Below are positions 1 to 55,060 of a stretch of 55,060 nt of DNA, one piece after another. The DNA lies in the NCBI GenBank assembly GCA_902799555.1, contig CADCBB010000010.1, positions 1 to 55,060 of the forward strand, read 5' to 3'. The position numbers were made by a program, and so were the translations under genes. The notes beneath the pieces were generated by a model. It did not search any database, was not told the origin of the DNA, and was given only the letters and a program-made list of their open reading frames with translations. The stretch comes from an uncultured Bacteroidales bacterium. Its GTDB lineage: Bacteria > Bacteroidota > Bacteroidia > Bacteroidales > Paludibacteraceae. The stretch's first letter is position 1. Each line of letters begins with the position of its first letter.

Positions 1-7
1 GCTTCAT
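1..7 (-). CDS. Start of a gene running off the left edge
   Basis: An ATG on the minus strand (positions 7-5) is preceded by a strong Shine-Dalgarno AAGGAGG at positions 15-21. It sits just downstream of the stop of the next minus-strand gene. Only the first codons (Met-Lys) are in the window, so no function can be given. The position suggests the next gene of the left small-protein island. Confidence 0.5.
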
Positions 8-21
8 AGCCTACCTCCTTT

Positions 22-429
22 TTAGTTGCCGTGCTCTTGGTCGTAGGCTTGACCTTCGACCATCCAATACCAGGCCTTGAGGGTCTTCTTACCTCCGGCA
101 AGATCCTTCTGCGCCATGAACGCCGCCTCATCCTCGGTGACGCGCATCAGATCAGCCTTGCGGGTCTTGATCGCAGCTGCGACAGCAGTGAAGCGAGCGC
201 GAACTGCGAGCTCCTTGCTGGTCGGCTGGGAGGAGCGGGAGACGGCACTCAGACCTCGGATGTACAGACGTGAGCAGTCGGGGCTCGTGGTGGGTGCTAC
301 ACGGTGGGTAGCGAGAACCATCTTCTGGTCCGCTGCGTGCGGCGATTTCTTGTTGATCTTCGTGAGCGCACCGCTCACCGTTTTGATTGCATCAGCATAT
401 TCTACTTTTGCCATTTCGCTGCTGACCAT
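22..429 (-). CDS. Small phage-like island protein, MAxVxY family
   Basis: I do not recognise a named family. The 135-residue protein has a short Met-Ala-Lys-Val-Glu-Tyr start, an early Val-Ser-Gly, then a basic, Thr/Arg-rich middle with RLYIRG and an ELAVRARF stretch. The same order of features occurs in the right-end protein at 53208-53555 and in the fragment at 55020, so these look like paralogues. The start at 429 is chosen because GGAGG lies 6-7 nt upstream; the family start may instead be the Met five codons further in. It resembles small proteins often seen in Bacteroidales prophage-like regions, which is inference. Confidence 0.75.
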   Translation of the reverse strand: MVSSEMAKVEYADAIKTVSGALTKINKKSPHAADQKMVLATHRVAPTTSPDCSRLYIRGLSAVSRSSQPTSKELAVRARFTAVAAAIKTRKADLMRVTEDEAAFMAQKDLAGGKKTLKAWYWMVEGQAYDQEHGN

Positions 430-477
430 GTTTCACCTCCGGTCAGCGTAGAGGGGTTAAGGGTTAGGTTTAATGGT

Positions 478-681
478 TTAATTTTGTTTTACATCGGTAT
501 CAGACCCGAAAATGGATCGAGAATGGACCGATGATGGATCGATAATGGAAGGTAAATCCGTGCATTTTTTGTCTGCCCGACGGACATATTGTTTGCCATT
601 TCGGGTGTAGAAGATGCAGTTACCCATTTTGCCGGAGATAGATGCTATCCCGAGGCCTTTTAAAAATCTGACTTGAGCCAT
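478..681 (-). CDS. Small island protein, related N-terminus
   Basis: A 67-residue protein beginning MAQVRFLKGLG, followed by ISGKMGNCIFYTRNGKQYVRR. This start matches the pattern of phage-like proteins of the form MAxVxF...GkxGnxxFxxRnGxxxxR, but the long C-terminal part is missing. The last third is encoded by an imperfect tandem tract (509-549, units like AATGGATCGAG), giving a Ser/Ile/Asp-rich tail. The tail could be a remnant of a longer gene. A -7 promoter box lies about 25 nt upstream. No enzymatic motif is visible. Confidence 0.6.
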   Translation of the reverse strand: MAQVRFLKGLGIASISGKMGNCIFYTRNGKQYVRRADKKCTDLPSIIDPSSVHSRSIFGSDTDVKQN

Positions 682-704
682 ATTGTGTAAAGTGAAATCC
701 GGTG

Positions 705-712
705 CAAAGATA
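705..712 (-). promoter_or_regulatory. -7 promoter box upstream of the 681-478 gene
   Basis: Read on the minus strand this is TATCTTTG followed by CA, matching the Bacteroidetes -7 box TANNTTTG. I see no good TTTGCATAT partner 24 nt upstream, so this may be a weak or internal promoter of the left island. Confidence 0.5.
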
Positions 713-722
713 CATACAAAAC

Positions 723-1016
723 CTACTTTAGTGTTCCATCGGGAGTGAAAAATTTTTCACAAAAATCAAATTTTCTTCGTTTTTGTGCCTCTCGGTAGAA
801 GCAAACAAAGATGTAATGAAACCGTTTGGGCTTTAGCTGATGCTTCTCTTCTACCTGTTTTCTCGCTTCCCGCGCAGACAAACCTTTGTCCCGGGCAAGG
901 AAATAGTCATCTACCACAGCTTGATTTCTTACTTCAATCTCATGCCTTTTCTTCGACATGCGGAAGTCGTTCGGATCTCGTACCAAGTACGGTACGTCAT
1001 ATAAAGGATAAGACAT
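723..1016 (-). CDS. Hypothetical basic island protein
   Basis: No family recognised. The 97-residue product is highly charged, with MSKKRHEIEVRNQAVVDDYF near residue 20 and then a helix-rich segment with GLSAREARKQVEEKH. This looks like a small helical nucleic-acid-associated or phage regulatory protein, but no helix-turn-helix can be firmly drawn. It sits 12 nt downstream of the next island gene in the same direction, so they are probably co-transcribed. Confidence 0.6.
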   Translation of the reverse strand: MSYPLYDVPYLVRDPNDFRMSKKRHEIEVRNQAVVDDYFLARDKGLSAREARKQVEEKHQLKPKRFHYIFVCFYREAQKRRKFDFCEKFFTPDGTLK

Positions 1017-1028
1017 AATGTGTAATGT

Positions 1029-1352
1029 TTAATGTTTGATGTAGATTGTTTTTTGTTTCTCAGGGAGGAATACGCGCCGCCAACCGTCCCGTTCTTCGGT
1101 CGTGCCGAATTTGGTGTAGTAGTCGTTGAAGGAAAGAGTCTGCGGCTTGGGCGGCTGACTAAACCGTCGAATGGCAAACAAAGGATTATAATCGACAAAG
1201 AGAGATTCTTTCTTTCTATCTCGTATCGTGCGGTAGATAGACCGTTGTTGTTCGAGCGTAAACGTCTCCCATAGTCGCAGACATTGATTCCTTACCGGTT
1301 CGTATTCTTTCTTTGGTTCTAATAACTCCCAGAGGTATTCAAAGGATGTCAT
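1029..1352 (-). CDS. Hypothetical island protein (NPLFAI type)
   Basis: A 107-residue protein of unknown function. Its pattern, a helical N-terminus ending in TLEQQRSIYRTIRDRK followed by a YNPLFAI turn and a basic C-terminus, is echoed by the right-island protein at 53029 region (52730-53110), which has LEDQRKLYLYLLYRK followed by TPYEIINN. The match is at the level of layout and a few residues, so common ancestry is inferred. It occupies the same relative place in both islands, downstream of the HNH gene and upstream of the MAxVxF genes. Confidence 0.6.
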   Translation of the reverse strand: MTSFEYLWELLEPKKEYEPVRNQCLRLWETFTLEQQRSIYRTIRDRKKESLFVDYNPLFAIRRFSQPPKPQTLSFNDYYTKFGTTEERDGWRRVFLPEKQKTIYIKH

Positions 1353-1373
1353 AGAAAGAAAGAATTTTTTCTT

Positions 1374-1847
1374 TTAATTTTCTTTGTTACTTTCTTTTAT
1401 CGCTTTCTTTTTAAGCACTTTAAAGGTATAGCTGATGCTATCCGGTACACGCTTCGGGTGCTGCAAGCGCCACGACTTGAGCAGACCCTTCATCTCGCTT
1501 GTCAGCGCCGAGACGGAAGCCTTCAAGCCTTTCTGCTCCTCTGCTTTCGCACGCCATTGAGCGGCAATAGCATCGTTGTACTGCGCCTTCTTCTCGGCGA
1601 AGTCGAAGGTCTCATCTACCTGCAACTGGTAGAACTTACCCTTGTGCTCAAACTCGCTACCGACAACACCTTGCTCAGCCATCAGTTTTTGCGCTAACTC
1701 CACCGCGTCCGGCTTGATCTCTGCCATGCGTTCTTTGCAAGCGTCGATGAGTTCCGACAGTGCCCGACTCTCCTCGATAGCATCAACATGGTTCAATACT
1801 GCGTCATTTGCGTTAATAAACGCTTGTGTGAATTCTATAGTTTTCAT
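1374..1847 (-). CDS. Hypothetical coiled-coil island protein
   Basis: A 157-residue, Lys/Glu/Ala-rich protein. The first half is predicted helical. The middle has FEHKGKFYQLQVDETFDF, a beta-rich patch, and then a second helical stretch. The C-terminus ends in SYTFKVLKKKAIKESNKEN. No catalytic motif is visible and I do not recognise the family. The coiled character loosely recalls phage host-nuclease-inhibitor or recombination accessory proteins, but that is only a suggestion. No counterpart is visible in the right island. Confidence 0.6.
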   Translation of the reverse strand: MKTIEFTQAFINANDAVLNHVDAIEESRALSELIDACKERMAEIKPDAVELAQKLMAEQGVVGSEFEHKGKFYQLQVDETFDFAEKKAQYNDAIAAQWRAKAEEQKGLKASVSALTSEMKGLLKSWRLQHPKRVPDSISYTFKVLKKKAIKESNKEN

Positions 1848-1865
1848 AATTTTTTCTTCTTTTGC

Positions 1866-1964
1866 GCGGGATTTAATCCCGCAGTTAATACTTTGTTTAT
1901 TGTCGCCGGATTGTATCCGGCATTGTAGTTTTTCTTCGTCAATTAGCCCGACATCTGATGTCGG
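1866..1964. repeat. Three 17-nt perfect hairpins, 7-bp stem and 3-nt loop
   Basis: The gap between the HNH gene and the 1847 gene holds GCGGGATTTAATCCCGC (1866-1882), GCCGGATTGTATCCGGC (1905-1921) and CCGACATCTGATGTCGG (1948-1964). All three have a perfect 7-bp stem closed by an A-T pair and a 3-nt loop, but different stem sequences. A hairpin of exactly this geometry lies at 53126-53142 in the right island. None has a T-run, so they are not ordinary terminators. Confidence 0.8.
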
Positions 1965-1965
1965 T

Positions 1966-2589
1966 TTACATCTCCATGTGATGCGTCATCTCGTATTCCA
2001 TCTGCTCGTTAGGATCACCCACCGTGAACTTAGGTCCAACCAGCAGTTGGAGCAGTTCCTTTCTGGACAATCTTGCGTACGATGATTGGGAATGTTCCGC
2101 CTTATACGCGGCCATGCGCTCAAAGTATTCCAATAGGACTGCCTGCGCGAACATCGTCGGGTCAATCTTCTTGTGACGCAACTTGCGTAAGAAGCCGCCG
2201 TCACGATGATTGAGCCATGCAGGAACGATACGGAGGTTACGGACAGCAGCATCGAACTTGTTGCCGTCAATGTGATCTACTTGCCATCCTTTGGGGATAC
2301 CGCCAATCCACGCACGCGCTACTATCACATGAATAGTGATCGTCGTGTTACCGCGCCATATAAGCGGGTACTGCGAGTGGCGGTTGGGTCTGCGCACGAT
2401 AGGTGTGCAGCCGCACGGATGTTGTTGGGTCCAATTGCCGTTGGCATCTTTCCGGAAGATCTGCCCGGTTTCAAACGTGGCCCATAGTTGGGATGCAGCA
2501 TCGTACGCGACGAGTGTGCCATCCGGTAGGCTATCCACAGTCGGAACAAACTCCGGATTCGGATAGCTCAGATAATTTTTCTTTGCCAT
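1966..2589 (-). CDS. HNH endonuclease-like protein
   Basis: The central motif IPKGWQVDHIDGNKFDAAVRNLRIVP is an HNH_3-type metal-finger signature: Asp-His-Ile-Asp-Gly-Asn, then Asn-Leu-Arg, then an Asn-His in WLNHRDGG. The N-terminal 90 residues carry Trp-rich beta strands that may bind the target. The start at 2589 (MAKKNYLSYP) is preferred to the upstream one at 2625 because it follows an A/T-rich leader and a promoter at 2691-2722. The right-island protein at 51663-52208 shares the HNH core and the following GGFLRKLR stretch, so the two are homologues. The role could be homing, DNA packaging or island mobility; the sequence does not decide. Confidence 0.8.
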   Translation of the reverse strand: MAKKNYLSYPNPEFVPTVDSLPDGTLVAYDAASQLWATFETGQIFRKDANGNWTQQHPCGCTPIVRRPNRHSQYPLIWRGNTTITIHVIVARAWIGGIPKGWQVDHIDGNKFDAAVRNLRIVPAWLNHRDGGFLRKLRHKKIDPTMFAQAVLLEYFERMAAYKAEHSQSSYARLSRKELLQLLVGPKFTVGDPNEQMEYEMTHHMEM

Positions 2590-2625
2590 AACTTTAATGT
2601 TTTTTTTAGGCGTTATTAAAGTCAT

Positions 2626-2680
2626 GACAGCGCTGTCCGCCGGTGCGAGTTTAACGCGGTACCATTCTCGCTATCCGGCG
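2626..2680 (-). promoter_or_regulatory. Structured leader of the left island
   Basis: Between promoter and HNH start there is a perfect 12-bp palindrome GACAGCGCTGTC (2626-2637). Next to it is a stem-loop: CGCCGG (2638-2643) pairs with CCGGCG (2675-2680), and inside it GCGAG (2645-2649) pairs with CTCGC (2667-2671). This could be an operator or an RNA control element. Confidence 0.55.
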
Positions 2681-2690
2681 TTTGACGGTG

Positions 2691-2722
2691 CAAAATTACT
2701 GCTTTTCCGGGATATGAACAAA
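2691..2722 (-). promoter_or_regulatory. Promoter for the left island
   Basis: On the minus strand: TTTGTTCATATC at 2722-2711, 12 nt, then TAATTTTG at 2698-2691, followed by CA. This matches the spacing and sequence of the other promoters in the window. Confidence 0.75.
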
Positions 2723-2925
2723 CTTTCGTCTTTATTTGTAAAATGCTCAAAATCAGCACTTTCTAAATTGTAAAGACCAAGTATTAAACCACAATGAAAA
2801 CAATCTAAACCGAAATGACTTTTCGATTTAGAAAACCATTTAAAACTAAATTGCTTAACCCTAAAACTAAATCAGAAAACTAAATCCAAATCGCTTTTAC
2901 GATTTAGAAACCAGCCATCAGGGCA
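2723..2925. other. A/T-rich non-coding gap with a direct repeat
   Basis: No gene is seen here. Two similar blocks about 75 nt apart, around 2812-2838 and 2887-2912, share CGATTTAGAAA and a preceding CTTTT; between them the string AAACTAAA recurs. The gap separates the left island from the Fic operon, so it may hold a boundary or attachment sequence, but no partner copy is visible. Confidence 0.4.
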
Positions 2926-2966
2926 CAAAAAAAATGCAAGAATTTAGAATTTTCTTGCACTTTTTT
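2926..2966 (-). terminator. Terminator after the Fic operon
   Basis: TGCAAGAA (2935-2942) pairs with TTCTTGCA (2952-2959), with a 9-nt loop. On the minus strand the stem is followed by a run of eight or more T; on the plus strand it is followed by six T, so it could work both ways. Confidence 0.75.
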
Positions 2967-2982
2967 CATCTCAAACCACCGT

Positions 2983-4152
2983 TCAAGCGATTTTCTCCCA
3001 TTTTTCGACCAATTTCACATAGTCCACATCGCGCTTTGTGAGTTCGTTTTTCTGTTGATTGACTGCTGGATTTTTCGGCACAGAAAGTTGCCCACCGGCA
3101 TCCTGATATGTCTTCGTGAAATACGCCACAAATCCCTTATCCTCATGCGGCTTGCACCACAGCATCAGACATGCGATATATTTGGCAGGCAGCGTCTTGC
3201 GCGTATAATCTTCCGGCAGATACGCATCGAAGTTCTGTATAATAGCCCGCACACGCCTGATATATTCACGGTCGTACCCATCGAATAACCACAACTCTTG
3301 CGCAGTGAACTCACCTCTCCGCGCTTCCTCGACAATCTCTTTGGAAGCCAGTGCGGTTGTAGCCGCCTCGGTCAAGTTGTGGAAACCCCGCTTTGCAAAC
3401 TGTTTTTCATCTTTGGATTCATTCCGCATCTTGATAGCAGGGTTATTCTCCGCCAAGAAATCCCGCGATTCGAGATTGATGGCATTGAGCATATCCTTGA
3501 TTTTGGCGCGATGCTCGTCCTTGAAGATGTGGTAGCGCTCCAAACACTCATCCGGATTTTGACGTATCCGCTCTTCTTCCTCCAAGATATCCTCGCACAA
3601 ATCAAAACTCTTGCCCATATAGTCCATGAACCGCTTCATGGCTTCGTATAACTCCCGCACTTCCGGTGTGAACTCATCAATATCGAATAGCGGTAGCGTA
3701 TAATCCTGCCCGCCCATAGTCGAATGCGAGTACAGATCCATGGTCTGGTTCTCAGCATGTGCCGCTCGTCGTGCAGCTTTGTTCTGAGGCGCGAACTGCC
3801 GATATATCTCTACCATCTTGGACGTACCTGAATGCATCTTGCGTAGCAGCGTCATCGCGCTGGAAAAATACTGATTGTTTCGTGTCGCAAACTTCTCATT
3901 GAACGTCTTGCCAAACTCCTCCAACACCAGATATTCCTCTTCCAGTTTATCAGTAATCTCATTCAGTTCATTGCGCATATGCACAATCTTTCCCTTGCCC
4001 AATGGCTTACCCATTAACGCAGCCAAGAAACGGTCTTGATTAAAACCGTCCACCAAACCCGCCACATATTGCAGGTTCTCCAGTGTCTCTATTTGGCTCC
4101 AATAATAAGGCATGTGGTATTTTAAACGGAAGGAGTAATGATTACGCGCCAT
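2983..4152 (-). CDS. Unknown 389-residue protein coupled to Fic
   Basis: No family recognised. The protein is soluble and mostly helical, with charged stretches such as MRNELNEITDKLEEEYLVLE near residue 60 and a C-terminal segment with LPAKYIACLMLWCKPHED. No known catalytic motif or membrane span is seen. The start at 4152 overlaps the fic stop by 31 nt. A second Met at 4113 (MPYYWSQIE) begins 8 nt after the fic stop and is equally plausible. Strict coupling to fic suggests a partner, regulator or target of the Fic enzyme, which is inference. Confidence 0.65.
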   Translation of the reverse strand: MARNHYSFRLKYHMPYYWSQIETLENLQYVAGLVDGFNQDRFLAALMGKPLGKGKIVHMRNELNEITDKLEEEYLVLEEFGKTFNEKFATRNNQYFSSAMTLLRKMHSGTSKMVEIYRQFAPQNKAARRAAHAENQTMDLYSHSTMGGQDYTLPLFDIDEFTPEVRELYEAMKRFMDYMGKSFDLCEDILEEEERIRQNPDECLERYHIFKDEHRAKIKDMLNAINLESRDFLAENNPAIKMRNESKDEKQFAKRGFHNLTEAATTALASKEIVEEARRGEFTAQELWLFDGYDREYIRRVRAIIQNFDAYLPEDYTRKTLPAKYIACLMLWCKPHEDKGFVAYFTKTYQDAGGQLSVPKNPAVNQQKNELTKRDVDYVKLVEKWEKIA

Positions 4153-5195
4153 GAACCGTCCTTCGTGTTTCGCTCTACATAGTTTTTCTCGGTCAGTTGC
4201 CCAACCAACTTACGTACGGCTGTCAGGCTGATACCTAACTCATCCCGCATATCCTCTTGCGTCAATGCCGGTCGCGTCTGCATCATCCGAAGAATCTTCG
4301 CGTAGTTCGGTGTGCGGAACTCAATCATTTCTCCGTCATACCACCATACATTCTCATCCTTGTGCGTCACAAACAGGTAGTCATGATATATCTCGTTGGC
4401 AACTATCCCTTGGAAATACTGCACAAACGGCGCAATATCATTGATAGTGGCATGCGCACCGTCACTCGGCACTTTGCCCACAATCAGATCTGCCTGATGC
4501 AACGCTTCTAAATAGTCCTGTTTCTTGCGGCTGCGAACCACAATCATCGGCAGTCCGTGGCGCGACAGGATGAAGTTCACCATCAGGCGTGCAATACGAC
4601 CGTTACCGTCCTCAAACGGGTGAATACGGATGTATCGATAATGAAACAACGCCGCCAACTCAATCGGAGACAACCGACCGGCTTCCTCCTCGGAGTTGTA
4701 CCAAGTAACGAGGTCTGCCATTAACGCAGCTGTCTCTTCCGGAGCAGCGTACTCAAAGCGGTCGCCATAACGAGTGATAACGCTATTCGGACGCGTTTTA
4801 TATTGTCCCGCATGGATCGTGTAACTGGTCTGCACACCGTTGGGCAACTCGCGATAAACCGTATAATCCTCGCGCAGAAGCGTTTGATGCAACGTGCGGA
4901 TAAAGTTCTGCGTCAACGGCATATCCTTTATCTTTGCCTCCTCAGTCATCATCTTCAATCCTACATTGCTGGCGGTCATCTCCTGCACATCACGAACGGT
5001 CGCTTCACCTACAACCTTTCCGAACAAAAGCAATATCTCCGTCTGACCATAGGTCAGAGTGTTTCCCTCGATATGGTTGCTGTTGTAGTTGTAGTCGATA
5101 GTAAACCGACGACTCAGACGCTCTCGATCTTTATCAGAAATCGGTTGGATGCCTTGCCAAGCTTGCAACGCCTTCTTTACGCTAACCTGTTTCAT
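4122..5195 (-). CDS. Fic family protein (AMPylator) with C-terminal winged helix
   Basis: Fic enzymes usually transfer AMP to a protein hydroxyl. The core motif HPFEDGNGRIARL lies at residues 192-204 and fits HPFxDGNGRxxR. An N-terminal inhibitory helix motif S39-N-H-I-E43-G44 fits (S/T)xxxE(G/N), so this is a self-inhibited class II Fic protein. From about residue 290 onward there is a winged-helix-like segment (TQEDMRDELGISLTAVRKL) that could bind DNA. Two matching 18-bp inverted repeats lie in its leader, which fits autoregulation. It is the first gene of a two-gene operon. Confidence 0.9.
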   Translation of the reverse strand: MKQVSVKKALQAWQGIQPISDKDRERLSRRFTIDYNYNSNHIEGNTLTYGQTEILLLFGKVVGEATVRDVQEMTASNVGLKMMTEEAKIKDMPLTQNFIRTLHQTLLREDYTVYRELPNGVQTSYTIHAGQYKTRPNSVITRYGDRFEYAAPEETAALMADLVTWYNSEEEAGRLSPIELAALFHYRYIRIHPFEDGNGRIARLMVNFILSRHGLPMIVVRSRKKQDYLEALHQADLIVGKVPSDGAHATINDIAPFVQYFQGIVANEIYHDYLFVTHKDENVWWYDGEMIEFRTPNYAKILRMMQTRPALTQEDMRDELGISLTAVRKLVGQLTEKNYVERNTKDGSWRVIITPSV

Positions 5196-5220
5196 ATATC
5201 TTAATTATTTTTGCTTAAAT

Positions 5221-5304
5221 GGTTATTGTTGTGTAACCTTTTAATTTATTTTCAAAATGCCAATTCATCAACACTTTATTCTGTAAGGTTACTTTCGTGT
5301 AACC
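5221..5304 (-). promoter_or_regulatory. Two 18-bp operators in the fic leader
   Basis: GGTTATTGTTGTGTAACC (5221-5238) and GGTTACTTTCGTGTAACC (5287-5304) are identical at 15 of 18 positions. Each is an inverted repeat GGTTAC-N6-GTAACC, the first with one mismatch. One lies just downstream of the expected transcription start, the other about 25 nt before the fic start codon. Confidence 0.75.
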
Positions 5305-5313
5305 CAAAACGGC

Positions 5314-5347
5314 TGCAAAGATACTGCTTTTTTCTGATATATACAAG
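5314..5347 (-). promoter_or_regulatory. fic promoter
   Basis: Minus strand: CTTGTATATATC (5347-5336), 12 nt, TATCTTTG (5323-5316), then CA. Confidence 0.8.
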
Positions 5348-5454
5348 TTTTTCTTTCATTTTATTCGTTTTTAGCATCATTTTTTGCAATTTTATACATA
5401 ATTATGCAAAATTTATGCGAAAATCCACATTTTTATAGAAACAATGCAAATAAA

Positions 5455-5486
5455 TTTGCATATCTCAGAATTTTTTTGTACCTTTG
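5455..5486 (+). promoter_or_regulatory. hypB promoter
   Basis: TTTGCATATCTC (5455-5466), 12 nt, TACCTTTG (5479-5486), then CA, about 34 nt before the hypB ATG. Confidence 0.85.
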
Positions 5487-5519
5487 CAGTCGATTTCGAA
5501 ATAAGTAGAAATTTATACC

Positions 5520-6191
5520 ATGGAAAACGTTAAAATTATCGAGATTAAGAAGAGTGTCTTCGAGAATAACGACCGTGCGGCGGATGAATTGCGCGGGGAG
5601 TTGAAGACCAAGGGCGTGTTTCTGCTCAATCTGATGTCTTCGCCCGGAAGCGGCAAGACGACTACCCTCATTCAGACCATCAATCGTCTTAAAGACAAAA
5701 TCCGTATTGCCGTCATGGAAGCGGATATCGACAGCGATGTCGATGCGATCAAGATTAAGGAAGCCACCGGCGTGGAGTCCATTCAGTTGCATACCGGCGG
5801 TATGTGCCATCTGGACGCGGAGATGACCGAACAGGGTCTGAATAACGTGTCTATGGAGCAAGCGGACTTAGTCATTCTGGAGAACGTGGGCAATCTCGTG
5901 TGCCCTGCGGAGTTTGACACCGGTGCCGTGAAGAACGCGATGATTCTCTCCGTGCCGGAAGGACATGACAAACCGCTCAAGTATCCGTTGATGTTCTCCA
6001 TCTGCGATGTGGTGGTAATCAATAAGATAGATGTACTGCCGTATTTCGATTTCGATATGGAGAAATGCAAGGAGTACATCCATATGCGTAACCCGAAAGC
6101 GACCGTCATACCTATCTGCGCCAAAACAGGAGAAGGCGTGGAAGTTTTTGCCGAATGGCTGCTTAATGAGGTTTCCGAGTGGAAACGTTAA
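5520..6191 (+). CDS. hypB: Nickel incorporation GTPase HypB
   Basis: HypB is the SIMIBI-class GTPase that delivers nickel, with HypA, to NiFe hydrogenase or other nickel enzymes. The P-loop SSPGSGKTTTL is at residues 40-50, and the conserved TGGMCHLDAEM carries the nickel/zinc site Cys-His near residue 95. An NKIDVLP G4 motif follows. The length of 223 residues is normal for the family, and there is no His-rich N-terminal nickel store. It is first in a run with an oxidoreductase, hypA and two membrane proteins. No hydrogenase subunit is present in the window, so the client enzyme is unknown. Confidence 0.95.
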   Translation: MENVKIIEIKKSVFENNDRAADELRGELKTKGVFLLNLMSSPGSGKTTTLIQTINRLKDKIRIAVMEADIDSDVDAIKIKEATGVESIQLHTGGMCHLDAEMTEQGLNNVSMEQADLVILENVGNLVCPAEFDTGAVKNAMILSVPEGHDKPLKYPLMFSICDVVVINKIDVLPYFDFDMEKCKEYIHMRNPKATVIPICAKTGEGVEVFAEWLLNEVSEWKR

Positions 6192-6234
6192 ATTGTTAAG
6201 CTGTTAAATTGTTAAATCGTTAAATCGTTATATC
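6187..6234 (+). repeat. Short tandem tract between hypB and the oxidoreductase
   Basis: Units of the form GTTAAATT/GTTAAATC are repeated up to the next ATG, beginning inside the last codon of hypB. One of the many A/T-rich tandem linkers in this window. Confidence 0.8.
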
Positions 6235-9120
6235 ATGCCACAAATGTCAGACAAGTTTGTCCCAAAACACAAAGGGGACAAGAACCCTAATCCGAAATTG
6301 TTGAAGTTCGTTCGCCATGTCACGGACCGTATTCCCGGAAAGATCAAGATGACCACAGACGCCCCGGAGTATTGGGGACTCGCGTGTATCTTCGAGGATG
6401 AGATGGATGCAGTAACCCGTGAGGCGTCGCTGGATCTGCTGCTGGACATGCTGCCCGGTAATTTCTTTAAGGTACGCAAGCATCACACGTACGCGCAGTT
6501 GCACGGGATGAACGCCGAGAAGCACTATACACCGGACGACAAGAGTTTTGACGAATTATTAGATAAACTCGCCTATTTCGGCATGCTGGAATACGATTAC
6601 GGAGATCATTATACCAACGGTCAGGGACCGGATGAAGGTACGACCTTCAACCGCGAGGATCGTATCTACTGGGTGCCGATGTTTGTGCCGGGAAGTGCCG
6701 AATATACGAACATGAACACCGAGCTGATGGATCGTCATCCGGAGTTAGCGATGTTCTTCGAGCGAATGACATTCCTGCCCTTGGAGAAGATTACGCCGAT
6801 GGTGCCGATGGGTGGAAGCGGTATCGGTATGCACGTCATTCCGGTGGAAAAAGCCATCTCGATGGAAAATCAGAGTGTCGATATCGAGCACATCAGTTAC
6901 TGGCTTAAGAAATACGAGGGACATATCGGCGTCGGCATCTGCTCTTGTCGTTACGGCCGCAAGAAATTGGATGAAGGTTGTGCGGACGATTACCGCGACT
7001 GGTGTATCGGTGTGGGCGATATGGCGGATTATCTGCGTGAGACAGGCCGCGGACACGACATCACTTACGACGAGGCGATGGCGATTCTAAAGAAAGCCGA
7101 AGACCACGGTTTTGTACACCAGGTGACCAATATTGACGGCGAGGGCAAGATCTTTGCGATTTGTAATTGTAACGTGAAGATTTGTAACGCACTTCGTACA
7201 TCGCAACTCTTCAATACACCTAATATGTCTCGTAGCGCGTACGTAGCGGAAGTGGATCCTAAGAACTGCGTGGCGTGCGGTCGATGTGTGGAGTATTGTC
7301 CGGCAGGAGCGGTTAAGTTGGGTCAGAAACTATGTACCAAACATGGTCCGCAGACCTACCCGAAACAGGAGTTGCCTGACGCAACCCATTGGGGCGAAGA
7401 TAAATGGTCGGAAGATTACCGCGACAAGAACCGGATCAACTGCTACCCGACGGGAACGGCGCCGTGTAAGACCGCATGTCCGGCACATATCGCCGTACAG
7501 GGCTATCTGAAAAAAGCGGCAGAAGGCAAATACACCGAGGCGTTGGAACTGATCAAACGCGAGAACCCGTTCCCGGCAGTATGCGGACGAATCTGTAACC
7601 GCCGTTGTGAGGACGCTTGTACACGCGGTACAATTGACCGCGCGGTAGCGATCGACGCCGTGAAGAAATTCATCGCTGAGAAAGACCTGCATGCCGAGAC
7701 GCGTTTTGTGCCGGAAGTCAATATCTGCTCGAACGTCCAAGAGCGTTGGGAGGAGAAGATCGCCATCATCGGCGGCGGACCTGCGGGTCTGAGTTGTGCG
7801 TATTATTTAGCGACGATGGGTTACAAGCCCACTGTGTTCGAACGCAATGCAGAACCCGGTGGAATGCTGCGTTACGGCATCCCGTCGTACAAACTGGACA
7901 AGGCGGTTATTGATGCCGAGATAGATATCATGCGTGAGATAGGTGTGGAGATAAAGACCGGCGTAGAGGTCGGCAAAGATATCACTATTGCCGAACTTCG
8001 CGAGCAGGGTTATAAAGGATTCTACGTAGCTATCGGTTGCCAGGGAGGTCGTTTGCCGGGTATTCCGGGAGAGGATTTGGAGGGCACAATGACCGCGATT
8101 GATTTCCTGCATGAAGCAAATTGCGGCTCGTCAATCGTAAATCGTCAAATCGTAAATAAAAAAGTCGTTGTTGTCGGCGGCGGAAACGTAGCTATCGATG
8201 CAGCGCGTGTGGCAAAACGCAGCGGCGCAAGCGAAGTGACGATGCTGTCGCTGGAGACCGAAGATATCATGCCCGCATCGCTTGAAGAACGCATGGAAGC
8301 GCGTGAGGATGGAGTAGTACTCAACCCGGGATGGGGACCGATGGAAGTAATAGCCTCACCCCAGCCCTCCCCTAAAGGGAAGGGAGTCTCCCAAGTAGCA
8401 GGAATAAAGTTCAAACGTTGCGTTTCGGTATTTGATGACCAGCATCGTTTTGCGCCGAAGTTCGATGAGAACGAGACGATTACGCTGGAGGCGGACTTGG
8501 TGATTTTTGCTATCGGTCAGACGGTAGTGCTCAAAGATCTGCTCAAAGATACGAAAGTGGAGTTCTTCCGCGGCGTCTATCCGGTAGCGGACAAACTGAC
8601 GTACCAGACTGCCGAACCCGATATCTTCGTGGGCGGCGATGTGTTCACCGGTCCTAAGTTCGCGATTGACGCTATCGCGGCAGGCAAAGAGGCGGCAGAG
8701 AGTTTGCATCGCTTCGTGCAACATGGCCACATGACTATCGGTCGCAACCGCCGTGATTTCATTGAACTGAATAAGCAGGATATCCTTGTGGAGCAATACG
8801 ATAACAGCAGCCGTCAAGACCCGGGAGTCATTCCGACGAAGACGAAATTCGAGGAATACCACGGCACTTTGACCGAAGAGCAGGTGAAGAAAGAAACTGC
8901 CCGCTGCCTCAGTTGCGGCGCATCAGTAGTGGATGAGAACCGCTGTATAGGCTGCGGTATTTGTACCACCAAGTGCGCGTTCGACGCCATTCACCTGCAT
9001 CGCGAGCACCCGGAAGCCAGCGTCATGCGCACTTCCGAGAACAAGTTTGATGGCATTTTGCCGTATATGCTCAAAAGAGGCGGAAAGATATTGATTTCGG
9101 GGCTAAGCAAGAAAAATTGA
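6235..9120 (+). CDS. Fe-S/FAD NAD(P)-dependent oxidoreductase (GltD-like) fusion
   Basis: A 961-residue protein of several parts. Residues 1-330 are a Cys-containing domain I cannot name (CSCRYGRKK, ICNCNVKICN). A 4Fe-4S motif CVACGRCVEYCP lies near 345. Residues 410-470 form the Cys-rich domain typical of GltD-like proteins (CKTACP, CGRICNRRCEDAC). The FAD fold GGGPAG is near 509, the NAD(P) fold GGGNVAID near 646, and a last ferredoxin motif CIGCGICTTKC near 904. This suggests electron transfer between NAD(P)H and a ferredoxin-type partner. Position between hypB and hypA links it to nickel-enzyme metabolism. Two repeat insertions are in frame: SSIVNRQIVNKK and ASPQPSPKGKGV. Confidence 0.85.
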   Translation: MPQMSDKFVPKHKGDKNPNPKLLKFVRHVTDRIPGKIKMTTDAPEYWGLACIFEDEMDAVTREASLDLLLDMLPGNFFKVRKHHTYAQLHGMNAEKHYTPDDKSFDELLDKLAYFGMLEYDYGDHYTNGQGPDEGTTFNREDRIYWVPMFVPGSAEYTNMNTELMDRHPELAMFFERMTFLPLEKITPMVPMGGSGIGMHVIPVEKAISMENQSVDIEHISYWLKKYEGHIGVGICSCRYGRKKLDEGCADDYRDWCIGVGDMADYLRETGRGHDITYDEAMAILKKAEDHGFVHQVTNIDGEGKIFAICNCNVKICNALRTSQLFNTPNMSRSAYVAEVDPKNCVACGRCVEYCPAGAVKLGQKLCTKHGPQTYPKQELPDATHWGEDKWSEDYRDKNRINCYPTGTAPCKTACPAHIAVQGYLKKAAEGKYTEALELIKRENPFPAVCGRICNRRCEDACTRGTIDRAVAIDAVKKFIAEKDLHAETRFVPEVNICSNVQERWEEKIAIIGGGPAGLSCAYYLATMGYKPTVFERNAEPGGMLRYGIPSYKLDKAVIDAEIDIMREIGVEIKTGVEVGKDITIAELREQGYKGFYVAIGCQGGRLPGIPGEDLEGTMTAIDFLHEANCGSSIVNRQIVNKKVVVVGGGNVAIDAARVAKRSGASEVTMLSLETEDIMPASLEERMEAREDGVVLNPGWGPMEVIASPQPSPKGKGVSQVAGIKFKRCVSVFDDQHRFAPKFDENETITLEADLVIFAIGQTVVLKDLLKDTKVEFFRGVYPVADKLTYQTAEPDIFVGGDVFTGPKFAIDAIAAGKEAAESLHRFVQHGHMTIGRNRRDFIELNKQDILVEQYDNSSRQDPGVIPTKTKFEEYHGTLTEEQVKKETARCLSCGASVVDENRCIGCGICTTKCAFDAIHLHREHPEASVMRTSENKFDGILPYMLKRGGKILISGLSKKN
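8131..8163 (+). repeat. In-frame tandem repeat inside the oxidoreductase
   Basis: Units TCAATCGTAAA/TCAAATCGTAAA encode SIVNRQIVNKK, directly before the first strand of the NAD(P)-binding fold. The reading frame is kept. Confidence 0.8.
8354..8391 (+). repeat. In-frame palindromic element
   Basis: CCCTCCCCT (8365-8373) and AGGGAAGGG form a hairpin with one mismatch. The block encodes ASPQPSPKGKGV and appears to be a loop insertion in the NAD(P)-binding domain. It resembles dispersed palindromic elements that land inside genes of Bacteroidetes. Confidence 0.7.
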
Positions 9121-9467
9121 TGCACGAGTTAGGAATCGTATTCTATATTATAAGAGATGTCAAGAAAGCAGCGCAAGAACATGGCGTTGAGCATGTCTCG
9201 GCGGTGGTGATGAACATCGGCGAGGTGTCCACCATTGTACCGGAATACCTGACTGATTGTTGGCGTTGGGCGGCAGATAAAGAAGAGTTGCTGCGGGGCT
9301 GCGAATTGAAGATCGAACCGATACCGGCGGTGACGCATTGCGACGGTTGCGGCAAGGAGTACCCGACCGTGGCGCACGGCAAGATCTGTCCGCATTGCGG
9401 CAGCGAGAAGACTTGGCTCCTCCGCGGGAATGAAGTGGAGATTAAGGAGTTGATAATTGAAAATTGA
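9120..9467 (+). CDS. hypA: Hydrogenase/nickel maturation factor HypA
   Basis: HypA is the small nickel- and zinc-binding partner of HypB. The N-terminal Met-His-Glu that binds nickel is present (MHELGIV). The zinc site is made of CDGCGKEY and CPHCGSEK, two CxxC pairs. The length of 115 residues is usual. The ATG at 9120 shares one base with the previous stop (TGATG), showing translational coupling; an in-frame TTG just before is not needed. The last five codons (LIIEN) are already part of a tandem repeat tract, so the C-terminus was probably set by repeat growth. Confidence 0.93.
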   Translation: MHELGIVFYIIRDVKKAAQEHGVEHVSAVVMNIGEVSTIVPEYLTDCWRWAADKEELLRGCELKIEPIPAVTHCDGCGKEYPTVAHGKICPHCGSEKTWLLRGNEVEIKELIIEN

Positions 9468-9488
9468 TAATTGAAAATTGATAATTTT
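9451..9488 (+). repeat. Tandem tract spanning the hypA stop codon
   Basis: Alternating TTGATAATTGAAAA units run from the last codons of hypA to the ATG at 9489. Part is coding and part is linker. Confidence 0.8.
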
Positions 9489-9839
9489 ATGGCTTGTTTT
9501 ATTGTACCCTTAGTACAAGCGGTGGCAACAACGGCATACCGCAAACGTATGGAGAAAACGCAGGTTGAACCTGCACAAAGTAACTACCATGCACTCAGCA
9601 AGCATCTACCGGCTCTGGAGAAAATGCTTTGGGGCGGTTCATTGATGCTGATAGTGGATCATATCCTCAACGGCGAGGTGACATGGATGTACCCGTTCTT
9701 TACCGCCTTGGAAACTGAAGGCGGCGGTTTGGTGATGCTCAAAGAGATGCTGACCGTGGGTGTACCGATGTCGGTAATCGTCACCGTTGCATGGGCTATA
9801 TGGGCTTATACCAAGGAGCGCCAAACAGTTAACGCATAG
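9489..9839 (+). CDS. Small membrane protein of the hyp cluster
   Basis: A 116-residue protein with about three hydrophobic segments: near 1-15 (MACFIVPLVQAVAT), 45-60 (MLWGGSLMLIVDHIL) and 90-110 (VPMSVIVTVAWAIWAY). I do not recognise a named family. The start at 9489 directly follows the repeat tract; an upstream ATG at 9471 lies within the repeat and is unlikely. It stands between hypA and a DUF5692-like gene, and co-transcription suggests a membrane role linked to them. Confidence 0.75.
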   Translation: MACFIVPLVQAVATTAYRKRMEKTQVEPAQSNYHALSKHLPALEKMLWGGSLMLIVDHILNGEVTWMYPFFTALETEGGGLVMLKEMLTVGVPMSVIVTVAWAIWAYTKERQTVNA

Positions 9840-9900
9840 AAAGACCGCAAAATGCGATCCTTAAAATCAATAATAACCAATAATTAAAACACAAAAGCTT

Positions 9901-11004
9901 ATGTTTTTTGAAGTGTATGGGGCAAATGCCCTTGCTCAATGGGGAATGCTATTAGTTGTCCTCGTGGGCTTAATCCTTTTCAATGAGTTTGCTCGCCGTA
10001 CGAAACTCGGCGGTGCTATCACGTTCTTCGCTATTCCGCTGGCACTGACGATTTATTTCATTGCCATCGCAGTGGGTGCCCGTATGGGTGCTGAGTGGGC
10101 GCTGACGAACCAGACTCATCTGTACATGAACGGTTGGTTCCACTATGCTAAGCTGTATGCTGCGCTGACCGGATGTATTGGTTTCATGATGATCAAGTAC
10201 GAATGGGGTATTGGCGCCAAACGCTGGTTCAAACCGTTCCCGTTCATCATCGTAGCTATTAATATTCTGATTGCCGTGGCCTCGGATTTCGAGTCCGCTA
10301 TCATGGGTTGGAACAAATGGTGGCTGTCAAGCGAAGGTGTATGGTTGTATGGCGGTTGGCATAACGTATTCAACGGTCTTGCCGGTCTGTTCAACATCTT
10401 CTGTATGACCGCGTGGTGGAATGTGTATCCGTCCAAGGACAAGAAAGATATGATTTGGGCGGACATGACGTGGGTGTATATCCTCGTTTATGACATCTGG
10501 AACTTCGCGTACACGTACAACTGCTTGCCGACACACAGCTGGTATTGCGGTATTGCGTTATTGCTCGCTCCGACAGTAGCTGCTCTCCTTTGGAACCGTG
10601 GCGGTTGGATCCAGAACCGTGCTAACACTCTGGCTATCTGGTGTATGTTTGCACAGGTATTCCCGCTCTTCCAAGAGGTCTTCAAAGACGGTTTCCACAA
10701 GTTCAGCTGGGTTGTTCTGCCGACGCAGTATGTCAACGGCTTTGACACCATCACCGCTCTCTATGCAGAGGCTGGCGGCGAGGCTGCAGCAACCGGTACT
10801 ACTATTGAGGCAGTAGGTGCTACGGCTGCTAATCCGACAGCTATGCTGGTAATCTCCGCTTTGGCGCTCATTACGAACATCGTTGCCTTCGGTTATATCA
10901 TGTATCAGGCTAAGAAACGCCGTATCAACCCGTATAAGGAGGATGTGTTCGTAGATCAGAAGTACTACAAAGACGCGATGGCTCGTGCCGTGGTCAACAG
11001 CTAA
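9901..11004 (+). CDS. DUF5692-like multi-span membrane protein
   Basis: A 367-residue protein rich in Trp, Phe and Tyr with about nine hydrophobic segments, starting with GMLLVVLVGLILF near residue 17. I believe it belongs to the DUF5692 family of Bacteroidales and Clostridia, whose function is not known. It is the last gene of the hypB run and is followed by a strong terminator. A transport or sensing role in nickel or redox metabolism is possible from context only. Confidence 0.7.
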   Translation: MFFEVYGANALAQWGMLLVVLVGLILFNEFARRTKLGGAITFFAIPLALTIYFIAIAVGARMGAEWALTNQTHLYMNGWFHYAKLYAALTGCIGFMMIKYEWGIGAKRWFKPFPFIIVAINILIAVASDFESAIMGWNKWWLSSEGVWLYGGWHNVFNGLAGLFNIFCMTAWWNVYPSKDKKDMIWADMTWVYILVYDIWNFAYTYNCLPTHSWYCGIALLLAPTVAALLWNRGGWIQNRANTLAIWCMFAQVFPLFQEVFKDGFHKFSWVVLPTQYVNGFDTITALYAEAGGEAAATGTTIEAVGATAANPTAMLVISALALITNIVAFGYIMYQAKKRRINPYKEDVFVDQKYYKDAMARAVVNS

Positions 11005-11043
11005 TAGACGGAAAGACACCGTTAAGTAGCTGAAAGCGAAAGA

Positions 11044-11072
11044 AAAATCGTCCTTCGGGGCGATTTTTTTTC
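11044..11072 (+). terminator. Terminator of the hyp operon
   Basis: A stem AAAATCGTCC with a TTCG tetraloop and GGGCGATTTT, followed by T residues; one G-U pair. Confidence 0.9.
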
Positions 11073-11077
11073 CTTTA

Positions 11078-11109
11078 TTTGCATATCTCGAAAAAAAGTA
11101 GTACCTTTG
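11078..11109 (+). promoter_or_regulatory. Promoter of the flavodoxin gene
   Basis: TTTGCATATCTC (11078-11089), 12 nt, TACCTTTG (11102-11109), then CA. Confidence 0.85.
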
Positions 11110-11133
11110 CACTCGTAAATAAAAAATACGCAA

Positions 11134-11622
11134 ATGAAAAAGTTATTCATGATTTTGGCGGCGGTGATGATGACCGCAGGTGTGATGGAGGCAAAGACCA
11201 TCGTAGTTTATTTCTCGGCAACGGGAACGACCAAAGCGGCTGCGGAGCAGATTGCCAAGGAGCAGAAGGCGGATCTCTGGGAGATTGTGCCTGCGGAGAA
11301 ATACACGGCAGCCGATCTGGACTGGCGTAACAAGCAATCGCGTTCGTCGATTGAGATGGCAGACCCGGAAGCTCGTCCGGCAATCAAACAATGCACTAAT
11401 ATCCAGCCGTACGACGTCATTTATGTGGGTTATCCCATCTGGTGGGGTGTCTGCCCGAGGATCATCAACTCTTGGATAGATAATAATATTCCGCAGTTGG
11501 AAGGCAAGAAACTCATTCCGTTCGCTACCTCCGGCAGCAGCACGATTGAGCAATCGGTGGAATACCTGCGCAAGACCTATCCGACGCTGAAATGGGAGGA
11601 CGGTAAGTTGATGAACAAATAA
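11134..11622 (+). CDS. Exported flavodoxin-like protein
   Basis: Flavodoxins bind FMN and carry electrons. The FMN phosphate loop YFSATGTTK is at residues 28-36 and YPIWWG near 103 fits the isoalloxazine-binding loop. A Sec signal peptide (MKKLFMILAAVMMTAGVMEA) precedes the fold, which places it outside the cytoplasm, as with many Bacteroidetes flavodoxins. The length of 162 residues is normal. It has its own promoter, so it need not work with the upstream redox cluster. Confidence 0.88.
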   Translation: MKKLFMILAAVMMTAGVMEAKTIVVYFSATGTTKAAAEQIAKEQKADLWEIVPAEKYTAADLDWRNKQSRSSIEMADPEARPAIKQCTNIQPYDVIYVGYPIWWGVCPRIINSWIDNNIPQLEGKKLIPFATSGSSTIEQSVEYLRKTYPTLKWEDGKLMNK

Positions 11623-11624
11623 GT

Positions 11625-12182
11625 TTATTTATTCTCAGCAAAATACTTCCACAAGGGTGCGGCGTGCAGGGCTTGAATGATCTCGCCGTCCTGCAACATT
11701 TCCAGCACTTGAGCCGGCTCCATAATATCCACATGGATATCTTCGGTTGGCTCTTGGTGTTGCTCGCGCACTTTCTCCACGCCGGTAGCCAGGAAGGTAT
11801 AAGATAAGTTATTATGGTTTGTCGGATTCGGCGAAAGGGTCATGAATAACTTCCATTCGCCGCCTTCATAGCCTGTCTCTTCGCTTAACTCCCGTTTGGC
11901 AGCCTGAAGGGGTGTCTCTCCCGGATCAACTACACCGGCTACGAGCTCGTAATGGGTCTCGCCGAGGGCATGGCGGTACTGATCTTCCATGACCATCTTA
12001 CCGTCCTTGGTGATGGCGATGACGTTGATCCAGTCGGGAAACTCCATGACGTACCATGTCGGTATCTGCTTGCCGCTTGGCATTTCCACACACTCCTGCC
12101 GTACGGACAGCCACGGTCCGAGACGCAGGATATTCTCGCTTTTGATGACCTTCCACGGCCTGTTTTTCAGTTTCGGATACAT
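11625..12182 (-). CDS. NUDIX hydrolase
   Basis: NUDIX enzymes cleave nucleoside diphosphates linked to another group. The box GVVDPGETPLQAAKRELSEE continues with TGY and fits Gx5Ex7REUxEExGU. The overall layout (N-terminal WKVI...L strand and the box near residue 90) resembles ADP-ribose/ADP-sugar pyrophosphatases. The start at 12182 (MYPKLKNRPW) is chosen because the promoter lies only a few nt upstream; the message is almost leaderless. The open frame continues upstream to 12887, but that part runs antisense through the esterase gene and is not coding. Confidence 0.88.
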   Translation of the reverse strand: MYPKLKNRPWKVIKSENILRLGPWLSVRQECVEMPSGKQIPTWYVMEFPDWINVIAITKDGKMVMEDQYRHALGETHYELVAGVVDPGETPLQAAKRELSEETGYEGGEWKLFMTLSPNPTNHNNLSYTFLATGVEKVREQHQEPTEDIHVDIMEPAQVLEMLQDGEIIQALHAAPLWKYFAENK

Positions 12183-12190
12183 ATCGCCTG

Positions 12191-12222
12191 CAAAATTACA
12201 AAAATTCCCCCATATACGCAAA
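12191..12222 (-). promoter_or_regulatory. NUDIX gene promoter
   Basis: Minus strand: TTTGCGTATATG (12222-12211), 12 nt, TAATTTTG (12198-12191), then CA; the start codon follows about 9 nt later. Confidence 0.8.
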
Positions 12223-12248
12223 TTTAAAAAGAAAAAATGCTGTTTTTC

Positions 12249-12280
12249 CTTGCATATGTCAGAAATTTTGTGTATCTTTG
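12249..12280 (+). promoter_or_regulatory. Esterase operon promoter
   Basis: CTTGCATATGTC (12249-12260), 12 nt, TATCTTTG (12273-12280), then CA. Divergent from the NUDIX promoter. Confidence 0.8.
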
Positions 12281-12299
12281 CACGCAAAAAGGAAATACT

Positions 12300-14174
12300 A
12301 TGAGAAAAATTTTTTGCTTTTTCGCAGCCATGCTGCTGTGCCTGCCGATGATGCAGGGTGCTATCAAAGTGCACACGATCGGAGACTCCACGATGGCGGA
12401 GTACGACGAGAGTACGACGGATAAGCGAGGCTGGGGTATGTACCTCGGTTCGTTCTTCGATCCGGCGTTTGTGACAGTCAATAACAAAGGCAAGTCCGGT
12501 GCCGACACCCGTGCTTTCTACACCGGTGCGGCGTATTGGCCTGCGCTCAAGAGCCAGATGCATGCCGGCGATTACCTGCTGATCCAGTTCGCGCATAATG
12601 ATGAGGGAACCGTGACCTATGGTATGGATAACCTCGAGTACGCGGCGTATTGCCAGGAGCATGGTCTTCCTGCGCCGACCGATGCACGCGGTACGAACCC
12701 GCAGACAACTTATCGCGATATGCTGCGTGCGTTCATCGATGAGGCACGGGAAATGGGTGTGACACCGGTGCTGGTAGGACCGATCTGTCGGGCGTATTTC
12801 CAGGGAAATGATATCAAGCGCAACGGTAAGCATGACCTGGGCGATAAGTTCAGCAAGATCGAGAACGGTGTGCTGTACGAGAACCAAAGCCTGCCGGCCG
12901 GAGACTCAACGATGAGTTACGTGAAGGCGATGAAGGTCGTAGCCGCCGAGAAGAACGTGCCGTTCATCGATATGACCGAAGCGACGCGTCAGATCTATCT
13001 CTCCTACGGCGAGACGCAATGTCTGAACCTGCTTTTCTGTACCGGCGATAAGACGCACACGAATGCGATGGGCGGTAACCTGATCGCACGTGCCGCGGCC
13101 GATTCGTTGAAGAGCGCCGGTATCTTAGCGGAGTATATCTCTATCCCGACGGATATCGCGGCCACACCGAATGCGATCGAGATAGGGGAGACCTATACCG
13201 GCGTGGCGCAGAACAAGGAGTTTCTGTTGACCGGTTATGGCTTGGAGCCGAAGAGCGGCACAGTCACCTTGACCGCTACGGCGAACCTGCAGATATCGCT
13301 CGATAAAGCGAGCTATGCTTCTACAGCGAATGCAGCCTATAGCGGCGGTTCGATGTTCCAGAAGGTCTATGTGCGGGCGAACTACACGGAAGGCGGTGAG
13401 CAACGCGACACGATCTATGCAGTTTCCGGCGAACATACCATCGCTGTTCCGGTGAGCGCCAATGCGCTCTCGTTGGACGGCGGTGCAGCTGTGAGTGCAA
13501 CTTGGGCAATCGATGCCAAACCGGTAGCCGATGCCGTAGTAGAAGGTCCGATCAGTGCAGCCTTTACGATGAGTAACATGATGGCGGCAGACACTAAGTC
13601 TGACTTCACGGACGGCGATGAGACAGGTGTGACGATGGTGCGTTTCCATAACTCCGATGCTACCGGTGCGAAGGTCGCTTGGCCGGCTAATGAGATAGAC
13701 GAGAACGCCAGCCGTTACCTCGATTTTGCCATCACGGCTCCTGAAGCGATGGACGTGCGTATTACCGGTATCACGATGGACATTGCCGCGCATAGCACTT
13801 CGACCATGTGCTACCATATCAACACCGGTTTTGGCGACGGCTTTACCGACGTGCAGACGATCGATGAGAAAGTGAACATGCCGAACTTGTCGATTACGCA
13901 TTTGGCCTTGACTCCGACGCTGACCATTCCTGCAGGCGAGACGCTGCATATGCGTATCCTTCCGTGGCATAACTTAGGCGAAGCCAAGAGTGGTAAATAT
14001 ATCTGCGTGAAGAATGTTGTCATCTCCGGTATGGCTTTTGAACCGACGGAAGGACTGGAGAGTGTTCAGCATTCAGTTTTCAGTATTCAGAAGATCGTCC
14101 GCAACGGTCAACTGCTCATCATCCGGGACGGAAAGATCTATAACGCACAAGGACAGATCTTGGGCAACGAATGA
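12300..14174 (+). CDS. Secreted SGNH esterase, rhamnogalacturonan acetylesterase-like
   Basis: The product likely removes acetyl groups from pectin (CE12 type). After a signal peptide (MRKIFCFFAAMLLCLPMMQG), the nucleophile block IGDSTMAE is near residue 25, the HND block near 97, and the catalytic Asp-x-x-His in TGDKTHTNAMGG near 257. Residues from about 290 on are beta-rich modules. The C-terminus (IVRNGQLLIIRDGKIYNAQG) looks like a type IX secretion sorting tail. Before it, a tandem repeat encodes SVQHSVFSIQK. The start at 12300 follows the promoter; the 21 codons upstream are part of the leader. Confidence 0.85.
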   Translation: MRKIFCFFAAMLLCLPMMQGAIKVHTIGDSTMAEYDESTTDKRGWGMYLGSFFDPAFVTVNNKGKSGADTRAFYTGAAYWPALKSQMHAGDYLLIQFAHNDEGTVTYGMDNLEYAAYCQEHGLPAPTDARGTNPQTTYRDMLRAFIDEAREMGVTPVLVGPICRAYFQGNDIKRNGKHDLGDKFSKIENGVLYENQSLPAGDSTMSYVKAMKVVAAEKNVPFIDMTEATRQIYLSYGETQCLNLLFCTGDKTHTNAMGGNLIARAAADSLKSAGILAEYISIPTDIAATPNAIEIGETYTGVAQNKEFLLTGYGLEPKSGTVTLTATANLQISLDKASYASTANAAYSGGSMFQKVYVRANYTEGGEQRDTIYAVSGEHTIAVPVSANALSLDGGAAVSATWAIDAKPVADAVVEGPISAAFTMSNMMAADTKSDFTDGDETGVTMVRFHNSDATGAKVAWPANEIDENASRYLDFAITAPEAMDVRITGITMDIAAHSTSTMCYHINTGFGDGFTDVQTIDEKVNMPNLSITHLALTPTLTIPAGETLHMRILPWHNLGEAKSGKYICVKNVVISGMAFEPTEGLESVQHSVFSIQKIVRNGQLLIIRDGKIYNAQGQILGNE

Positions 14175-15532
14175 TGCTTTCGCCGTTTGTCTTACCGCCG
14201 AGTGCTGACGCGCAGGAGGCTGCGCGGAAGGTGATAGAGAGGGTGCATGCGTATATGCGTGTGCACCCTGAATCGGAACTGCACCGATGCGGGAAGATGT
14301 TTGGGGTGCTGATTTATAATGGTGAATTGATTAATGGTGAAAATGGTGTAAATTATCTCGCGGCCTTTTCGGCTAAACTCGACGGTTCGTACGACCACGA
14401 GGGTTTTGTGCCACCGGTATATGCCATGACGGACGAACCGATCGGAACGAGTAAAGAAGAATCCAGACGCTTGCAAAAACTCCTATTCGCGAACTATAAC
14501 TTCGTGAATGGAAAGGGAGAAACGAAGAATCTCTTGGAGATATTCAAGGACGAAAAGGTCGTTAGCCCGGACGATTGGTTTAATAAATCACAAATCACAA
14601 ATCACAAATCACAAATCCTGCCCCCATCTGGGGCAGGTGAGTGTTGTGCGCCGAAACTGCTGCAGTACGCCCTCACGCATGGGATAACGCCGTTGGCGCT
14701 GGCAGAGTTCTGGGTAGGGGCGCCGTCGCGCACCGAGATTCGGCAGGAAGGCGCTTTCTATGCGCCTTGTTCGGGCAAATGCGTACCGATCTTGCGGCAT
14801 ATGCTGGAAGGATTGGAAATTGAAGATTGGAGATTGAAGATTGAAGATTTTCAAAAACCCGAGATCTTGTTTGAAGACGATTATCTGATGGTGGTCAATA
14901 AACCCGCCGGTCTTCTCTCTGTACCTGGAAAGAACGATGAACCTTCGGTGGAGGATTATTTCAAATTTAAAATTTCAAATTGCAAATTTATTAAGGCCGT
15001 GCATCGGTTGGATCAGGACACGAGTGGACTACTGGTCTTGGCAAAGACACCGGAGGTCTATAAGACCCTGCAGAGTTATTTCCAAAGGCGCGATATACTC
15101 AAGCGCTACGAGGCGGTGCTTCGTCCGAATGATGACGCTTTGCTTAATGGTGCGAATGATGCAAATGATGGAATGATTGATTTGCCTCTTTTGCCGAATC
15201 CGTATGATCGGCCGCGACAGATGGTGGATCGGGAACATGGCAAGGTAGCGATCACGCGCTATACGATACGAGAGATAAGAGCCGACGGAACGATGCTCGT
15301 GGATTTCTATCCGCTGACGGGAAGAACGCATCAGTTACGGGTGCATGCGGCGCATCCGGAAGGGCTCAATGCGCCAATTGTGGGGGACAGACTTTATAAT
15401 GGTGACGCTTCGCTTAATGGTGGATTGCTTAATGGTGAAGGTCGGCTGATGCTACATGCCGCAGAAATAAAATTTATGCACCCCGTGACTTCTCACGAGA
15501 TGCATTTCTGCTTACCTTTTACGCAAGGATAA
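14171..15532 (+). CDS. RluA-family pseudouridine synthase with N-terminal extension
   Basis: Converts uridine to pseudouridine in rRNA or tRNA. The catalytic motif HRLDQDTSGLLVLAK is near residue 280 and GRTHQLRVH near 380. The N-terminal 240 residues form an additional domain found in longer Bacteroidetes members. The gene overlaps the esterase stop by ATGA. It is the most repeat-loaded gene of the window: tandem tracts at 14317-14353, 14584-14617, 14811-14850, 14959-14990, 15126-15180 and 15396-15440 all stay in frame and seem to lie in loops. Confidence 0.88.
   Translation: MMLSPFVLPPSADAQEAARKVIERVHAYMRVHPESELHRCGKMFGVLIYNGELINGENGVNYLAAFSAKLDGSYDHEGFVPPVYAMTDEPIGTSKEESRRLQKLLFANYNFVNGKGETKNLLEIFKDEKVVSPDDWFNKSQITNHKSQILPPSGAGECCAPKLLQYALTHGITPLALAEFWVGAPSRTEIRQEGAFYAPCSGKCVPILRHMLEGLEIEDWRLKIEDFQKPEILFEDDYLMVVNKPAGLLSVPGKNDEPSVEDYFKFKISNCKFIKAVHRLDQDTSGLLVLAKTPEVYKTLQSYFQRRDILKRYEAVLRPNDDALLNGANDANDGMIDLPLLPNPYDRPRQMVDREHGKVAITRYTIREIRADGTMLVDFYPLTGRTHQLRVHAAHPEGLNAPIVGDRLYNGDASLNGGLLNGEGRLMLHAAEIKFMHPVTSHEMHFCLPFTQG
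14584..14617 (+). repeat. In-frame tandem ACAAATC repeat
   Basis: About four copies of ACAAATC with A/T joints; the protein reads KSQITNHKSQIL, in the linker between the N-terminal domain and the rest. Confidence 0.85.
14811..14850 (+). repeat. In-frame tandem GATTGAA repeat
   Basis: Units ATTGAAGATT encode EIEDWRLKIEDFQ. An almost identical tract is in nadD at 24551-24586. Confidence 0.85.
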
Positions 15533-16178
15533 GCCAAAGGGCGATCGTGTGGGACAAGGACCCGAGTATGATGAAGACATGCCAGATGGCATGGTAGAAC
15601 GCGTGCTCTTCGTCCTTACTAAAGAAATACGCACCGATGGTATAGAAAACCCCTTCGGCGATGACCCACCAGAAAGCGGTATGCGGCATGTTCTGCCACA
15701 TCGGCCAGATGACCAGTAACGCCGCCCAGCCCATCATCAGGTAAAGCGTCAGGGACAGATGGGGATGCTTGCCCAGTGCGATGATCTTACCTACCACACC
15801 GGCTATCACGCATGTCCAGAGGAAGATGAACAGACTCCAACCCATCCATCCGCCGACTACCGTGAGGCAGATAGGCGAGTACGAACCCGCGATCATGACG
15901 TAGATCGAGATATGATCGAAGATACGGATACGGGCTTTCGCTTTAGGGGCTACAACCACATGATAGAGGGTGGAGGAGAGGTACATTAGGAGCGAGCCTA
16001 AAAGGAATAGGCTCGTTCCTACTATTTGAAATTTGTAATTTGTGATTTGGGATTGGTACGCCCTTTCCATCAGCGGCCAGGCGATAGCGAGAGTCGCAAG
16101 GGCAGGGAGGAGTGCTGTCCAGGTGTTGGCTTTCTCCTCTGCCGGAAGGGCGGTCCAATAAGTCTTACATCTACTCAT
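15519..16178 (-). CDS. Hemolysin III / PAQR family membrane protein
   Basis: A 219-residue, seven-span membrane protein. The His/Asp signature of the family is seen in YLSSTLYHV near residue 90, IFDHISIYVMIAGSYSP near 110 and EEHAFYHAIWHVFI near 190. The true cellular role of bacterial members is unclear. The ATG at 16178 shares one base with the stop of the upstream outer-membrane gene. Its 3' end overlaps the convergent pseudouridine synthase gene by 14 nt. A repeat tract (16023-16056) encodes YQSQITNYKFQI just before a membrane span. Confidence 0.88.
   Translation of the reverse strand: MSRCKTYWTALPAEEKANTWTALLPALATLAIAWPLMERAYQSQITNYKFQIVGTSLFLLGSLLMYLSSTLYHVVVAPKAKARIRIFDHISIYVMIAGSYSPICLTVVGGWMGWSLFIFLWTCVIAGVVGKIIALGKHPHLSLTLYLMMGWAALLVIWPMWQNMPHTAFWWVIAEGVFYTIGAYFFSKDEEHAFYHAIWHVFIILGSLSHTIALWLILA
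16023..16056 (-). repeat. In-frame tandem tract in the hemolysin III-like gene
   Basis: Units such as AAATTTGTAATTTGTGATT; on the minus strand these encode SQITNYKFQI between the cytoplasmic N-terminus and the second membrane span. Confidence 0.75.
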
Positions 16179-17587
16179 CAAAAATTATACTTTGTCATGA
16201 GTTGGAGACGATGGTTGGTTACCCAATGCAGATCATTCTGCGCCAAACCATGTGTGTCGAGTCCTTTGCCGTATTGCACGGATGTGATCTCGTACTCCAA
16301 GCCAACTTGGAACTTACCTACCGTATAAAGGAGGGTTGGCGTAAGACGCCACATCTCCCGCATCGTATTGGGGCGCGGGGTGTAGAGCGAACCAACCAAG
16401 GTGTCTTTCGTTCCGAAATTATGGATGTAACCGGCAAAGAGAATTCCTTGTAACTTCTGCGGATGCTTGTCTTCTTGTGCACCTACCTTACCGCCGTACA
16501 CGATGCTGATCCACGACGAGCTGTTGCGAGTCGGAGTATATTCCCACGAACCGTCTGCGTTTATTTTCTTAACGCCGTAACCGCCGTTGAGATTCATATG
16601 CTCGCCTGCTTCGGCAAAGATCGTTTTGGCTTTGATGGAGAACTCGCCCTTTTTGTATTGCAGGTAGAGGAACGGCGAAGCGGTCGTGAGGCGGTCTTTG
16701 ACTTTGACATCTACCGACGTTATGCCGTCTTTCGCGAGCACTGACCCCTTATGACGCGGACAAATGCTCAACACATCCGCTCCGACACGAAGCAGGAAAT
16801 CGCTTGTGTGGAAATTCAGACCCAGGTACGCTTCCGGTGTCTTGGAGTAGGCGATGTATTCAGCCGATTGTCCGTCGGGACCGGTTGAGTTATATTGCAT
16901 CTGCCAGATGAGTGCACCGGTCAAGGTGAAATACTTACCCAGACGAGCGTCCATCTTGACCTGCGGCGTACGGCTGAACGGACCGAACGGTGCGCCGGAG
17001 TTAAGGGCAATGACGTCGCAGAGGTCGGCTGCCATCGGGTGCCAAGCCTGACCAAGCAACAGGTCCACGCGGGCAAAGTCCTTACCCATCTTCAGGCTGT
17101 CCCATCCGAGGGTGACATAAGCCTGACGGAGACGGAACTGCGCCGTACCGGACACAGCGTGCGTTTGCTTTACATCACCGGGTTTATTGGTAAGACCGGC
17201 ATAGAAGTCCGCTTCAATCTTACCACTGAACTCGGTGTTACGCCATTTATAACCGACGATATTGAGTCCGACGCGGGTGGTGAGGGATAAAAAACGGAAG
17301 GAACTTATCGCATTCAGATCTTCGCGGGCCACACCGGAGGTAGCCGCTTCGGCTTCCGTCTGATTCCAACTATTGTCCTTCGGCATGTAGAAATAGAGGT
17401 CACCCGTTCCGGCGATACACTCGCGGCTATCGTAGGTGAAATAGTTACGGATGAATCCGTAGGGTTTGAAATGTTGCTTGAGGTGGCTCTTGACCTCTGC
17501 TTTCTTGGCCTCTTTGTTTGCCTCTTGGGCATAGGCAGGCGCGAAAGCGATAAGCAGGGCAACAAGTACCAAAATTGATTTTTTCAT
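16178..17587 (-). CDS. Outer-membrane beta-barrel protein, porin-like
   Basis: A signal peptide (MKKSILVLVALLIAFAPAYAQ) is followed by a Lys/Glu-rich stretch and then a series of alternating hydrophobic strands ending in an aromatic residue (LQLMTKYNF), as expected for an outer-membrane barrel inserted by BAM. No specific family is recognised. It lies upstream of the hemolysin III gene and 15 nt after an AspT-type transporter gene, so it may help move the transporter's substrate over the outer membrane. The start at 17587 is the ATG that gives a clean signal peptide. Confidence 0.8.
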   Translation of the reverse strand: MKKSILVLVALLIAFAPAYAQEANKEAKKAEVKSHLKQHFKPYGFIRNYFTYDSRECIAGTGDLYFYMPKDNSWNQTEAEAATSGVAREDLNAISSFRFLSLTTRVGLNIVGYKWRNTEFSGKIEADFYAGLTNKPGDVKQTHAVSGTAQFRLRQAYVTLGWDSLKMGKDFARVDLLLGQAWHPMAADLCDVIALNSGAPFGPFSRTPQVKMDARLGKYFTLTGALIWQMQYNSTGPDGQSAEYIAYSKTPEAYLGLNFHTSDFLLRVGADVLSICPRHKGSVLAKDGITSVDVKVKDRLTTASPFLYLQYKKGEFSIKAKTIFAEAGEHMNLNGGYGVKKINADGSWEYTPTRNSSSWISIVYGGKVGAQEDKHPQKLQGILFAGYIHNFGTKDTLVGSLYTPRPNTMREMWRLTPTLLYTVGKFQVGLEYEITSVQYGKGLDTHGLAQNDLHWVTNHRLQLMTKYNF

Positions 17588-17602
17588 CAAGCGTATCAAG
17601 TT

Positions 17603-19267
17603 TTATAAAAACAATAATATCATCAGTTGTCCCGTGAGTACACGGAGGAACATGGTCACAGGATAGACGGTAGAGTAGGCGACCGCTGCCCGGTCGTTAT
17701 TCGCCGATTGGCCTGTCGCATAGGCGAGAGCGGGCGGGTCAGTCGTTGAACCGGCAATCAGTCCCATCAGCGTGAAATAATCCAACTTGAGCCATTTACG
17801 GCTGATGAAACCGATGATGAGTAGCGGTAACAGCGTGATGATCACACCATAACCGATCCATACATATCCGCCTCCGATGAGGGTAGGGATGAAGGTCTTT
17901 CCTGCGCCAAAACCCACCGCCGCCAAGAAGAGCGCGATACCGATCTCGCGGATCATAAGGTTCGCGGAGGTCGTGGTATAGGTGACCAGATGCCATTTGG
18001 TACCGAAAGCTCCCATGAGGATCGCCACGATGAGCGTTCCGCCTGCCAGACCCAGTTTGAAGGGTTGACCGAGACCGGGCAACATGATCGGCAGCGAACC
18101 GAGTGTCACACCGAGCACGATACCGAAGAAGAGCGAGGCAAGGTTCGGCGCATCCAGTTTCTTGGAGGAGTTACCGAAGGCTTTGGCGATCTTATCCACC
18201 GCTTCGGCTTCGCCGACGACGGTCAGACGATCACCCATCTGCAGGCGCAGGTCCGGCGTAGCCAGCAGTTCAATACCGGCACGACGAACACGCGAGATAG
18301 TGATGTTGAACGCTTCACGCACCTTCAGATCCGCGATACGTTTGCCGTTGATCTTGGGTTTGGTGACGATGATATGGTGGCTGACGAGGTGGATATTCTT
18401 CTCTTTCTCTTCCCATGCCACTTCGGTCTTGGGACCCAATAGAAGGAGCGTCTTTTCATTCTTGAGATCGCCTACGAACCGCACTTTATCGCCCACATGC
18501 AAGATCGTATCGGCATCCGGCATTTTTTCGGCACCGGTACTGTCGATGAGTCGTGTGACAATGACATTCACATGCGTGAGTAACTTAAGGTCTCGTACAC
18601 GGATGCCGTCCACTTGCGGGTTCGTCAGCGTGAGGTCGATATGCTCAATCTTTTGCTCTTCGCCTCGTTCGGATTGCAGCCTTTCTTCCTCCTGTTCGGG
18701 TTTGATCCGGAAGATCCACCGCAGTAAAAGGAGTGAGAAGATGATACCTATCACACCTAAAGGATATGCCATCGCATAGCCGGAGGCGATATCGGGGTTC
18801 TCCATGCCGGTGACGTCAAAGAAAGTCTGCTGCGCCGCACCGAGACCCGGTGTGTTGGTGACAGCACCGAAGAGCACACCGGTCATGGTCGCGATATCTA
18901 CACCGCTGACCACATGGATGACATAGGCCGTGATACAGCTGAGCAACACGATGCTGGCCGCCAGGATATTGAGCCGGATGCCGCCTTGTCCAAAGGACGA
19001 GAAGAAACCCGGACCGACCTGTAAGCCGATCGAATAGACAAAGAGAATGAGTCCGAAATCCTTGGCGAAGGACTCTACCAGCGGATGCAACGTCATGCCG
19101 AAATGGCTGGCTGCAATCGCGCAGAAGAGGATCCACGTGATACCGATGGTGATGCCTTTGACCTTTAGTTTAGACCCTAGGAAAATACCTATAGCAACGA
19201 CAAGCGCCAGCACAAAAACGGAGTGTGCGACGCTTGTCCCGAAAAACAAATTACTTAACCAATCCAT
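17603..19267 (-). CDS. AspT/YidE-type putative transporter (AAE family)
   Basis: A 554-residue membrane protein in two halves of about five spans, joined by a soluble part with two TrkA-C (RCK_C) domains at about 205-290 and 300-380. The halves carry the GAVTNTPGLGAAQ and GLIAGSTTDPPALAYA motifs of the aspartate:alanine exchanger family. The substrate of this type in Bacteroidetes is not settled; C4-dicarboxylates or amino acids are likely. The stop of the next upstream gene lies directly before its start, so the two transporters are co-transcribed. Confidence 0.9.
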   Translation of the reverse strand: MDWLSNLFFGTSVAHSVFVLALVVAIGIFLGSKLKVKGITIGITWILFCAIAASHFGMTLHPLVESFAKDFGLILFVYSIGLQVGPGFFSSFGQGGIRLNILAASIVLLSCITAYVIHVVSGVDIATMTGVLFGAVTNTPGLGAAQQTFFDVTGMENPDIASGYAMAYPLGVIGIIFSLLLLRWIFRIKPEQEEERLQSERGEEQKIEHIDLTLTNPQVDGIRVRDLKLLTHVNVIVTRLIDSTGAEKMPDADTILHVGDKVRFVGDLKNEKTLLLLGPKTEVAWEEKEKNIHLVSHHIIVTKPKINGKRIADLKVREAFNITISRVRRAGIELLATPDLRLQMGDRLTVVGEAEAVDKIAKAFGNSSKKLDAPNLASLFFGIVLGVTLGSLPIMLPGLGQPFKLGLAGGTLIVAILMGAFGTKWHLVTYTTTSANLMIREIGIALFLAAVGFGAGKTFIPTLIGGGYVWIGYGVIITLLPLLIIGFISRKWLKLDYFTLMGLIAGSTTDPPALAYATGQSANNDRAAVAYSTVYPVTMFLRVLTGQLMILLFL

Positions 19268-20677
19268 TTAGAACGGGAATAACATGATTACTGTATAAGC
19301 CAGTGCGATACCGACGAGACCGATGATAAGGCCTACTTTCGCCATGTCGTTGGTCTTGATAAGACCGGTCGAGCAAGCGATGGCATTCGGCGGCGTCGAG
19401 ATCGGCAGCAACATAGCGAACGAGGTGGAAGCGGCTACGCAGACGAGCAAGGTCGTTACGCCACCGAAGGCACCTAACTGCTCGCTCATTGCGGTACCTA
19501 CCACCGCTAAAATCGGTATAAGTAAGTTCGCGGCGGAAGAGTGAGAGATAAAGTTGGATATTAACCATCCTAACAGACCGGAAATAACCAACACGGCAAT
19601 AACTGACCAACTTCCGAATGGGATAGATTCCACCAACGCTGCCGCCAAACCGGTCTTATTGAGGGCAGTACCGATAGCAAAACCACCGGCAACCATCCAT
19701 AGTACGTGCCAGTCGATCTTCGAAAAATCATCGCGTTTGAAGATTCCTACGAGGGCGAAGACGCCGAACGGAATGAGGGCAACCACGTTGGAGTTGAGGT
19801 GAGTGAGCTCACCGGTCATCCAGAGGAGGATCGTCGCGATGAACGTCACGGTTACTACCCAGAACTCCCATCCGATCTGATGATGCTCATCCGGCTCGAT
19901 GACGATCTTCACATCCTTGGCCTTGAACGGGAAAAGGAACATGAGCAGCCACCAGGCGAAAAGGATCATGATGATCACTACCGGCACCATTCGGATCATC
20001 CAAGCGCCGAAGCCGATGTTGATATCCATAGCAGACAACTGACCGATCGCGATAGCGTTCGGAGGCGTACCGATAGGCGTACCCAGACCACCGATGTTCG
20101 CTGCGATAGGAATCGACATCGCCAGACTCACACGACCACCGCCATCAGCAGGCAGCGTACGGAGTACCGGCGCCAAGAAAGCAAGCATCATGGCTGCCGT
20201 AGCGGTATTACTCATGAACATAGACATGACGCTGATAAGGGTGAGGAAACCCAGCAATACCCATTTGGGGTTCGTGCCGAAGGGCTTGAGCATCACACGC
20301 GCCAAGACGATATCCAGACCGACCTTGCTGGCCGCAATAGCCAGGACGAAACCGCCCAAGAAGAGCATAATAATAGGATCGGCAAACGCTGCCATCAGTT
20401 CGCGGAAGTTAACCAACGAACCCATATCGGGATTGGTCAGACCCTTGTTGGAAACGGCGATCAGCAGGAAGACGATCGTGGTGACAGAAGTAGCCCAAGC
20501 CGGGATGATCTCAAACATCCACATCAGGGCTGCGTACGCAAAGATAGCGATGGTACGTTGTTGAACTACCGTCAAACCCTCGATACCAAACGCACTACTC
20601 GGTAAGAACCACAAAAGGCACACAACCAAGAAGGTCAGCGGTGCCAACACATGCATTTTTACGTTAAATTTATTCAT
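19268..20677 (-). CDS. SLC13/DASS-type anion symporter
   Basis: A 469-residue membrane protein of the divalent anion:sodium symporter family. The two signature loops are GLGTPIGTPPNAIAIGQL near residue 190 and LPISTPPNAIACSTG near 420; both contain the Thr-Pro-Pro-Asn found in these carriers. Succinate or another dicarboxylate is a likely substrate, and the neighbouring AspT-type protein fits dicarboxylate exchange in a succinate-producing anaerobe; this is inference. ATG at 20677 is used; an in-frame TTG at 20695 falls in a repeat tract. Confidence 0.88.
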   Translation of the reverse strand: MNKFNVKMHVLAPLTFLVVCLLWFLPSSAFGIEGLTVVQQRTIAIFAYAALMWMFEIIPAWATSVTTIVFLLIAVSNKGLTNPDMGSLVNFRELMAAFADPIIMLFLGGFVLAIAASKVGLDIVLARVMLKPFGTNPKWVLLGFLTLISVMSMFMSNTATAAMMLAFLAPVLRTLPADGGGRVSLAMSIPIAANIGGLGTPIGTPPNAIAIGQLSAMDINIGFGAWMIRMVPVVIIMILFAWWLLMFLFPFKAKDVKIVIEPDEHHQIGWEFWVVTVTFIATILLWMTGELTHLNSNVVALIPFGVFALVGIFKRDDFSKIDWHVLWMVAGGFAIGTALNKTGLAAALVESIPFGSWSVIAVLVISGLLGWLISNFISHSSAANLLIPILAVVGTAMSEQLGAFGGVTTLLVCVAASTSFAMLLPISTPPNAIACSTGLIKTNDMAKVGLIIGLVGIALAYTVIMLFPF

Positions 20678-20698
20678 ATTTCTTTCAACTTTCAACTT

Positions 20699-21199
20699 TT
20701 ATGCTTCTTTTACCAAAATCCACTCTCCATTCTCAATCTTGTATTCATTCGGATTGGCCAGATGATGAATTCGGCGATCATAGCGCTCTCCGCCCTGATA
20801 AGCGGTAGTTACAAAGGCGTGAATGATCTCCAGCGCTTTGTCCGGCGCTACATAACCTGCCGGCAAGCACAGTACGTTGGCATCAAAGAAACGGCGTGCG
20901 TTCTCAGCCATACGCGGCTCCCAACAGATGGTAGCACGTACATGAGGGTGGGTGTTCGTCGCCATTGCCATACCGTTACCGGTGAAGCAAAAACCGATAC
21001 CTAAGTCACATTCTCCTTTCTCTACTGCCGTTGCCATGGGGTGAGCGAAATCCGGGAAGTCACAGTTTTCCATCGAGTCACAACCGAAATCAATCACCTT
21101 CGCGCCTTCACGCTCCAGAAAGAGTTGAATCATAGCTTTGAGGCCAAAACCAGCGTGGTCACTTGCCAACGCAATGGTAAGTTCATTTAATGGTTTCAT
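20699..21199 (-). CDS. rpiB: Ribose 5-phosphate isomerase B
   Basis: Interconverts ribose 5-phosphate and ribulose 5-phosphate in the pentose phosphate pathway. The N-terminal ALASDHAGFGLK block (catalytic Asp-His) and GIGFCFTGNGMAMATN block match the LacAB/RpiB fold. Family members more often have CGTGIGMSIAANK here, so this is a somewhat divergent member. Length 166 residues. The start at 21199 is the first ATG consistent with the family; the frame upstream is leader. It has its own promoter at 21276-21307. Confidence 0.88.
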   Translation of the reverse strand: MKPLNELTIALASDHAGFGLKAMIQLFLEREGAKVIDFGCDSMENCDFPDFAHPMATAVEKGECDLGIGFCFTGNGMAMATNTHPHVRATICWEPRMAENARRFFDANVLCLPAGYVAPDKALEIIHAFVTTAYQGGERYDRRIHHLANPNEYKIENGEWILVKEA

Positions 21200-21275
21200 A
21201 TTCAATTTTGTATTAATAATGACCTTTTTGTGTGCCGCGAATCGTTTCAAACGGCACTTTTTTAATTAACGGCTG

Positions 21276-21307
21276 CAAAATTACTGCTTTTTTTTTAGAT
21301 ATGCAAA
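21276..21307 (-). promoter_or_regulatory. rpiB promoter
   Basis: Minus strand: TTTGCATATCT (from 21307), then the TAATTTTG box at 21283-21276, followed by CA. Confidence 0.8.
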
Positions 21308-21313
21308 TTTTTT

Positions 21314-21345
21314 TTTGTATATATGCTTTTTTTTTCGTAACTTTG
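21314..21345 (+). promoter_or_regulatory. mnmE operon promoter
   Basis: TTTGTATATATG (21314-21325), 12 nt, TAACTTTG (21338-21345), then CA; the leader is only about 10 nt long. The promoter nearly touches the divergent rpiB promoter. Confidence 0.8.
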
Positions 21346-21359
21346 CACCCGATTTTGCA

Positions 21360-22694
21360 ATGGAGTCTATTTGTGCCATATCAACTGCGTACGGAACGGG
21401 CGGAATAGCCGTCATTCGTGTTTCCGGAGAAGGGAGCCTGTCTATCGTGGATAAGCTCTTTGTCGGACGTAGTCCGTTGGGCGAAGCGAAAGCCAACAGT
21501 GTGCGGTACGGACAGATCGTGCGTGACGGAGAGGTTCTCGATGATGTGCTATGTTCTGTTTTTCGTGCGCCGCACTCGTTCACGGGCGAAGAGACGGTAG
21601 AGATAGCCTGTCACGGAAGCCTCTATATCCAGCAGACCTTGTTGCAATGGTTGATTGACGCGGGTTGTAGGGCGGCTGAGCCCGGAGAGTTCACAAGACG
21701 CGCTTTTTTAAACGGCAAGATGGACTTGACGCAGGCGGAAGCCGTAGCCGATCTGATCGCCGCGCAGAGTAAGGCGGAGAAAGATCTGGCACTCAGCCAG
21801 TTACGCGGTTCGGTATCGAATGAGTTGGGAGTCTTACGCGAACGATTGTTGCATTTTACCTCGTTGATTGAACTGGAACTGGATTTTGCGGACCATGAAG
21901 AATTAGAGTTTGCCGATCGAACAGAACTAACTGCTTTGGCTGCCGAGATAGAAACTAAATTGGCGGCGCTGATGTCGTCCTTCCGCACCGGCAATGCCAT
22001 CCGAAACGGTATTCCTGTAGCCATCGTAGGTGCACCGAATGTAGGCAAATCGACGCTCCTCAATGCGCTTCTCGGCGAGCAACGCGCGATCGTGAGCGAT
22101 ATACAAGGTACGACGCGCGACACGATCGAAGATACGCTCGTCATAGACGGTATCCTCTTCCGCCTCATCGACACCGCCGGCATGCGCGACACGGATGACA
22201 CGCTGGAGAATATGGGCATCGAACGAAGCCGGAAAGCCATCGAACGTGCACAAATCGTTGTTCATGTCTTTGACAATGATGCTAATGATGACGCTTTGCT
22301 TAATGATGAAATGGTGAAAGGGACGATTATAGAGGTGCTCAATAAAGCGGACTTGTTAAAGAGTGAAGGAGTGAAAGAATTAACGAATGAAGGAATTCTT
22401 ATCTCTGCGAAGAATGGTGACATCGAACCGCTGAAGCAGGAGTTGGTGCGTATAGCAAGGGTTTCCATGCAGACGAGTGCGGTCATGCTGAGCAACGCGC
22501 GCCATTATGAAGCGGTGAGTCGTGCCCATGATGCCATCGTCCGTGTGCAGCAGGGCTTGAAAGATGGTCTCTCCGGCGAACTGTTGGCCATGGATCTGCA
22601 AGATTGTTTGAATGCACTCGGCGAAGTGACCGGTCAGATCACCAATGCCGAAGTATTAGCGAATATATTCAGTAAATTCTGTATAGGAAAATGA
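21360..22694 (+). CDS. mnmE: tRNA modification GTPase MnmE
   Basis: With MnmG it modifies wobble uridine 34 of tRNA. The N-terminal folate-binding domain starts ESICAISTAYGTGGIAVIRVSG. The G domain has GAPNVGKSTLLNALL (G1), DTAGMRDTDD (G3) and NKADLL (G4). The C-terminus ends FSKFCIGK, the invariant Cys motif. Length 444 residues. Two A/T-rich tandem tracts in the G domain (22269-22313 and about 22361-22395) read DNDANDDALLNDEM and KSEGVKELTNEG and probably form loops. First gene of mnmE-yicC-gmk-nadD. Confidence 0.95.
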   Translation: MESICAISTAYGTGGIAVIRVSGEGSLSIVDKLFVGRSPLGEAKANSVRYGQIVRDGEVLDDVLCSVFRAPHSFTGEETVEIACHGSLYIQQTLLQWLIDAGCRAAEPGEFTRRAFLNGKMDLTQAEAVADLIAAQSKAEKDLALSQLRGSVSNELGVLRERLLHFTSLIELELDFADHEELEFADRTELTALAAEIETKLAALMSSFRTGNAIRNGIPVAIVGAPNVGKSTLLNALLGEQRAIVSDIQGTTRDTIEDTLVIDGILFRLIDTAGMRDTDDTLENMGIERSRKAIERAQIVVHVFDNDANDDALLNDEMVKGTIIEVLNKADLLKSEGVKELTNEGILISAKNGDIEPLKQELVRIARVSMQTSAVMLSNARHYEAVSRAHDAIVRVQQGLKDGLSGELLAMDLQDCLNALGEVTGQITNAEVLANIFSKFCIGK

Positions 22695-23581
22695 TTTTAT
22701 CAATGACCGGCTATGGGAAAGCCGAAACAACGTTAAGAGGAAAAAAACTCGTGTGCGAGATTCGTTCATTGAACTCTAAATCGATGGACTTGAGTGTGCG
22801 TTTGGCTCCGATTGTAAGAGCTCATGAACTCGACCTGCGTACCATCGTCACCCAACGTCTGGAGCGAGGGAAAGTGGACTTATTATTGATGAATGATGGA
22901 ATGAGCGAGACTTCGTCTCTCAATGATGTAACCCCGATTAACTGGGCAACTGTTCATGCGTACGCAGCGCAGTACAAGGAGCAGTTTGGTGAAGTACCGG
23001 CGGAAGTGATGGCAGCTATTCTGCGTTTTCCGGATGTGATGAAGCAGCAAGAGGATTGTTCGGACCTGACAGAGGACGAATGGAAAACGGTTCAGGCACT
23101 ACTCAACGAAGCCATCGACGGTTTTATCGCTTTCCGAACCCAAGAAGGTGCAGCGCTGCAGAATATGTTCAATGAGAAGTTGGACGGTATTGCCGATCTG
23201 CTGGCACAGGTTGAACCTTTCGAGAAGGGCAGGGTAGCGAAGATCAAAGAACGCTTAGAAGCCAGCCTTGCACAGTTAAGTGCTGAGACACAAGCGCAGA
23301 TCGACCGCAACCGACTCGAACAGGAGATGATCTATTACCTCGAGAAACTCGATATCACCGAAGAAAAAGTGCGCCTCACGAACCATATCAAGTATTTCCG
23401 TGAGTGCATGGCCGGTGAAGGAAGTGGCGTAGGTAAAAAACTCGGCTTCATCGCCCAAGAGATGGGTCGTGAGATCAATACGCTGGGCTCCAAATCGAAC
23501 CAAAGCGAGATGCAGATCCTTGTGGTGAAGATGAAAGATATCCTGGAGCAAATTAAGGAACAAGTCCTTAATGTGCTCTAA
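22691..23581 (+). CDS. yicC: YicC-family endoribonuclease
   Basis: YicC-like proteins are RNases linked to stress and stationary phase. The start MILSMTGYGKAE and the C-terminal GKKLGFIAQEMGREINTLGSK are hallmark blocks. Length 296 residues is normal. It overlaps the mnmE stop by 4 nt and precedes gmk, a common order (yicC-gmk). An internal short repeat-like stretch reads LMNDGMSE near residue 70. Confidence 0.92.
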   Translation: MILSMTGYGKAETTLRGKKLVCEIRSLNSKSMDLSVRLAPIVRAHELDLRTIVTQRLERGKVDLLLMNDGMSETSSLNDVTPINWATVHAYAAQYKEQFGEVPAEVMAAILRFPDVMKQQEDCSDLTEDEWKTVQALLNEAIDGFIAFRTQEGAALQNMFNEKLDGIADLLAQVEPFEKGRVAKIKERLEASLAQLSAETQAQIDRNRLEQEMIYYLEKLDITEEKVRLTNHIKYFRECMAGEGSGVGKKLGFIAQEMGREINTLGSKSNQSEMQILVVKMKDILEQIKEQVLNVL

Positions 23582-23601
23582 TTAAAAATTAAAAATTAAA
23601 A
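23581..23601 (+). repeat. Tandem AATTAAA linker before gmk
   Basis: Three units of ATTAAAA fill the whole gap between yicC and gmk; the gmk ATG follows at once. Confidence 0.8.
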
Positions 23602-24168
23602 ATGATATACATTTTTTGTGCGCCAAGCGGTAGCGGTAAATCAACCATGGTGAAGCATCTGCTGACCATGCATCCGGATCTGTTTGAACTGTCGGTATCA
23701 TGTACGACACGCCCTCCGCGTGGGCAGGAGGTACATGGTAAAGAGTACTATTTCATCTCGGTGGAGGAGTTCCAGAAACGTATAGAAAACGACGATTTCA
23801 TCGAGTATGAACAGGTGTATGAAGGCCTGTATTACGGTACACTAAAGGCGGAGATCGACCGCATCGAAGCGGCAGGACGGCAAGTACTTTTTGATGTCGA
23901 TGTGAAAGGTGGTCTGAACCTCAAACGTATCTTAGGCGACAAGGCAACCTCTATCTTTATCTGCCCGCCGTCCATCGAAGAACTGCGTCGTCGACTCGAA
24001 GGACGCGGGGATACGAGTCCCGAGATGATCGAGAAACGACTCGCGAAGGCATCCATCGAGATGGAGGATATGAAGCATTTTGACCGCGTAGTTATTAACG
24101 ACGACCTTACGCACGCATTCGAACAACTCGACGCTATCATCGATGAAAATTGGAATTTACGGCGGTAG
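23602..24168 (+). CDS. gmk: Guanylate kinase
   Basis: Phosphorylates GMP to GDP. P-loop APSGSGKSTMVKHL at residues 7-20, the GMP-binding SCTTRPPRGQEVHGKEYYF block near 35-53 and VLFDVDVKGGLNLK near 95. Length of 188 residues is usual. It overlaps nadD by 26 nt. Confidence 0.95.
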   Translation: MIYIFCAPSGSGKSTMVKHLLTMHPDLFELSVSCTTRPPRGQEVHGKEYYFISVEEFQKRIENDDFIEYEQVYEGLYYGTLKAEIDRIEAAGRQVLFDVDVKGGLNLKRILGDKATSIFICPPSIEELRRRLEGRGDTSPEMIEKRLAKASIEMEDMKHFDRVVINDDLTHAFEQLDAIIDENWNLRR

Positions 24169-24667
24169 TTTTAATCCCGTGCATTTCGGGCATGTGGGCT
24201 TAGCCAAATGGGTGATCGAAAACACCGATTTGGATGAATTGTGGTTGCTTGTTAGTCCCAATAATCCGTTGAAATCGGCGAAAATTCTTGCTCCTGAACA
24301 ACAACGCTTGGAAGGCGTACGCCAAGCGATCAAGGATATCCCGGGTTTAATAGCATCCGATTTTGAGTTCTCCTTACCCCGTCCGTCCTACACCGCCAAT
24401 ACGCTGCGTGAATTGCAACGCGCCTATCCCGAACACGAGTTCACCCTCATCATCGGTGAAGATAATATCGCCATCTTCGATCAATGGCGCGAATACGAAT
24501 ATATAGCATCAAACTTCCGTGTTTTCGTGTACCCACGAAAAGGAAGTTCGATGATTGAAGATTGTAGATTGAAGATTGAAGATTTTCGTTCTTTGGTTTA
24601 TCTCAAAGGGGCTCCTACTTTCGACATCTCATCATCCGCCATTCGCCGTTCGCAAGGACTTGAGTAA
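24143..24667 (+). CDS. nadD: Nicotinate-nucleotide adenylyltransferase, shortened C-terminus
   Basis: Forms deamido-NAD from nicotinate mononucleotide and ATP. GGSFNPVHFGHVGLAKW carries the GxxxPxHxGH motif and FDISSSAIRR the ISSSxxR motif. It is 174 residues long and ends 5 residues after SSSAIRR, so the usual last 20 or so residues (a helix with an xxVxxYI pattern) are missing. The last 53 nt run antisense to the 3' end of prmA. A repeat tract encodes MIEDCRLKIEDFR near residue 140. Confidence 0.88.
   Translation: MKIGIYGGSFNPVHFGHVGLAKWVIENTDLDELWLLVSPNNPLKSAKILAPEQQRLEGVRQAIKDIPGLIASDFEFSLPRPSYTANTLRELQRAYPEHEFTLIIGEDNIAIFDQWREYEYIASNFRVFVYPRKGSSMIEDCRLKIEDFRSLVYLKGAPTFDISSSAIRRSQGLE
24551..24586 (+). 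repeat. In-frame GATTGAA repeat in nadD
   Basis: Repeated ATTGAAGATTGTAGATTGAA gives IEDCRLKIEDF, closely matching the tract at 14811-14850 in another gene. Confidence 0.85.
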
Positions 24668-25388
24668 CTTCCAATCCCTGTTTGTTAGCGGCTTCCGTCA
24701 GAATAGGTACATCGCTCTCATAGAATCCGCTCAGCCATACTTCGCCACCTCCTTGGAGTGAAGCAGCATAGGCGCTCATATTGGCTAAAAGGACATTACG
24801 ATGTATATTAGCGAGAATCAAATCGTATTGTCCTTCCGGCACACGATCTCCCAAACGCACTTCGATGATTTCTCCGTTCAATTCGGCATTTTCTTTCGCG
24901 TTCTCTACGCTCTTCTCATCGATATCAACGGCGATGACCTGTGCTGCACCCAGATGTTTGGCAAAGATCGCCAACACACCGGTGCCGGTACCGTGGTCCA
25001 GTACGTTTTTGTTCGATAAATCCGCAGCAAGTAAACTGTCAATCATCATCGAGGTCGTCTCATGGTGTCCGGCGCCAAAGGCACAATGCGGGATGATCTT
25101 GATGCCTAAGGGCAACTCCTGCATCGGATGTTCGGCCTCCCAGGTGGCATTCCAGTTCTCGTCGGGACAAGCCTCAACGGATATCAGTTTCGCGGACTTA
25201 TCCATATGGTATTCGACATCGATCGTGACGCGTATGAGTTTCTCTTTCTGCTCCCAGATCTCCGAGGGTAGGTAATAGTATTCTCCATCGATGGTATCAA
25301 CTCCTATATTACAGAGCATCTGGTCAAAAACGGCCTTTCTCCATTCTTCCGGGAAAGAGGTCTCAATGTGTAAAACGTGATAGCGCAT
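24615..25388 (-). CDS. prmA: Ribosomal protein L11 methyltransferase
   Basis: SAM-dependent methylation of ribosomal protein L11. The SAM motif VLDHGTGTGVLAIFAKHLGA is near residue 125 and the post-motif NIHRNVLL near 195; FGAGHHETT is the typical PrmA block. Length 257 residues. It overlaps folC by 26 nt, and its 3' end overlaps the opposite-strand nadD gene by 53 nt. Confidence 0.92.
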   Translation of the reverse strand: MRYHVLHIETSFPEEWRKAVFDQMLCNIGVDTIDGEYYYLPSEIWEQKEKLIRVTIDVEYHMDKSAKLISVEACPDENWNATWEAEHPMQELPLGIKIIPHCAFGAGHHETTSMMIDSLLAADLSNKNVLDHGTGTGVLAIFAKHLGAAQVIAVDIDEKSVENAKENAELNGEIIEVRLGDRVPEGQYDLILANIHRNVLLANMSAYAASLQGGGEVWLSGFYESDVPILTEAANKQGLEVTQVLANGEWRMMRCRK

Positions 25389-26613
25389 AGCCTACTAAAT
25401 AATTACTTCCTCCAATAAAGATAGCGTCCTCTTCGGTAGCGTGTGTCTGTGCGTACGTGAGTGCCGCTTCGGGATCTTCGATAGCGATGCCTTCTTTACC
25501 CCACAGATCTAACATCTCTTGTGCGCTACGTGCGCGTTGCGTATTCGGGCGCGTGAATATATAATGATAGCGTTCTCCTTGCGGCATCAGGCGCATGACG
25601 ATGTCGGTATCCTTGTCGTTCACCATACCGAAGACGATCCAAACCTGCGGGTTGGTCAGTTCTTTGAGTTGCCGCGCTACATACTGCAGTCCGTGGCTGT
25701 TATGACCTGTATCGCATAGGATCAAGGGCTTTTCGCATACCGTCTCCCAGCGCCCGCGTAGCCCTGTCATCGAACAGACGTGAGCAAAGCCTTCGGCAAT
25801 ATTTAAATTTGAAATCTTAAATCCTAAATTTGAAATAGCCCGTAGGGCTACAAATGCCGTTTGCAAGTTATGTTCCTGATAAAGCCCCTTTAGTTCACAT
25901 TCGGGCGCTACTTGTAGTCGTGTGCGGCGCAGGTACTCGCACTGGTCAGCGAAATAAATCTCCGAGCCGCCCTCTTGCGCTTTGGCAAGGAAAACATTCA
26001 TCGTCTGCGGATGACTCTCACCGATGACAACGGGTACACCCAGTTTGATGATGCCGGCTTTCTCTTTCGCGATCTTAGTCAGCGTGTTGCCGAGAAACTC
26101 CGTGTGATCGAGCCCTATATTGGTGATGACGGATAGGATAGGTGTGAGTACGTTCGTACTGTCGAGTCGTCCGCCGAGTCCCACTTCAACCACGGCGATA
26201 TCTACTTGCTCTTGTACGAAATAAGCGAAACCCAGCGCGGTCATGGTCTCGAAGAAAGAGGGTTGGACTTCATCTAAGAACGCTTTATACTGCGTGACGA
26301 ATGCTGCCACTTCGTCTTCGGGGATCGGTTGCCCGTTGATACGTATCCGTTCGGTAAGGGACACCAGATGCGGCGAAGTGAACAAACCTACTTTATATCC
26401 CGCTGCCTGTAAGGCTGCCGCGATGAGATGGGAGGTCGAACCCTTGCCGTTGGTGCCTGCCACATGGATCGCTTTGAGGTGCAGATGGGGGTTACCTACC
26501 TGCGCCATGAGTCGGAGCGTATTCTCCAACCCGGGTTTATAAGCCTCCGCGCCCACCTGATGAAAAGGCGGACGGGAGGAATAGAGGTATGATATAGCTT
26601 CGCTATAGGTCAT
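25363..26613 (-). CDS. folC: Folylpolyglutamate/dihydrofolate synthase
   Basis: Adds glutamate to folates. The ATP loop HVAGTNGKGSTSHL is near residue 50, with the Mur-ligase-like central domain (EKAGIIKLGVPVVIGE) and C-terminal domain (DTGHNSHGL). Length 416 residues. A repeat tract (25801-25836) encodes NLGFKISNLNIAE, in a loop between domains. It overlaps dnaE by 4 nt, giving a dnaE-folC-prmA run. Confidence 0.93.
   Translation of the reverse strand: MTYSEAISYLYSSRPPFHQVGAEAYKPGLENTLRLMAQVGNPHLHLKAIHVAGTNGKGSTSHLIAAALQAAGYKVGLFTSPHLVSLTERIRINGQPIPEDEVAAFVTQYKAFLDEVQPSFFETMTALGFAYFVQEQVDIAVVEVGLGGRLDSTNVLTPILSVITNIGLDHTEFLGNTLTKIAKEKAGIIKLGVPVVIGESHPQTMNVFLAKAQEGGSEIYFADQCEYLRRTRLQVAPECELKGLYQEHNLQTAFVALRAISNLGFKISNLNIAEGFAHVCSMTGLRGRWETVCEKPLILCDTGHNSHGLQYVARQLKELTNPQVWIVFGMVNDKDTDIVMRLMPQGERYHYIFTRPNTQRARSAQEMLDLWGKEGIAIEDPEAALTYAQTHATEEDAIFIGGSNYLVGYALSRFTH
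25801..25836 (-). repeat. In-frame tandem tract in folC
   Basis: Units AAATTTGAAAT/AAATCCTAAAT, encoding SNLGFKISNLNI. The frame is kept. Confidence 0.75.
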
Positions 26614-29600
26614 GACCGTTCTACTACTTTGAAATCCAGTACACCATCCTGTCGGCGGCGGTTGAGCCAGCGGTAGAGGGACGGCGTGACACGCACGGCA
26701 TGACTCCGGCTGGTAAGTGTGACGAGTTGGCGGTTAAGCGGGTTATAGACCGTGATATGCAGCCGTCCGTTCCCCTTATTGGCTTTGGCCGTCACCTGTT
26801 CCGTCAGTTCGTCCGCGATCTCTTTGGTGAGGTTAGGCAGGTACAGCCGGATGTTAACACCCTCCGTACGTTCGTCCTGCACCTTATTGAGCATCTCTAC
26901 TTTCTGTACCACGAACTCAAACTCCGCTTCCTCGTCTTTGCCTTCCCTAAACCATTTCTGTCCGGCCCCTTTCTGCTGTACGACACCCGTGACGAGTACG
27001 TACAGGTCCTTGAGCATCAAGTGCCCGAACTGCGAATACGCATTGCCGAAGAGGGCGATGCGGTAACTACCGGTATAGTCCTCGATGGTGTAACGTCCGT
27101 ACGGATTACCTTTCTTACTGATCAGCTGTTCCGCCTCGATGACGATGCCGCCGAAGAGGCTGGCCTGGTTCTTATGCTTGGCGATGAACTCCGAGGGTAG
27201 GATAGGCCGTTCTTCCGTCGGTTCTGCTACAACCGCAGGTTTCTGTTCCATGACGGCCGGCACCTCATCTTCGCCTGTCTCTGTACTACCATAGTCCAAG
27301 GCTTCTTCTTCCGTTTGTTGGGTAGCCGGAGTCATCTCGGCTATCTCGGCGCGGATACGTTTTTCCGCTTCGGCCCGTGCCCCTGCTTCCCGCCAGCCGT
27401 CGAAGAGCGTCAACTCTTGGGCGGTCAGGTTGCATAGTTCGCGCACCTCGTATTCGTATTCATCCAAAGGATGAGCGGAGAGGTAGATACCGATCAGGTC
27501 TTTCTCTTTGTTGAGGCGTTCAATCGTGTTCCATCGGGGTACTTGCGGCAGGTCGGGATGACGCACTTCTACTGCTGTCTCCAGATCATCGAAGAGCGAG
27601 AAAGCGTTGTCCTGTTTGTCCGCCTGCCATTTATTGCCGTAGTTCATCAGCAGGTCGAGACCCGACTTGCCTTCGTCGTCCGTACCGAAGAATTGCTCGC
27701 GGTAGATATCGTCGAAGCACTCGAAAGCGCCGGCTTGGGCGAGGTTCTCGATCGTCTTACGGTTGCAGGACTGCAGGTTAACACGCTCCAGGAAATCGAA
27801 GATCCCTTTGTATTTCCCGTTCTTCTCCCGTTCGGAGATGATGGCTTCAGCAGCACCTTCACCTACACCCTTGATGCCACCCAGACCAAAGCGGATAGCG
27901 CCGTCCTGGTTCACGATGAAGTTCAGTTCGGATTCATTCACATCGGGTTCTAACACGCTGAGACCCAAGGCTTTGCATTCGTCCATCAGCTTCGTTACCT
28001 CTTTGATATCGTCCTTATGGACAGTAAGGTTCGCCGCCATGAACTCCGCCGGATAGTGGGCCTTGAGATAGCCCGTCTGATAAGCCACCCACGAGTAGCA
28101 TGCCGCGTGCGATTTATTGAAGGCGTAGGAAGCAAATTTCTCCCAGTCTTTCCATATCTTATCCAAGGTGTTGGGATCATGCCCGTTACTCTTACCGCCT
28201 TCCATGAACTTGTCCTTGAGGCTCGCCAGCACCGCCATCTGTTTCTTACCCATGGCTTTACGGAGCTTGTCACTCTCGCCGCGGGTGAAGTTCGCCAGCA
28301 GACGGCTGAGGAGCATGACCTGCTCCTGATAGACCGTGACACCGTAGGTGTCCTTGAGGTATTTCTCCATCACCGGGATATCGTAGGTCACGGGTTCGAG
28401 ACCCTGCTTACGCTTGATGAACTTCGGGATATAATCCATTGGTCCGGGCCGGTAGAGGGCATTCATGGCGATGAGGTCGCCGATGACGGTCGGCTTCAGT
28501 TCACGCAGGTATTTCTGCATACCGGCGGACTCGAACTGGAATACAGCCACCGTGCGTCCTTCCTGGAACAACTTGTAGGTCAACTCATCGTCAATAGGAA
28601 TATGGTCGATGTCGATATCGATGCCGCGTGCTTTCTTGATGTTCCGTAGACATTCTTTGATGATGGTGAGGGTAATGAGACCAAGGAAGTCCATCTTGAT
28701 CAGTCCCACGCTCTCTACCACATGTCCGTCGTATTCGGTCACGAGGACGCGTTTCTTACTGTTCTTATCTTCGACGGAACTCAAGGGCGCGAAATTGGTC
28801 AGATCGTCCGCACCGATGATCACACCGCAGGCATGTACGCCTACTTGCCGGATCGTTCCTTCGAGTCGTGCCGCGTACTCCAACATCGAACGGGTGTTGG
28901 GGTCTCCGAAATGGTACTCATGGGATAGCTCATCGATATACTCGTAGCAGTTCCGCAGGTTCACTTTTGGCTTCTTGGTTGTGCCTTTAGGTAACTTATC
29001 CAACACCGAGTCCGGAAACTCACGGTCAGGGATGAGCCCTTTGAGTTCGTTCACCCGCGGTAAGGGGATCTGCTGCACACGGCCGACATCTGCCAAAGCG
29101 GATTTGGTAGCCATCTTACCGTAGGTCACGATATGCGCCACATGCGTCTCGCCATACTTACGACTCACATAGTCCAGCACTTTTCCTCGACCGCAATCTT
29201 CGAAATCGGTATCGATATCCGGCAGCGATATACGGTCCGGATTGAGGAAACGCTCGAACAGGAGGTCATACTCCAGCGGGTCCAGATCGGTGATCTTCAG
29301 ACAGTAGGCTACTACCGATCCGGCTGCACTACCACGACCCGGGCCTACCGACACGTCCAACTCTTCGCGCGCCGCGCGGATGAAATCCATGACGATGAGG
29401 AAATATCCCGGGAAACCCATCTTGATGATGGTGTTCAGTTCGAACTCAATCCGCTCTTTCAGCTCCTCGTCGTTTGCCAGCCGCTCTTCGCCGTACCTTA
29501 CTTTCGCCCCTTCCATCGTCAGATAGCGCAAGTACGCCGACTCGAATGCCAAACGGTCCGGGTAGTCTTCTTCCTTACCGAATGAAGCGGGGATATCGAA

Positions 29601-30530
29601 CTTAGGCATGATAGCGCCATGGTCGATATCGTATATCTCCACCTTATCGACGATCTCCTGCGTGTTCTCCAGCGCCTCCGGGATATCGGCGAAGATAGCC
29701 GCCATCTCTTCCGGCGTCTTGAGCCACTCCTGCTTCGTATAGTGCATTCGGTTGACGTCGTTGACGAAGTGGTTCGTACTCAAGCAGATCAACCGGTCAT
29801 GCGCCTCGGCGTCCTCTTCGTTCACGAAATGCGCATCGTTGGTGGCGATGATCTTAATACCGTACTTATGCGCCAAGTCAATGAGGATGGGGTTCACCTG
29901 TTTCTGCCGTTCATAGACTTCCACATCTGCGCCTGCTTTCTGCGTCTCATGGCGCTGGATCTCGATATAATAGTCCTCGCCGAAGAGGTTTTTGAACCAC
30001 TTCACCGTCTCCTCCGCTTCCGTGAAATCACCACCTTTGGCGATGCCTTCGAGGATCTTTTGCGGTAACTCGCCACCTAAGCAGGCGGAGCAGCAGATGA
30101 TCCCTTCGTGCCAGCGTTCCAGCAGTTCCTTATCGATTCGCGGGGTATGGTAGAAAGCATCGGACATATAGCCGTGCGACACAATGCGGCATAGGTTATG
30201 GTATCCCTCCATGTTCTTGGCCAGCAAGATGAGGTGCCAACCCGAACGGTCAATGACGTACGTACGTCCTTCACCATTCACGGCCTTGTCATCCTTCATC
30301 GAATGCCGACCGCGGCGGGCACAGTACGCCTCTACGCCCACGATGGGTTTGAATCCTTCCTTTCCCTTGCAGTAGTCCAGCAGCTCCTTGATACCGTACA
30401 TGTTACCATGGTCGGTCAAGGCTACGGACTGCATGCCTGAAGCGATACATTTATCCACTATCTCTTCCACTTTGGACAAGCCGTCCAGGAGCGAGTAATG
30501 GCTGTGTACATGTAAATGTGTAAAACTCAT
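26610..30530 (-). CDS. dnaE: DNA polymerase III alpha subunit
   Basis: The replicative polymerase. It has an N-terminal PHP domain (HLHVHSHYSLLDG at residues 4-16), the polymerase core with SLPDIDTDFED near 420, the fingers and beta-binding parts, and a C-terminal OB fold (YGRYTIEDYTGSYRIALFG near 1145). Length of 1306 residues fits Bacteroidetes DnaE, which has a Glu/Ala-rich insertion before the OB fold. It is the sixth gene of a minus-strand run that begins with membrane and surface proteins at 35227. Confidence 0.96.
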   Translation of the reverse strand: MSFTHLHVHSHYSLLDGLSKVEEIVDKCIASGMQSVALTDHGNMYGIKELLDYCKGKEGFKPIVGVEAYCARRGRHSMKDDKAVNGEGRTYVIDRSGWHLILLAKNMEGYHNLCRIVSHGYMSDAFYHTPRIDKELLERWHEGIICCSACLGGELPQKILEGIAKGGDFTEAEETVKWFKNLFGEDYYIEIQRHETQKAGADVEVYERQKQVNPILIDLAHKYGIKIIATNDAHFVNEEDAEAHDRLICLSTNHFVNDVNRMHYTKQEWLKTPEEMAAIFADIPEALENTQEIVDKVEIYDIDHGAIMPKFDIPASFGKEEDYPDRLAFESAYLRYLTMEGAKVRYGEERLANDEELKERIEFELNTIIKMGFPGYFLIVMDFIRAAREELDVSVGPGRGSAAGSVVAYCLKITDLDPLEYDLLFERFLNPDRISLPDIDTDFEDCGRGKVLDYVSRKYGETHVAHIVTYGKMATKSALADVGRVQQIPLPRVNELKGLIPDREFPDSVLDKLPKGTTKKPKVNLRNCYEYIDELSHEYHFGDPNTRSMLEYAARLEGTIRQVGVHACGVIIGADDLTNFAPLSSVEDKNSKKRVLVTEYDGHVVESVGLIKMDFLGLITLTIIKECLRNIKKARGIDIDIDHIPIDDELTYKLFQEGRTVAVFQFESAGMQKYLRELKPTVIGDLIAMNALYRPGPMDYIPKFIKRKQGLEPVTYDIPVMEKYLKDTYGVTVYQEQVMLLSRLLANFTRGESDKLRKAMGKKQMAVLASLKDKFMEGGKSNGHDPNTLDKIWKDWEKFASYAFNKSHAACYSWVAYQTGYLKAHYPAEFMAANLTVHKDDIKEVTKLMDECKALGLSVLEPDVNESELNFIVNQDGAIRFGLGGIKGVGEGAAEAIISEREKNGKYKGIFDFLERVNLQSCNRKTIENLAQAGAFECFDDIYREQFFGTDDEGKSGLDLLMNYGNKWQADKQDNAFSLFDDLETAVEVRHPDLPQVPRWNTIERLNKEKDLIGIYLSAHPLDEYEYEVRELCNLTAQELTLFDGWREAGARAEAEKRIRAEIAEMTPATQQTEEEALDYGSTETGEDEVPAVMEQKPAVVAEPTEERPILPSEFIAKHKNQASLFGGIVIEAEQLISKKGNPYGRYTIEDYTGSYRIALFGNAYSQFGHLMLKDLYVLVTGVVQQKGAGQKWFREGKDEEAEFEFVVQKVEMLNKVQDERTEGVNIRLYLPNLTKEIADELTEQVTAKANKGNGRLHITVYNPLNRQLVTLTSRSHAVRVTPSLYRWLNRRRQDGVLDFKVVERS

Positions 30531-30539
30531 ACGTACGTT

Positions 30540-31973
30540 TTATTTGCAAATCATTCCTGCCCGTTGGGTTACCTTGGCGGGCATAGAAGCTTTACCTTGG
30601 TTTGTGATCGGGGTTGAGCCTGTCAGATTAATTGCCGCTCCGTTGCGTGCATGGCCGGAGAGCGACCAACTATCGGCCGAGATAGTCAACTCGCCATCAG
30701 AGATGAGCCATTTTGCTTTGGGATCGAGGTAACCCTGCTGAAAGTACGATAGGGAGGTGAAATAGAACATACTACCGAAGATCTCGAAGTTAGCATCGTC
30801 ACGCTGACCGGCTATGACCGTTCCGGCTTGTTCGGTAGTGCTCACATGGAACGTGCCCTCCGGTAGCGTGGGCGTTGCGCTATAGGGCGCCACGAGATAG
30901 ATCCAGGCAAAGGGGATACAACTGGTGCCCGACACGCTCACAATAGCATTGGTATTGTAGGCCTGAATTTGCCAGAGGGTAATTCCCTGCGTTGCGTACT
31001 GCGTATAGTAGGCTGAAGCCACGCTGAGCGTCTCAGAGCGATTGCCGGATATATCACCGGGACCCTGGGTGGCATTCGGCTCGGGATAGTAGTCCGCAAT
31101 AGGAACGGGTGTGATTCCGCCATGCAGGATGTCTGCGCCACCTTGCGTACCGGCTACCACCGGTTTCTGTTCCGCTTGAATGATGGGCTTGAAGGCTTCG
31201 CTAAGGAAGGCTACAACCATACAGTTTTCTGCTACCCATTTATTATTGAGCGTCACCGTGTATTCAGCGCTATAGTGTTGATTGTTCACCTCTATTGCAT
31301 CTCCCTTTGGGGCGGTCATGAAAGCACGAACGGCGTTCGTATGACGGAACTCCTGCCAACCTTCAAAGGTGTTGTTGTAGTCGGCTTGGGTGTCGATCAT
31401 ACCGGACTCCTTCACCAGTACCGTGAGTTGCAACGAAGCGATATCGTCGCGCCCCACAAGTCCCGACACCTTGACCTTCAGTTCGCGACTCGAAGCGTCG
31501 TAACTATTGGCGATGTTCAGCGATGCGTAGGTGCTGTCTTCGAACTGCTTCTTGGAGACATTTTCTAAGTAACCCGGATGAAAGACAATGTCATTCTTGC
31601 TTCCATATTTCGTTTTGGCACGGTTAATCGCCATGCTGGGAGCACCGCTTACGCTCAGCGCACTCGTGATCGTCTTACTGCCGGCTACCGAGAAATGGTC
31701 CGCCTGATAGCCATAATGGTGCAGCACCATGATCCAGTTCGTATCGTTACCTACAAACTCGTGGATACAATCCATGCCGTACGGACAATAACCGCAGCCT
31801 TGTCCCGTGAACTCCTCAATAAGGTGTTTCTTAGGGAAGGCCGAAGGGATGACTTCTTTGGTCGGCTCCGACTGAGGTTCTTCCGGTTTATTCGGCTCAC
31901 ATGCCGTGAAACACATAGCTGCGAATACAGCTAAAATCTGAAAACTGATAACTGATAACTGAAATCTTTTCAT
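30540..31973 (-). CDS. Omp28-like outer-membrane lipoprotein with CxxC
   Basis: A 477-residue lipoprotein: signal and lipobox FTAC near residue 25, followed by EPNKPEEPQSEPTKE. Its thioredoxin-like part starts HLIEEFTGQGCGYCPYG, with the Cys-Gly-Tyr-Cys motif in the place of the active site. Beta-sandwich modules follow. Omp28-related proteins are surface-exposed in Bacteroidetes, function unknown. The signal-peptide core (QLSVISFQI) is encoded by a tandem repeat at 31931-31966. The start overlaps the upstream gene by 4 nt. Confidence 0.85.
   Translation of the reverse strand: MKRFQLSVISFQILAVFAAMCFTACEPNKPEEPQSEPTKEVIPSAFPKKHLIEEFTGQGCGYCPYGMDCIHEFVGNDTNWIMVLHHYGYQADHFSVAGSKTITSALSVSGAPSMAINRAKTKYGSKNDIVFHPGYLENVSKKQFEDSTYASLNIANSYDASSRELKVKVSGLVGRDDIASLQLTVLVKESGMIDTQADYNNTFEGWQEFRHTNAVRAFMTAPKGDAIEVNNQHYSAEYTVTLNNKWVAENCMVVAFLSEAFKPIIQAEQKPVVAGTQGGADILHGGITPVPIADYYPEPNATQGPGDISGNRSETLSVASAYYTQYATQGITLWQIQAYNTNAIVSVSGTSCIPFAWIYLVAPYSATPTLPEGTFHVSTTEQAGTVIAGQRDDANFEIFGSMFYFTSLSYFQQGYLDPKAKWLISDGELTISADSWSLSGHARNGAAINLTGSTPITNQGKASMPAKVTQRAGMICK
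31931..31966 (-). repeat. Tandem tract encoding a signal-peptide core
   Basis: Repeats of AACTGATAACTGATAACTG; on the minus strand they read QLSVISFQIL, the hydrophobic core of the lipoprotein signal sequence. Confidence 0.8.
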
Positions 31974-32467
31974 AATATCGTATATTTTTTATTGTCCGTA
32001 ATGATATAAAGTATTCCGTCCCGCAGAACTTTCTGTACTCTGTCAACGGAGTGGTCTGTATTCTGTATTCCTTGTGTGGTGTAGTCAAAATGCACCTTCA
32101 GGCTGCGGCTCTCCGATCCGTCGGAGAACAAGTACGTGATCGTCTCGTACGAACCCGGGGTAGGGGTATAATGGATATACCAATTGGCCATACCGTCCGG
32201 TGTGAAGGAGAGGTCTTCGCTTGTCTTTCCGTTACCTGCTGTACATTGCCCTGCGCAGCAGAACTCATCTTTCAGTCCTTCTTCCGAACGGGTGATAGTA
32301 ACCGTCAAGGGATTCGTACTTAGTAGCGTTCCGCTGACCTTCATCTGCATGTCGCCCGATAGAATATCTTCCTCGGCTTCGTTGATGGTTAGTTCCATTC
32401 CTTCTGCAGGTATATCGCCGTAGTTGGCGACACTAATGATGAGTGCTAGTATCCAAAGTAGTTTCAT
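31970..32467 (-). CDS. Secreted protein with T9SS-like C-terminal tail
   Basis: 165 residues. A signal peptide (MKLLWILALIISVANYG) is followed by a beta-rich domain with CCAGQC near residue 90 and a final RVQKVLRDGILYIITDNKKY tail, the pattern seen in short T9SS sorting domains of Bacteroidales. Before the tail a short repeat encodes QNTDHSVDR. Function unknown. It sits between two Omp28-like genes and overlaps both (4 nt and 35 nt). The start at 32467 is the first ATG; an upstream TTG is possible. Confidence 0.75.
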   Translation of the reverse strand: MKLLWILALIISVANYGDIPAEGMELTINEAEEDILSGDMQMKVSGTLLSTNPLTVTITRSEEGLKDEFCCAGQCTAGNGKTSEDLSFTPDGMANWYIHYTPTPGSYETITYLFSDGSESRSLKVHFDYTTQGIQNTDHSVDRVQKVLRDGILYIITDNKKYTIL

Positions 32468-33122
32468 AAGCTTGTACAATATGTTTATCTTTTGTGTCTA
32501 AATATAGTTTCAAAACGCTCAAATATTCCCGACGACATCCTTCCGGCACCACGATAGCCGCTTCTTCATCCCATACGCCGCGCAGCACATGACGATGGTA
32601 ATAATGGTCGTTCACCGATCCGTCCGGCATGGCTTGTACGCCCAACACACTGTCTTCAACGAGCCAATAGGAGGTCTTCAGTTGGTCGGGATTCGGTATC
32701 TCTGTCTCTTGCATCGCCTCATACACCATCGTGGGCCATTGGTTGGTGTTAGCGAACCATTCGCCTTTATGTGGCATCATATCGATGTTTCCCGCAGGAA
32801 AAGGAGTCGAGGCATCGCCGCCCATCCATTGGTATATACTGTCTGCCGCAGGGCAGGTGTAGTCGTACTTCCCTTGCGTGAACGGGTTCGATGCCGGATG
32901 GAGTGCTACGACATAGAGTTGCCCTTCGTACGTCTGCTGCAGACGATGCGCCAAGTCCGAGGCCGCCGGACAGTTCACACAGCGGAAGCCCGTGAACTCC
33001 AGCAATACATGACAGCGCGTACCCGTCCGGCTATCCACCGGCTTATACCGCTCTTCGTCCGGTATCAGTTCGCATCCCGCCAAACACAGCGCCGCCAATA
33101 CTATGTATATATAATTTTTCAA
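32433..33122 (-). CDS. Omp28-like lipoprotein, short form
   Basis: 229 residues with lipobox LAGC near residue 17 and a thioredoxin-like core starting VLLEFTGFRCVNCPAA, with a Cys-Val-Asn-Cys motif. It is a smaller relative of the neighbour at 30540-31973. No ATG precedes the signal sequence; the start is the TTG at 33122, which lies inside a tandem repeat (TTTTCAA units on the plus strand). A role in handling thiols of surface proteins, with the TlpA-like protein of the same operon, is possible. Confidence 0.78.
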   Translation of the reverse strand: MKNYIYIVLAALCLAGCELIPDEERYKPVDSRTGTRCHVLLEFTGFRCVNCPAASDLAHRLQQTYEGQLYVVALHPASNPFTQGKYDYTCPAADSIYQWMGGDASTPFPAGNIDMMPHKGEWFANTNQWPTMVYEAMQETEIPNPDQLKTSYWLVEDSVLGVQAMPDGSVNDHYYHRHVLRGVWDEEAAIVVPEGCRREYLSVLKLYLDTKDKHIVQAYETTLDTSTHH

Positions 33123-33139
33123 TTTTCAATTTTCAATTG
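33116..33139 (-). repeat. Tandem tract providing a start codon
   Basis: Three units of TTTTCAA. The minus-strand TTG start at 33122 falls in this tract. Confidence 0.75.
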
Positions 33140-33144
33140 TTAAG

Positions 33145-34788
33145 TTACCATGTGAAAGCGTAACTTAACACAATGCCTTCCATCCGGGGTATATACCGGC
33201 AAATACCGCCGGAACAGTTAAACCCTTCTCTTGTCTTTGTATAACCTATATTCGCGCGGTGCGCACCGTAGGTAAACGTCAGACCCGCTGTGTAATAATG
33301 TTCGTTCGTCGCATCCGGCGCAAAACCGATGTTGTACATCCATTGACCGCTCAGCGTCCAGTGGTGAAACAGATTCAACTCGCATAACGCAAAGCACCAT
33401 TGGCCTTCGTGGTGCGGCGAATAGAGGTACTGCAACTCCCCTCGCAGCGACACGTCCGGCGTCATCTGCACCCGCGCATCGACGACCGCTATGCCCGAAC
33501 GGATCATTCTGCCGTGACCTTCTACCGCTTGCTGGTTATACGCCTGGTACATCAGCATCGCGTTCAACCACCATTGTTTGCTGATCCGTTTGTTCAACTC
33601 TACATGTACGTCCGTGTACGCTTCGCCGGCGATGTCGTTCTGCTGCGTGCGTATATGACTACCGGCCAGCGTAAGCGTTGTACCGTACTTGCCGCCAAAC
33701 GCACTCTTCTTCGGTGCTGTGTACCGGATTTCTCCCTGCACCGCTAACTCCCTGTCGCTGTAGTTGGTGGCATAAGGGTAGAGTGCGGCTAAGGCGTACG
33801 TGTGTTGGTGCGCAAAGGCCGGTAAGTGGTTCAATCGTCCTGCCAAACCTACACGTTGACGCTCCGATCGGAACGACATATTGTCCGAGTATTTGGCCTG
33901 TAGCAGTACCGACAGCCCTTTGCGCGAATAGCCGGTACTCAGCAATGCCGCATGGCCCCAACGGTAGTCGTAGTTGTTCTCTGCACACGGATCGTTCGCT
34001 TTGACGGCGTACTCCGCCAGCAGGTTAAATCCCTTCACGTTCAACTGTGTCCTCACTTCTCCGGCGCCTACCCAACGCGGCAGGTTATACATGTAAGTGC
34101 CGCTGATATCGGTCTTGGCGATGATCGTATCAAACGTCTCGTATTTGCTAACATAACTGCCGCCGAAGCTGAGGCTGATATCGTTCTCCTGCATCTGTTT
34201 GCTCCATTGTTCGACAGCTATCTCGATATCCGCTCCTATGGCTGCGTTCTGCATGTAGTTCCATCCCCACGCCTGATCCTTGTAGCAGTCCCAATACCGC
34301 CTTTGTTTTCCGCCTAAAGCGGTGAGACGGATACCTTTGTACGGTTGCACTTCTATCTTCGCACCCCGTAACGCACCGTCAATACCTAACGCACGGTCTT
34401 CGTATAGGTTCAAGATCAGACCTGAACCGAACTGTCCGTACACGTCGCCTACCGTGATCTCGCCCCATGTGAAAGCGGCAGCTACACTCAGATGCCCGAT
34501 GCCGTGCCCTGCAAAATCCGCTTCGTATCCGGGCATAGGCCATTGGTTCATCTCCAGCCGAGTCTTGGCGCGCAATTCACGGAATGTACCGCGCTCTGTC
34601 TGCCAGTTCACGCCGATATCGGCATAACTGTTACTGTGGTACATCACCGGCGTCCGGTCCAGCAAGCCGTCATGCTGCACTCCTCCGCTCACAAACACGG
34701 TATCATTCGCCCAAATGACCAATGACCAATGACAAATGACCAATAGGAGCAGGCTACTTAAAATATGTTGGCAATTCCAATTCGTCAC
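33145..34788 (-). CDS. DUF6029-type outer-membrane protein
   Basis: 547 residues with the beta-barrel-like strand pattern of the DUF6029 family. After the signal sequence come FVSGGVQHDGLL and GDVYGQFGSGLILNLYEDR, which is typical. The C-terminal strand ends GIVLSYAFTW. The start is a GTG at 34788; no ATG is available. The signal core LLLLVICHWSLVIWA is encoded by a repeat tract (34712-34746). The gene overlaps the TlpA-like gene by 35 nt and forms a surface module with the Omp28-like genes. Confidence 0.82.
   Translation of the reverse strand: MTNWNCQHILSSLLLLVICHWSLVIWANDTVFVSGGVQHDGLLDRTPVMYHSNSYADIGVNWQTERGTFRELRAKTRLEMNQWPMPGYEADFAGHGIGHLSVAAAFTWGEITVGDVYGQFGSGLILNLYEDRALGIDGALRGAKIEVQPYKGIRLTALGGKQRRYWDCYKDQAWGWNYMQNAAIGADIEIAVEQWSKQMQENDISLSFGGSYVSKYETFDTIIAKTDISGTYMYNLPRWVGAGEVRTQLNVKGFNLLAEYAVKANDPCAENNYDYRWGHAALLSTGYSRKGLSVLLQAKYSDNMSFRSERQRVGLAGRLNHLPAFAHQHTYALAALYPYATNYSDRELAVQGEIRYTAPKKSAFGGKYGTTLTLAGSHIRTQQNDIAGEAYTDVHVELNKRISKQWWLNAMLMYQAYNQQAVEGHGRMIRSGIAVVDARVQMTPDVSLRGELQYLYSPHHEGQWCFALCELNLFHHWTLSGQWMYNIGFAPDATNEHYYTAGLTFTYGAHRANIGYTKTREGFNCSGGICRYIPRMEGIVLSYAFTW
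34712..34746 (-). repeat. Tandem ATGACCA tract encoding a signal-peptide core
   Basis: Repeats of ATGACCA/ATGACAA. The minus-strand reading LVICHWSLVIWA forms the hydrophobic part of the DUF6029 signal peptide. Confidence 0.8.
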
Positions 34789-35227
34789 CTGCGCTATATC
34801 CGGTATGATTATATACGATCTCGCCTTTGCTATTTACCACAAACAAGTGCGGTACGTTCTGCACGTTCATCGCCCGCTTGAGCGTTCCGTTCGGATCAAG
34901 CAACACGGGAAACTCCCATCCGTTGCCGTCTACCAGAGGCTTCACTTTTTGAACGTCCTGCCCCTGATCGATCGAAACGAGATAAACCGTCACGCCGGTC
35001 TCCTCCTGCCATTCGGCATAGAGTTCGTCGATCGCCTTCAACTCCCGCATACAAGGCTTGCACCAGGTAGCAAAGAAAGCCAATACCACCGGTTTACCGC
35101 TCTGCGCCAACGCGCCTACTTCCACGCGCTTCCCGTTCATATCCTGTAACGTCACCGCCGGCAATGCCGCCTGGATCCCGAGGCAGCAAACCAGCATCAT
35201 CAAGCCTATTCCAATTCGTCTTTTCAT
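34754..35227 (-). CDS. TlpA-like thiol-disulfide oxidoreductase
   Basis: 157 residues. A signal peptide (MKRRIGIGLMMLVCCLGIQA) leads to a thioredoxin-like fold with the active site FFATWCKPCMREL near residue 58-70 and the cis-Pro in NVQNVPHLFV near 125. It probably reduces or isomerises disulfides outside the cytoplasm, perhaps of the Cys-containing lipoproteins encoded next. It is the first gene of the minus-strand run that ends with prmA. Start 35227 is the first ATG giving a signal peptide. Confidence 0.88.
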   Translation of the reverse strand: MKRRIGIGLMMLVCCLGIQAALPAVTLQDMNGKRVEVGALAQSGKPVVLAFFATWCKPCMRELKAIDELYAEWQEETGVTVYLVSIDQGQDVQKVKPLVDGNGWEFPVLLDPNGTLKRAMNVQNVPHLFVVNSKGEIVYNHTGYSAGDELELPTYFK

Positions 35228-35248
35228 ATATGTACATATTTTGCGCTG

Positions 35249-35280
35249 CAAAATTACTCATTTTTTTCGACATACGCAAG
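35249..35280 (-). promoter_or_regulatory. Promoter of the tlpA-to-prmA run
   Basis: Minus strand: CTTGCGTATGTC (35280-35269), 12 nt, TAATTTTG (35256-35249), then CA. Directly upstream is a GCGCGCGGG block followed by an A-rich tract, shared with the prfB promoter. Confidence 0.8.
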
Positions 35281-35316
35281 CCCGCGCGCATTTTTTCTTC
35301 TTTTTTGATAAATTCC

Positions 35317-35378
35317 CACCTTCGTCATGTCCTCTTCCCACCTTCGTCATGTCCTCATTTCGTCATAACGTCATGACG
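35317..35378 (+). promoter_or_regulatory. CGTCAT boxes upstream of the GH3 operon
   Basis: CGTCAT occurs at 35323, 35345, 35361 and 35369, with an inverted copy ending at 35378 so that CGTCATGACG is a palindrome. The first two boxes are in a 22-bp tandem repeat. The array ends about 15 nt before the -33 element and looks like binding sites for a regulator. Confidence 0.6.
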
Positions 35379-35393
35379 ATTTTGTAAAAAAAA

Positions 35394-35425
35394 TTTGCAT
35401 ATATGCAATTTTTGTTGTACCTTTG
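35394..35425 (+). promoter_or_regulatory. GH3 operon promoter
   Basis: TTTGCATATATG (35394-35405), 12 nt, TACCTTTG (35418-35425). The -7 box is part of an inverted repeat ACCTTTGC-AGCC-GCAAAGGT, as at the RAYT promoter. Confidence 0.85.
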
Positions 35426-35447
35426 CAGCCGCAAAGGTTTTGAATAT

Positions 35448-37310
35448 ATGAGCAAAAAGATAAAACCCTATTTGGATCAGGAAGGCAGAGCGTTGCCTTA
35501 TCCATGGATTATCAACACGATGCTGTGCATTGTGGGCGGATTGCAGACCCTTCGTCTGCGGTTCTGGAGTCGTAAACCGCGCCATACGGCGGAGAAGACG
35601 CTGCGTGATATATTGACCATCTCGCGCGACACCGTTTATGGTAAGGAGCATCATTTTGACCGAATCCTGAGTGCTACGACCGCTGAGGACCTCTTTCGTC
35701 TGTACCGTCTTTATGTGCCGGTGAATAACAGTTTTGAGCCCCTGCGTCCTTACGTAGAGCGGCATAAGAACGGCGAGGAGAACGTTCTCTTCCCCGGTAA
35801 GCCGGATATGTATGCGACGACTTCCGGTACGACGAGTGCACCGAAATGGATCCCGATGACGCATAAGTATCTGAAGGATGTATATGGCAAGATGAGTCAT
35901 ATCTGGACCTGGAACTTCGTCAAGCACCGCAGCCGAATCTTCGGCGGTCATATCTTCACGACGGTAGGTAAAGAATGCGAAGGCTATGCGCCGGACGGTA
36001 CGCTCTTTGGTGCCGTGAGCGGTGTGTTGGTGCGGGATATCCCGTCGATCATCAAGAAGCACTATACAGCGCCGGCGAGTGTGATGTCGATTCCGGATTA
36101 CGGCGCACGCAACTACACGTTGATGCGGCTCGCTTTGCAGCACCGCGATGTGACCCTCTGGGCAACGGCGAACCCCTCCACGATCCTCGAGTTGCTCCGC
36201 GCGCTCAATGAGAACACGGAGGAGATGATCACGGATATCGAGAAGGGTACGATATGCGAAGATTTCGATATCCCCTATGAGATCCGGTCAGAACTGGATG
36301 CGTATGTGCAACCTCGTCCGGAACGGGCCGCGGAACTGCGCAAGATTCTTGCCGAGACGGGACATTTGTACCCGCGGGATTTCTGGCCGTGGTTGCAGTA
36401 CCTCAGTACCTGGAAATGCGGCAACACGAAGATCTACATGGATAAATACATGGACCAGTTCAACTGGGACAAGACCTTCTATCAGGAACTGGGCTATATC
36501 GCGACGGAGTGTCGTTTCGGTTTCTCGCTGGACGACACGAACGAGAGTGTGCTTTTCCCGCAATTCCATTATTACGAGTTCGTGGAGGAGAGCGAACTGG
36601 ACTCGCCCCACAAACATTTCCTGCAGATCGACGAACTGGAGGTAGGCAAGCGTTACTGCGCGTACGTGACCACCTATGCCGGTCTTTTCCGATACAATAT
36701 GAATGACCTCGTTGAGGTAGGCGGCCATTTCCGGAACACGCCGACGGTCCATATGATTTCGAAGGTGAACGGTATTGTATCGCTCACCGGTGAGAAACTC
36801 TACGAACCGCAGTTCATGGATGCGGTGCATCAGGCCGAGGACGAGACGGGTATCAAGACCAAGTTCTTCGTGGGTTTTGCCGATGTGGAGGAATCCAAGT
36901 ATCATTTCTACTACGAGTTCGCGGACGAGAAGATCACGCAAGAGCAAGCAGAGGCGTTCACCAAGGTTGTGGACGAGAAGCTGCAGCATATCAATCTCGA
37001 ATACGAGTCCAAGCGGCAATCGTTCCGTCTCCATGATCCAGAGACGCATATACTCCTTTCTAACGCGTACGCGCGTTTTAAGGCGGCATGTCTGAAGGAT
37101 GGTTTCCGTGACGGACAATTCAAGTTCAACCTGCTGATGCAGGACGAGAAACGCCGTACCAAGTTTAACATGCTCCAACGCTGGGAGAGCCGCTTGGAAC
37201 GCTTCAGCGATACGATTATTGAAAAAGCAGATAAGATTGATGAAAGACGTAAAGAACGCGCTAAACGGCGTCAGAACCGTAGTGTTCGACCTGGACGGAA
37301 CGCTGTATGA
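35448..37310 (+). CDS. GH3 family acyl-amide synthetase
   Basis: GH3 enzymes activate a carboxylic acid with ATP and join it to an amino acid or other amine. The adenylation motif MYATTSGTTSAPKWIPMT is near residue 125, with later blocks TEYCRFGF-like ATECRFGFSLDD near 360 and YRYNMNDLVEVGG-like RYNMNDLVEVGG near 420. Length 620 residues. Substrate unknown. It heads an operon with a HAD phosphatase, an acyltransferase and steroid-type reductases, so a lipid or steroid acid is a possible substrate. The start at 35448 is chosen from the promoter; the frame upstream is leader. Confidence 0.88.
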   Translation: MSKKIKPYLDQEGRALPYPWIINTMLCIVGGLQTLRLRFWSRKPRHTAEKTLRDILTISRDTVYGKEHHFDRILSATTAEDLFRLYRLYVPVNNSFEPLRPYVERHKNGEENVLFPGKPDMYATTSGTTSAPKWIPMTHKYLKDVYGKMSHIWTWNFVKHRSRIFGGHIFTTVGKECEGYAPDGTLFGAVSGVLVRDIPSIIKKHYTAPASVMSIPDYGARNYTLMRLALQHRDVTLWATANPSTILELLRALNENTEEMITDIEKGTICEDFDIPYEIRSELDAYVQPRPERAAELRKILAETGHLYPRDFWPWLQYLSTWKCGNTKIYMDKYMDQFNWDKTFYQELGYIATECRFGFSLDDTNESVLFPQFHYYEFVEESELDSPHKHFLQIDELEVGKRYCAYVTTYAGLFRYNMNDLVEVGGHFRNTPTVHMISKVNGIVSLTGEKLYEPQFMDAVHQAEDETGIKTKFFVGFADVEESKYHFYYEFADEKITQEQAEAFTKVVDEKLQHINLEYESKRQSFRLHDPETHILLSNAYARFKAACLKDGFRDGQFKFNLLMQDEKRRTKFNMLQRWESRLERFSDTIIEKADKIDERRKERAKRRQNRSVRPGRNAV

Positions 37311-37857
37311 CAAGCGAGGTTTAGCCGGTAGGGTGGTGCGTCGCCTTTGGTGGTGTCTGCCCTTATTGGCGGCGGAGCGTCTGGCGCGGCGAAACGCCCA
37401 TTATGTCCAGTTCGCTTCCGAAGAGGAGTTCTTCGGTGCTTTCTTCGCGACTATGGCGCGTGGCCATTGGTGGAGCGCGGGTATCGCAGCACAATGGTAC
37501 AACCATGTCTATATGCCAACGATGATTGCGATGATTCGGAAGTACCATCATCCGCGGCCGGAAGTGATGGCTATCTTGGACGAATGTCGTGAGCGAGGCT
37601 TGCAGATGGCGATCTACTCAGACTACGGTGCGGTCATCGAGAAACTCGAGGCCTTGGGTATCGATCCGAGCCTGTTTGAATTAAAGATCTCTGCGCCGGA
37701 GTTAGGTGCACTCAAGCCTTCCGAACCCTGCGCAAGACGCGTGATAGAAATGCTGCAAGCTGATCCGAAGACGACGCTCTTCGTAGGCGATCGGGATGAG
37801 AAAGACGGAGCTTCAGCAAGAAACGTGGGAGCACGGTTCTTGTTAATTGAAAATTGA
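37240..37857 (+). CDS. HAD-superfamily phosphatase
   Basis: 205 residues. Motif I VVFDLDGTLYD is near residue 14, motif II SDYG near 127, motif III Lys in GALKPSEP near 160 and motif IV VGDRDEKDG near 185. The substrate cannot be told. The start at 37240 lies inside the GH3 gene, an overlap of 71 nt in another frame, so the two are tightly coupled. The last residues (LLIEN) enter a tandem repeat linker. Confidence 0.85.
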   Translation: MKDVKNALNGVRTVVFDLDGTLYDKRGLAGRVVRRLWWCLPLLAAERLARRNAHYVQFASEEEFFGAFFATMARGHWWSAGIAAQWYNHVYMPTMIAMIRKYHHPRPEVMAILDECRERGLQMAIYSDYGAVIEKLEALGIDPSLFELKISAPELGALKPSEPCARRVIEMLQADPKTTLFVGDRDEKDGASARNVGARFLLIEN

Positions 37858-37880
37858 AAATTGAAAATTGAAAATTGAAA
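37843..37880 (+). repeat. Tandem AAAATTG tract at a gene junction
   Basis: Five units of TTGAAAA span the stop of the HAD gene and reach to just before the next ATG. Confidence 0.85.
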
Positions 37881-37883
37881 GGG

Positions 37884-38768
37884 ATGAATAAGCGCTATCA
37901 AGATTTAAAAGTGACGCCGGGGACGTATGTGCCGCCGGTAAAGACGGACTATCCGGAGGATGATCCGTATGTAGGTTTGTACAAACCGGTCTATGACCGT
38001 GATTTTCCGGCAGTAGATGCCACCTATCCCTATGCGAACGATTCGTTCTATGTCCGTTGGCGTAGTTTCTGGGGGTATATCTTCGTGCTCCGCACCTTAG
38101 GTCTTATCTTGCGGATCAAGTACGGCCTGAGATGGAAGTTGGAGGGCGATAAACACTGGACGCGTTTTTCATGGATCACCCGTTGGCGTCTGATGCGGAA
38201 ATACGATCTCCATAAAGGGGCAATCACGGTAGCGAACCACTGTTACCGGCACGATGCCGCGTCGGTTCTCAATGCCATCCATGCCTCCCATACTACGCGT
38301 ATCCCGATGTTTGCACCGAACTTCAAGACGAAGGATCAGCGCTTTTTGGTATGGGTAGGCGGTATACCTATTCCCGAAGCGGAAGCAGGACTGAGTGCGA
38401 TGAAAGCCTTCAATTCGGCCTTTGACGAATACGATGCGAAAGGGTACTGGTTTCATATCTTCCCCGAAGCCAAACGATGGGATTGGTATAAGCCGCTGCG
38501 TCCGTTCCAGAAAGGAGCGTTCACGATGGCGTATAAGTACAACAAACCTATTCTGCCGTGCGCTATCACGTACCGTGAACGAACCGGTTTATGGCGCTTG
38601 TTCGGTCCGAAAGACGAACCGTTGACGCAGGTCGTTATCGGTGCGCCTATCTATCCCGACACGACAAAACCCCGTGCCGTAGAAGTAGAACGATTATTAA
38701 ATGAAACACACGCAGCCGTATGTCGTTTAGCGGGAATAAAGAAAAACTCGTGGCCGTCACAGCTCTGA
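37884..38768 (+). CDS. Phospholipid/glycerol acyltransferase-like protein
   Basis: 294 residues. The HX4D motif is seen in VANHCYRHDAAS near residue 120 and a variant of the second motif in HIFPEAKRW near 195 (usual form FPEG). An N-terminal hydrophobic segment (FWGYIFVLRTLGLIL) may anchor it to the membrane. It likely transfers an acyl chain to a lipid or other alcohol. The gene overlaps the next by 49 nt. Confidence 0.8.
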   Translation: MNKRYQDLKVTPGTYVPPVKTDYPEDDPYVGLYKPVYDRDFPAVDATYPYANDSFYVRWRSFWGYIFVLRTLGLILRIKYGLRWKLEGDKHWTRFSWITRWRLMRKYDLHKGAITVANHCYRHDAASVLNAIHASHTTRIPMFAPNFKTKDQRFLVWVGGIPIPEAEAGLSAMKAFNSAFDEYDAKGYWFHIFPEAKRWDWYKPLRPFQKGAFTMAYKYNKPILPCAITYRERTGLWRLFGPKDEPLTQVVIGAPIYPDTTKPRAVEVERLLNETHAAVCRLAGIKKNSWPSQL

Positions 38769-39670
38769 TTGTGTCGATGCTCATCTGGTCGGTGAGCGGT
38801 ATAGCGATCAAGCATGCCTTGGTCGTCTTGCCGCCGTTCACGATGATTGTGATGCGGTTCGTACCTTCGGTACTGCTGATGCTCATCATTGGTCTGGTGC
38901 GTAGAAAACATTCGCTTTTCTGTCTTCAGAAAATGGATCTGAAGGACCTGCCGTTATTTCTGATCGCAGGTTTCTGTCAGCCTTTCCTCTACTATATGCT
39001 GGAGACCTATGCCTATGACGCATTGAATAGCCCTACGATCGCAGAGACTTTACTCTCGACGAGTCCGCTGCTCAGTCCGATCTTTGCGGCTGTGCTGCTC
39101 AAGGAGCGCGTGACCAAATACAATATTTTCGGTATCCTTATCTCAACTGCCGGTGTTTTTGCTTTGACCTTGGCGGGCAGTACCCACTATTCGATCGGTA
39201 GCTACTGGGGCGTTTTGTTGGCTTTTGCAGCGGTCTCGGCGGCTGTGGTAGATTCGGTGATGATGCGTAAGGCGCCTATGAAATACAGTTCGCTCTCTTT
39301 CGTCTTCTACACCCAACTGATCAGCCTTTGCTTCTTCATCCCGATCTGGTTCTTTAAAGAAGGACCGAGCGTCTTCGACAATGGACAATGGACAATGGAC
39401 AATGGACAATTTGTTACTGCGTTGTGGTGCGTGGGGTATCTGAGTGTTTTTGCCTCTGTGGCGGCGTTTATCCTCTTCTGTTTTGCGCTGCGCAAGGTAG
39501 GGGTGACGCAGGCGAATGCATTCAATAATATCCGTCCGGTGTTTACGGCGATTTGGATGATACTTTTCTTTGGCGAACACTTACCTCTCGCCAAATGGCT
39601 GGGGATCATCCTCATCATTGTCGGCCTGTTTATATGTCAAAAACAAGAAAATAATTTAAAAACACAATAA
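38720..39670 (+). CDS. EamA-family transporter (DMT superfamily)
   Basis: 316 residues, about ten membrane spans in two EamA halves, the first starting ALIVSMLIWSVSGIAIKHAL. Substrates of this family are varied metabolites; here it could export a product of the operon. A repeat tract (39377-39412) encodes FDNGQWTMDNGQF in the loop between the halves' spans. The start at 38720 overlaps the acyltransferase by 49 nt; a later Met at 38777 is less likely because it would cut the first span. Confidence 0.85.
   Translation: MSFSGNKEKLVAVTALIVSMLIWSVSGIAIKHALVVLPPFTMIVMRFVPSVLLMLIIGLVRRKHSLFCLQKMDLKDLPLFLIAGFCQPFLYYMLETYAYDALNSPTIAETLLSTSPLLSPIFAAVLLKERVTKYNIFGILISTAGVFALTLAGSTHYSIGSYWGVLLAFAAVSAAVVDSVMMRKAPMKYSSLSFVFYTQLISLCFFIPIWFFKEGPSVFDNGQWTMDNGQFVTALWCVGYLSVFASVAAFILFCFALRKVGVTQANAFNNIRPVFTAIWMILFFGEHLPLAKWLGIILIIVGLFICQKQENNLKTQ
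39377..39412 (+). repeat. In-frame 9-nt tandem repeat in the EamA gene
   Basis: About four units of ACAATGGAC read DNGQWTMDNGQ. The 9-nt period keeps the frame. Confidence 0.9.
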
Positions 39671-39674
39671 AATC

Positions 39675-40484
39675 ATGCAAAGTATTTACTCAACAGAGTT
39701 CTTTTACGACCTGTTATTTGTTCTTTTTTTAGTGGGTTTTGTGGTGTTCGTAGCTCTTTATTTTGTAGATGCGGGCTACGGCAAGATGCGTTCGGACAAA
39801 TGGGGGCCCGCGATGAATAACAAAGCCGGTTGGTTGCTGATGGAGGCACCGGTTTTTCTGGTGATGTTATATCTGTATTTAAAATCCTTCCACTTCAATG
39901 GAGGGGTTACCAGGCATGTGCCATACCTGCTTTTCTTCCTCATTTTTGAGTTCCATTATTTCCAGCGTTCCTTCATCTTCCCGTTCCTGCTGAAGGGGAA
40001 TAGTAAGATGCCGTTTGCGATCATGATTCTCTCTTTTATTTGGAACGTGGTCAACGGTTACATCCAGGGTTATTTCCTCTTTTACATAGCGCCTACGGAT
40101 CCGTTCTACGTGCATGCCTATACCTCTTCTTGGCTCACCGATCCGCGGTTCATCATCGGTACGCTGATTTTCTTCACAGGATGGGCGATCAACATGCACT
40201 CGGATCATGTGATTCGTCATTTGCGCGAACCGGGCGATACGAACCATTATTTGCCTAAAAAGGGAATGTACAAGTATGTGACGAGTGCCAACTATTTCGG
40301 TGAGATCACCGAGTGGTTAGGATTTGCCATCCTCACCTGGTCGTATGCCGGCTTGGTATTCTTCTGGTTTAGCTGCTGCAATCTTATCCCGCGTGCCAAC
40401 TCGATCTACCTCAAGTACGAAAAAGAATTCCCTGATGAGTTTGACCGTAAGAAACTAAAACGAATCATTCCGTTTATCTATTGA
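39675..40484 (+). CDS. Steroid 5-alpha-reductase homologue
   Basis: A 269-residue, six- to seven-span membrane protein. The C-terminal half (INMHSDHVIRHLREPGD, then SANYFGEITEWLGFAI) follows the vertebrate SRD5A1 pattern very closely, including Asn-x-His-Ser-Asp-His, Arg, and Asn-Tyr-x-Gly-Glu at the NADPH site. FHYFQRSFIFPFLLKG near residue 95 also matches. Such enzymes reduce the 4,5 double bond of 3-oxo-4-ene steroids to the 5-alpha form. In gut Bacteroidales a 5AR is known beside a 5-beta-reductase and a hydroxysteroid dehydrogenase; here an OYE and an SDR follow at once. Confidence 0.88.
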   Translation: MQSIYSTEFFYDLLFVLFLVGFVVFVALYFVDAGYGKMRSDKWGPAMNNKAGWLLMEAPVFLVMLYLYLKSFHFNGGVTRHVPYLLFFLIFEFHYFQRSFIFPFLLKGNSKMPFAIMILSFIWNVVNGYIQGYFLFYIAPTDPFYVHAYTSSWLTDPRFIIGTLIFFTGWAINMHSDHVIRHLREPGDTNHYLPKKGMYKYVTSANYFGEITEWLGFAILTWSYAGLVFFWFSCCNLIPRANSIYLKYEKEFPDEFDRKKLKRIIPFIY

Positions 40485-41761
40485 TGACGAGTAAACTATT
40501 TACGCCCTTTCAGTTAGGGCCTATAACGCTGCGGAATCGAATCATCCGCAGTGCGGCGTTTGAGAATATGGCGCGTAATAATGCGCCGACGAAGCAGTTG
40601 GAAGACTACCATGTGAGTGTAGCGCGCGGCGGAGTAGGTATGACTACGGTCGCGTATTGTGCGGTGGATCTGAGCGGTGTATCGTTTGACGGTCAACTTT
40701 ATGTGCGACCGGAGATCATCCCGGAGATGAAGAAGATGACGGACGCCATCCATGCGGAGGGCGCGAAAGCGTCTATCCAGTTGGGGCATTGCGGAAATAT
40801 GACCCATTTCTACACCTGTCATTGCATGCCTGTCAGTGCCGATACATGGTTTAACCTCTATAGTCCTACTATCCATCGTCGCCTAAAGGTGGAGGAGATC
40901 AAGCATCTTGTGAAGAAGTTCGGCGAGGCGGTGGATTTTGCCCGTGCGTGCGGTTTTGACTGCGTGGAGATTCATGCGGGTCATGCGTACCTGATTTCGC
41001 AGTTCTTAGCGCCTCGTACGAACCATCGTCATGACCGGTATGGCGGCTCTTTCGAGAATCGCGTGCGCTTCCTCAACGAAGTGCTGGACGAAGTGATGAT
41101 TCATGCCAAGGACGACATGGCGGTTGTAGTGAAAACCAATATGTGGGATGACTGCTGGAAAGGTGTGTCGATTGAAGAAGGTATCCAAGTAGCCAAAGAG
41201 ATAGCCAAGCATAAAGTGCACGGCATCGTCCTTTCCGGCGGTACGGTGAGCCGTTCGCCGATGACGATCTTAGGCGGCGCGATGCCGTACAAGACCCTGG
41301 CGCACTATATGAATACCAAGTCCTTCTGGTGGCTCAAGGCCGCGCTGAACATCCCGGGCGTACACCAGATCATGCTGCCGACACAACCCTTCCATGAGTT
41401 GTATTTCATGGACAAAGCGAAGATCTTCCAAAAGGCACTCAAGGATACGAATATTCCGCTCATCTATGTCGGCGGTGTACAGAGCGGAGACAACTGTCAG
41501 CAGATTATGGACGAGGGCTTCGAGCTCTTCCAGATCGCGCATGTGCTGATCAAAGATCCTGACTTCGTGAAGCATGTACAGGAGAATCCGCATTATCATG
41601 CCGGTTGTGGACGGTCCAACTACTGCGTCGGACGTATGTATACGCTGGATATGAAATGTCATGAATGCGTAGAGCGGGACGGCGAAGTGATCGCTCCGCG
41701 TATCAAAAAAGAAATTGCAGATCTTGAAGAGGCCGCAAGAAAATCTGTAAATGGTAAATGA
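40484..41761 (+). CDS. Old Yellow Enzyme-type NADH:flavin oxidoreductase
   Basis: 425 residues. The TIM barrel with FMN starts KLFTPFQLGPITLRNRII, with IHAGHAYLISQFLAP near residue 170 and RYGGSFENRVRF near 190. It probably reduces an activated carbon-carbon double bond. OYE-type enzymes act as 5-beta-reductases on 3-oxo-4-ene bile acids, fitting the 5AR in front. The C-terminal Cys cluster reads CGRSNYCVGRMYTLDMKC; where relatives have CxxCNxxC, one Cys is Ser. The ATG at 40484 shares one base with the 5AR stop. Confidence 0.87.
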   Translation: MTSKLFTPFQLGPITLRNRIIRSAAFENMARNNAPTKQLEDYHVSVARGGVGMTTVAYCAVDLSGVSFDGQLYVRPEIIPEMKKMTDAIHAEGAKASIQLGHCGNMTHFYTCHCMPVSADTWFNLYSPTIHRRLKVEEIKHLVKKFGEAVDFARACGFDCVEIHAGHAYLISQFLAPRTNHRHDRYGGSFENRVRFLNEVLDEVMIHAKDDMAVVVKTNMWDDCWKGVSIEEGIQVAKEIAKHKVHGIVLSGGTVSRSPMTILGGAMPYKTLAHYMNTKSFWWLKAALNIPGVHQIMLPTQPFHELYFMDKAKIFQKALKDTNIPLIYVGGVQSGDNCQQIMDEGFELFQIAHVLIKDPDFVKHVQENPHYHAGCGRSNYCVGRMYTLDMKCHECVERDGEVIAPRIKKEIADLEEAARKSVNGK

Positions 41762-41778
41762 TTAAATCGTAAATGGAT
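41743..41778 (+). repeat. Tandem GTAAATG tract between OYE and SDR genes
   Basis: Units GTAAATGATTAAATC cover the OYE stop codon and the gap to the SDR start. Confidence 0.75.
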
Positions 41779-41780
41779 CG

Positions 41781-42560
41781 ATGTTGAGCTTAGTAACAGG
41801 CGCAAGTAGCGGAATAGGCTTGCAGTACGCCACGCAATTAGCGCGGGACTATAAGAGTGACCTTTTGTTGGTCTCTAACCAACAGAAAGAACTGGACGAG
41901 GTGGCGCAAGACCTCGCCTCGAAGTATGGTGTGAAGACGATCGCCAAGTATGCGGACCTGAGCCTGACCGATGCCGCAGAGAACCTGTACGCATGGTGCA
42001 AGGAGCAGAGCTTGCAAGTCGATGTGCTCATCAATAACGCCGGTGTGTTTTTCTTCAATGAGTACTGCAAGACCGACCTCAAACGCATCGAGTTGATGCT
42101 ACAACTACACGTCATGACGGTCGCGAAAATGACACGTCTTTTTGCCGCCGACATGTGCGAACGCAGGTATGGATATATCCTCAATATGAGTTCGATGTCT
42201 GCATGGATGGCGATGCCGGGTATTCAGACGTACAACGCTTCGAAAGCGTTCATCTATAATTTCTCGAAGTCGCTGTGGTACGAACTCAAGCCCTATAACG
42301 TCCATATCACGGTCATGGCGCCGGGAGCCGTCGATACCGGACTCTTTGGTTTGGCACCTAACCTGCGTAAGTTAGCGGTGAACCTCACGGTTTCTATCCC
42401 GCCGGAGAAACTCGTCAAGCGTGCCCTGAAGAAGCTCTTCAAGGGTAAGAAAGCGGACACCCCGGGTGTGATCAACTGGCTCAGTACGCCGCTCCTCAAG
42501 CATACGCCGGACTGGATACTGATGCTGGCGCAAAAGAAACTCAAAAAGTTTATGCGATGA
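41781..42560 (+). CDS. Short-chain dehydrogenase/reductase
   Basis: 259 residues with the NAD(P) loop TGASSGIG at 6-13, NNAG near 87 and the catalytic Ser and YNASK near 140-157. The C-terminal part (KRALKKLFKGKKADTPG and a hydrophobic end) resembles 3-oxoacyl reductase/17-beta-HSD12-like members. It may be the 3-hydroxysteroid dehydrogenase partner of the reductases next to it. The stop overlaps the next start by 4 nt. Confidence 0.85.
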   Translation: MLSLVTGASSGIGLQYATQLARDYKSDLLLVSNQQKELDEVAQDLASKYGVKTIAKYADLSLTDAAENLYAWCKEQSLQVDVLINNAGVFFFNEYCKTDLKRIELMLQLHVMTVAKMTRLFAADMCERRYGYILNMSSMSAWMAMPGIQTYNASKAFIYNFSKSLWYELKPYNVHITVMAPGAVDTGLFGLAPNLRKLAVNLTVSIPPEKLVKRALKKLFKGKKADTPGVINWLSTPLLKHTPDWILMLAQKKLKKFMR

Positions 42561-44071
42561 AAAAGAATCTTTTCTTGTTGGGTCTCTGCTTTGTGGCAAC
42601 CACGATGCAGGCAACAGTGGTGAACTACACCTTCGATGATACCTCTGTCTTCCCGAATCCGGAAAGAGGGTTTACGGAAGAACTGGGCGGCGAGACGATG
42701 CTATCGAATACCAATAACCATGTCGTGCAGGCGGAGGCAGACTGGTATTTCGATCCCGAAGATGAGAATTACGGAGACCGGCAAAACCAGACGCTTGTGA
42801 TGCTCATGTATTACTTGGGTAATTACAGAACCAAGGACCTTTCCTCGCAGATCCTGCAGGGCTTTGACGACGACATGCAGATTCTTCGTCAGCACGGCTT
42901 CAAGTGCGTACTGCGTTTTGCGTATGACTGGAATAGTAAGAACGATGCGACGCTCAGCTATGTCAAGAAGCATATCGCGAGCCTCAAACCGCATCTGGAG
43001 GCCAATAAAGATGTGATCTATGTCCTCGAAGCGGGTTTTGTGGGTCGCTGGGGTGAGTGGTACTACTCCTCTAATTTCGGCAACAAGACCCAGCATCTCA
43101 ATGAGAACCGTCGCCAGGTCTTGGATGCGCTGCTGGATGCCTGTCCGACCAACCGATTCCTCTTGACGCGTTATGCGATGATCAAGACCGAGTATTTCGG
43201 CGACACGCAGCCCTTGACATGGGATAAGGCATTCAAAGGTACGGACCGCGCCCGACTCGGGCATCATAACGATGCCTTCCTCAATGACTACGGCAATGAC
43301 GGCACGTACGATGACGGAGACGGTAACTATACCGCCATGCGCAACTATATCGCCCAAGAGACACTCTATGTGCCAAATGGCGGAGAGTGTAATGTGGAGG
43401 ATAAGAACTTGGCTGCTATCGTGGCCCAACAAGACACGACCTTGGCGGAGTTACGTCGTTTTCACTGGTCTTTCTGCGGTTCGCAGTATGCAGAGGCTGT
43501 AACGAATAAATGGCGTTCCAACGGTACGTTCGAAGAGATGAACCGCGTGTTGGGCTATCGGCTCCAACTCACCTCGACTCTCATTCCGGATAATCTGACA
43601 GCCGGAGATCGCCACCGGATACTTATCCGGTTGGTTAATAAAGGATGTGCTCCGTTGTACAACGAGCGGCCGGTTTATCTGGTGCTTAAGAATGAGCAGA
43701 CCAGTTATCCGATTTTACTCCAAGCGGATCCGCGTCGATGGATTCCTGGCCAATTATTGTCCATCAGCGAACTCGTGACCATTCCTGCCGATATTCCTTC
43801 CGGCACGTATAATCTCTACCTCTATCTACCCGATGCTTCGCCCTCTATAGCCGCTGATCCGCGTTATGCCGTTCGTTTTGCAAACGTAGGTACATGGGAC
43901 GCTTCCACAGGTATGAACGATCTGCTCTGTTCGGTCACCGTCACCAACGAAGGCGGACAAGGGATAGAAATACAAAAAACCGCTCCGCAAGTACATAAAG
44001 TGCTGCGAAACGGTCAATTATTGATCCAAAAAGGAACGGATTATTTCGATGCTTTAGGACGCAAACAGTAA
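42557..44071 (+). CDS. Secreted DUF4874/DUF4832 protein with T9SS-like tail
   Basis: 504 residues: signal peptide (MKKNLFLLGLCFVATTMQA), then the FPNPERGFTEE motif typical of DUF4874, a barrel-like domain with VLRFAYDWN and EAGFVGRWGEWYYSS (glycoside hydrolase-like acidic residues), and DUF4832 with a beta-sandwich near 340-440. The tail VHKVLRNGQLLIQKGTDYF is a T9SS-type sorting end. Probably acts on a glycan. It is the last gene of the GH3-led operon although its activity has no clear link to steroids. Its 3' end overlaps the S41 gene by 31 nt on the other strand. Confidence 0.82.
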   Translation: MKKNLFLLGLCFVATTMQATVVNYTFDDTSVFPNPERGFTEELGGETMLSNTNNHVVQAEADWYFDPEDENYGDRQNQTLVMLMYYLGNYRTKDLSSQILQGFDDDMQILRQHGFKCVLRFAYDWNSKNDATLSYVKKHIASLKPHLEANKDVIYVLEAGFVGRWGEWYYSSNFGNKTQHLNENRRQVLDALLDACPTNRFLLTRYAMIKTEYFGDTQPLTWDKAFKGTDRARLGHHNDAFLNDYGNDGTYDDGDGNYTAMRNYIAQETLYVPNGGECNVEDKNLAAIVAQQDTTLAELRRFHWSFCGSQYAEAVTNKWRSNGTFEEMNRVLGYRLQLTSTLIPDNLTAGDRHRILIRLVNKGCAPLYNERPVYLVLKNEQTSYPILLQADPRRWIPGQLLSISELVTIPADIPSGTYNLYLYLPDASPSIAADPRYAVRFANVGTWDASTGMNDLLCSVTVTNEGGQGIEIQKTAPQVHKVLRNGQLLIQKGTDYFDALGRKQ

Positions 44072-45630
44072 AGCGCCTTTTTCAGTTCGTTGTCAAAACG
44101 AAGACTATATGCTGCTTGGCCTCGTTGGTAGTAATAACGCAATACTATCTCGGAGCCAAGCATTGCTTTTATCTCCTCTTTATTACGTGAGATAGCCGCA
44201 CGGTAGTCCGGTGTCAAGATCGGCTTCAAGGCTTCCAACTGTGCAAGTGTAGCACTGTCCAAGTCCTCGTGTTTGGCCATCTTGAGCATGTCAGTGAAGA
44301 ACTTATAGGTCTCCGTCTCGTAGGTGAACTGCCGTTCGTCCAGATATCCGCAGAAATCTTCGATCAGTTCGTCCGTTACCTCAAAGGTCTTGGGATCAGC
44401 AATGCTGTCATGCAGCCGGTGGTAACGCGTGGCGTAGTCGAAGAAATAGTGGTTGATATAAAGCGAATAACTGATATCTACTTTGGCGCTGTCATCCATT
44501 ACGATATCGGGTAAGATACCTCCCGCTGTGTCGCGTTTCAGTTCATGACCTTTCTGCCGCTCACTGTAGTCGATCGCCTGGATGCAACGACCCGAAGGTA
44601 AGTAGTACTTACTCGTCGTGATCTTGATATGCCCGTCATGGGCAATCGGACGAATATTCTGCACCAGACCCTTACCAAAGGTACGCTGACCGATGAGTGT
44701 AGCACGGCCTAAGTCCTGCAGCGCACCGGAAACGATCTCACTGGCGGAAGCCGAGTGCTTATCGACCAGAATCACCAAGGGCAGGTCCTTGTAACGCGGT
44801 TTATTACGGGTCTTATAGACGTAATTGCTGCGACTGCTCTTACCCTTCGTCTCGACGATCTTTGTGTCTTGATCGACGAAGAGGTTCACGATCTGCATTG
44901 CTTCCTCCACAATACCGCCTCCGTTGCCGCGCAGGTCTATGACCAATGCACGCGCACCCTGCGTGTAATACAACTCATCCAGCGTGTTGGCGAAAGCCTG
45001 GGCAGAGTTTTCCGTGAACTCACTGAAAGCGATATAGCCGATCGGGTAGGGCAGCGTGTCGGCGGTGAAGACAGCCGCATAACTCACCGGCTCCAGATGG
45101 ATATCTTCGCGTATAATCGATACCTTAAAGGGTTTATCGATACCTTCGCGTTCTATCTCCAGCACCACGGTCGTACCGGGTACGCCGCGCAGCATGTTAC
45201 TCACCTCGCTCACGTCCAGTCCGTCGGTCTTCTTGCCGTCCACACTCAGGATCCGGTCGCCTGCCTCGATGCCTGCTACCTGCGCCGGTTTCCCTTCGTA
45301 CGGGTTCACGGCATAGGTCTTACCGTCGCGTTGTTGGATGATAGAACCGATGCCGCCGTACTTACCGGTCGTCAGCATGCGCAGGTCCTTGTCTTTTTTC
45401 TTCGGATAATAGACGGTGTAGGGGTCTATCTTACGCAACATGGCGTTGATAGCCGTCTCCGTCAAGTCCTCGTAGTTGAGCGTATCGACATAGTTGACGT
45501 CCACCTGACGCATTACGTCGGTGAAGATCGCGATACTCTCATCTGCGCGAGTTGTCGCCTGCTTGTCCTGCGCCGAGATCGAGAGACTAACGCAGAGTAT
45601 TAGGAACAAAGTCGCTAACGTCTTTTCCAT
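44041..45630 (-). CDS. S41-family C-terminal processing protease
   Basis: 529 residues: signal peptide (MEKTLATLFLILCVSLSISA), PDZ domain with GDRILSVDGKKTDG near 125, and the S41 catalytic core with the Ser in DKHSASASEIVSGALQD near 295 and the Lys in TFGKGLVQ near 320. It cleaves periplasmic proteins at their C-termini. Its 3' end runs 31 nt into the convergent DUF4832 gene; its start overlaps coaD by 44 nt. Confidence 0.92.
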   Translation of the reverse strand: MEKTLATLFLILCVSLSISAQDKQATTRADESIAIFTDVMRQVDVNYVDTLNYEDLTETAINAMLRKIDPYTVYYPKKKDKDLRMLTTGKYGGIGSIIQQRDGKTYAVNPYEGKPAQVAGIEAGDRILSVDGKKTDGLDVSEVSNMLRGVPGTTVVLEIEREGIDKPFKVSIIREDIHLEPVSYAAVFTADTLPYPIGYIAFSEFTENSAQAFANTLDELYYTQGARALVIDLRGNGGGIVEEAMQIVNLFVDQDTKIVETKGKSSRSNYVYKTRNKPRYKDLPLVILVDKHSASASEIVSGALQDLGRATLIGQRTFGKGLVQNIRPIAHDGHIKITTSKYYLPSGRCIQAIDYSERQKGHELKRDTAGGILPDIVMDDSAKVDISYSLYINHYFFDYATRYHRLHDSIADPKTFEVTDELIEDFCGYLDERQFTYETETYKFFTDMLKMAKHEDLDSATLAQLEALKPILTPDYRAAISRNKEEIKAMLGSEIVLRYYYQRGQAAYSLRFDNELKKALYCLRPKASK

Positions 45631-46036
45631 ATGCGTATAAGTCGCGTACTAAGGTCGAAGAGATATGTGCGTATTCGGGACGTGTATAAAGGATCACGGT
45701 CTCGATACCGGTTAACTGCTTATTGGCCTCCGCCATGTTACGTTCGTATTCGAAATCACCGATGCAACGCATGCCGCGTAAGATGAACTGTGCACCCTGC
45801 TCTTGTGCAAAATCAACCGTCAAGCAGTCGTAGATGGCTACCTTCACACGCGGCTCATTGGCGAAGATCTTACGAATCGCTTCCTCGCGTTCACGAATAG
45901 GGAAGGTTTCTTTTTTGGTACTGTTTCGACCGATACCGATGATGATCTCGTCGAATAACTCCAGGCCACGCTTCACGATATCATAATGGCCTACGGTAAA
46001 CGGGTCAAACGACCCCGGAAATATTGCTCTTTTCAT
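45587..46036 (-). CDS. coaD: Phosphopantetheine adenylyltransferase
   Basis: Fourth step of coenzyme A synthesis. The motif IFPGSFDPFTVGHYDIVKRG at residues 4-23 contains the GxxxPxTxGH signature, and YAHISSTLVRDL near 125 the ISSTxxR motif. Length of 149 residues is normal. Overlaps by 32 nt with the acyltransferase in front and by 44 nt with the protease behind. Confidence 0.94.
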   Translation of the reverse strand: MKRAIFPGSFDPFTVGHYDIVKRGLELFDEIIIGIGRNSTKKETFPIREREEAIRKIFANEPRVKVAIYDCLTVDFAQEQGAQFILRGMRCIGDFEYERNMAEANKQLTGIETVILYTRPEYAHISSTLVRDLYAYGKDVSDFVPNTLR

Positions 46037-47018
46037 AATTTTTTACTGGATTGCTATACATTTCGTACAGTTTTGCTCTTAAAAATTCTTCGTCTTTATT
46101 GGGAATGTCAATCATCGCCAAACGACTCTCGATATAGGCATCAAATTCCGTGCCACGATCGAAGATCTCGTAGCCGCGGTGGATATGGCGGTCGATGATG
46201 TCGCATACGCGTTGCAGCTGTTCTTTGGGTGGCAGGTTCTTCACTTCGGGTTCGGCGGCTAACATCGCGTCGATCTCGGGATTGATACTCGGCGTTAGGC
46301 GGAAGACGACCCGACCTTTCTCACCGCGTATACCGGTCTTCATCGACAGCACATCATCGCGTTTGCGTTTGCGCCATTTGGGGTCATCGCGCCGTAACTG
46401 CATCTCTGCGGCCTTGAGGTAGTCGCACGGATCGTACTCATAGGTGATACTTACCGGACAGATATTGAGCGCTTTGACGTTGGCAAAGAAATCATCGTCT
46501 CCAAGGGTCAACATATGTAGCACACTCGGTTGGGTCAGGTCATTGCTGTCTTTTGCGCGCCCTTCGCGTTGGGCCAGCCATATCGATTTACCCTGCTCGC
46601 GTAACATGCGGATATAGGCGCTCAACTGTTTGGAATTCTCCAACTGCGTATGTGCGCCGGCACCGCGTTTGACCACAAAACAACGGTTGAAACGCACCAA
46701 GACCTCGATCCATTTGTAAGCGAAGAGGTTATTGCCGATACCGATGAACGGACGGATGAAATACTTGCAGCGGAGCAGTAAGGACAGCCAGGCGGAGTCC
46801 AGCACGATATCGCGGTGGTTCGTCATGAAGAACGCCCCATGCTTGATGTCCGCTTCGATCTGTTTACGGTCGCCAAGGAAGTCCAAACGGATCCCCTTGG
46901 TCGTCTTCAGTGCCCATGCCCATAAGAGGGGAAAAGCAAACAGAAAATCGCAGATAGTCAATAACCATCCTACGCGATATGCCCGTATGTCTCTAAATCG
47001 TTTCTCGTTATCTTTCAT
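46005..47018 (-). CDS. Lysophospholipid acyltransferase family protein
   Basis: 337 residues. An N-terminal hydrophobic segment (WLLTICDFLFAFPLLWAWAL) and the HX4D motif in MTNHRDIVLDSAW near residue 65 point to 1-acylglycerol-3-phosphate acyltransferase or a related enzyme. The second motif region is IWLAQREGRAKDSND near 145 with Glu-Gly-Arg. It overlaps coaD by 32 nt. Confidence 0.85.
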   Translation of the reverse strand: MKDNEKRFRDIRAYRVGWLLTICDFLFAFPLLWAWALKTTKGIRLDFLGDRKQIEADIKHGAFFMTNHRDIVLDSAWLSLLLRCKYFIRPFIGIGNNLFAYKWIEVLVRFNRCFVVKRGAGAHTQLENSKQLSAYIRMLREQGKSIWLAQREGRAKDSNDLTQPSVLHMLTLGDDDFFANVKALNICPVSITYEYDPCDYLKAAEMQLRRDDPKWRKRKRDDVLSMKTGIRGEKGRVVFRLTPSINPEIDAMLAAEPEVKNLPPKEQLQRVCDIIDRHIHRGYEIFDRGTEFDAYIESRLAMIDIPNKDEEFLRAKLYEMYSNPVKNYEKSNISGVV

Positions 47019-47364
47019 AGTTTTCTAAAGCTGCTTTACTGGCCTCCCGATACGCGACCATAAGTCCGCCGGTGCCTAATAGTGTGCCACCGAAATAGCG
47101 TACCACGACGACCAATATATTATCCAGATTTCGGGCATCAATAGAGCGGAGGATAGGAGCACCGGCGGTACCGTGCGGTTCGCCGTCATCTTTAGTGCGC
47201 CAGAGGTTCGGTCCCAGACGATAGGCGTAGCATACATGCCGCGCGTCATGGTATTTCTTCTTGTACCATGCCACTCGCGCTTTCGCTTCGTCTTCGTCCT
47301 TGATCGGCTCTGCAAAACCCAAGAACTTCGATCCTCTGTCCTTATATATGCCTTCTGCTGCCAC
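47008..47364 (-). CDS. YigZ/IMPACT family protein, N-terminal domain only
   Basis: 118 residues of the UPF0029 domain: GIYKDRGSKFLGFAEP, DDGEPHGTAGAPIL and VVVVRYFGGTLLGTGGL. Common bacterial YigZ proteins are about 200 residues with a second C-terminal domain that is missing here. The start is a GTG at 47364, so the N-terminus is also slightly short. In this family the function is linked to translation or proteome control. A 3' neighbour overlap of 11 nt joins it to the acyltransferase gene. Confidence 0.82.
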   Translation of the reverse strand: MAAEGIYKDRGSKFLGFAEPIKDEDEAKARVAWYKKKYHDARHVCYAYRLGPNLWRTKDDGEPHGTAGAPILRSIDARNLDNILVVVVRYFGGTLLGTGGLMVAYREASKAALENYER

Positions 47365-47445
47365 TAACTGTTTAACGTTTTTATGAAATAAAAACCATTT
47401 TAACTATTTAACGTGACGGAGTCACCATTTTAACGGAATTTCCGG

Positions 47446-48552
47446 TCAATCCGGAAATTCCATCAGGTACGCTTTAATAAACGCATCGATATCGCCGTCC
47501 ATCACCGCATTCACGTTGCTCGTCTGATAGTTCGTACGGTGATCCTTCACGCGTCGGTCGTCGAAGACATACGAACGGATCTGGCTTCCCCATTCGATCT
47601 TCTTCTTACCGGCTTCCACTTGTGCCTGTGCCTGACGACGTTTCTCCATCTCTAACTCGTAGAGTTGACTTCTCAAATGCCGCAAGGCATTCTCGCGGTT
47701 CTTTGGCTGGTCACGTGTCTCGGTATTCTCGATCACGATCTCGTCAGGCTGACCGGTGAGCGGATTGACGAACTTATAATGCAGACGTACGCCGGACTCG
47801 ACCTTGTTGACGTTCTGACCGCCGGCGCCGGAAGAGCGGAAGGTATCCCAACTGATACCGGCCGGGTTCACCTCCACTTCGATCGTATCGTCGATGAGCG
47901 GCACCACGAACACGGATGCAAAACTCGTCATTCGTTTGCCCTGCGCGTTGTACGGGCTGACACGCACGAGACGGTGTACGCCGTTCTCGCTCTTCAGATA
48001 GCCGTACGCCATGTCGCCTTCGATATTGAACGTCACGGTTTTGATGCCCGCTTCGTCACCTTCCTGCAGGTTCTCGATCGTCACTTTATAATCGTGTTTC
48101 TCGCAGTACCGCATGTACATACGCATCAACTGTTCCGCCCAGTCTTGGGCCTCCGTGCCACCGGCACCGGACACGATCTTCAGTACCGCCGGCATCTGGT
48201 CCTCTTCGTGCGAAAGCATGTTCCTCATCTCCAGGTCCTCTTCCTCTTTCAGCGCCTTGGCATAAGCGGCATCGACCTCTTCTTCGGTCACTAACTCCTC
48301 TTTGTAGTAGTCAAACGCCAACGCCAACTCTTCTACCGCTGCGCGTACGCCTTCGTACCCTTCGATCCAGCGTTTGATACCCTTCACTTTACGCATCTGT
48401 GCCTCGGCGGCCTTGGCATCGTCCCAGAATCCGGGTACTTGCGTATGCAGCTCTTCCTCTTCGAGTTGAATCCGTTTCTCGTCGATCTGCAGATACGCTT
48501 TTAACTTATCCGCCCGTTGCTGTACATCTTTTAATTGCTCTATCGTGATCAT
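47446..48552 (-). CDS. prfB: Peptide chain release factor 2
   Basis: Ends translation at UGA and UAA. The catalytic GGQ is in SSGAGGQNVNKVESG near residue 245. The stop-codon-reading motif is SPY (RVSPYNAQGKR) where many RF2 proteins have SPF. Length 368 residues. No internal UGA frameshift site is needed: the frame is open from MITIEQLKDVQ to the end, so the well-known RF2 autoregulatory frameshift is absent here. The start at 48552 is the family start; upstream frame is leader. Confidence 0.94.
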   Translation of the reverse strand: MITIEQLKDVQQRADKLKAYLQIDEKRIQLEEEELHTQVPGFWDDAKAAEAQMRKVKGIKRWIEGYEGVRAAVEELALAFDYYKEELVTEEEVDAAYAKALKEEEDLEMRNMLSHEEDQMPAVLKIVSGAGGTEAQDWAEQLMRMYMRYCEKHDYKVTIENLQEGDEAGIKTVTFNIEGDMAYGYLKSENGVHRLVRVSPYNAQGKRMTSFASVFVVPLIDDTIEVEVNPAGISWDTFRSSGAGGQNVNKVESGVRLHYKFVNPLTGQPDEIVIENTETRDQPKNRENALRHLRSQLYELEMEKRRQAQAQVEAGKKKIEWGSQIRSYVFDDRRVKDHRTNYQTSNVNAVMDGDIDAFIKAYLMEFPD

Positions 48553-48584
48553 AAGCCTATAATTTGCCAATTTAAAATCGGCTG

Positions 48585-48616
48585 CAAAATTACAAAAAAA
48601 TAATGACATACACAAG
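48585..48616 (-). promoter_or_regulatory. prfB promoter
   Basis: Minus strand: CTTGTGTATGTC (48616-48605), 12 nt, TAATTTTG (48592-48585), then CA. The GC-rich block directly upstream matches the one before the tlpA promoter. Confidence 0.8.
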
Positions 48617-48662
48617 CCCGCGCGCGATTTTTCTTCTTTTTTTTAATTTGCATCGGCTGCTA

Positions 48663-48920
48663 GGTGGCTCGGGCATAGGCAGATTAGCCCCTCGCCGTCA
48701 GCTCTCCACGAGCTGACATTCCTGGCTTGCGGAGCGTCCCTCGTCTTTGTATCATGCCCTACCATGCTACAAACGCCGAGGGCCTGCCCGCTCCGCAAGC
48801 CCCCATGCGGCGTGTATGTGCCATCGGTTGGTTTTGGCAAGTACATCATTTCATGATGTGAAGAAACGTTTTTTTGTTGTTTATGGGGTATCTCTATGGC
48901 GCGCGCGCCGCCCGCCGCCA
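48663..48920 (+). repeat. Intergenic repeat, copy A, carrying an insertion
   Basis: Outer parts (48663-48681 and 48840-48920) match copy B at 49493-49591: GGTGGCTCGG, CATAGGCA, AAGTACATCATTTCATGATG, GAAGAAACG, TTTGTTGTTTA and GCGCGCGCCGCCCGCCGC. The hairpin ACATCAT-TTC-ATGATGT is preserved in both copies. Small minus-strand frames in A and B share a peptide, but I see no start or codon signal and treat the unit as non-coding. Confidence 0.75.
48682..48839 (+). mobile_element. 158-nt structured insertion with GGCA target duplication
   Basis: Present in copy A but absent from copy B. It is flanked by GGCA at 48678-48681 and 48836-48839. Inside, GTCAGCTC pairs with GAGCTGAC (48697-48717). A long nested hairpin is formed by GGCTTGCGGAGC (48724-48735) with GCTCCGCAAGCC (48790-48801), CCCTCG with CGAGGG, and TTTGTA with TACAAA. 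No coding frame. It looks like a MITE-sized element or RNA gene. Confidence 0.55.
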
Positions 48921-48983
48921 AAAAAAGGACAACGACTCGTGTCATTATCCTTTATTCAACACGAATTTTTGTGTGAAAGTTGG

Positions 48984-49400
48984 TTACAAACTCTCTCCGT
49001 GTTCTATAGTCACCTCGTTGTGTTTAAATGAAGTAACTTTTATATAATATGAAGGATTGCTGTCTTTATTCAAAACAGGAGGGATCAAGAATAAGCACTT
49101 GGGACCTGTAGAATATGTATTTTGCATACGATACAAAGGTATCAGTTCATTGACCGTCCAATAATATGTGTAACTACTGCTAAAAGCACTCATTTTAACT
49201 ACAACTTTAACGGTCTTTTCATCAATTTTGTATATTTCGGTGATTTTACCTATAGGGTAACTAGTGCTGGCGTAGTTCTCATGCGGATAGATTAAACCAG
49301 CTTGTGGCAGAGCAAAATCGCTACCAGTTTTAAGAACGAGATTAAGTGCAAAGCTACTAGCAGAAAAGCACACGAAGATAAACAAGATTAACTTTCTCAT
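48984..49400 (-). CDS. Small secreted protein of unknown function
   Basis: 138 residues: signal peptide MRKLILFIFVCFSASSFA, then a beta-rich domain with many Tyr, Ser and Thr (SSSYTYYWTVNEL near 80). No family recognised. A/T content is higher than in the neighbouring genes, which suggests recent gain. It has its own promoter and is bracketed by the two direct copies of the intergenic repeat, so the gene could have been moved together with them. Confidence 0.75.
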   Translation of the reverse strand: MRKLILFIFVCFSASSFALNLVLKTGSDFALPQAGLIYPHENYASTSYPIGKITEIYKIDEKTVKVVVKMSAFSSSYTYYWTVNELIPLYRMQNTYSTGPKCLFLIPPVLNKDSNPSYYIKVTSFKHNEVTIEHGESL

Positions 49401-49426
49401 AGTATTAAAATTTTAAAATTGCGCTG

Positions 49427-49458
49427 CAAAATTACTACTTTTTTCTGACATATGCAAG
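49427..49458 (-). promoter_or_regulatory. Promoter of the small secreted protein gene
   Basis: Minus strand: CTTGCATATGTC (49458-49447), 12 nt, TAATTTTG (49434-49427), then CA. Confidence 0.8.
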
Positions 49459-49492
49459 CCTGAGTGAATTTTTTTATTACATTTGCCGCGTA

Positions 49493-49591
49493 GGGTGGCT
49501 CGGACATAGGCAAGTACATCATTTTATGATGTGAAGAAACGTCCTTTTGTTGTTTAGGGGGAATAGATATGCTGCGCGCGCCGCCCGCCGC
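49493..49591 (+). repeat. Intergenic repeat, copy B (empty site)
   Basis: Same unit as copy A but without the 158-nt insertion: CATAGGCA joins directly to AGTACATCATTTTATGATG. Direct orientation relative to copy A, about 0.8 kb apart. Confidence 0.8.
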
Positions 49592-49610
49592 ATTTTTTTT
49601 CTCCAAAACT

Positions 49611-49642
49611 CTTGCATAATTCGTAAAAAAGCAGTACCTTTG
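49611..49642 (+). promoter_or_regulatory. Promoter of the RAYT gene
   Basis: CTTGCATAATTC (49611-49622), 12 nt, TACCTTTG (49635-49642). The -7 box lies in an inverted repeat ACCTTTGC-AGCC-GCAAAGGT. Confidence 0.8.
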
Positions 49643-49901
49643 CAGCCGCAAAGGTTAGAACAACGAAAAAATGATGAACAGTGCAATGTTCCTTGCTGCA
49701 TAACAAAGAATCTTATAATGTGCTGATAATTAAAATATTATAGCATTTGATATGCCAATTTGGCATCACGAAAAAATGAAAAATAGAATGTTCAATTTTA
49801 CAATTCGTTAAACGAGTAAAAGAGGCATGCGACAAGTACGATGTAAGTTACAACCTTGTTTTAAAACCATCGTATATATAGTCAAATAATAATAACAATC
49901 T
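49643..49901 (+). promoter_or_regulatory. Long leader of the RAYT gene
   Basis: About 250 nt without a substantial gene. It contains GAACA-N6-TGTTC (49676-49691), the palindrome ATGCCAATTTGGCAT (49752-49766), and the 12-nt direct repeat ACGAAAAAATGA at 49663 and 49768. Each repeat copy holds the ATG of a micro-ORF: 49671-49703 (10 codons) and 49776-49811 (11 codons). Confidence 0.5.
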
Positions 49902-51032
49902 ATGCCCGAACGTATTCTCACCGATAAAGGATGGAGATATAAGCAACAGAAAGTCCACCTCCTTCGTGCTAAATGGCACGACTACTTCTCTCCATCTGTT
50001 TACATGTTGACACTGACCTCCGTTAACCGTGAGCCTATATTCGGACAATTGATAGGAGATACTCAAAATCCTGTCATATCCCTCTCTTCCATCGGCCGAA
50101 TGGTGGCTGAACAAATCGAACTAATACACACTTACAAGGGCTTTGATAAAACAGAGGTGTTCTCCTCTGTCGTCATGCCCGACCATGTACACATTCTCTT
50201 ATACGTCCGCCAACAATTGCAGCACCCCCTTGGCTATTATGTCAGTTGGTTTAAAAAGCAATGTAGCGACCATGCGCGAGGACTTAACCTCGCGAGCACA
50301 ACCGTCTCTTCCTCGTTTGGCCCAGCTCTCGGCGCTAACTCGCCGAGCTCTGGTTCTGCTCTCGCGGCTAATTCCGCGAGCAAAGCCCCTCTCGTCTTTG
50401 CCCCGGAATATCACGACCGCATCCTTACCCAACAGGGCCAACTGGATAACCTCAAGCAATACATTCTCGACAACCCCAGACGCCTAGCGCTCAAACGTGC
50501 TAACCCCGAACTATTCCGCTTGCATCAAAATATGGATATTTCCAACCTTACCTTCACAGCCTTAGGAAACCTCTTTTTGATCAATTATCCTCTCAAACAA
50601 ATGCTCCAATGCTCGCGCTCGCTCTCCCAAAACGATATCGACTCCCTCCGTGAACAATGCCTTACTCTTGCGGATAATGGCGTTGTCTTTATCTCTGCAG
50701 GTATCTCCGAGGGGGAAAAACAAATATGCCGTGCGCTCCGAGAAAATGGCTTCCCGCTTATCATCATTCTCAAAGATGGTTTTCCTAAACCCGATGACCC
50801 GCACTATAAATTCTTCAAGCCTTCCGGTGCCTATTTCGAGGCATGTGCTGAGGGACAATTACTACTATTAGAACCACAATCCGATGTCTTTCTCCAATCC
50901 CGCATCGCCCAACCTATCTTACAAAAACACCCGCAACTTCCGCACGATTCTATGCGCTTTCGCTTCTTGGCTCTTAATGAAATGGCTCGTATTCTCCAAT
51001 ACGAGACTAATTGGTCCTGCTCGCGCGGTTAA
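49902..51032 (+). CDS. REP-associated tyrosine transposase fused to a DprA/SLOG-like domain
   Basis: 376 residues. Residues 1-200 are a Y1/RAYT transposase: MLTLTSVNR near 35, HUH motif MPDHVHILL (His95, His97), and EYHDRILTQQGQLDNLKQYI with the likely catalytic Tyr170, then DNPRRL. Residues about 215-345 look like a DprA/SLOG Rossmann domain: LQCSRSLSQ, GVVFISAGISEGEKQICRAL and FPLIIILKDGFPKP. RAYTs act on REP hairpins as single-stranded DNA. Three hairpins lie in frame at residues 125-160, between HUH and Tyr, coding an Ala/Ser-rich linker. The stop TAA (51030-51032) is in the loop of a fourth hairpin. A long structured leader precedes the gene. Confidence 0.82.
   Translation: MPERILTDKGWRYKQQKVHLLRAKWHDYFSPSVYMLTLTSVNREPIFGQLIGDTQNPVISLSSIGRMVAEQIELIHTYKGFDKTEVFSSVVMPDHVHILLYVRQQLQHPLGYYVSWFKKQCSDHARGLNLASTTVSSSFGPALGANSPSSGSALAANSASKAPLVFAPEYHDRILTQQGQLDNLKQYILDNPRRLALKRANPELFRLHQNMDISNLTFTALGNLFLINYPLKQMLQCSRSLSQNDIDSLREQCLTLADNGVVFISAGISEGEKQICRALRENGFPLIIILKDGFPKPDDPHYKFFKPSGAYFEACAEGQLLLLEPQSDVFLQSRIAQPILQKHPQLPHDSMRFRFLALNEMARILQYETNWSCSRG
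50274..50381 (+). repeat. Three REP-like hairpins inside the RAYT gene
   Basis: Stems: CGCGAGG/CCTCGCG (50275-50294), CTCGGCG/CGCCGAG (50328-50347), CTCGCGG/CCGCGAG (50361-50380). Each has a 7-bp stem and a 6-nt loop rich in TAA (ACTTAA, CTAACT, CTAATT). Hairpin 3 is preceded by GGTTCTGCT, as are the downstream copies. Confidence 0.85.
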
Positions 51033-51145
51033 TTCCGTGCGCTTCGGTTCTGCTCGCGGCGTTAACTCGCCGCGCTTCGGTTCTGCTCGCGGCGTTAACT
51101 CGCCGCGCGCTTCGGTTCTGCTCGCGGCGTTAACTCGCCGCGCTA
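51019..51145 (+). repeat. Tandem REP-like hairpin array at the end of the RAYT gene
   Basis: Four hairpins with starts near 51023, 51055, 51088 and 51123 (spacing 33-35 nt). The last three have identical CGCGGCG stems with loop TTAACT; the first has one G-T mismatch and loop TTAATT. GGTTCTGCT precedes each of the last three. The loop of the first contains the RAYT stop codon. Confidence 0.9.
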
Positions 51146-51172
51146 TTATAATAACAACAAAATTAAACTATT

Positions 51173-51503
51173 ATGACAAAAAAAATGTGAGACCAACCAT
51201 CTGGTCATTGATCTTTATGTTCATCTCCTCTCTGATGAACCACAAATCGTAAAACCATCCCTCTTCTGCCGTATTACTGAGCAAGCCCTCACAGAAGGTC
51301 GCGCACAAGTAGTAGAGGAAGAGTTGCGTCGCGCTTGTATTAGTGCCCCGAAACTAACAAAGGCCATTCGTACCAATGAAGCACTTGGCTATCTGGACAC
51401 CCGGAATCTTAGTTCAAAAGATCTGTACGACCTTCTGAATGAACATTTTCGTCTGCCTTTCGGCCGACACAACTTCACCGTTTATCGCAGTAAGATTCAT
51501 TGA
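51173..51503 (+). pseudogene. Frameshifted or slippage-dependent island gene
   Basis: An ATG at 51173 (Met-Thr-Lys-Lys) leads into a run of eight A (51178-51185), then TGA. In the frame that would follow seven A, an open frame of 105 codons runs to 51503, encoding ETNHLVIDLYVHLL, then APKLTKAIRTNEALGYLD and DLYDLLNEHFRLPFGR, clearly protein-like. No other start codon suits that frame. Either the gene is broken by one base, the base call is wrong, or slippage on the A-run produces the protein. Family unknown; a small helical island protein. Confidence 0.6.
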
Positions 51504-51570
51504 CTTTGATGTATCTCTAAAGGTCTGTCTTTGACTTTTTATTGACATTTTCCGTCTTCTATTGACATTC

Positions 51571-51600
51571 GGAGTCCGTATCCCGCGGACTCCTTTTTTT
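51571..51600 (+). terminator. Terminator ahead of the right HNH gene
   Basis: GGAGTCCG pairs with CGGACTCC, loop of 7 nt, followed by seven T. Upstream, TTGAC occurs at 51531, 51542 and 51562. Confidence 0.85.
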
Positions 51601-51605
51601 ATCCC

Positions 51606-51613
51606 TACCTTTG
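51606..51613 (+). promoter_or_regulatory. -7 box of the right island promoter
   Basis: TACCTTTG followed by CA, about 50 nt before the HNH start. No TTTGCATAT partner is visible at the usual 24 nt, because the terminator stem occupies that place. Confidence 0.55.
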
Positions 51614-51662
51614 CATCGGATTTGAGTTGTAGCAACGTCGCTGCACTAAAGATCCGTGCATT

Positions 51663-52208
51663 ATGAGTCATAAACAAACAAAACCCACACGACTCTGGTT
51701 CTTAGCCAGAGGTTTCAAACAAGCCGACCCATGCCACACCGGCGGCAAGATTGTCTGGCTGCATCCCGAAAACAATGATGTGCTTAGTGCGTATGGTACA
51801 AAATTGACACTTACAAAGGTGCCTTACGAGAAGTATCACAAAAACGCGACACAGTATCTAAAAATGCCTAGAGGTTATGGTGACATGTACCTCGCCCGCC
51901 TTAAGTATCTCACCTTCGTTGGTCCGATCCCAAAAGGTTGCGTTATCGATCATATCGACGGCAATTCCCTCAACAACAGCCCTCGAAACCTCCGTGCAAT
52001 ACCTCGCCCTATTAACGATCGGGACGGCGGCTTTTTGCGTAAACTCCGTAACCACGGCATAAACGTCGCAGATTACGAGATTTCCTTTATCCTCGAAGGT
52101 TACGAGCGCCTTGCCCTTTGGAAAGCGGGACACTCGCACAACAAATACAGTCTTCTTGAACGCGATGCCCTCTTACGGATTTTTTTAGGAAAGGAGGACG
52201 TGCAATGA
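51663..52208 (+). CDS. HNH endonuclease-like protein, right island
   Basis: 181 residues. HNH_3-type motif IPKGCVIDHIDGNSLNNSPRNLRAIP near residue 90 followed by NDRDGGFLRKLRNHGIN. It is homologous to the left-island protein at 1966-2589 over the HNH core and following helix; N-termini differ. The next gene starts within its stop (ATGA), so it belongs to the island operon. Confidence 0.82.
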   Translation: MSHKQTKPTRLWFLARGFKQADPCHTGGKIVWLHPENNDVLSAYGTKLTLTKVPYEKYHKNATQYLKMPRGYGDMYLARLKYLTFVGPIPKGCVIDHIDGNSLNNSPRNLRAIPRPINDRDGGFLRKLRNHGINVADYEISFILEGYERLALWKAGHSHNKYSLLERDALLRIFLGKEDVQ

Positions 52209-52354
52209 ATAACAGTGATATTTATGATGCTTTCGATAGTCTCACCCCGAAAGACAAAGCGCTCTTCATCGATGCACGCCTCGCCTGGGCTTCCGGCGGC
52301 GCTCTCTGCGGTGAAGTACGTATGCGTATTTGTGAACCCTTAAACGACGAATGA
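52205..52354 (+). CDS. 49-residue island protein
   Basis: A very short gene between overlapping neighbours: ATGA overlaps on both ends are possible. The product, MNNSDIYDAFDSLTPKDKAL onward, is acidic at the start and has one helix. No family recognised. Its reality rests on the coupled starts and stops and on codon use. Confidence 0.6.
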   Translation: MNNSDIYDAFDSLTPKDKALFIDARLAWASGGALCGEVRMRICEPLNDE

Positions 52355-52626
52355 TTATGAGTATTCCCGATTTGAAAACAGCCCTCTATGAAGGCACTGT
52401 GCTCTTTGAGTTTATCAAGAAAGATGGTTCACTCCGCCATGCTCGCGGTACGACCTGTCCCGATCTTGTGCCCGCTGATGACACGCCCAAAGGTAAGCGT
52501 ACACCGGAGCAACAGGCTCTCTATGACCGTCAGACGGTCGCTTTTTACGACATCGACAAGAAAGGTTGGCGCTCCATGCGTATCGACACTATCTGGAATT
52601 ATCAGCGTGCCCTCAAGTTATCGTAA
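52351..52626 (+). CDS. DUF2693/WYL_2-like small protein
   Basis: About 90 residues with LFEFIKKDGSLRHARGTTCPDLVPADDTPKG and FYDIDKKGWRSMRID, the pattern of the DUF2693 (WYL_2, Sm-like SH3 barrel) family common in Bacteroidales mobile regions. Function unknown; a nucleic-acid-binding barrel is likely. The start could be 52351 (ATGA overlap with the previous stop) or 52357. Confidence 0.75.
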   Translation: MIMSIPDLKTALYEGTVLFEFIKKDGSLRHARGTTCPDLVPADDTPKGKRTPEQQALYDRQTVAFYDIDKKGWRSMRIDTIWNYQRALKLS

Positions 52627-52661
52627 AAGAGAAAGAAGCAAAGAGAAAGAAGCAAAGAGAA
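52626..52661 (+). repeat. 14-nt tandem repeat
   Basis: AAAGAGAAAGAAGC is repeated about 2.6 times directly after the stop of the DUF2693-like gene. Confidence 0.8.
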
Positions 52662-52729
52662 AACCATGCGGGTGGGAATAATAACCCTAAAAATAATTTA
52701 TTTTATAAATTTAAAAATCCCCCTTCTTT

Positions 52730-53110
52730 ATGGAAACAATAAATGATGCCCTAACCAAACGATTTGCCAAATCGCTCGTCCATCTGATGAAGGTCATCGA
52801 CCCCGAACGGCATTACAGCATCGACGAAACTCTCGGCAAAAAATGGGACAGCCTTTCTTTGGAGGATCAGCGCAAATTGTACCTCTACCTCCTCTACCGC
52901 AAATGGCGGGGAGAAGGCTTCTATGGGACGCCCTACGAGATCATCAACAACTGCCATCCGTACCCCACCAACTGGAACGGAAGACCGCTCATCAACCGCC
53001 TTATCAAGGAGACAAAATTGGTCTCCGCTAAGTTCGAAGGTTCGTACGGCACTTACACCCTCGATGAAGCACGAGTATGGCAGATGACCGATGTTAAACC
53101 CCTAAATTAA
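52730..53110 (+). CDS. Hypothetical island protein
   Basis: 126 residues, helical start, then SLEDQRKLYLYLLYRKWRGE followed by TPYEIINNCHPYP and a basic beta-rich end. It resembles the layout of the left-island protein at 1029-1352 (QQRxIYxxIxxRK then NPLFAI). No catalytic residues are apparent. It precedes a hairpin pair. Confidence 0.6.
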   Translation: METINDALTKRFAKSLVHLMKVIDPERHYSIDETLGKKWDSLSLEDQRKLYLYLLYRKWRGEGFYGTPYEIINNCHPYPTNWNGRPLINRLIKETKLVSAKFEGSYGTYTLDEARVWQMTDVKPLN

Positions 53111-53125
53111 TTTTTCTTCCCTTAC

Positions 53126-53177
53126 GTCGGATAGTATCCGACAAAACATCGTGCATTTTGGCGATATTTTTATCGCC
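53126..53177 (+). repeat. Two hairpins of the island type
   Basis: GTCGGATAGTATCCGAC (53126-53142) has the 7-bp stem and 3-nt loop geometry of the left-island hairpins. GGCGATATTTTTATCGCC (53160-53177) has a 7-bp stem and 4-nt loop. They lie directly before the MAxVxF gene. Confidence 0.75.
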
Positions 53178-53207
53178 ACATTATTAACAATCAAATATTT
53201 TATTATT

Positions 53208-53555
53208 ATGGCAAATGTTAAATTTCCGGATTGTATGGAAGGTGTATCCGGCACACTTAGTACTATTAAATTGACAGACGGTACAAAACGCAAAGTCATT
53301 GTTACTTGCTCAAAATCCGGCAAGCAGAGGTTGTATCTGCGTGACTACAAAACACGTACCACTCCTGCCACCGACAATGAATTAAAGGCTCGCAGCAAAT
53401 TCGCTGAGGCTGCGCAGTTCTACAGCAATCTAACCGATGAGCAGAAAGAAGCCTATTCCCTGCAATGGAGAAAAAACAAATACCGCTTGAATGGCAAGAA
53501 GTATGGCACACTCCGCGGATATATTGTTGCGTTATTTTACATGGGTAAAGCCTAA
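53208..53555 (+). CDS. Small phage-like island protein, MAxVxF family
   Basis: 115 residues, starting MANVKFPDCMEGVSGTLSTI, followed by RLYLRDYKTRTTP, an ELKARSKFAEAAQ stretch and LTDEQKEAYSLQWRKNKY. The same order is seen in the left-island protein at 22-429. The pattern is widespread in Bacteroidales prophage-like regions, function unknown; a structural or DNA-associated role is conceivable. The ATG at 53208 is preferred because it follows the hairpins and starts the family motif. Confidence 0.75.
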   Translation: MANVKFPDCMEGVSGTLSTIKLTDGTKRKVIVTCSKSGKQRLYLRDYKTRTTPATDNELKARSKFAEAAQFYSNLTDEQKEAYSLQWRKNKYRLNGKKYGTLRGYIVALFYMGKA

Positions 53556-53611
53556 TTAAAACCTTATTTAGTGCTGGTTATTACCTATACACTATTAAAA
53601 TTGCTAACATT

Positions 53612-53974
53612 ATGGAAATCTTTTTATCAAAACAATGCGAGTCCCTTACCGGCTCGCTCGGACGAGGCTTCGGCTACTACATCCGCAGTTTCTATTGCAA
53701 ACGGAAAAATGTGACGCATTATTATGCGCAACGTTCCAAACATACTGTCCCTGCCGATGGTCATTGGCGGATGATACTTACATGCGCCGAACTCGCACAA
53801 AACAAACTCCACATCGCCGACATCAAAATCGGTTGGCTCGAACTGCAAACCGCCCTATATGAGGCAAAGAGCTACATAGCCTCCGAGCAAGTAAGACGCA
53901 ACCATGTCGAAAAGTGCAAGGACACCTACGATGCCCGCGACATCATCAACCTCAAAATCACTTTTGGCTTATGA
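53612..53974 (+). CDS. Small island protein, variant of the same family
   Basis: 120 residues. It starts MEIFLSKQCESLTGSLGRGF and has HYYAQRSK and then a long helical part. The early Leu-Thr-Gly-Ser-Leu block recalls the Val-Ser-Gly-Thr-Leu of the gene in front, so it may be a divergent paralogue. Function unknown. The next start overlaps its stop by ATGA. Confidence 0.6.
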   Translation: MEIFLSKQCESLTGSLGRGFGYYIRSFYCKRKNVTHYYAQRSKHTVPADGHWRMILTCAELAQNKLHIADIKIGWLELQTALYEAKSYIASEQVRRNHVEKCKDTYDARDIINLKITFGL

Positions 53975-54204
53975 GAGCAGATAAGAAAATTATGATTGAT
54001 TCGGTCTTGATCCATCTTCAGGAGAGAGACCCTGATTGGGCGCATGTCAAGATGATCCCTAAGTTCAAAACCATTTATAGAAGATGGGCGGAAATATGTA
54101 TCAGCCATAATAAACACCCAAAAGAGTACTACTCGCGCAAATGGAAAGACGGATGGTTGCCTTTAGATGAATATCTGGACTTTTACAGGTACGCCATGCA
54201 GTAA
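53971..54204 (+). CDS. Small basic island protein
   Basis: 77 residues, rich in Lys, Arg, Trp and Tyr (KTIYRRWAEICISHNKHPKE). No family recognised. Coupled to the gene in front and followed by a terminator, so it ends this transcription unit. Confidence 0.6.
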   Translation: MRADKKIMIDSVLIHLQERDPDWAHVKMIPKFKTIYRRWAEICISHNKHPKEYYSRKWKDGWLPLDEYLDFYRYAMQ

Positions 54205-54221
54205 AATTGACAATTATCAAC

Positions 54222-54257
54222 AAACGGAGCCACAAAATTTGGTGGCTTCGTTTTTTT
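54222..54257 (+). terminator. Terminator within the right island
   Basis: AAACGGAGCCAC (54222-54233) pairs with GTGGCTTCGTTT (54242-54253) with one G-T pair; T residues follow. Confidence 0.85.
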
Positions 54258-54269
54258 GTTGTACCTTTG
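54238..54269 (+). promoter_or_regulatory. Promoter of the holin-like gene
   Basis: TTTG at 54238-54241 and TACCTTTG at 54262-54269 with the standard 24-nt spacing, then CA. It overlaps the terminator. Confidence 0.65.
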
Positions 54270-54293
54270 CACCGGATTTCAAAAATAACGCAT

Positions 54294-54620
54294 ATGAAAG
54301 AACGCATCATACAACTTATCACAGCCGCCGTCCTCTCAATTGGCGGACTTGCACTTCTCTTTACGGGAGTGCTCATCGAACCGCAGGGGGAGATCCACGA
54401 GACGCTTCTTGTGGCATTCGGAGAGGTGGCTACTTTTGCAGGCTCGATAATGGGCATCGATTATTACTATAAAATCAAGAACAATTATGATACAAATCAC
54501 ACTCACACGCCAGAAGACCAGCGGTCAAGCAGTCACCGGCACGATGACCTTTCCGCTCCTGAACAAAGAAGAGCCGATCAATGTCCCAAGCCTAGAGAAC
54601 GCCGCTTACCTCATTCCTGA
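54294..54620 (+). CDS. Small membrane protein, holin-like
   Basis: 108 residues with two hydrophobic segments: IIQLITAAVLSIGGLALLFTG near 4-24 and LLVAFGEVATFAGSIMGIDYYY near 37-58. After this the reading frame continues for another 45 charged residues, all of which overlap the DUF5675-like gene in another frame. Size, two spans and position in front of a lysis-type gene suggest a holin-like role, but no experiment supports it. The overlapping tail may be read-through without function. Confidence 0.6.
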   Translation: MKERIIQLITAAVLSIGGLALLFTGVLIEPQGEIHETLLVAFGEVATFAGSIMGIDYYYKIKNNYDTNHTHTPEDQRSSSHRHDDLSAPEQRRADQCPKPRERRLPHS

Positions 54621-54855
54621 GGGGACCTACAAGGTTGAGCGCACATGGTCGCCGAAATTCAAGAAGTTCCTACCCGAACTGATTGACGTGCCTGACCGCT
54701 CCGGCATCCGCATCCATCGAGGCACCCTGCCCGAACACTCCAAAGGCTGCATCCTGCTTGACATGAATGGCATGGCTTATATAAATGTTTTGTTTAACCA
54801 ATTAGAAGTCTTCAAATTAGATGAAACAGTCCAACTCACAATCACAAGAGCATGA
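54487..54855 (+). CDS. DUF5675-like phage protein
   Basis: 122 residues. Blocks LIPEGTYKVERTWSPKFKKFLPELIDVPDRSGIRIHRGT and SKGCILLD match the DUF5675 family found in phages and phage-like islands and considered to be linked to peptidoglycan or lysis. It starts inside the holin-like gene (overlap of 134 nt) and ends inside the next small gene. Confidence 0.8.
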   Translation: MIQITLTRQKTSGQAVTGTMTFPLLNKEEPINVPSLENAAYLIPEGTYKVERTWSPKFKKFLPELIDVPDRSGIRIHRGTLPEHSKGCILLDMNGMAYINVLFNQLEVFKLDETVQLTITRA

Positions 54856-54958
54856 GGATCCGAACTCCAATTGGATGAAAGTCCTCTTCGAGATCATCAT
54901 TAAGATCATCACTCTTGGCTTCTATCACATCGAGAAGCACCACAACAAAAATAGGTAA
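54821..54958 (+). CDS. 45-residue membrane-tail protein
   Basis: A short gene starting inside the DUF5675-like gene (overlap of 35 nt). The product has a polar start (Ser/Gln/Glu rich), one hydrophobic segment (WMKVLFEIIIKIITLGFYHI) and a basic end. Bacteroidales phage-like regions often have such a small single-span protein after a lysis gene. Family not recognised with certainty. Confidence 0.55.
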   Translation: MKQSNSQSQEHEDPNSNWMKVLFEIIIKIITLGFYHIEKHHNKNR

Positions 54959-55019
54959 AAAACTCGCCTATTAAAAGAAAGAGTCAACTTTAGTACTAAC
55001 CCAAAAATACTTACTCACT

Positions 55020-55060
55020 ATGGGAAAAGTTAAATATGCTACCGGTATCGATTACGTTCA
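55020..55060 (+). CDS. Start of another MAxVxY family gene
   Basis: The ATG at 55020 begins MGKVKYATGIDYV, closely resembling the start MAKVEYADAIKTV of the left-island protein. The rest lies outside the window. It would be at least the third member of this family here. Confidence 0.6.
   Translation, partial: MGKVKYATGIDYV

Follow-up and report, generated by a model that had tools for sequence, protein, structure and literature searches.

In-frame REP-type hairpins in the linker of RAYT genes with a DprA-like domain: a candidate cis DNA site

Results

A RAYT gene with a DprA-like domain

The window analysed here (a stretch of 55,060 nt from an uncultured Bacteroidales bacterium) exhibits an ORF (position 49902 to 51032, forward strand, 376 amino acids) corresponding to a RAYT-type Y1 HUH transposase with a DprA-like C-terminal domain, as identified from the ORF, Pfam and NCBIfam profiles, alignment and structure prediction. 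Aligning 45 selected homologues, the window protein among them, shows H95, H97 and Y187 to be invariant. They correspond to the HUH motif (H95-V96-H97, 50184 to 50192, forward strand) and, by homology, to the catalytic Tyr187 (50460 to 50462, forward strand), so the sequence presents the HUH motif and single tyrosine of Y1-type RAYT/TnpAREP proteins. Profile matches over the first half of the protein stay below the cut-offs: Pfam Y1_Tnp has an E-value of 0.0023, and NCBIfam REP_Tyr_transpos (NF047646) scores 36.3 bits (E-value = 4.7 × 10-9) against a curated cut-off of 80. NF047646 is matched by all 45 aligned members (E-value up to 0.1). No Pfam DprA domain appeared among these 45 members, the only matches besides Y1_Tnp being two weak single-member ones (E-value = 0.02 and 0.069).

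The AlphaFold model of the window protein has a mean pLDDT of 85.6 and a pTM of 0.75. A Foldseek search with it recovered the IS200/TnpAREP fold for the N-terminal part, with matches to the ISDra2 and IS608 TnpA (E-value from 7.9 × 10-6) and to the TnpAREP structure 4er8 (E-value = 3.5 × 10-4). It also recovered the DprA structures 5mll, 4ljr and 3uqz (best E-value = 1.6 × 10-3, probability 1.00); Foldseek gave no aligned ranges, and the placement of this resemblance on the C-terminal half (about residues 208 to 367; 50523 to 51002, forward strand) is our own assignment. The domain is called DprA-like because of this structural match, Pfam lending no support. On its motifs and predicted fold, the window protein is a RAYT with a DprA-like C-terminal domain, a fusion that would unite two domains handling single-stranded DNA (function by homology). 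Between a long helix (residues 110 to 138) and a strand (166 to 175) the model contains a predicted disordered linker (residues 135 to 160, pLDDT <50; 50304 to 50381, forward strand). The helix and the strand are named alphaC and beta4 by analogy with TnpAREP.

Three hairpins in the reading frame

A sequence-only reading of this DNA had proposed that three hairpins of the design of the downstream array lie in frame between the HUH motif and the tyrosine, without stop codons. All of this is borne out. REP1 (50275 to 50294), which reads CGCGAGG-TTAAGT-CCTCGCG on the minus strand, has the opposite orientation to the array, and REP2 (50328 to 50347; CTCGGCG-CTAACT-CGCCGAG) and REP3 (50361 to 50380; CTCGCGG-CTAATT-CCGCGAG) lie on the forward strand; each has a perfect 7-bp stem and a 6-nt loop, and all precede Tyr187 (from 50460). 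The reading frame of the ORF is uninterrupted across them, residues 125 to 160 being ARGLNLASTTVSSSFGPALGANSPSSGSALAANSAS. The array consists of four forward-strand copies, at 51022 to 51041 (with one stem mispair), 51055 to 51074, 51088 to 51107 and 51123 to 51142; the loop of the first supplies the TAA stop codon of the ORF (51030 to 51032). No REP was found upstream of the gene: outside the ORF there is the downstream array only, and the inverted copy sits inside the linker. Linker and array share head, stem and loop. The 9 nt located 5' of the stem are GGTTGTGCT (complement of 50295 to 50303), GGCCCAGCT (50319 to 50327) and GGTTCTGCT (50352 to 50360) for REP1 to REP3, versus GGTYCTGCT in the array, and the loops read in REP orientation are TTAAGT, CTAACT and CTAATT in the linker versus TTAATT and TTAACT in the array.

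A chance origin of the three stems is ruled out: among 20,000 synonymous codon shuffles, three non-overlapping stems of at least 7 bp arose in none, two in 4 and one in 499. Folded as single-stranded DNA, the linker has a z-score of -4.54, with none of 200 shuffles equally stable, and the downstream array one of -3.93.

In the host genome (86% complete), a search with the REP pattern allowing at most one mismatch gave 14 sites, 7 at the RAYT locus and 7 elsewhere. The linker and array copies share a 5' head close to GGTYCTGCT. Six of the 7 non-locus sites bear this head or a close variant; the seventh (L089, contig C15) is headless and probably a chance match. Cognate REPs are thus present elsewhere in the genome, as for other RAYTs, at low copy number; a dispersed high-copy family was not seen. 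In two other genomes, a REP pattern has 7 sites in G003, all at the RAYT locus, and 47 in G077, where a nine-REP array with 43-44-nt spacing (L225, G077:C3:2310-2677) lies about 6.8 kb from a RAYT match on the same contig. One of the six head-bearing sites outside the host's RAYT locus (L077, G000:C6:26663-26682), a window-type REP, is read in frame close to the start of a 451-aa ORF at its N-terminal end, apparently within a signal peptide; by eye, this ORF resembles an outer-membrane protein. Another repeat, about 90 nt long and judged by eye to be unrelated to the REP, occurs in intergenic parts of the window (48838 to 48930 and 49505 to 49595); it combines a GC-rich tail with a small palindrome (acatcattt.atgatgt).

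Linker hairpins across the family

Six named records were recovered with the window protein, five titled "uncultured Bacteroidales bacterium" and one "Paludibacteraceae bacterium" (goat rumen). Matches were found in 123 of 178 genomes of the genus (E-value 10-8), and family-profile matches in 37 of 393 genomes drawn evenly from the order (E-value 10-20), about half of the order-wide matches spanning the catalytic part only. From 185 profile hits we removed 19 duplicates and one sequence lacking the motif; a 95% filter then removed 12 near-identical sequences from the remaining 165, leaving 153 genes, whose loci were chosen among the matches listed and lean to closer relatives.

The sequence-only reading had left it to homologues to decide whether the hairpin segment is peculiar to this gene. 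Most of the relatives sampled keep a linker hairpin, and its copy number varies. Of the 153 non-redundant genes, 118 have a linker stem of 7 bp or longer without mispairs, versus a mean of 7.1 and a maximum of 15 in 200 replicates of synonymous shuffling; such a stem is present in 159 of 2293 control windows of equal length taken from other parts of the ORFs. Since the remaining 35 genes have no perfect 7-bp stem, the linker hairpin is not indispensable. Sixteen of these 35 have an 8-bp stem with one mispair (a count without chance control), and very short linkers occur among the 35 (L032, L061, L069, L033 and L157). Of 15 loci from beyond the genus that carry longer homologues, 8 (L194, L195, L197-L200, L204 and L205) show a stem of 7 bp or longer between the HUH motif and the tyrosine block, and 7 do not. 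Among close relatives, the linker copy number is three in the window gene, two in L072 and one in L071. L072, the closest relative compared (77-80% identical), has an inverted copy and a chimeric, partly unpaired one, in which the left half of REP2 is joined to the right half of REP3.

One explanation would place the constraint in the protein: the linker repeats would be kept for their peptide, and the DNA symmetry would be a by-product of tandem coding repeats. Four linkers are of the kind this explanation predicts, with tandem peptide repeats encoded by DNA without a perfect 7-bp stem (L070, L037, L022 and L017); that of L070 repeats its own flanking KLWEEGxND segment. Perfect stems in the family are, however, far above the synonymous expectation (118 versus 7.1 of 153), and differing frames and orientations yield unrelated peptides. 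All three reading phases are represented among the linker hairpins. The CCCGAAT..ATTCGGG type, found in 25 genes, occurs in two phases (encoding PNxIR or PExxSG), with at least 5 phase changes on the tree of these genes; label shuffles gave a mean of 7.5 and never fewer than 5 (200 shuffles). As the observed number equals the lowest of the shuffles, phase appears to be partly inherited. In L191 and L164, 143 of 165 C-domain residues are identical, and the hairpins are oppositely oriented (as judged by their loops) and the peptides unrelated. The varying frames and this flip indicate that DNA and peptide are decoupled, and the persistence of hairpins in relatives whose peptide has changed suggests that the DNA fold itself matters. 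Homologues conserving the linker as a protein segment over unrelated DNA would have contradicted the sequence-only reading; across the family the reverse is seen, the hairpins persisting while peptide, frame and, in one case, orientation change. Comparison across the relatives shows a foldability of the linker DNA kept far beyond what the peptide would require.

Paired changes in the F[SA]RIF hairpin

A second linker hairpin, encoding F[SA]RIF, is present in 20 genes sharing a Y-H-E-R-type motif. In this one clade the short peptide is conserved too, yet the DNA stem covaries. Three of its 8 base pairs vary (GC/TA; TA/CG/GC; CG/TA); the two arms change together except in a single gene, which has a T-G pair. 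Three other pairs are broken in one gene each; 4 of the 20 genes have one non-Watson-Crick pair. Among the 11 distinct rows, the number of cells changed on both sides is 15 versus a shuffled mean of 6.0, and the covariation score is 0.427 versus 0.148; neither value was reached in 500 shuffles, and slid structures score 0.016-0.109. The number of pairs with both-side changes (3 versus 2.5; 278 of 500 shuffles) and the number of pair types (5 versus 4.5; 287 of 500) are not above shuffles. These shuffle statistics (five measures) ignore relatedness. By parsimony the three varying pairs have undergone 3, 6 and 5 changes (left arm 3, 6 and 4; right arm 3, 6 and 5) in a set with a mean protein identity of 58%.

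Every varying pair has one base at a third codon position, and the coupling joins this position to the first position of a different codon (CGT with ACG, CGC with GCG). Such coupling is unexpected under protein constraint. Given this covariation, the explanation by the protein-level linker seems very improbable; peptide conservation as the cause is ruled out by the synonymous shuffles, the phase variation and the L191/L164 flip. In the model of L009 the F[SA]RIF segment (residues 149 to 156) is of low confidence (block means 49 and 56) and without regular structure, and the conserved peptide may therefore itself be a by-product of the DNA. The DNA fold seems to be maintained.

Repeated replacement from other copies is disfavoured by the rarity of such copies. 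In 8 chosen genomes the F[SA]RIF pattern (loop TNTT) has 9 sites, one of them in the RAYT gene of each genome; the RAYT copy is the sole copy found in 7 of the 8, the extra site being in G181. An exact second copy lies within the fetched locus of only one of the 20 genes. The extra G181 site (L313, G181:C27:18905-18924) is outside any detected RAYT ORF, in a short open frame reading FARIFAS, possibly a relic.

DNA or RNA

Transcription of the gene would include the hairpins, and the maintained pairing of the F[SA]RIF stem would also suit an RNA structure. Control at the mRNA level, by a translation pause, RNA stability or binding of the RAYT to its own message, is thus an alternative, and the last of these was part of the sequence-only reading. 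Single mispairs in the imperfect 8-bp stems comprise 7 G-U, 8 A-C and 6 others (a small, partly overlapping sample without chance control). No G-U excess, and so no sign of RNA-specific selection, is seen among them. No Rfam family matched positions 48500 to 52500 at gathering scores. The opposite orientation in the close pair L191/L164 alters the RNA loop and argues against an RNA or loop-specific site. Mispairs and flip together mildly disfavour the mRNA site, and with the Rfam result they weigh weakly against any RNA role of the hairpins; we regard mRNA-level control as improbable.

Copies in flanks and in other genes

A comparison of linker stems with the gene's own flanks (within 700 nt) and ORF ends found there, for 52 of 111 genes, a hairpin of equal loop length whose inner 6 bp are identical to those of a linker stem. 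Permutation gave a mean of 4.5 (maximum 13), or 12.3 (maximum 20) when performed within loop-length classes. An exact own-flank match is absent in the other 59 genes, 24 of which score 0, and this weakens the rule that the linker always carries the current REP. Per kb, the linker has 8.88 hairpins, against 4.49 in the C-terminal tail, 2.70 in the N-terminal part, 2.06 upstream, 1.47 downstream and 0.69 and 0.41 in the two core segments.

Searching 8 chosen genomes for the CCCGMATNNNATKCGGG pattern gave 22 sites, two of the genomes having none; by coordinates, 12 belong to RAYT linkers, 6 to the tails or flanks of RAYT genes and 4 to other places. A survey of intragenic REPs yielded 92 distinct sites, 26 at RAYT loci (22 in flanks, 4 in the ORF) and 66 elsewhere. 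The latter divide into 23 intergenic sites, 23 at ORF edges and 20 inside ORFs of at least 150 aa, such ORFs covering 82% of the stretches surveyed. Nine of these 20 lie in one probably spurious ORF spanning an array, and about 7 are in what look by eye like real genes. REPs of the ATCCGCCA type are read inside other apparent genes at L256, L268, L300, L289, L305 and L291, these ORFs including a methylase-like and a MazG-like one (names by eye).

These distributions bear on a neutral explanation, in which REPs mobilised by the RAYT often insert close to where they came from, while tolerance of them is limited to the flexible linker and the two tails. The linker hairpins would then be passengers, refreshed by new insertions or by exchange with flanking copies. 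The predicted disorder of the linker, the dense hairpins in both tails and the flanks, the variable copy number in close relatives, the 52 own-flank matches and the in-frame REPs of a few other apparent genes are all as this explanation would have it. Against it, the F[SA]RIF hairpin changes mostly in pairs at one orthologous site, and a second copy able to refresh it was found in one of 8 genomes (loop TNTT only) and one of 20 loci; hairpins are also denser in the linker than in flanks or tails, and the CCCGMATNNNATKCGGG sites are mostly in RAYT linkers (12 of 22). We consider neutral insertion somewhat unlikely, and rank it second.

Discussion

Our best estimate, to which we give a probability of roughly 0.55, is that the hairpins of these RAYT genes are a maintained cis DNA site, the gene being a cis target of its own product. 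The RAYT carries hairpins of its own REP type, in frame, in the segment encoding the disordered alphaC-beta4 loop. They would have entered as REP DNA, into a loop that probably tolerates almost any peptide. The RAYT may recognise these hairpins when they fold in single-stranded DNA of the gene that encodes it, an occasion that replication of the lagging strand could offer; such recognition would make the gene a cis target of its product. The outcome could be self-limitation or cis-tethering, each RAYT staying physically linked to the REP it reads. The sequence-only reading had suggested that a transposase carrying its target in its own coding region could act on its own gene; this is plausible, and the comparison of relatives strengthens it. 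More tentatively, RAYT-DprA genes may keep a cognate folded-DNA site in the coding sequence of their catalytic domain under base-pairing selection, with the hairpin dictating synonymous as well as amino-acid changes and the transposase reading and controlling its own gene through it; two RAYT lineages would do so in two loops.

Within this large family, most of the members sampled have the hairpin, in varied frames and orientations, and one clade exhibits mostly compensatory coding changes. On these grounds the family offers a testable example of a coding sequence shaped by the folding of its DNA, with bearing on the matching of RAYTs to REPs and on the persistence of domesticated transposases.

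Comparison with known systems

In-frame REPs within a RAYT gene are already in print, as they have been reported for RAYT subclass 2.4 (Quentin et al. 2018, PMC6006769). In the accessible part of that account, subclass 2.4 is abundant in Cyanobacteria and Bacteroidetes, has REPs inserted without frame disruption, generally between HuH and Y, and is characterised by NH[IFV]H, WQ, YIxNNP, an insertion located between beta3 and alphaC and a core without extension; its variable region is suggested to have little impact on activity. The window family resembles it in the in-frame REPs between HUH and Tyr, a feature of the window gene itself, in the REPs flanking the gene and in the variable linker. 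It differs in its PDHxH and Y..DNPRR motifs, alphaC-beta4 insertion and DprA-like domain. The window protein has PDHVH, no WQ, YILDNPRR and an extension, and its disorder comes after helix 110 to 138 and before strand 166 to 175, not between beta3 and alphaC. Membership of subclass 2.4 is ruled out on motifs, size and insertion site. Where in-frame REPs have been suggested to matter little for the protein, we find here signs of a maintained DNA fold. Short RAYTs from our order search (L210-L222, n = 13), which we place by eye next to subclass 2.4, have a hairpin of at least 7 bp after HUH and before Tyr in 8 cases (L213, L215-L219, L221 and L222), 4 of them with GTAG near the base.

Subclasses 2.2 and 2.6 share the alphaC-beta4 site with the window family, having short insertions there, and the consulted part of their description mentions no in-gene REP (PMC6006769). 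Subclass 2.6, described there as mostly from Bacteroidetes and flanked by atypical secondary structures, has NH[LIV]H, WQ, YIH[QN]NP and a median length of 179 aa; with PDHVH, no WQ, YILDNPRR and 376 aa including the DprA-like domain, the window protein is excluded from it on motifs and size. Among the open-licence papers listed, titles and abstract openings showed no compensatory evolution of in-gene REPs; our searches of that literature likewise found no alphaC-beta4 site carrying REPs and no DprA fused to a RAYT, a DprA/HUH/SLOG match concerning jumbo phages.

The E. coli TnpAREP and the Stenotrophomonas RAYTs share the Y1 HUH fold and the association with REPs (PMC2817692, PMC8266576). According to the parts of these sources available, which do not mention in-gene REPs for either, the REPs of these RAYTs carry a GT[AG]G head and often exceed 100 copies per genome; the window REP has a head of about GGTYCTGCT and about 13 sites. 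REPs have been reported within many other genes (partial text of PMC3733652). Such intragenic REPs and the Rickettsia palindromic elements are, as far as these partly seen accounts go, also palindromes read in frame, but are spread over many unrelated genes; the hairpins of the window family, in contrast, are concentrated at one RAYT loop and exhibit signs of compensatory evolution.
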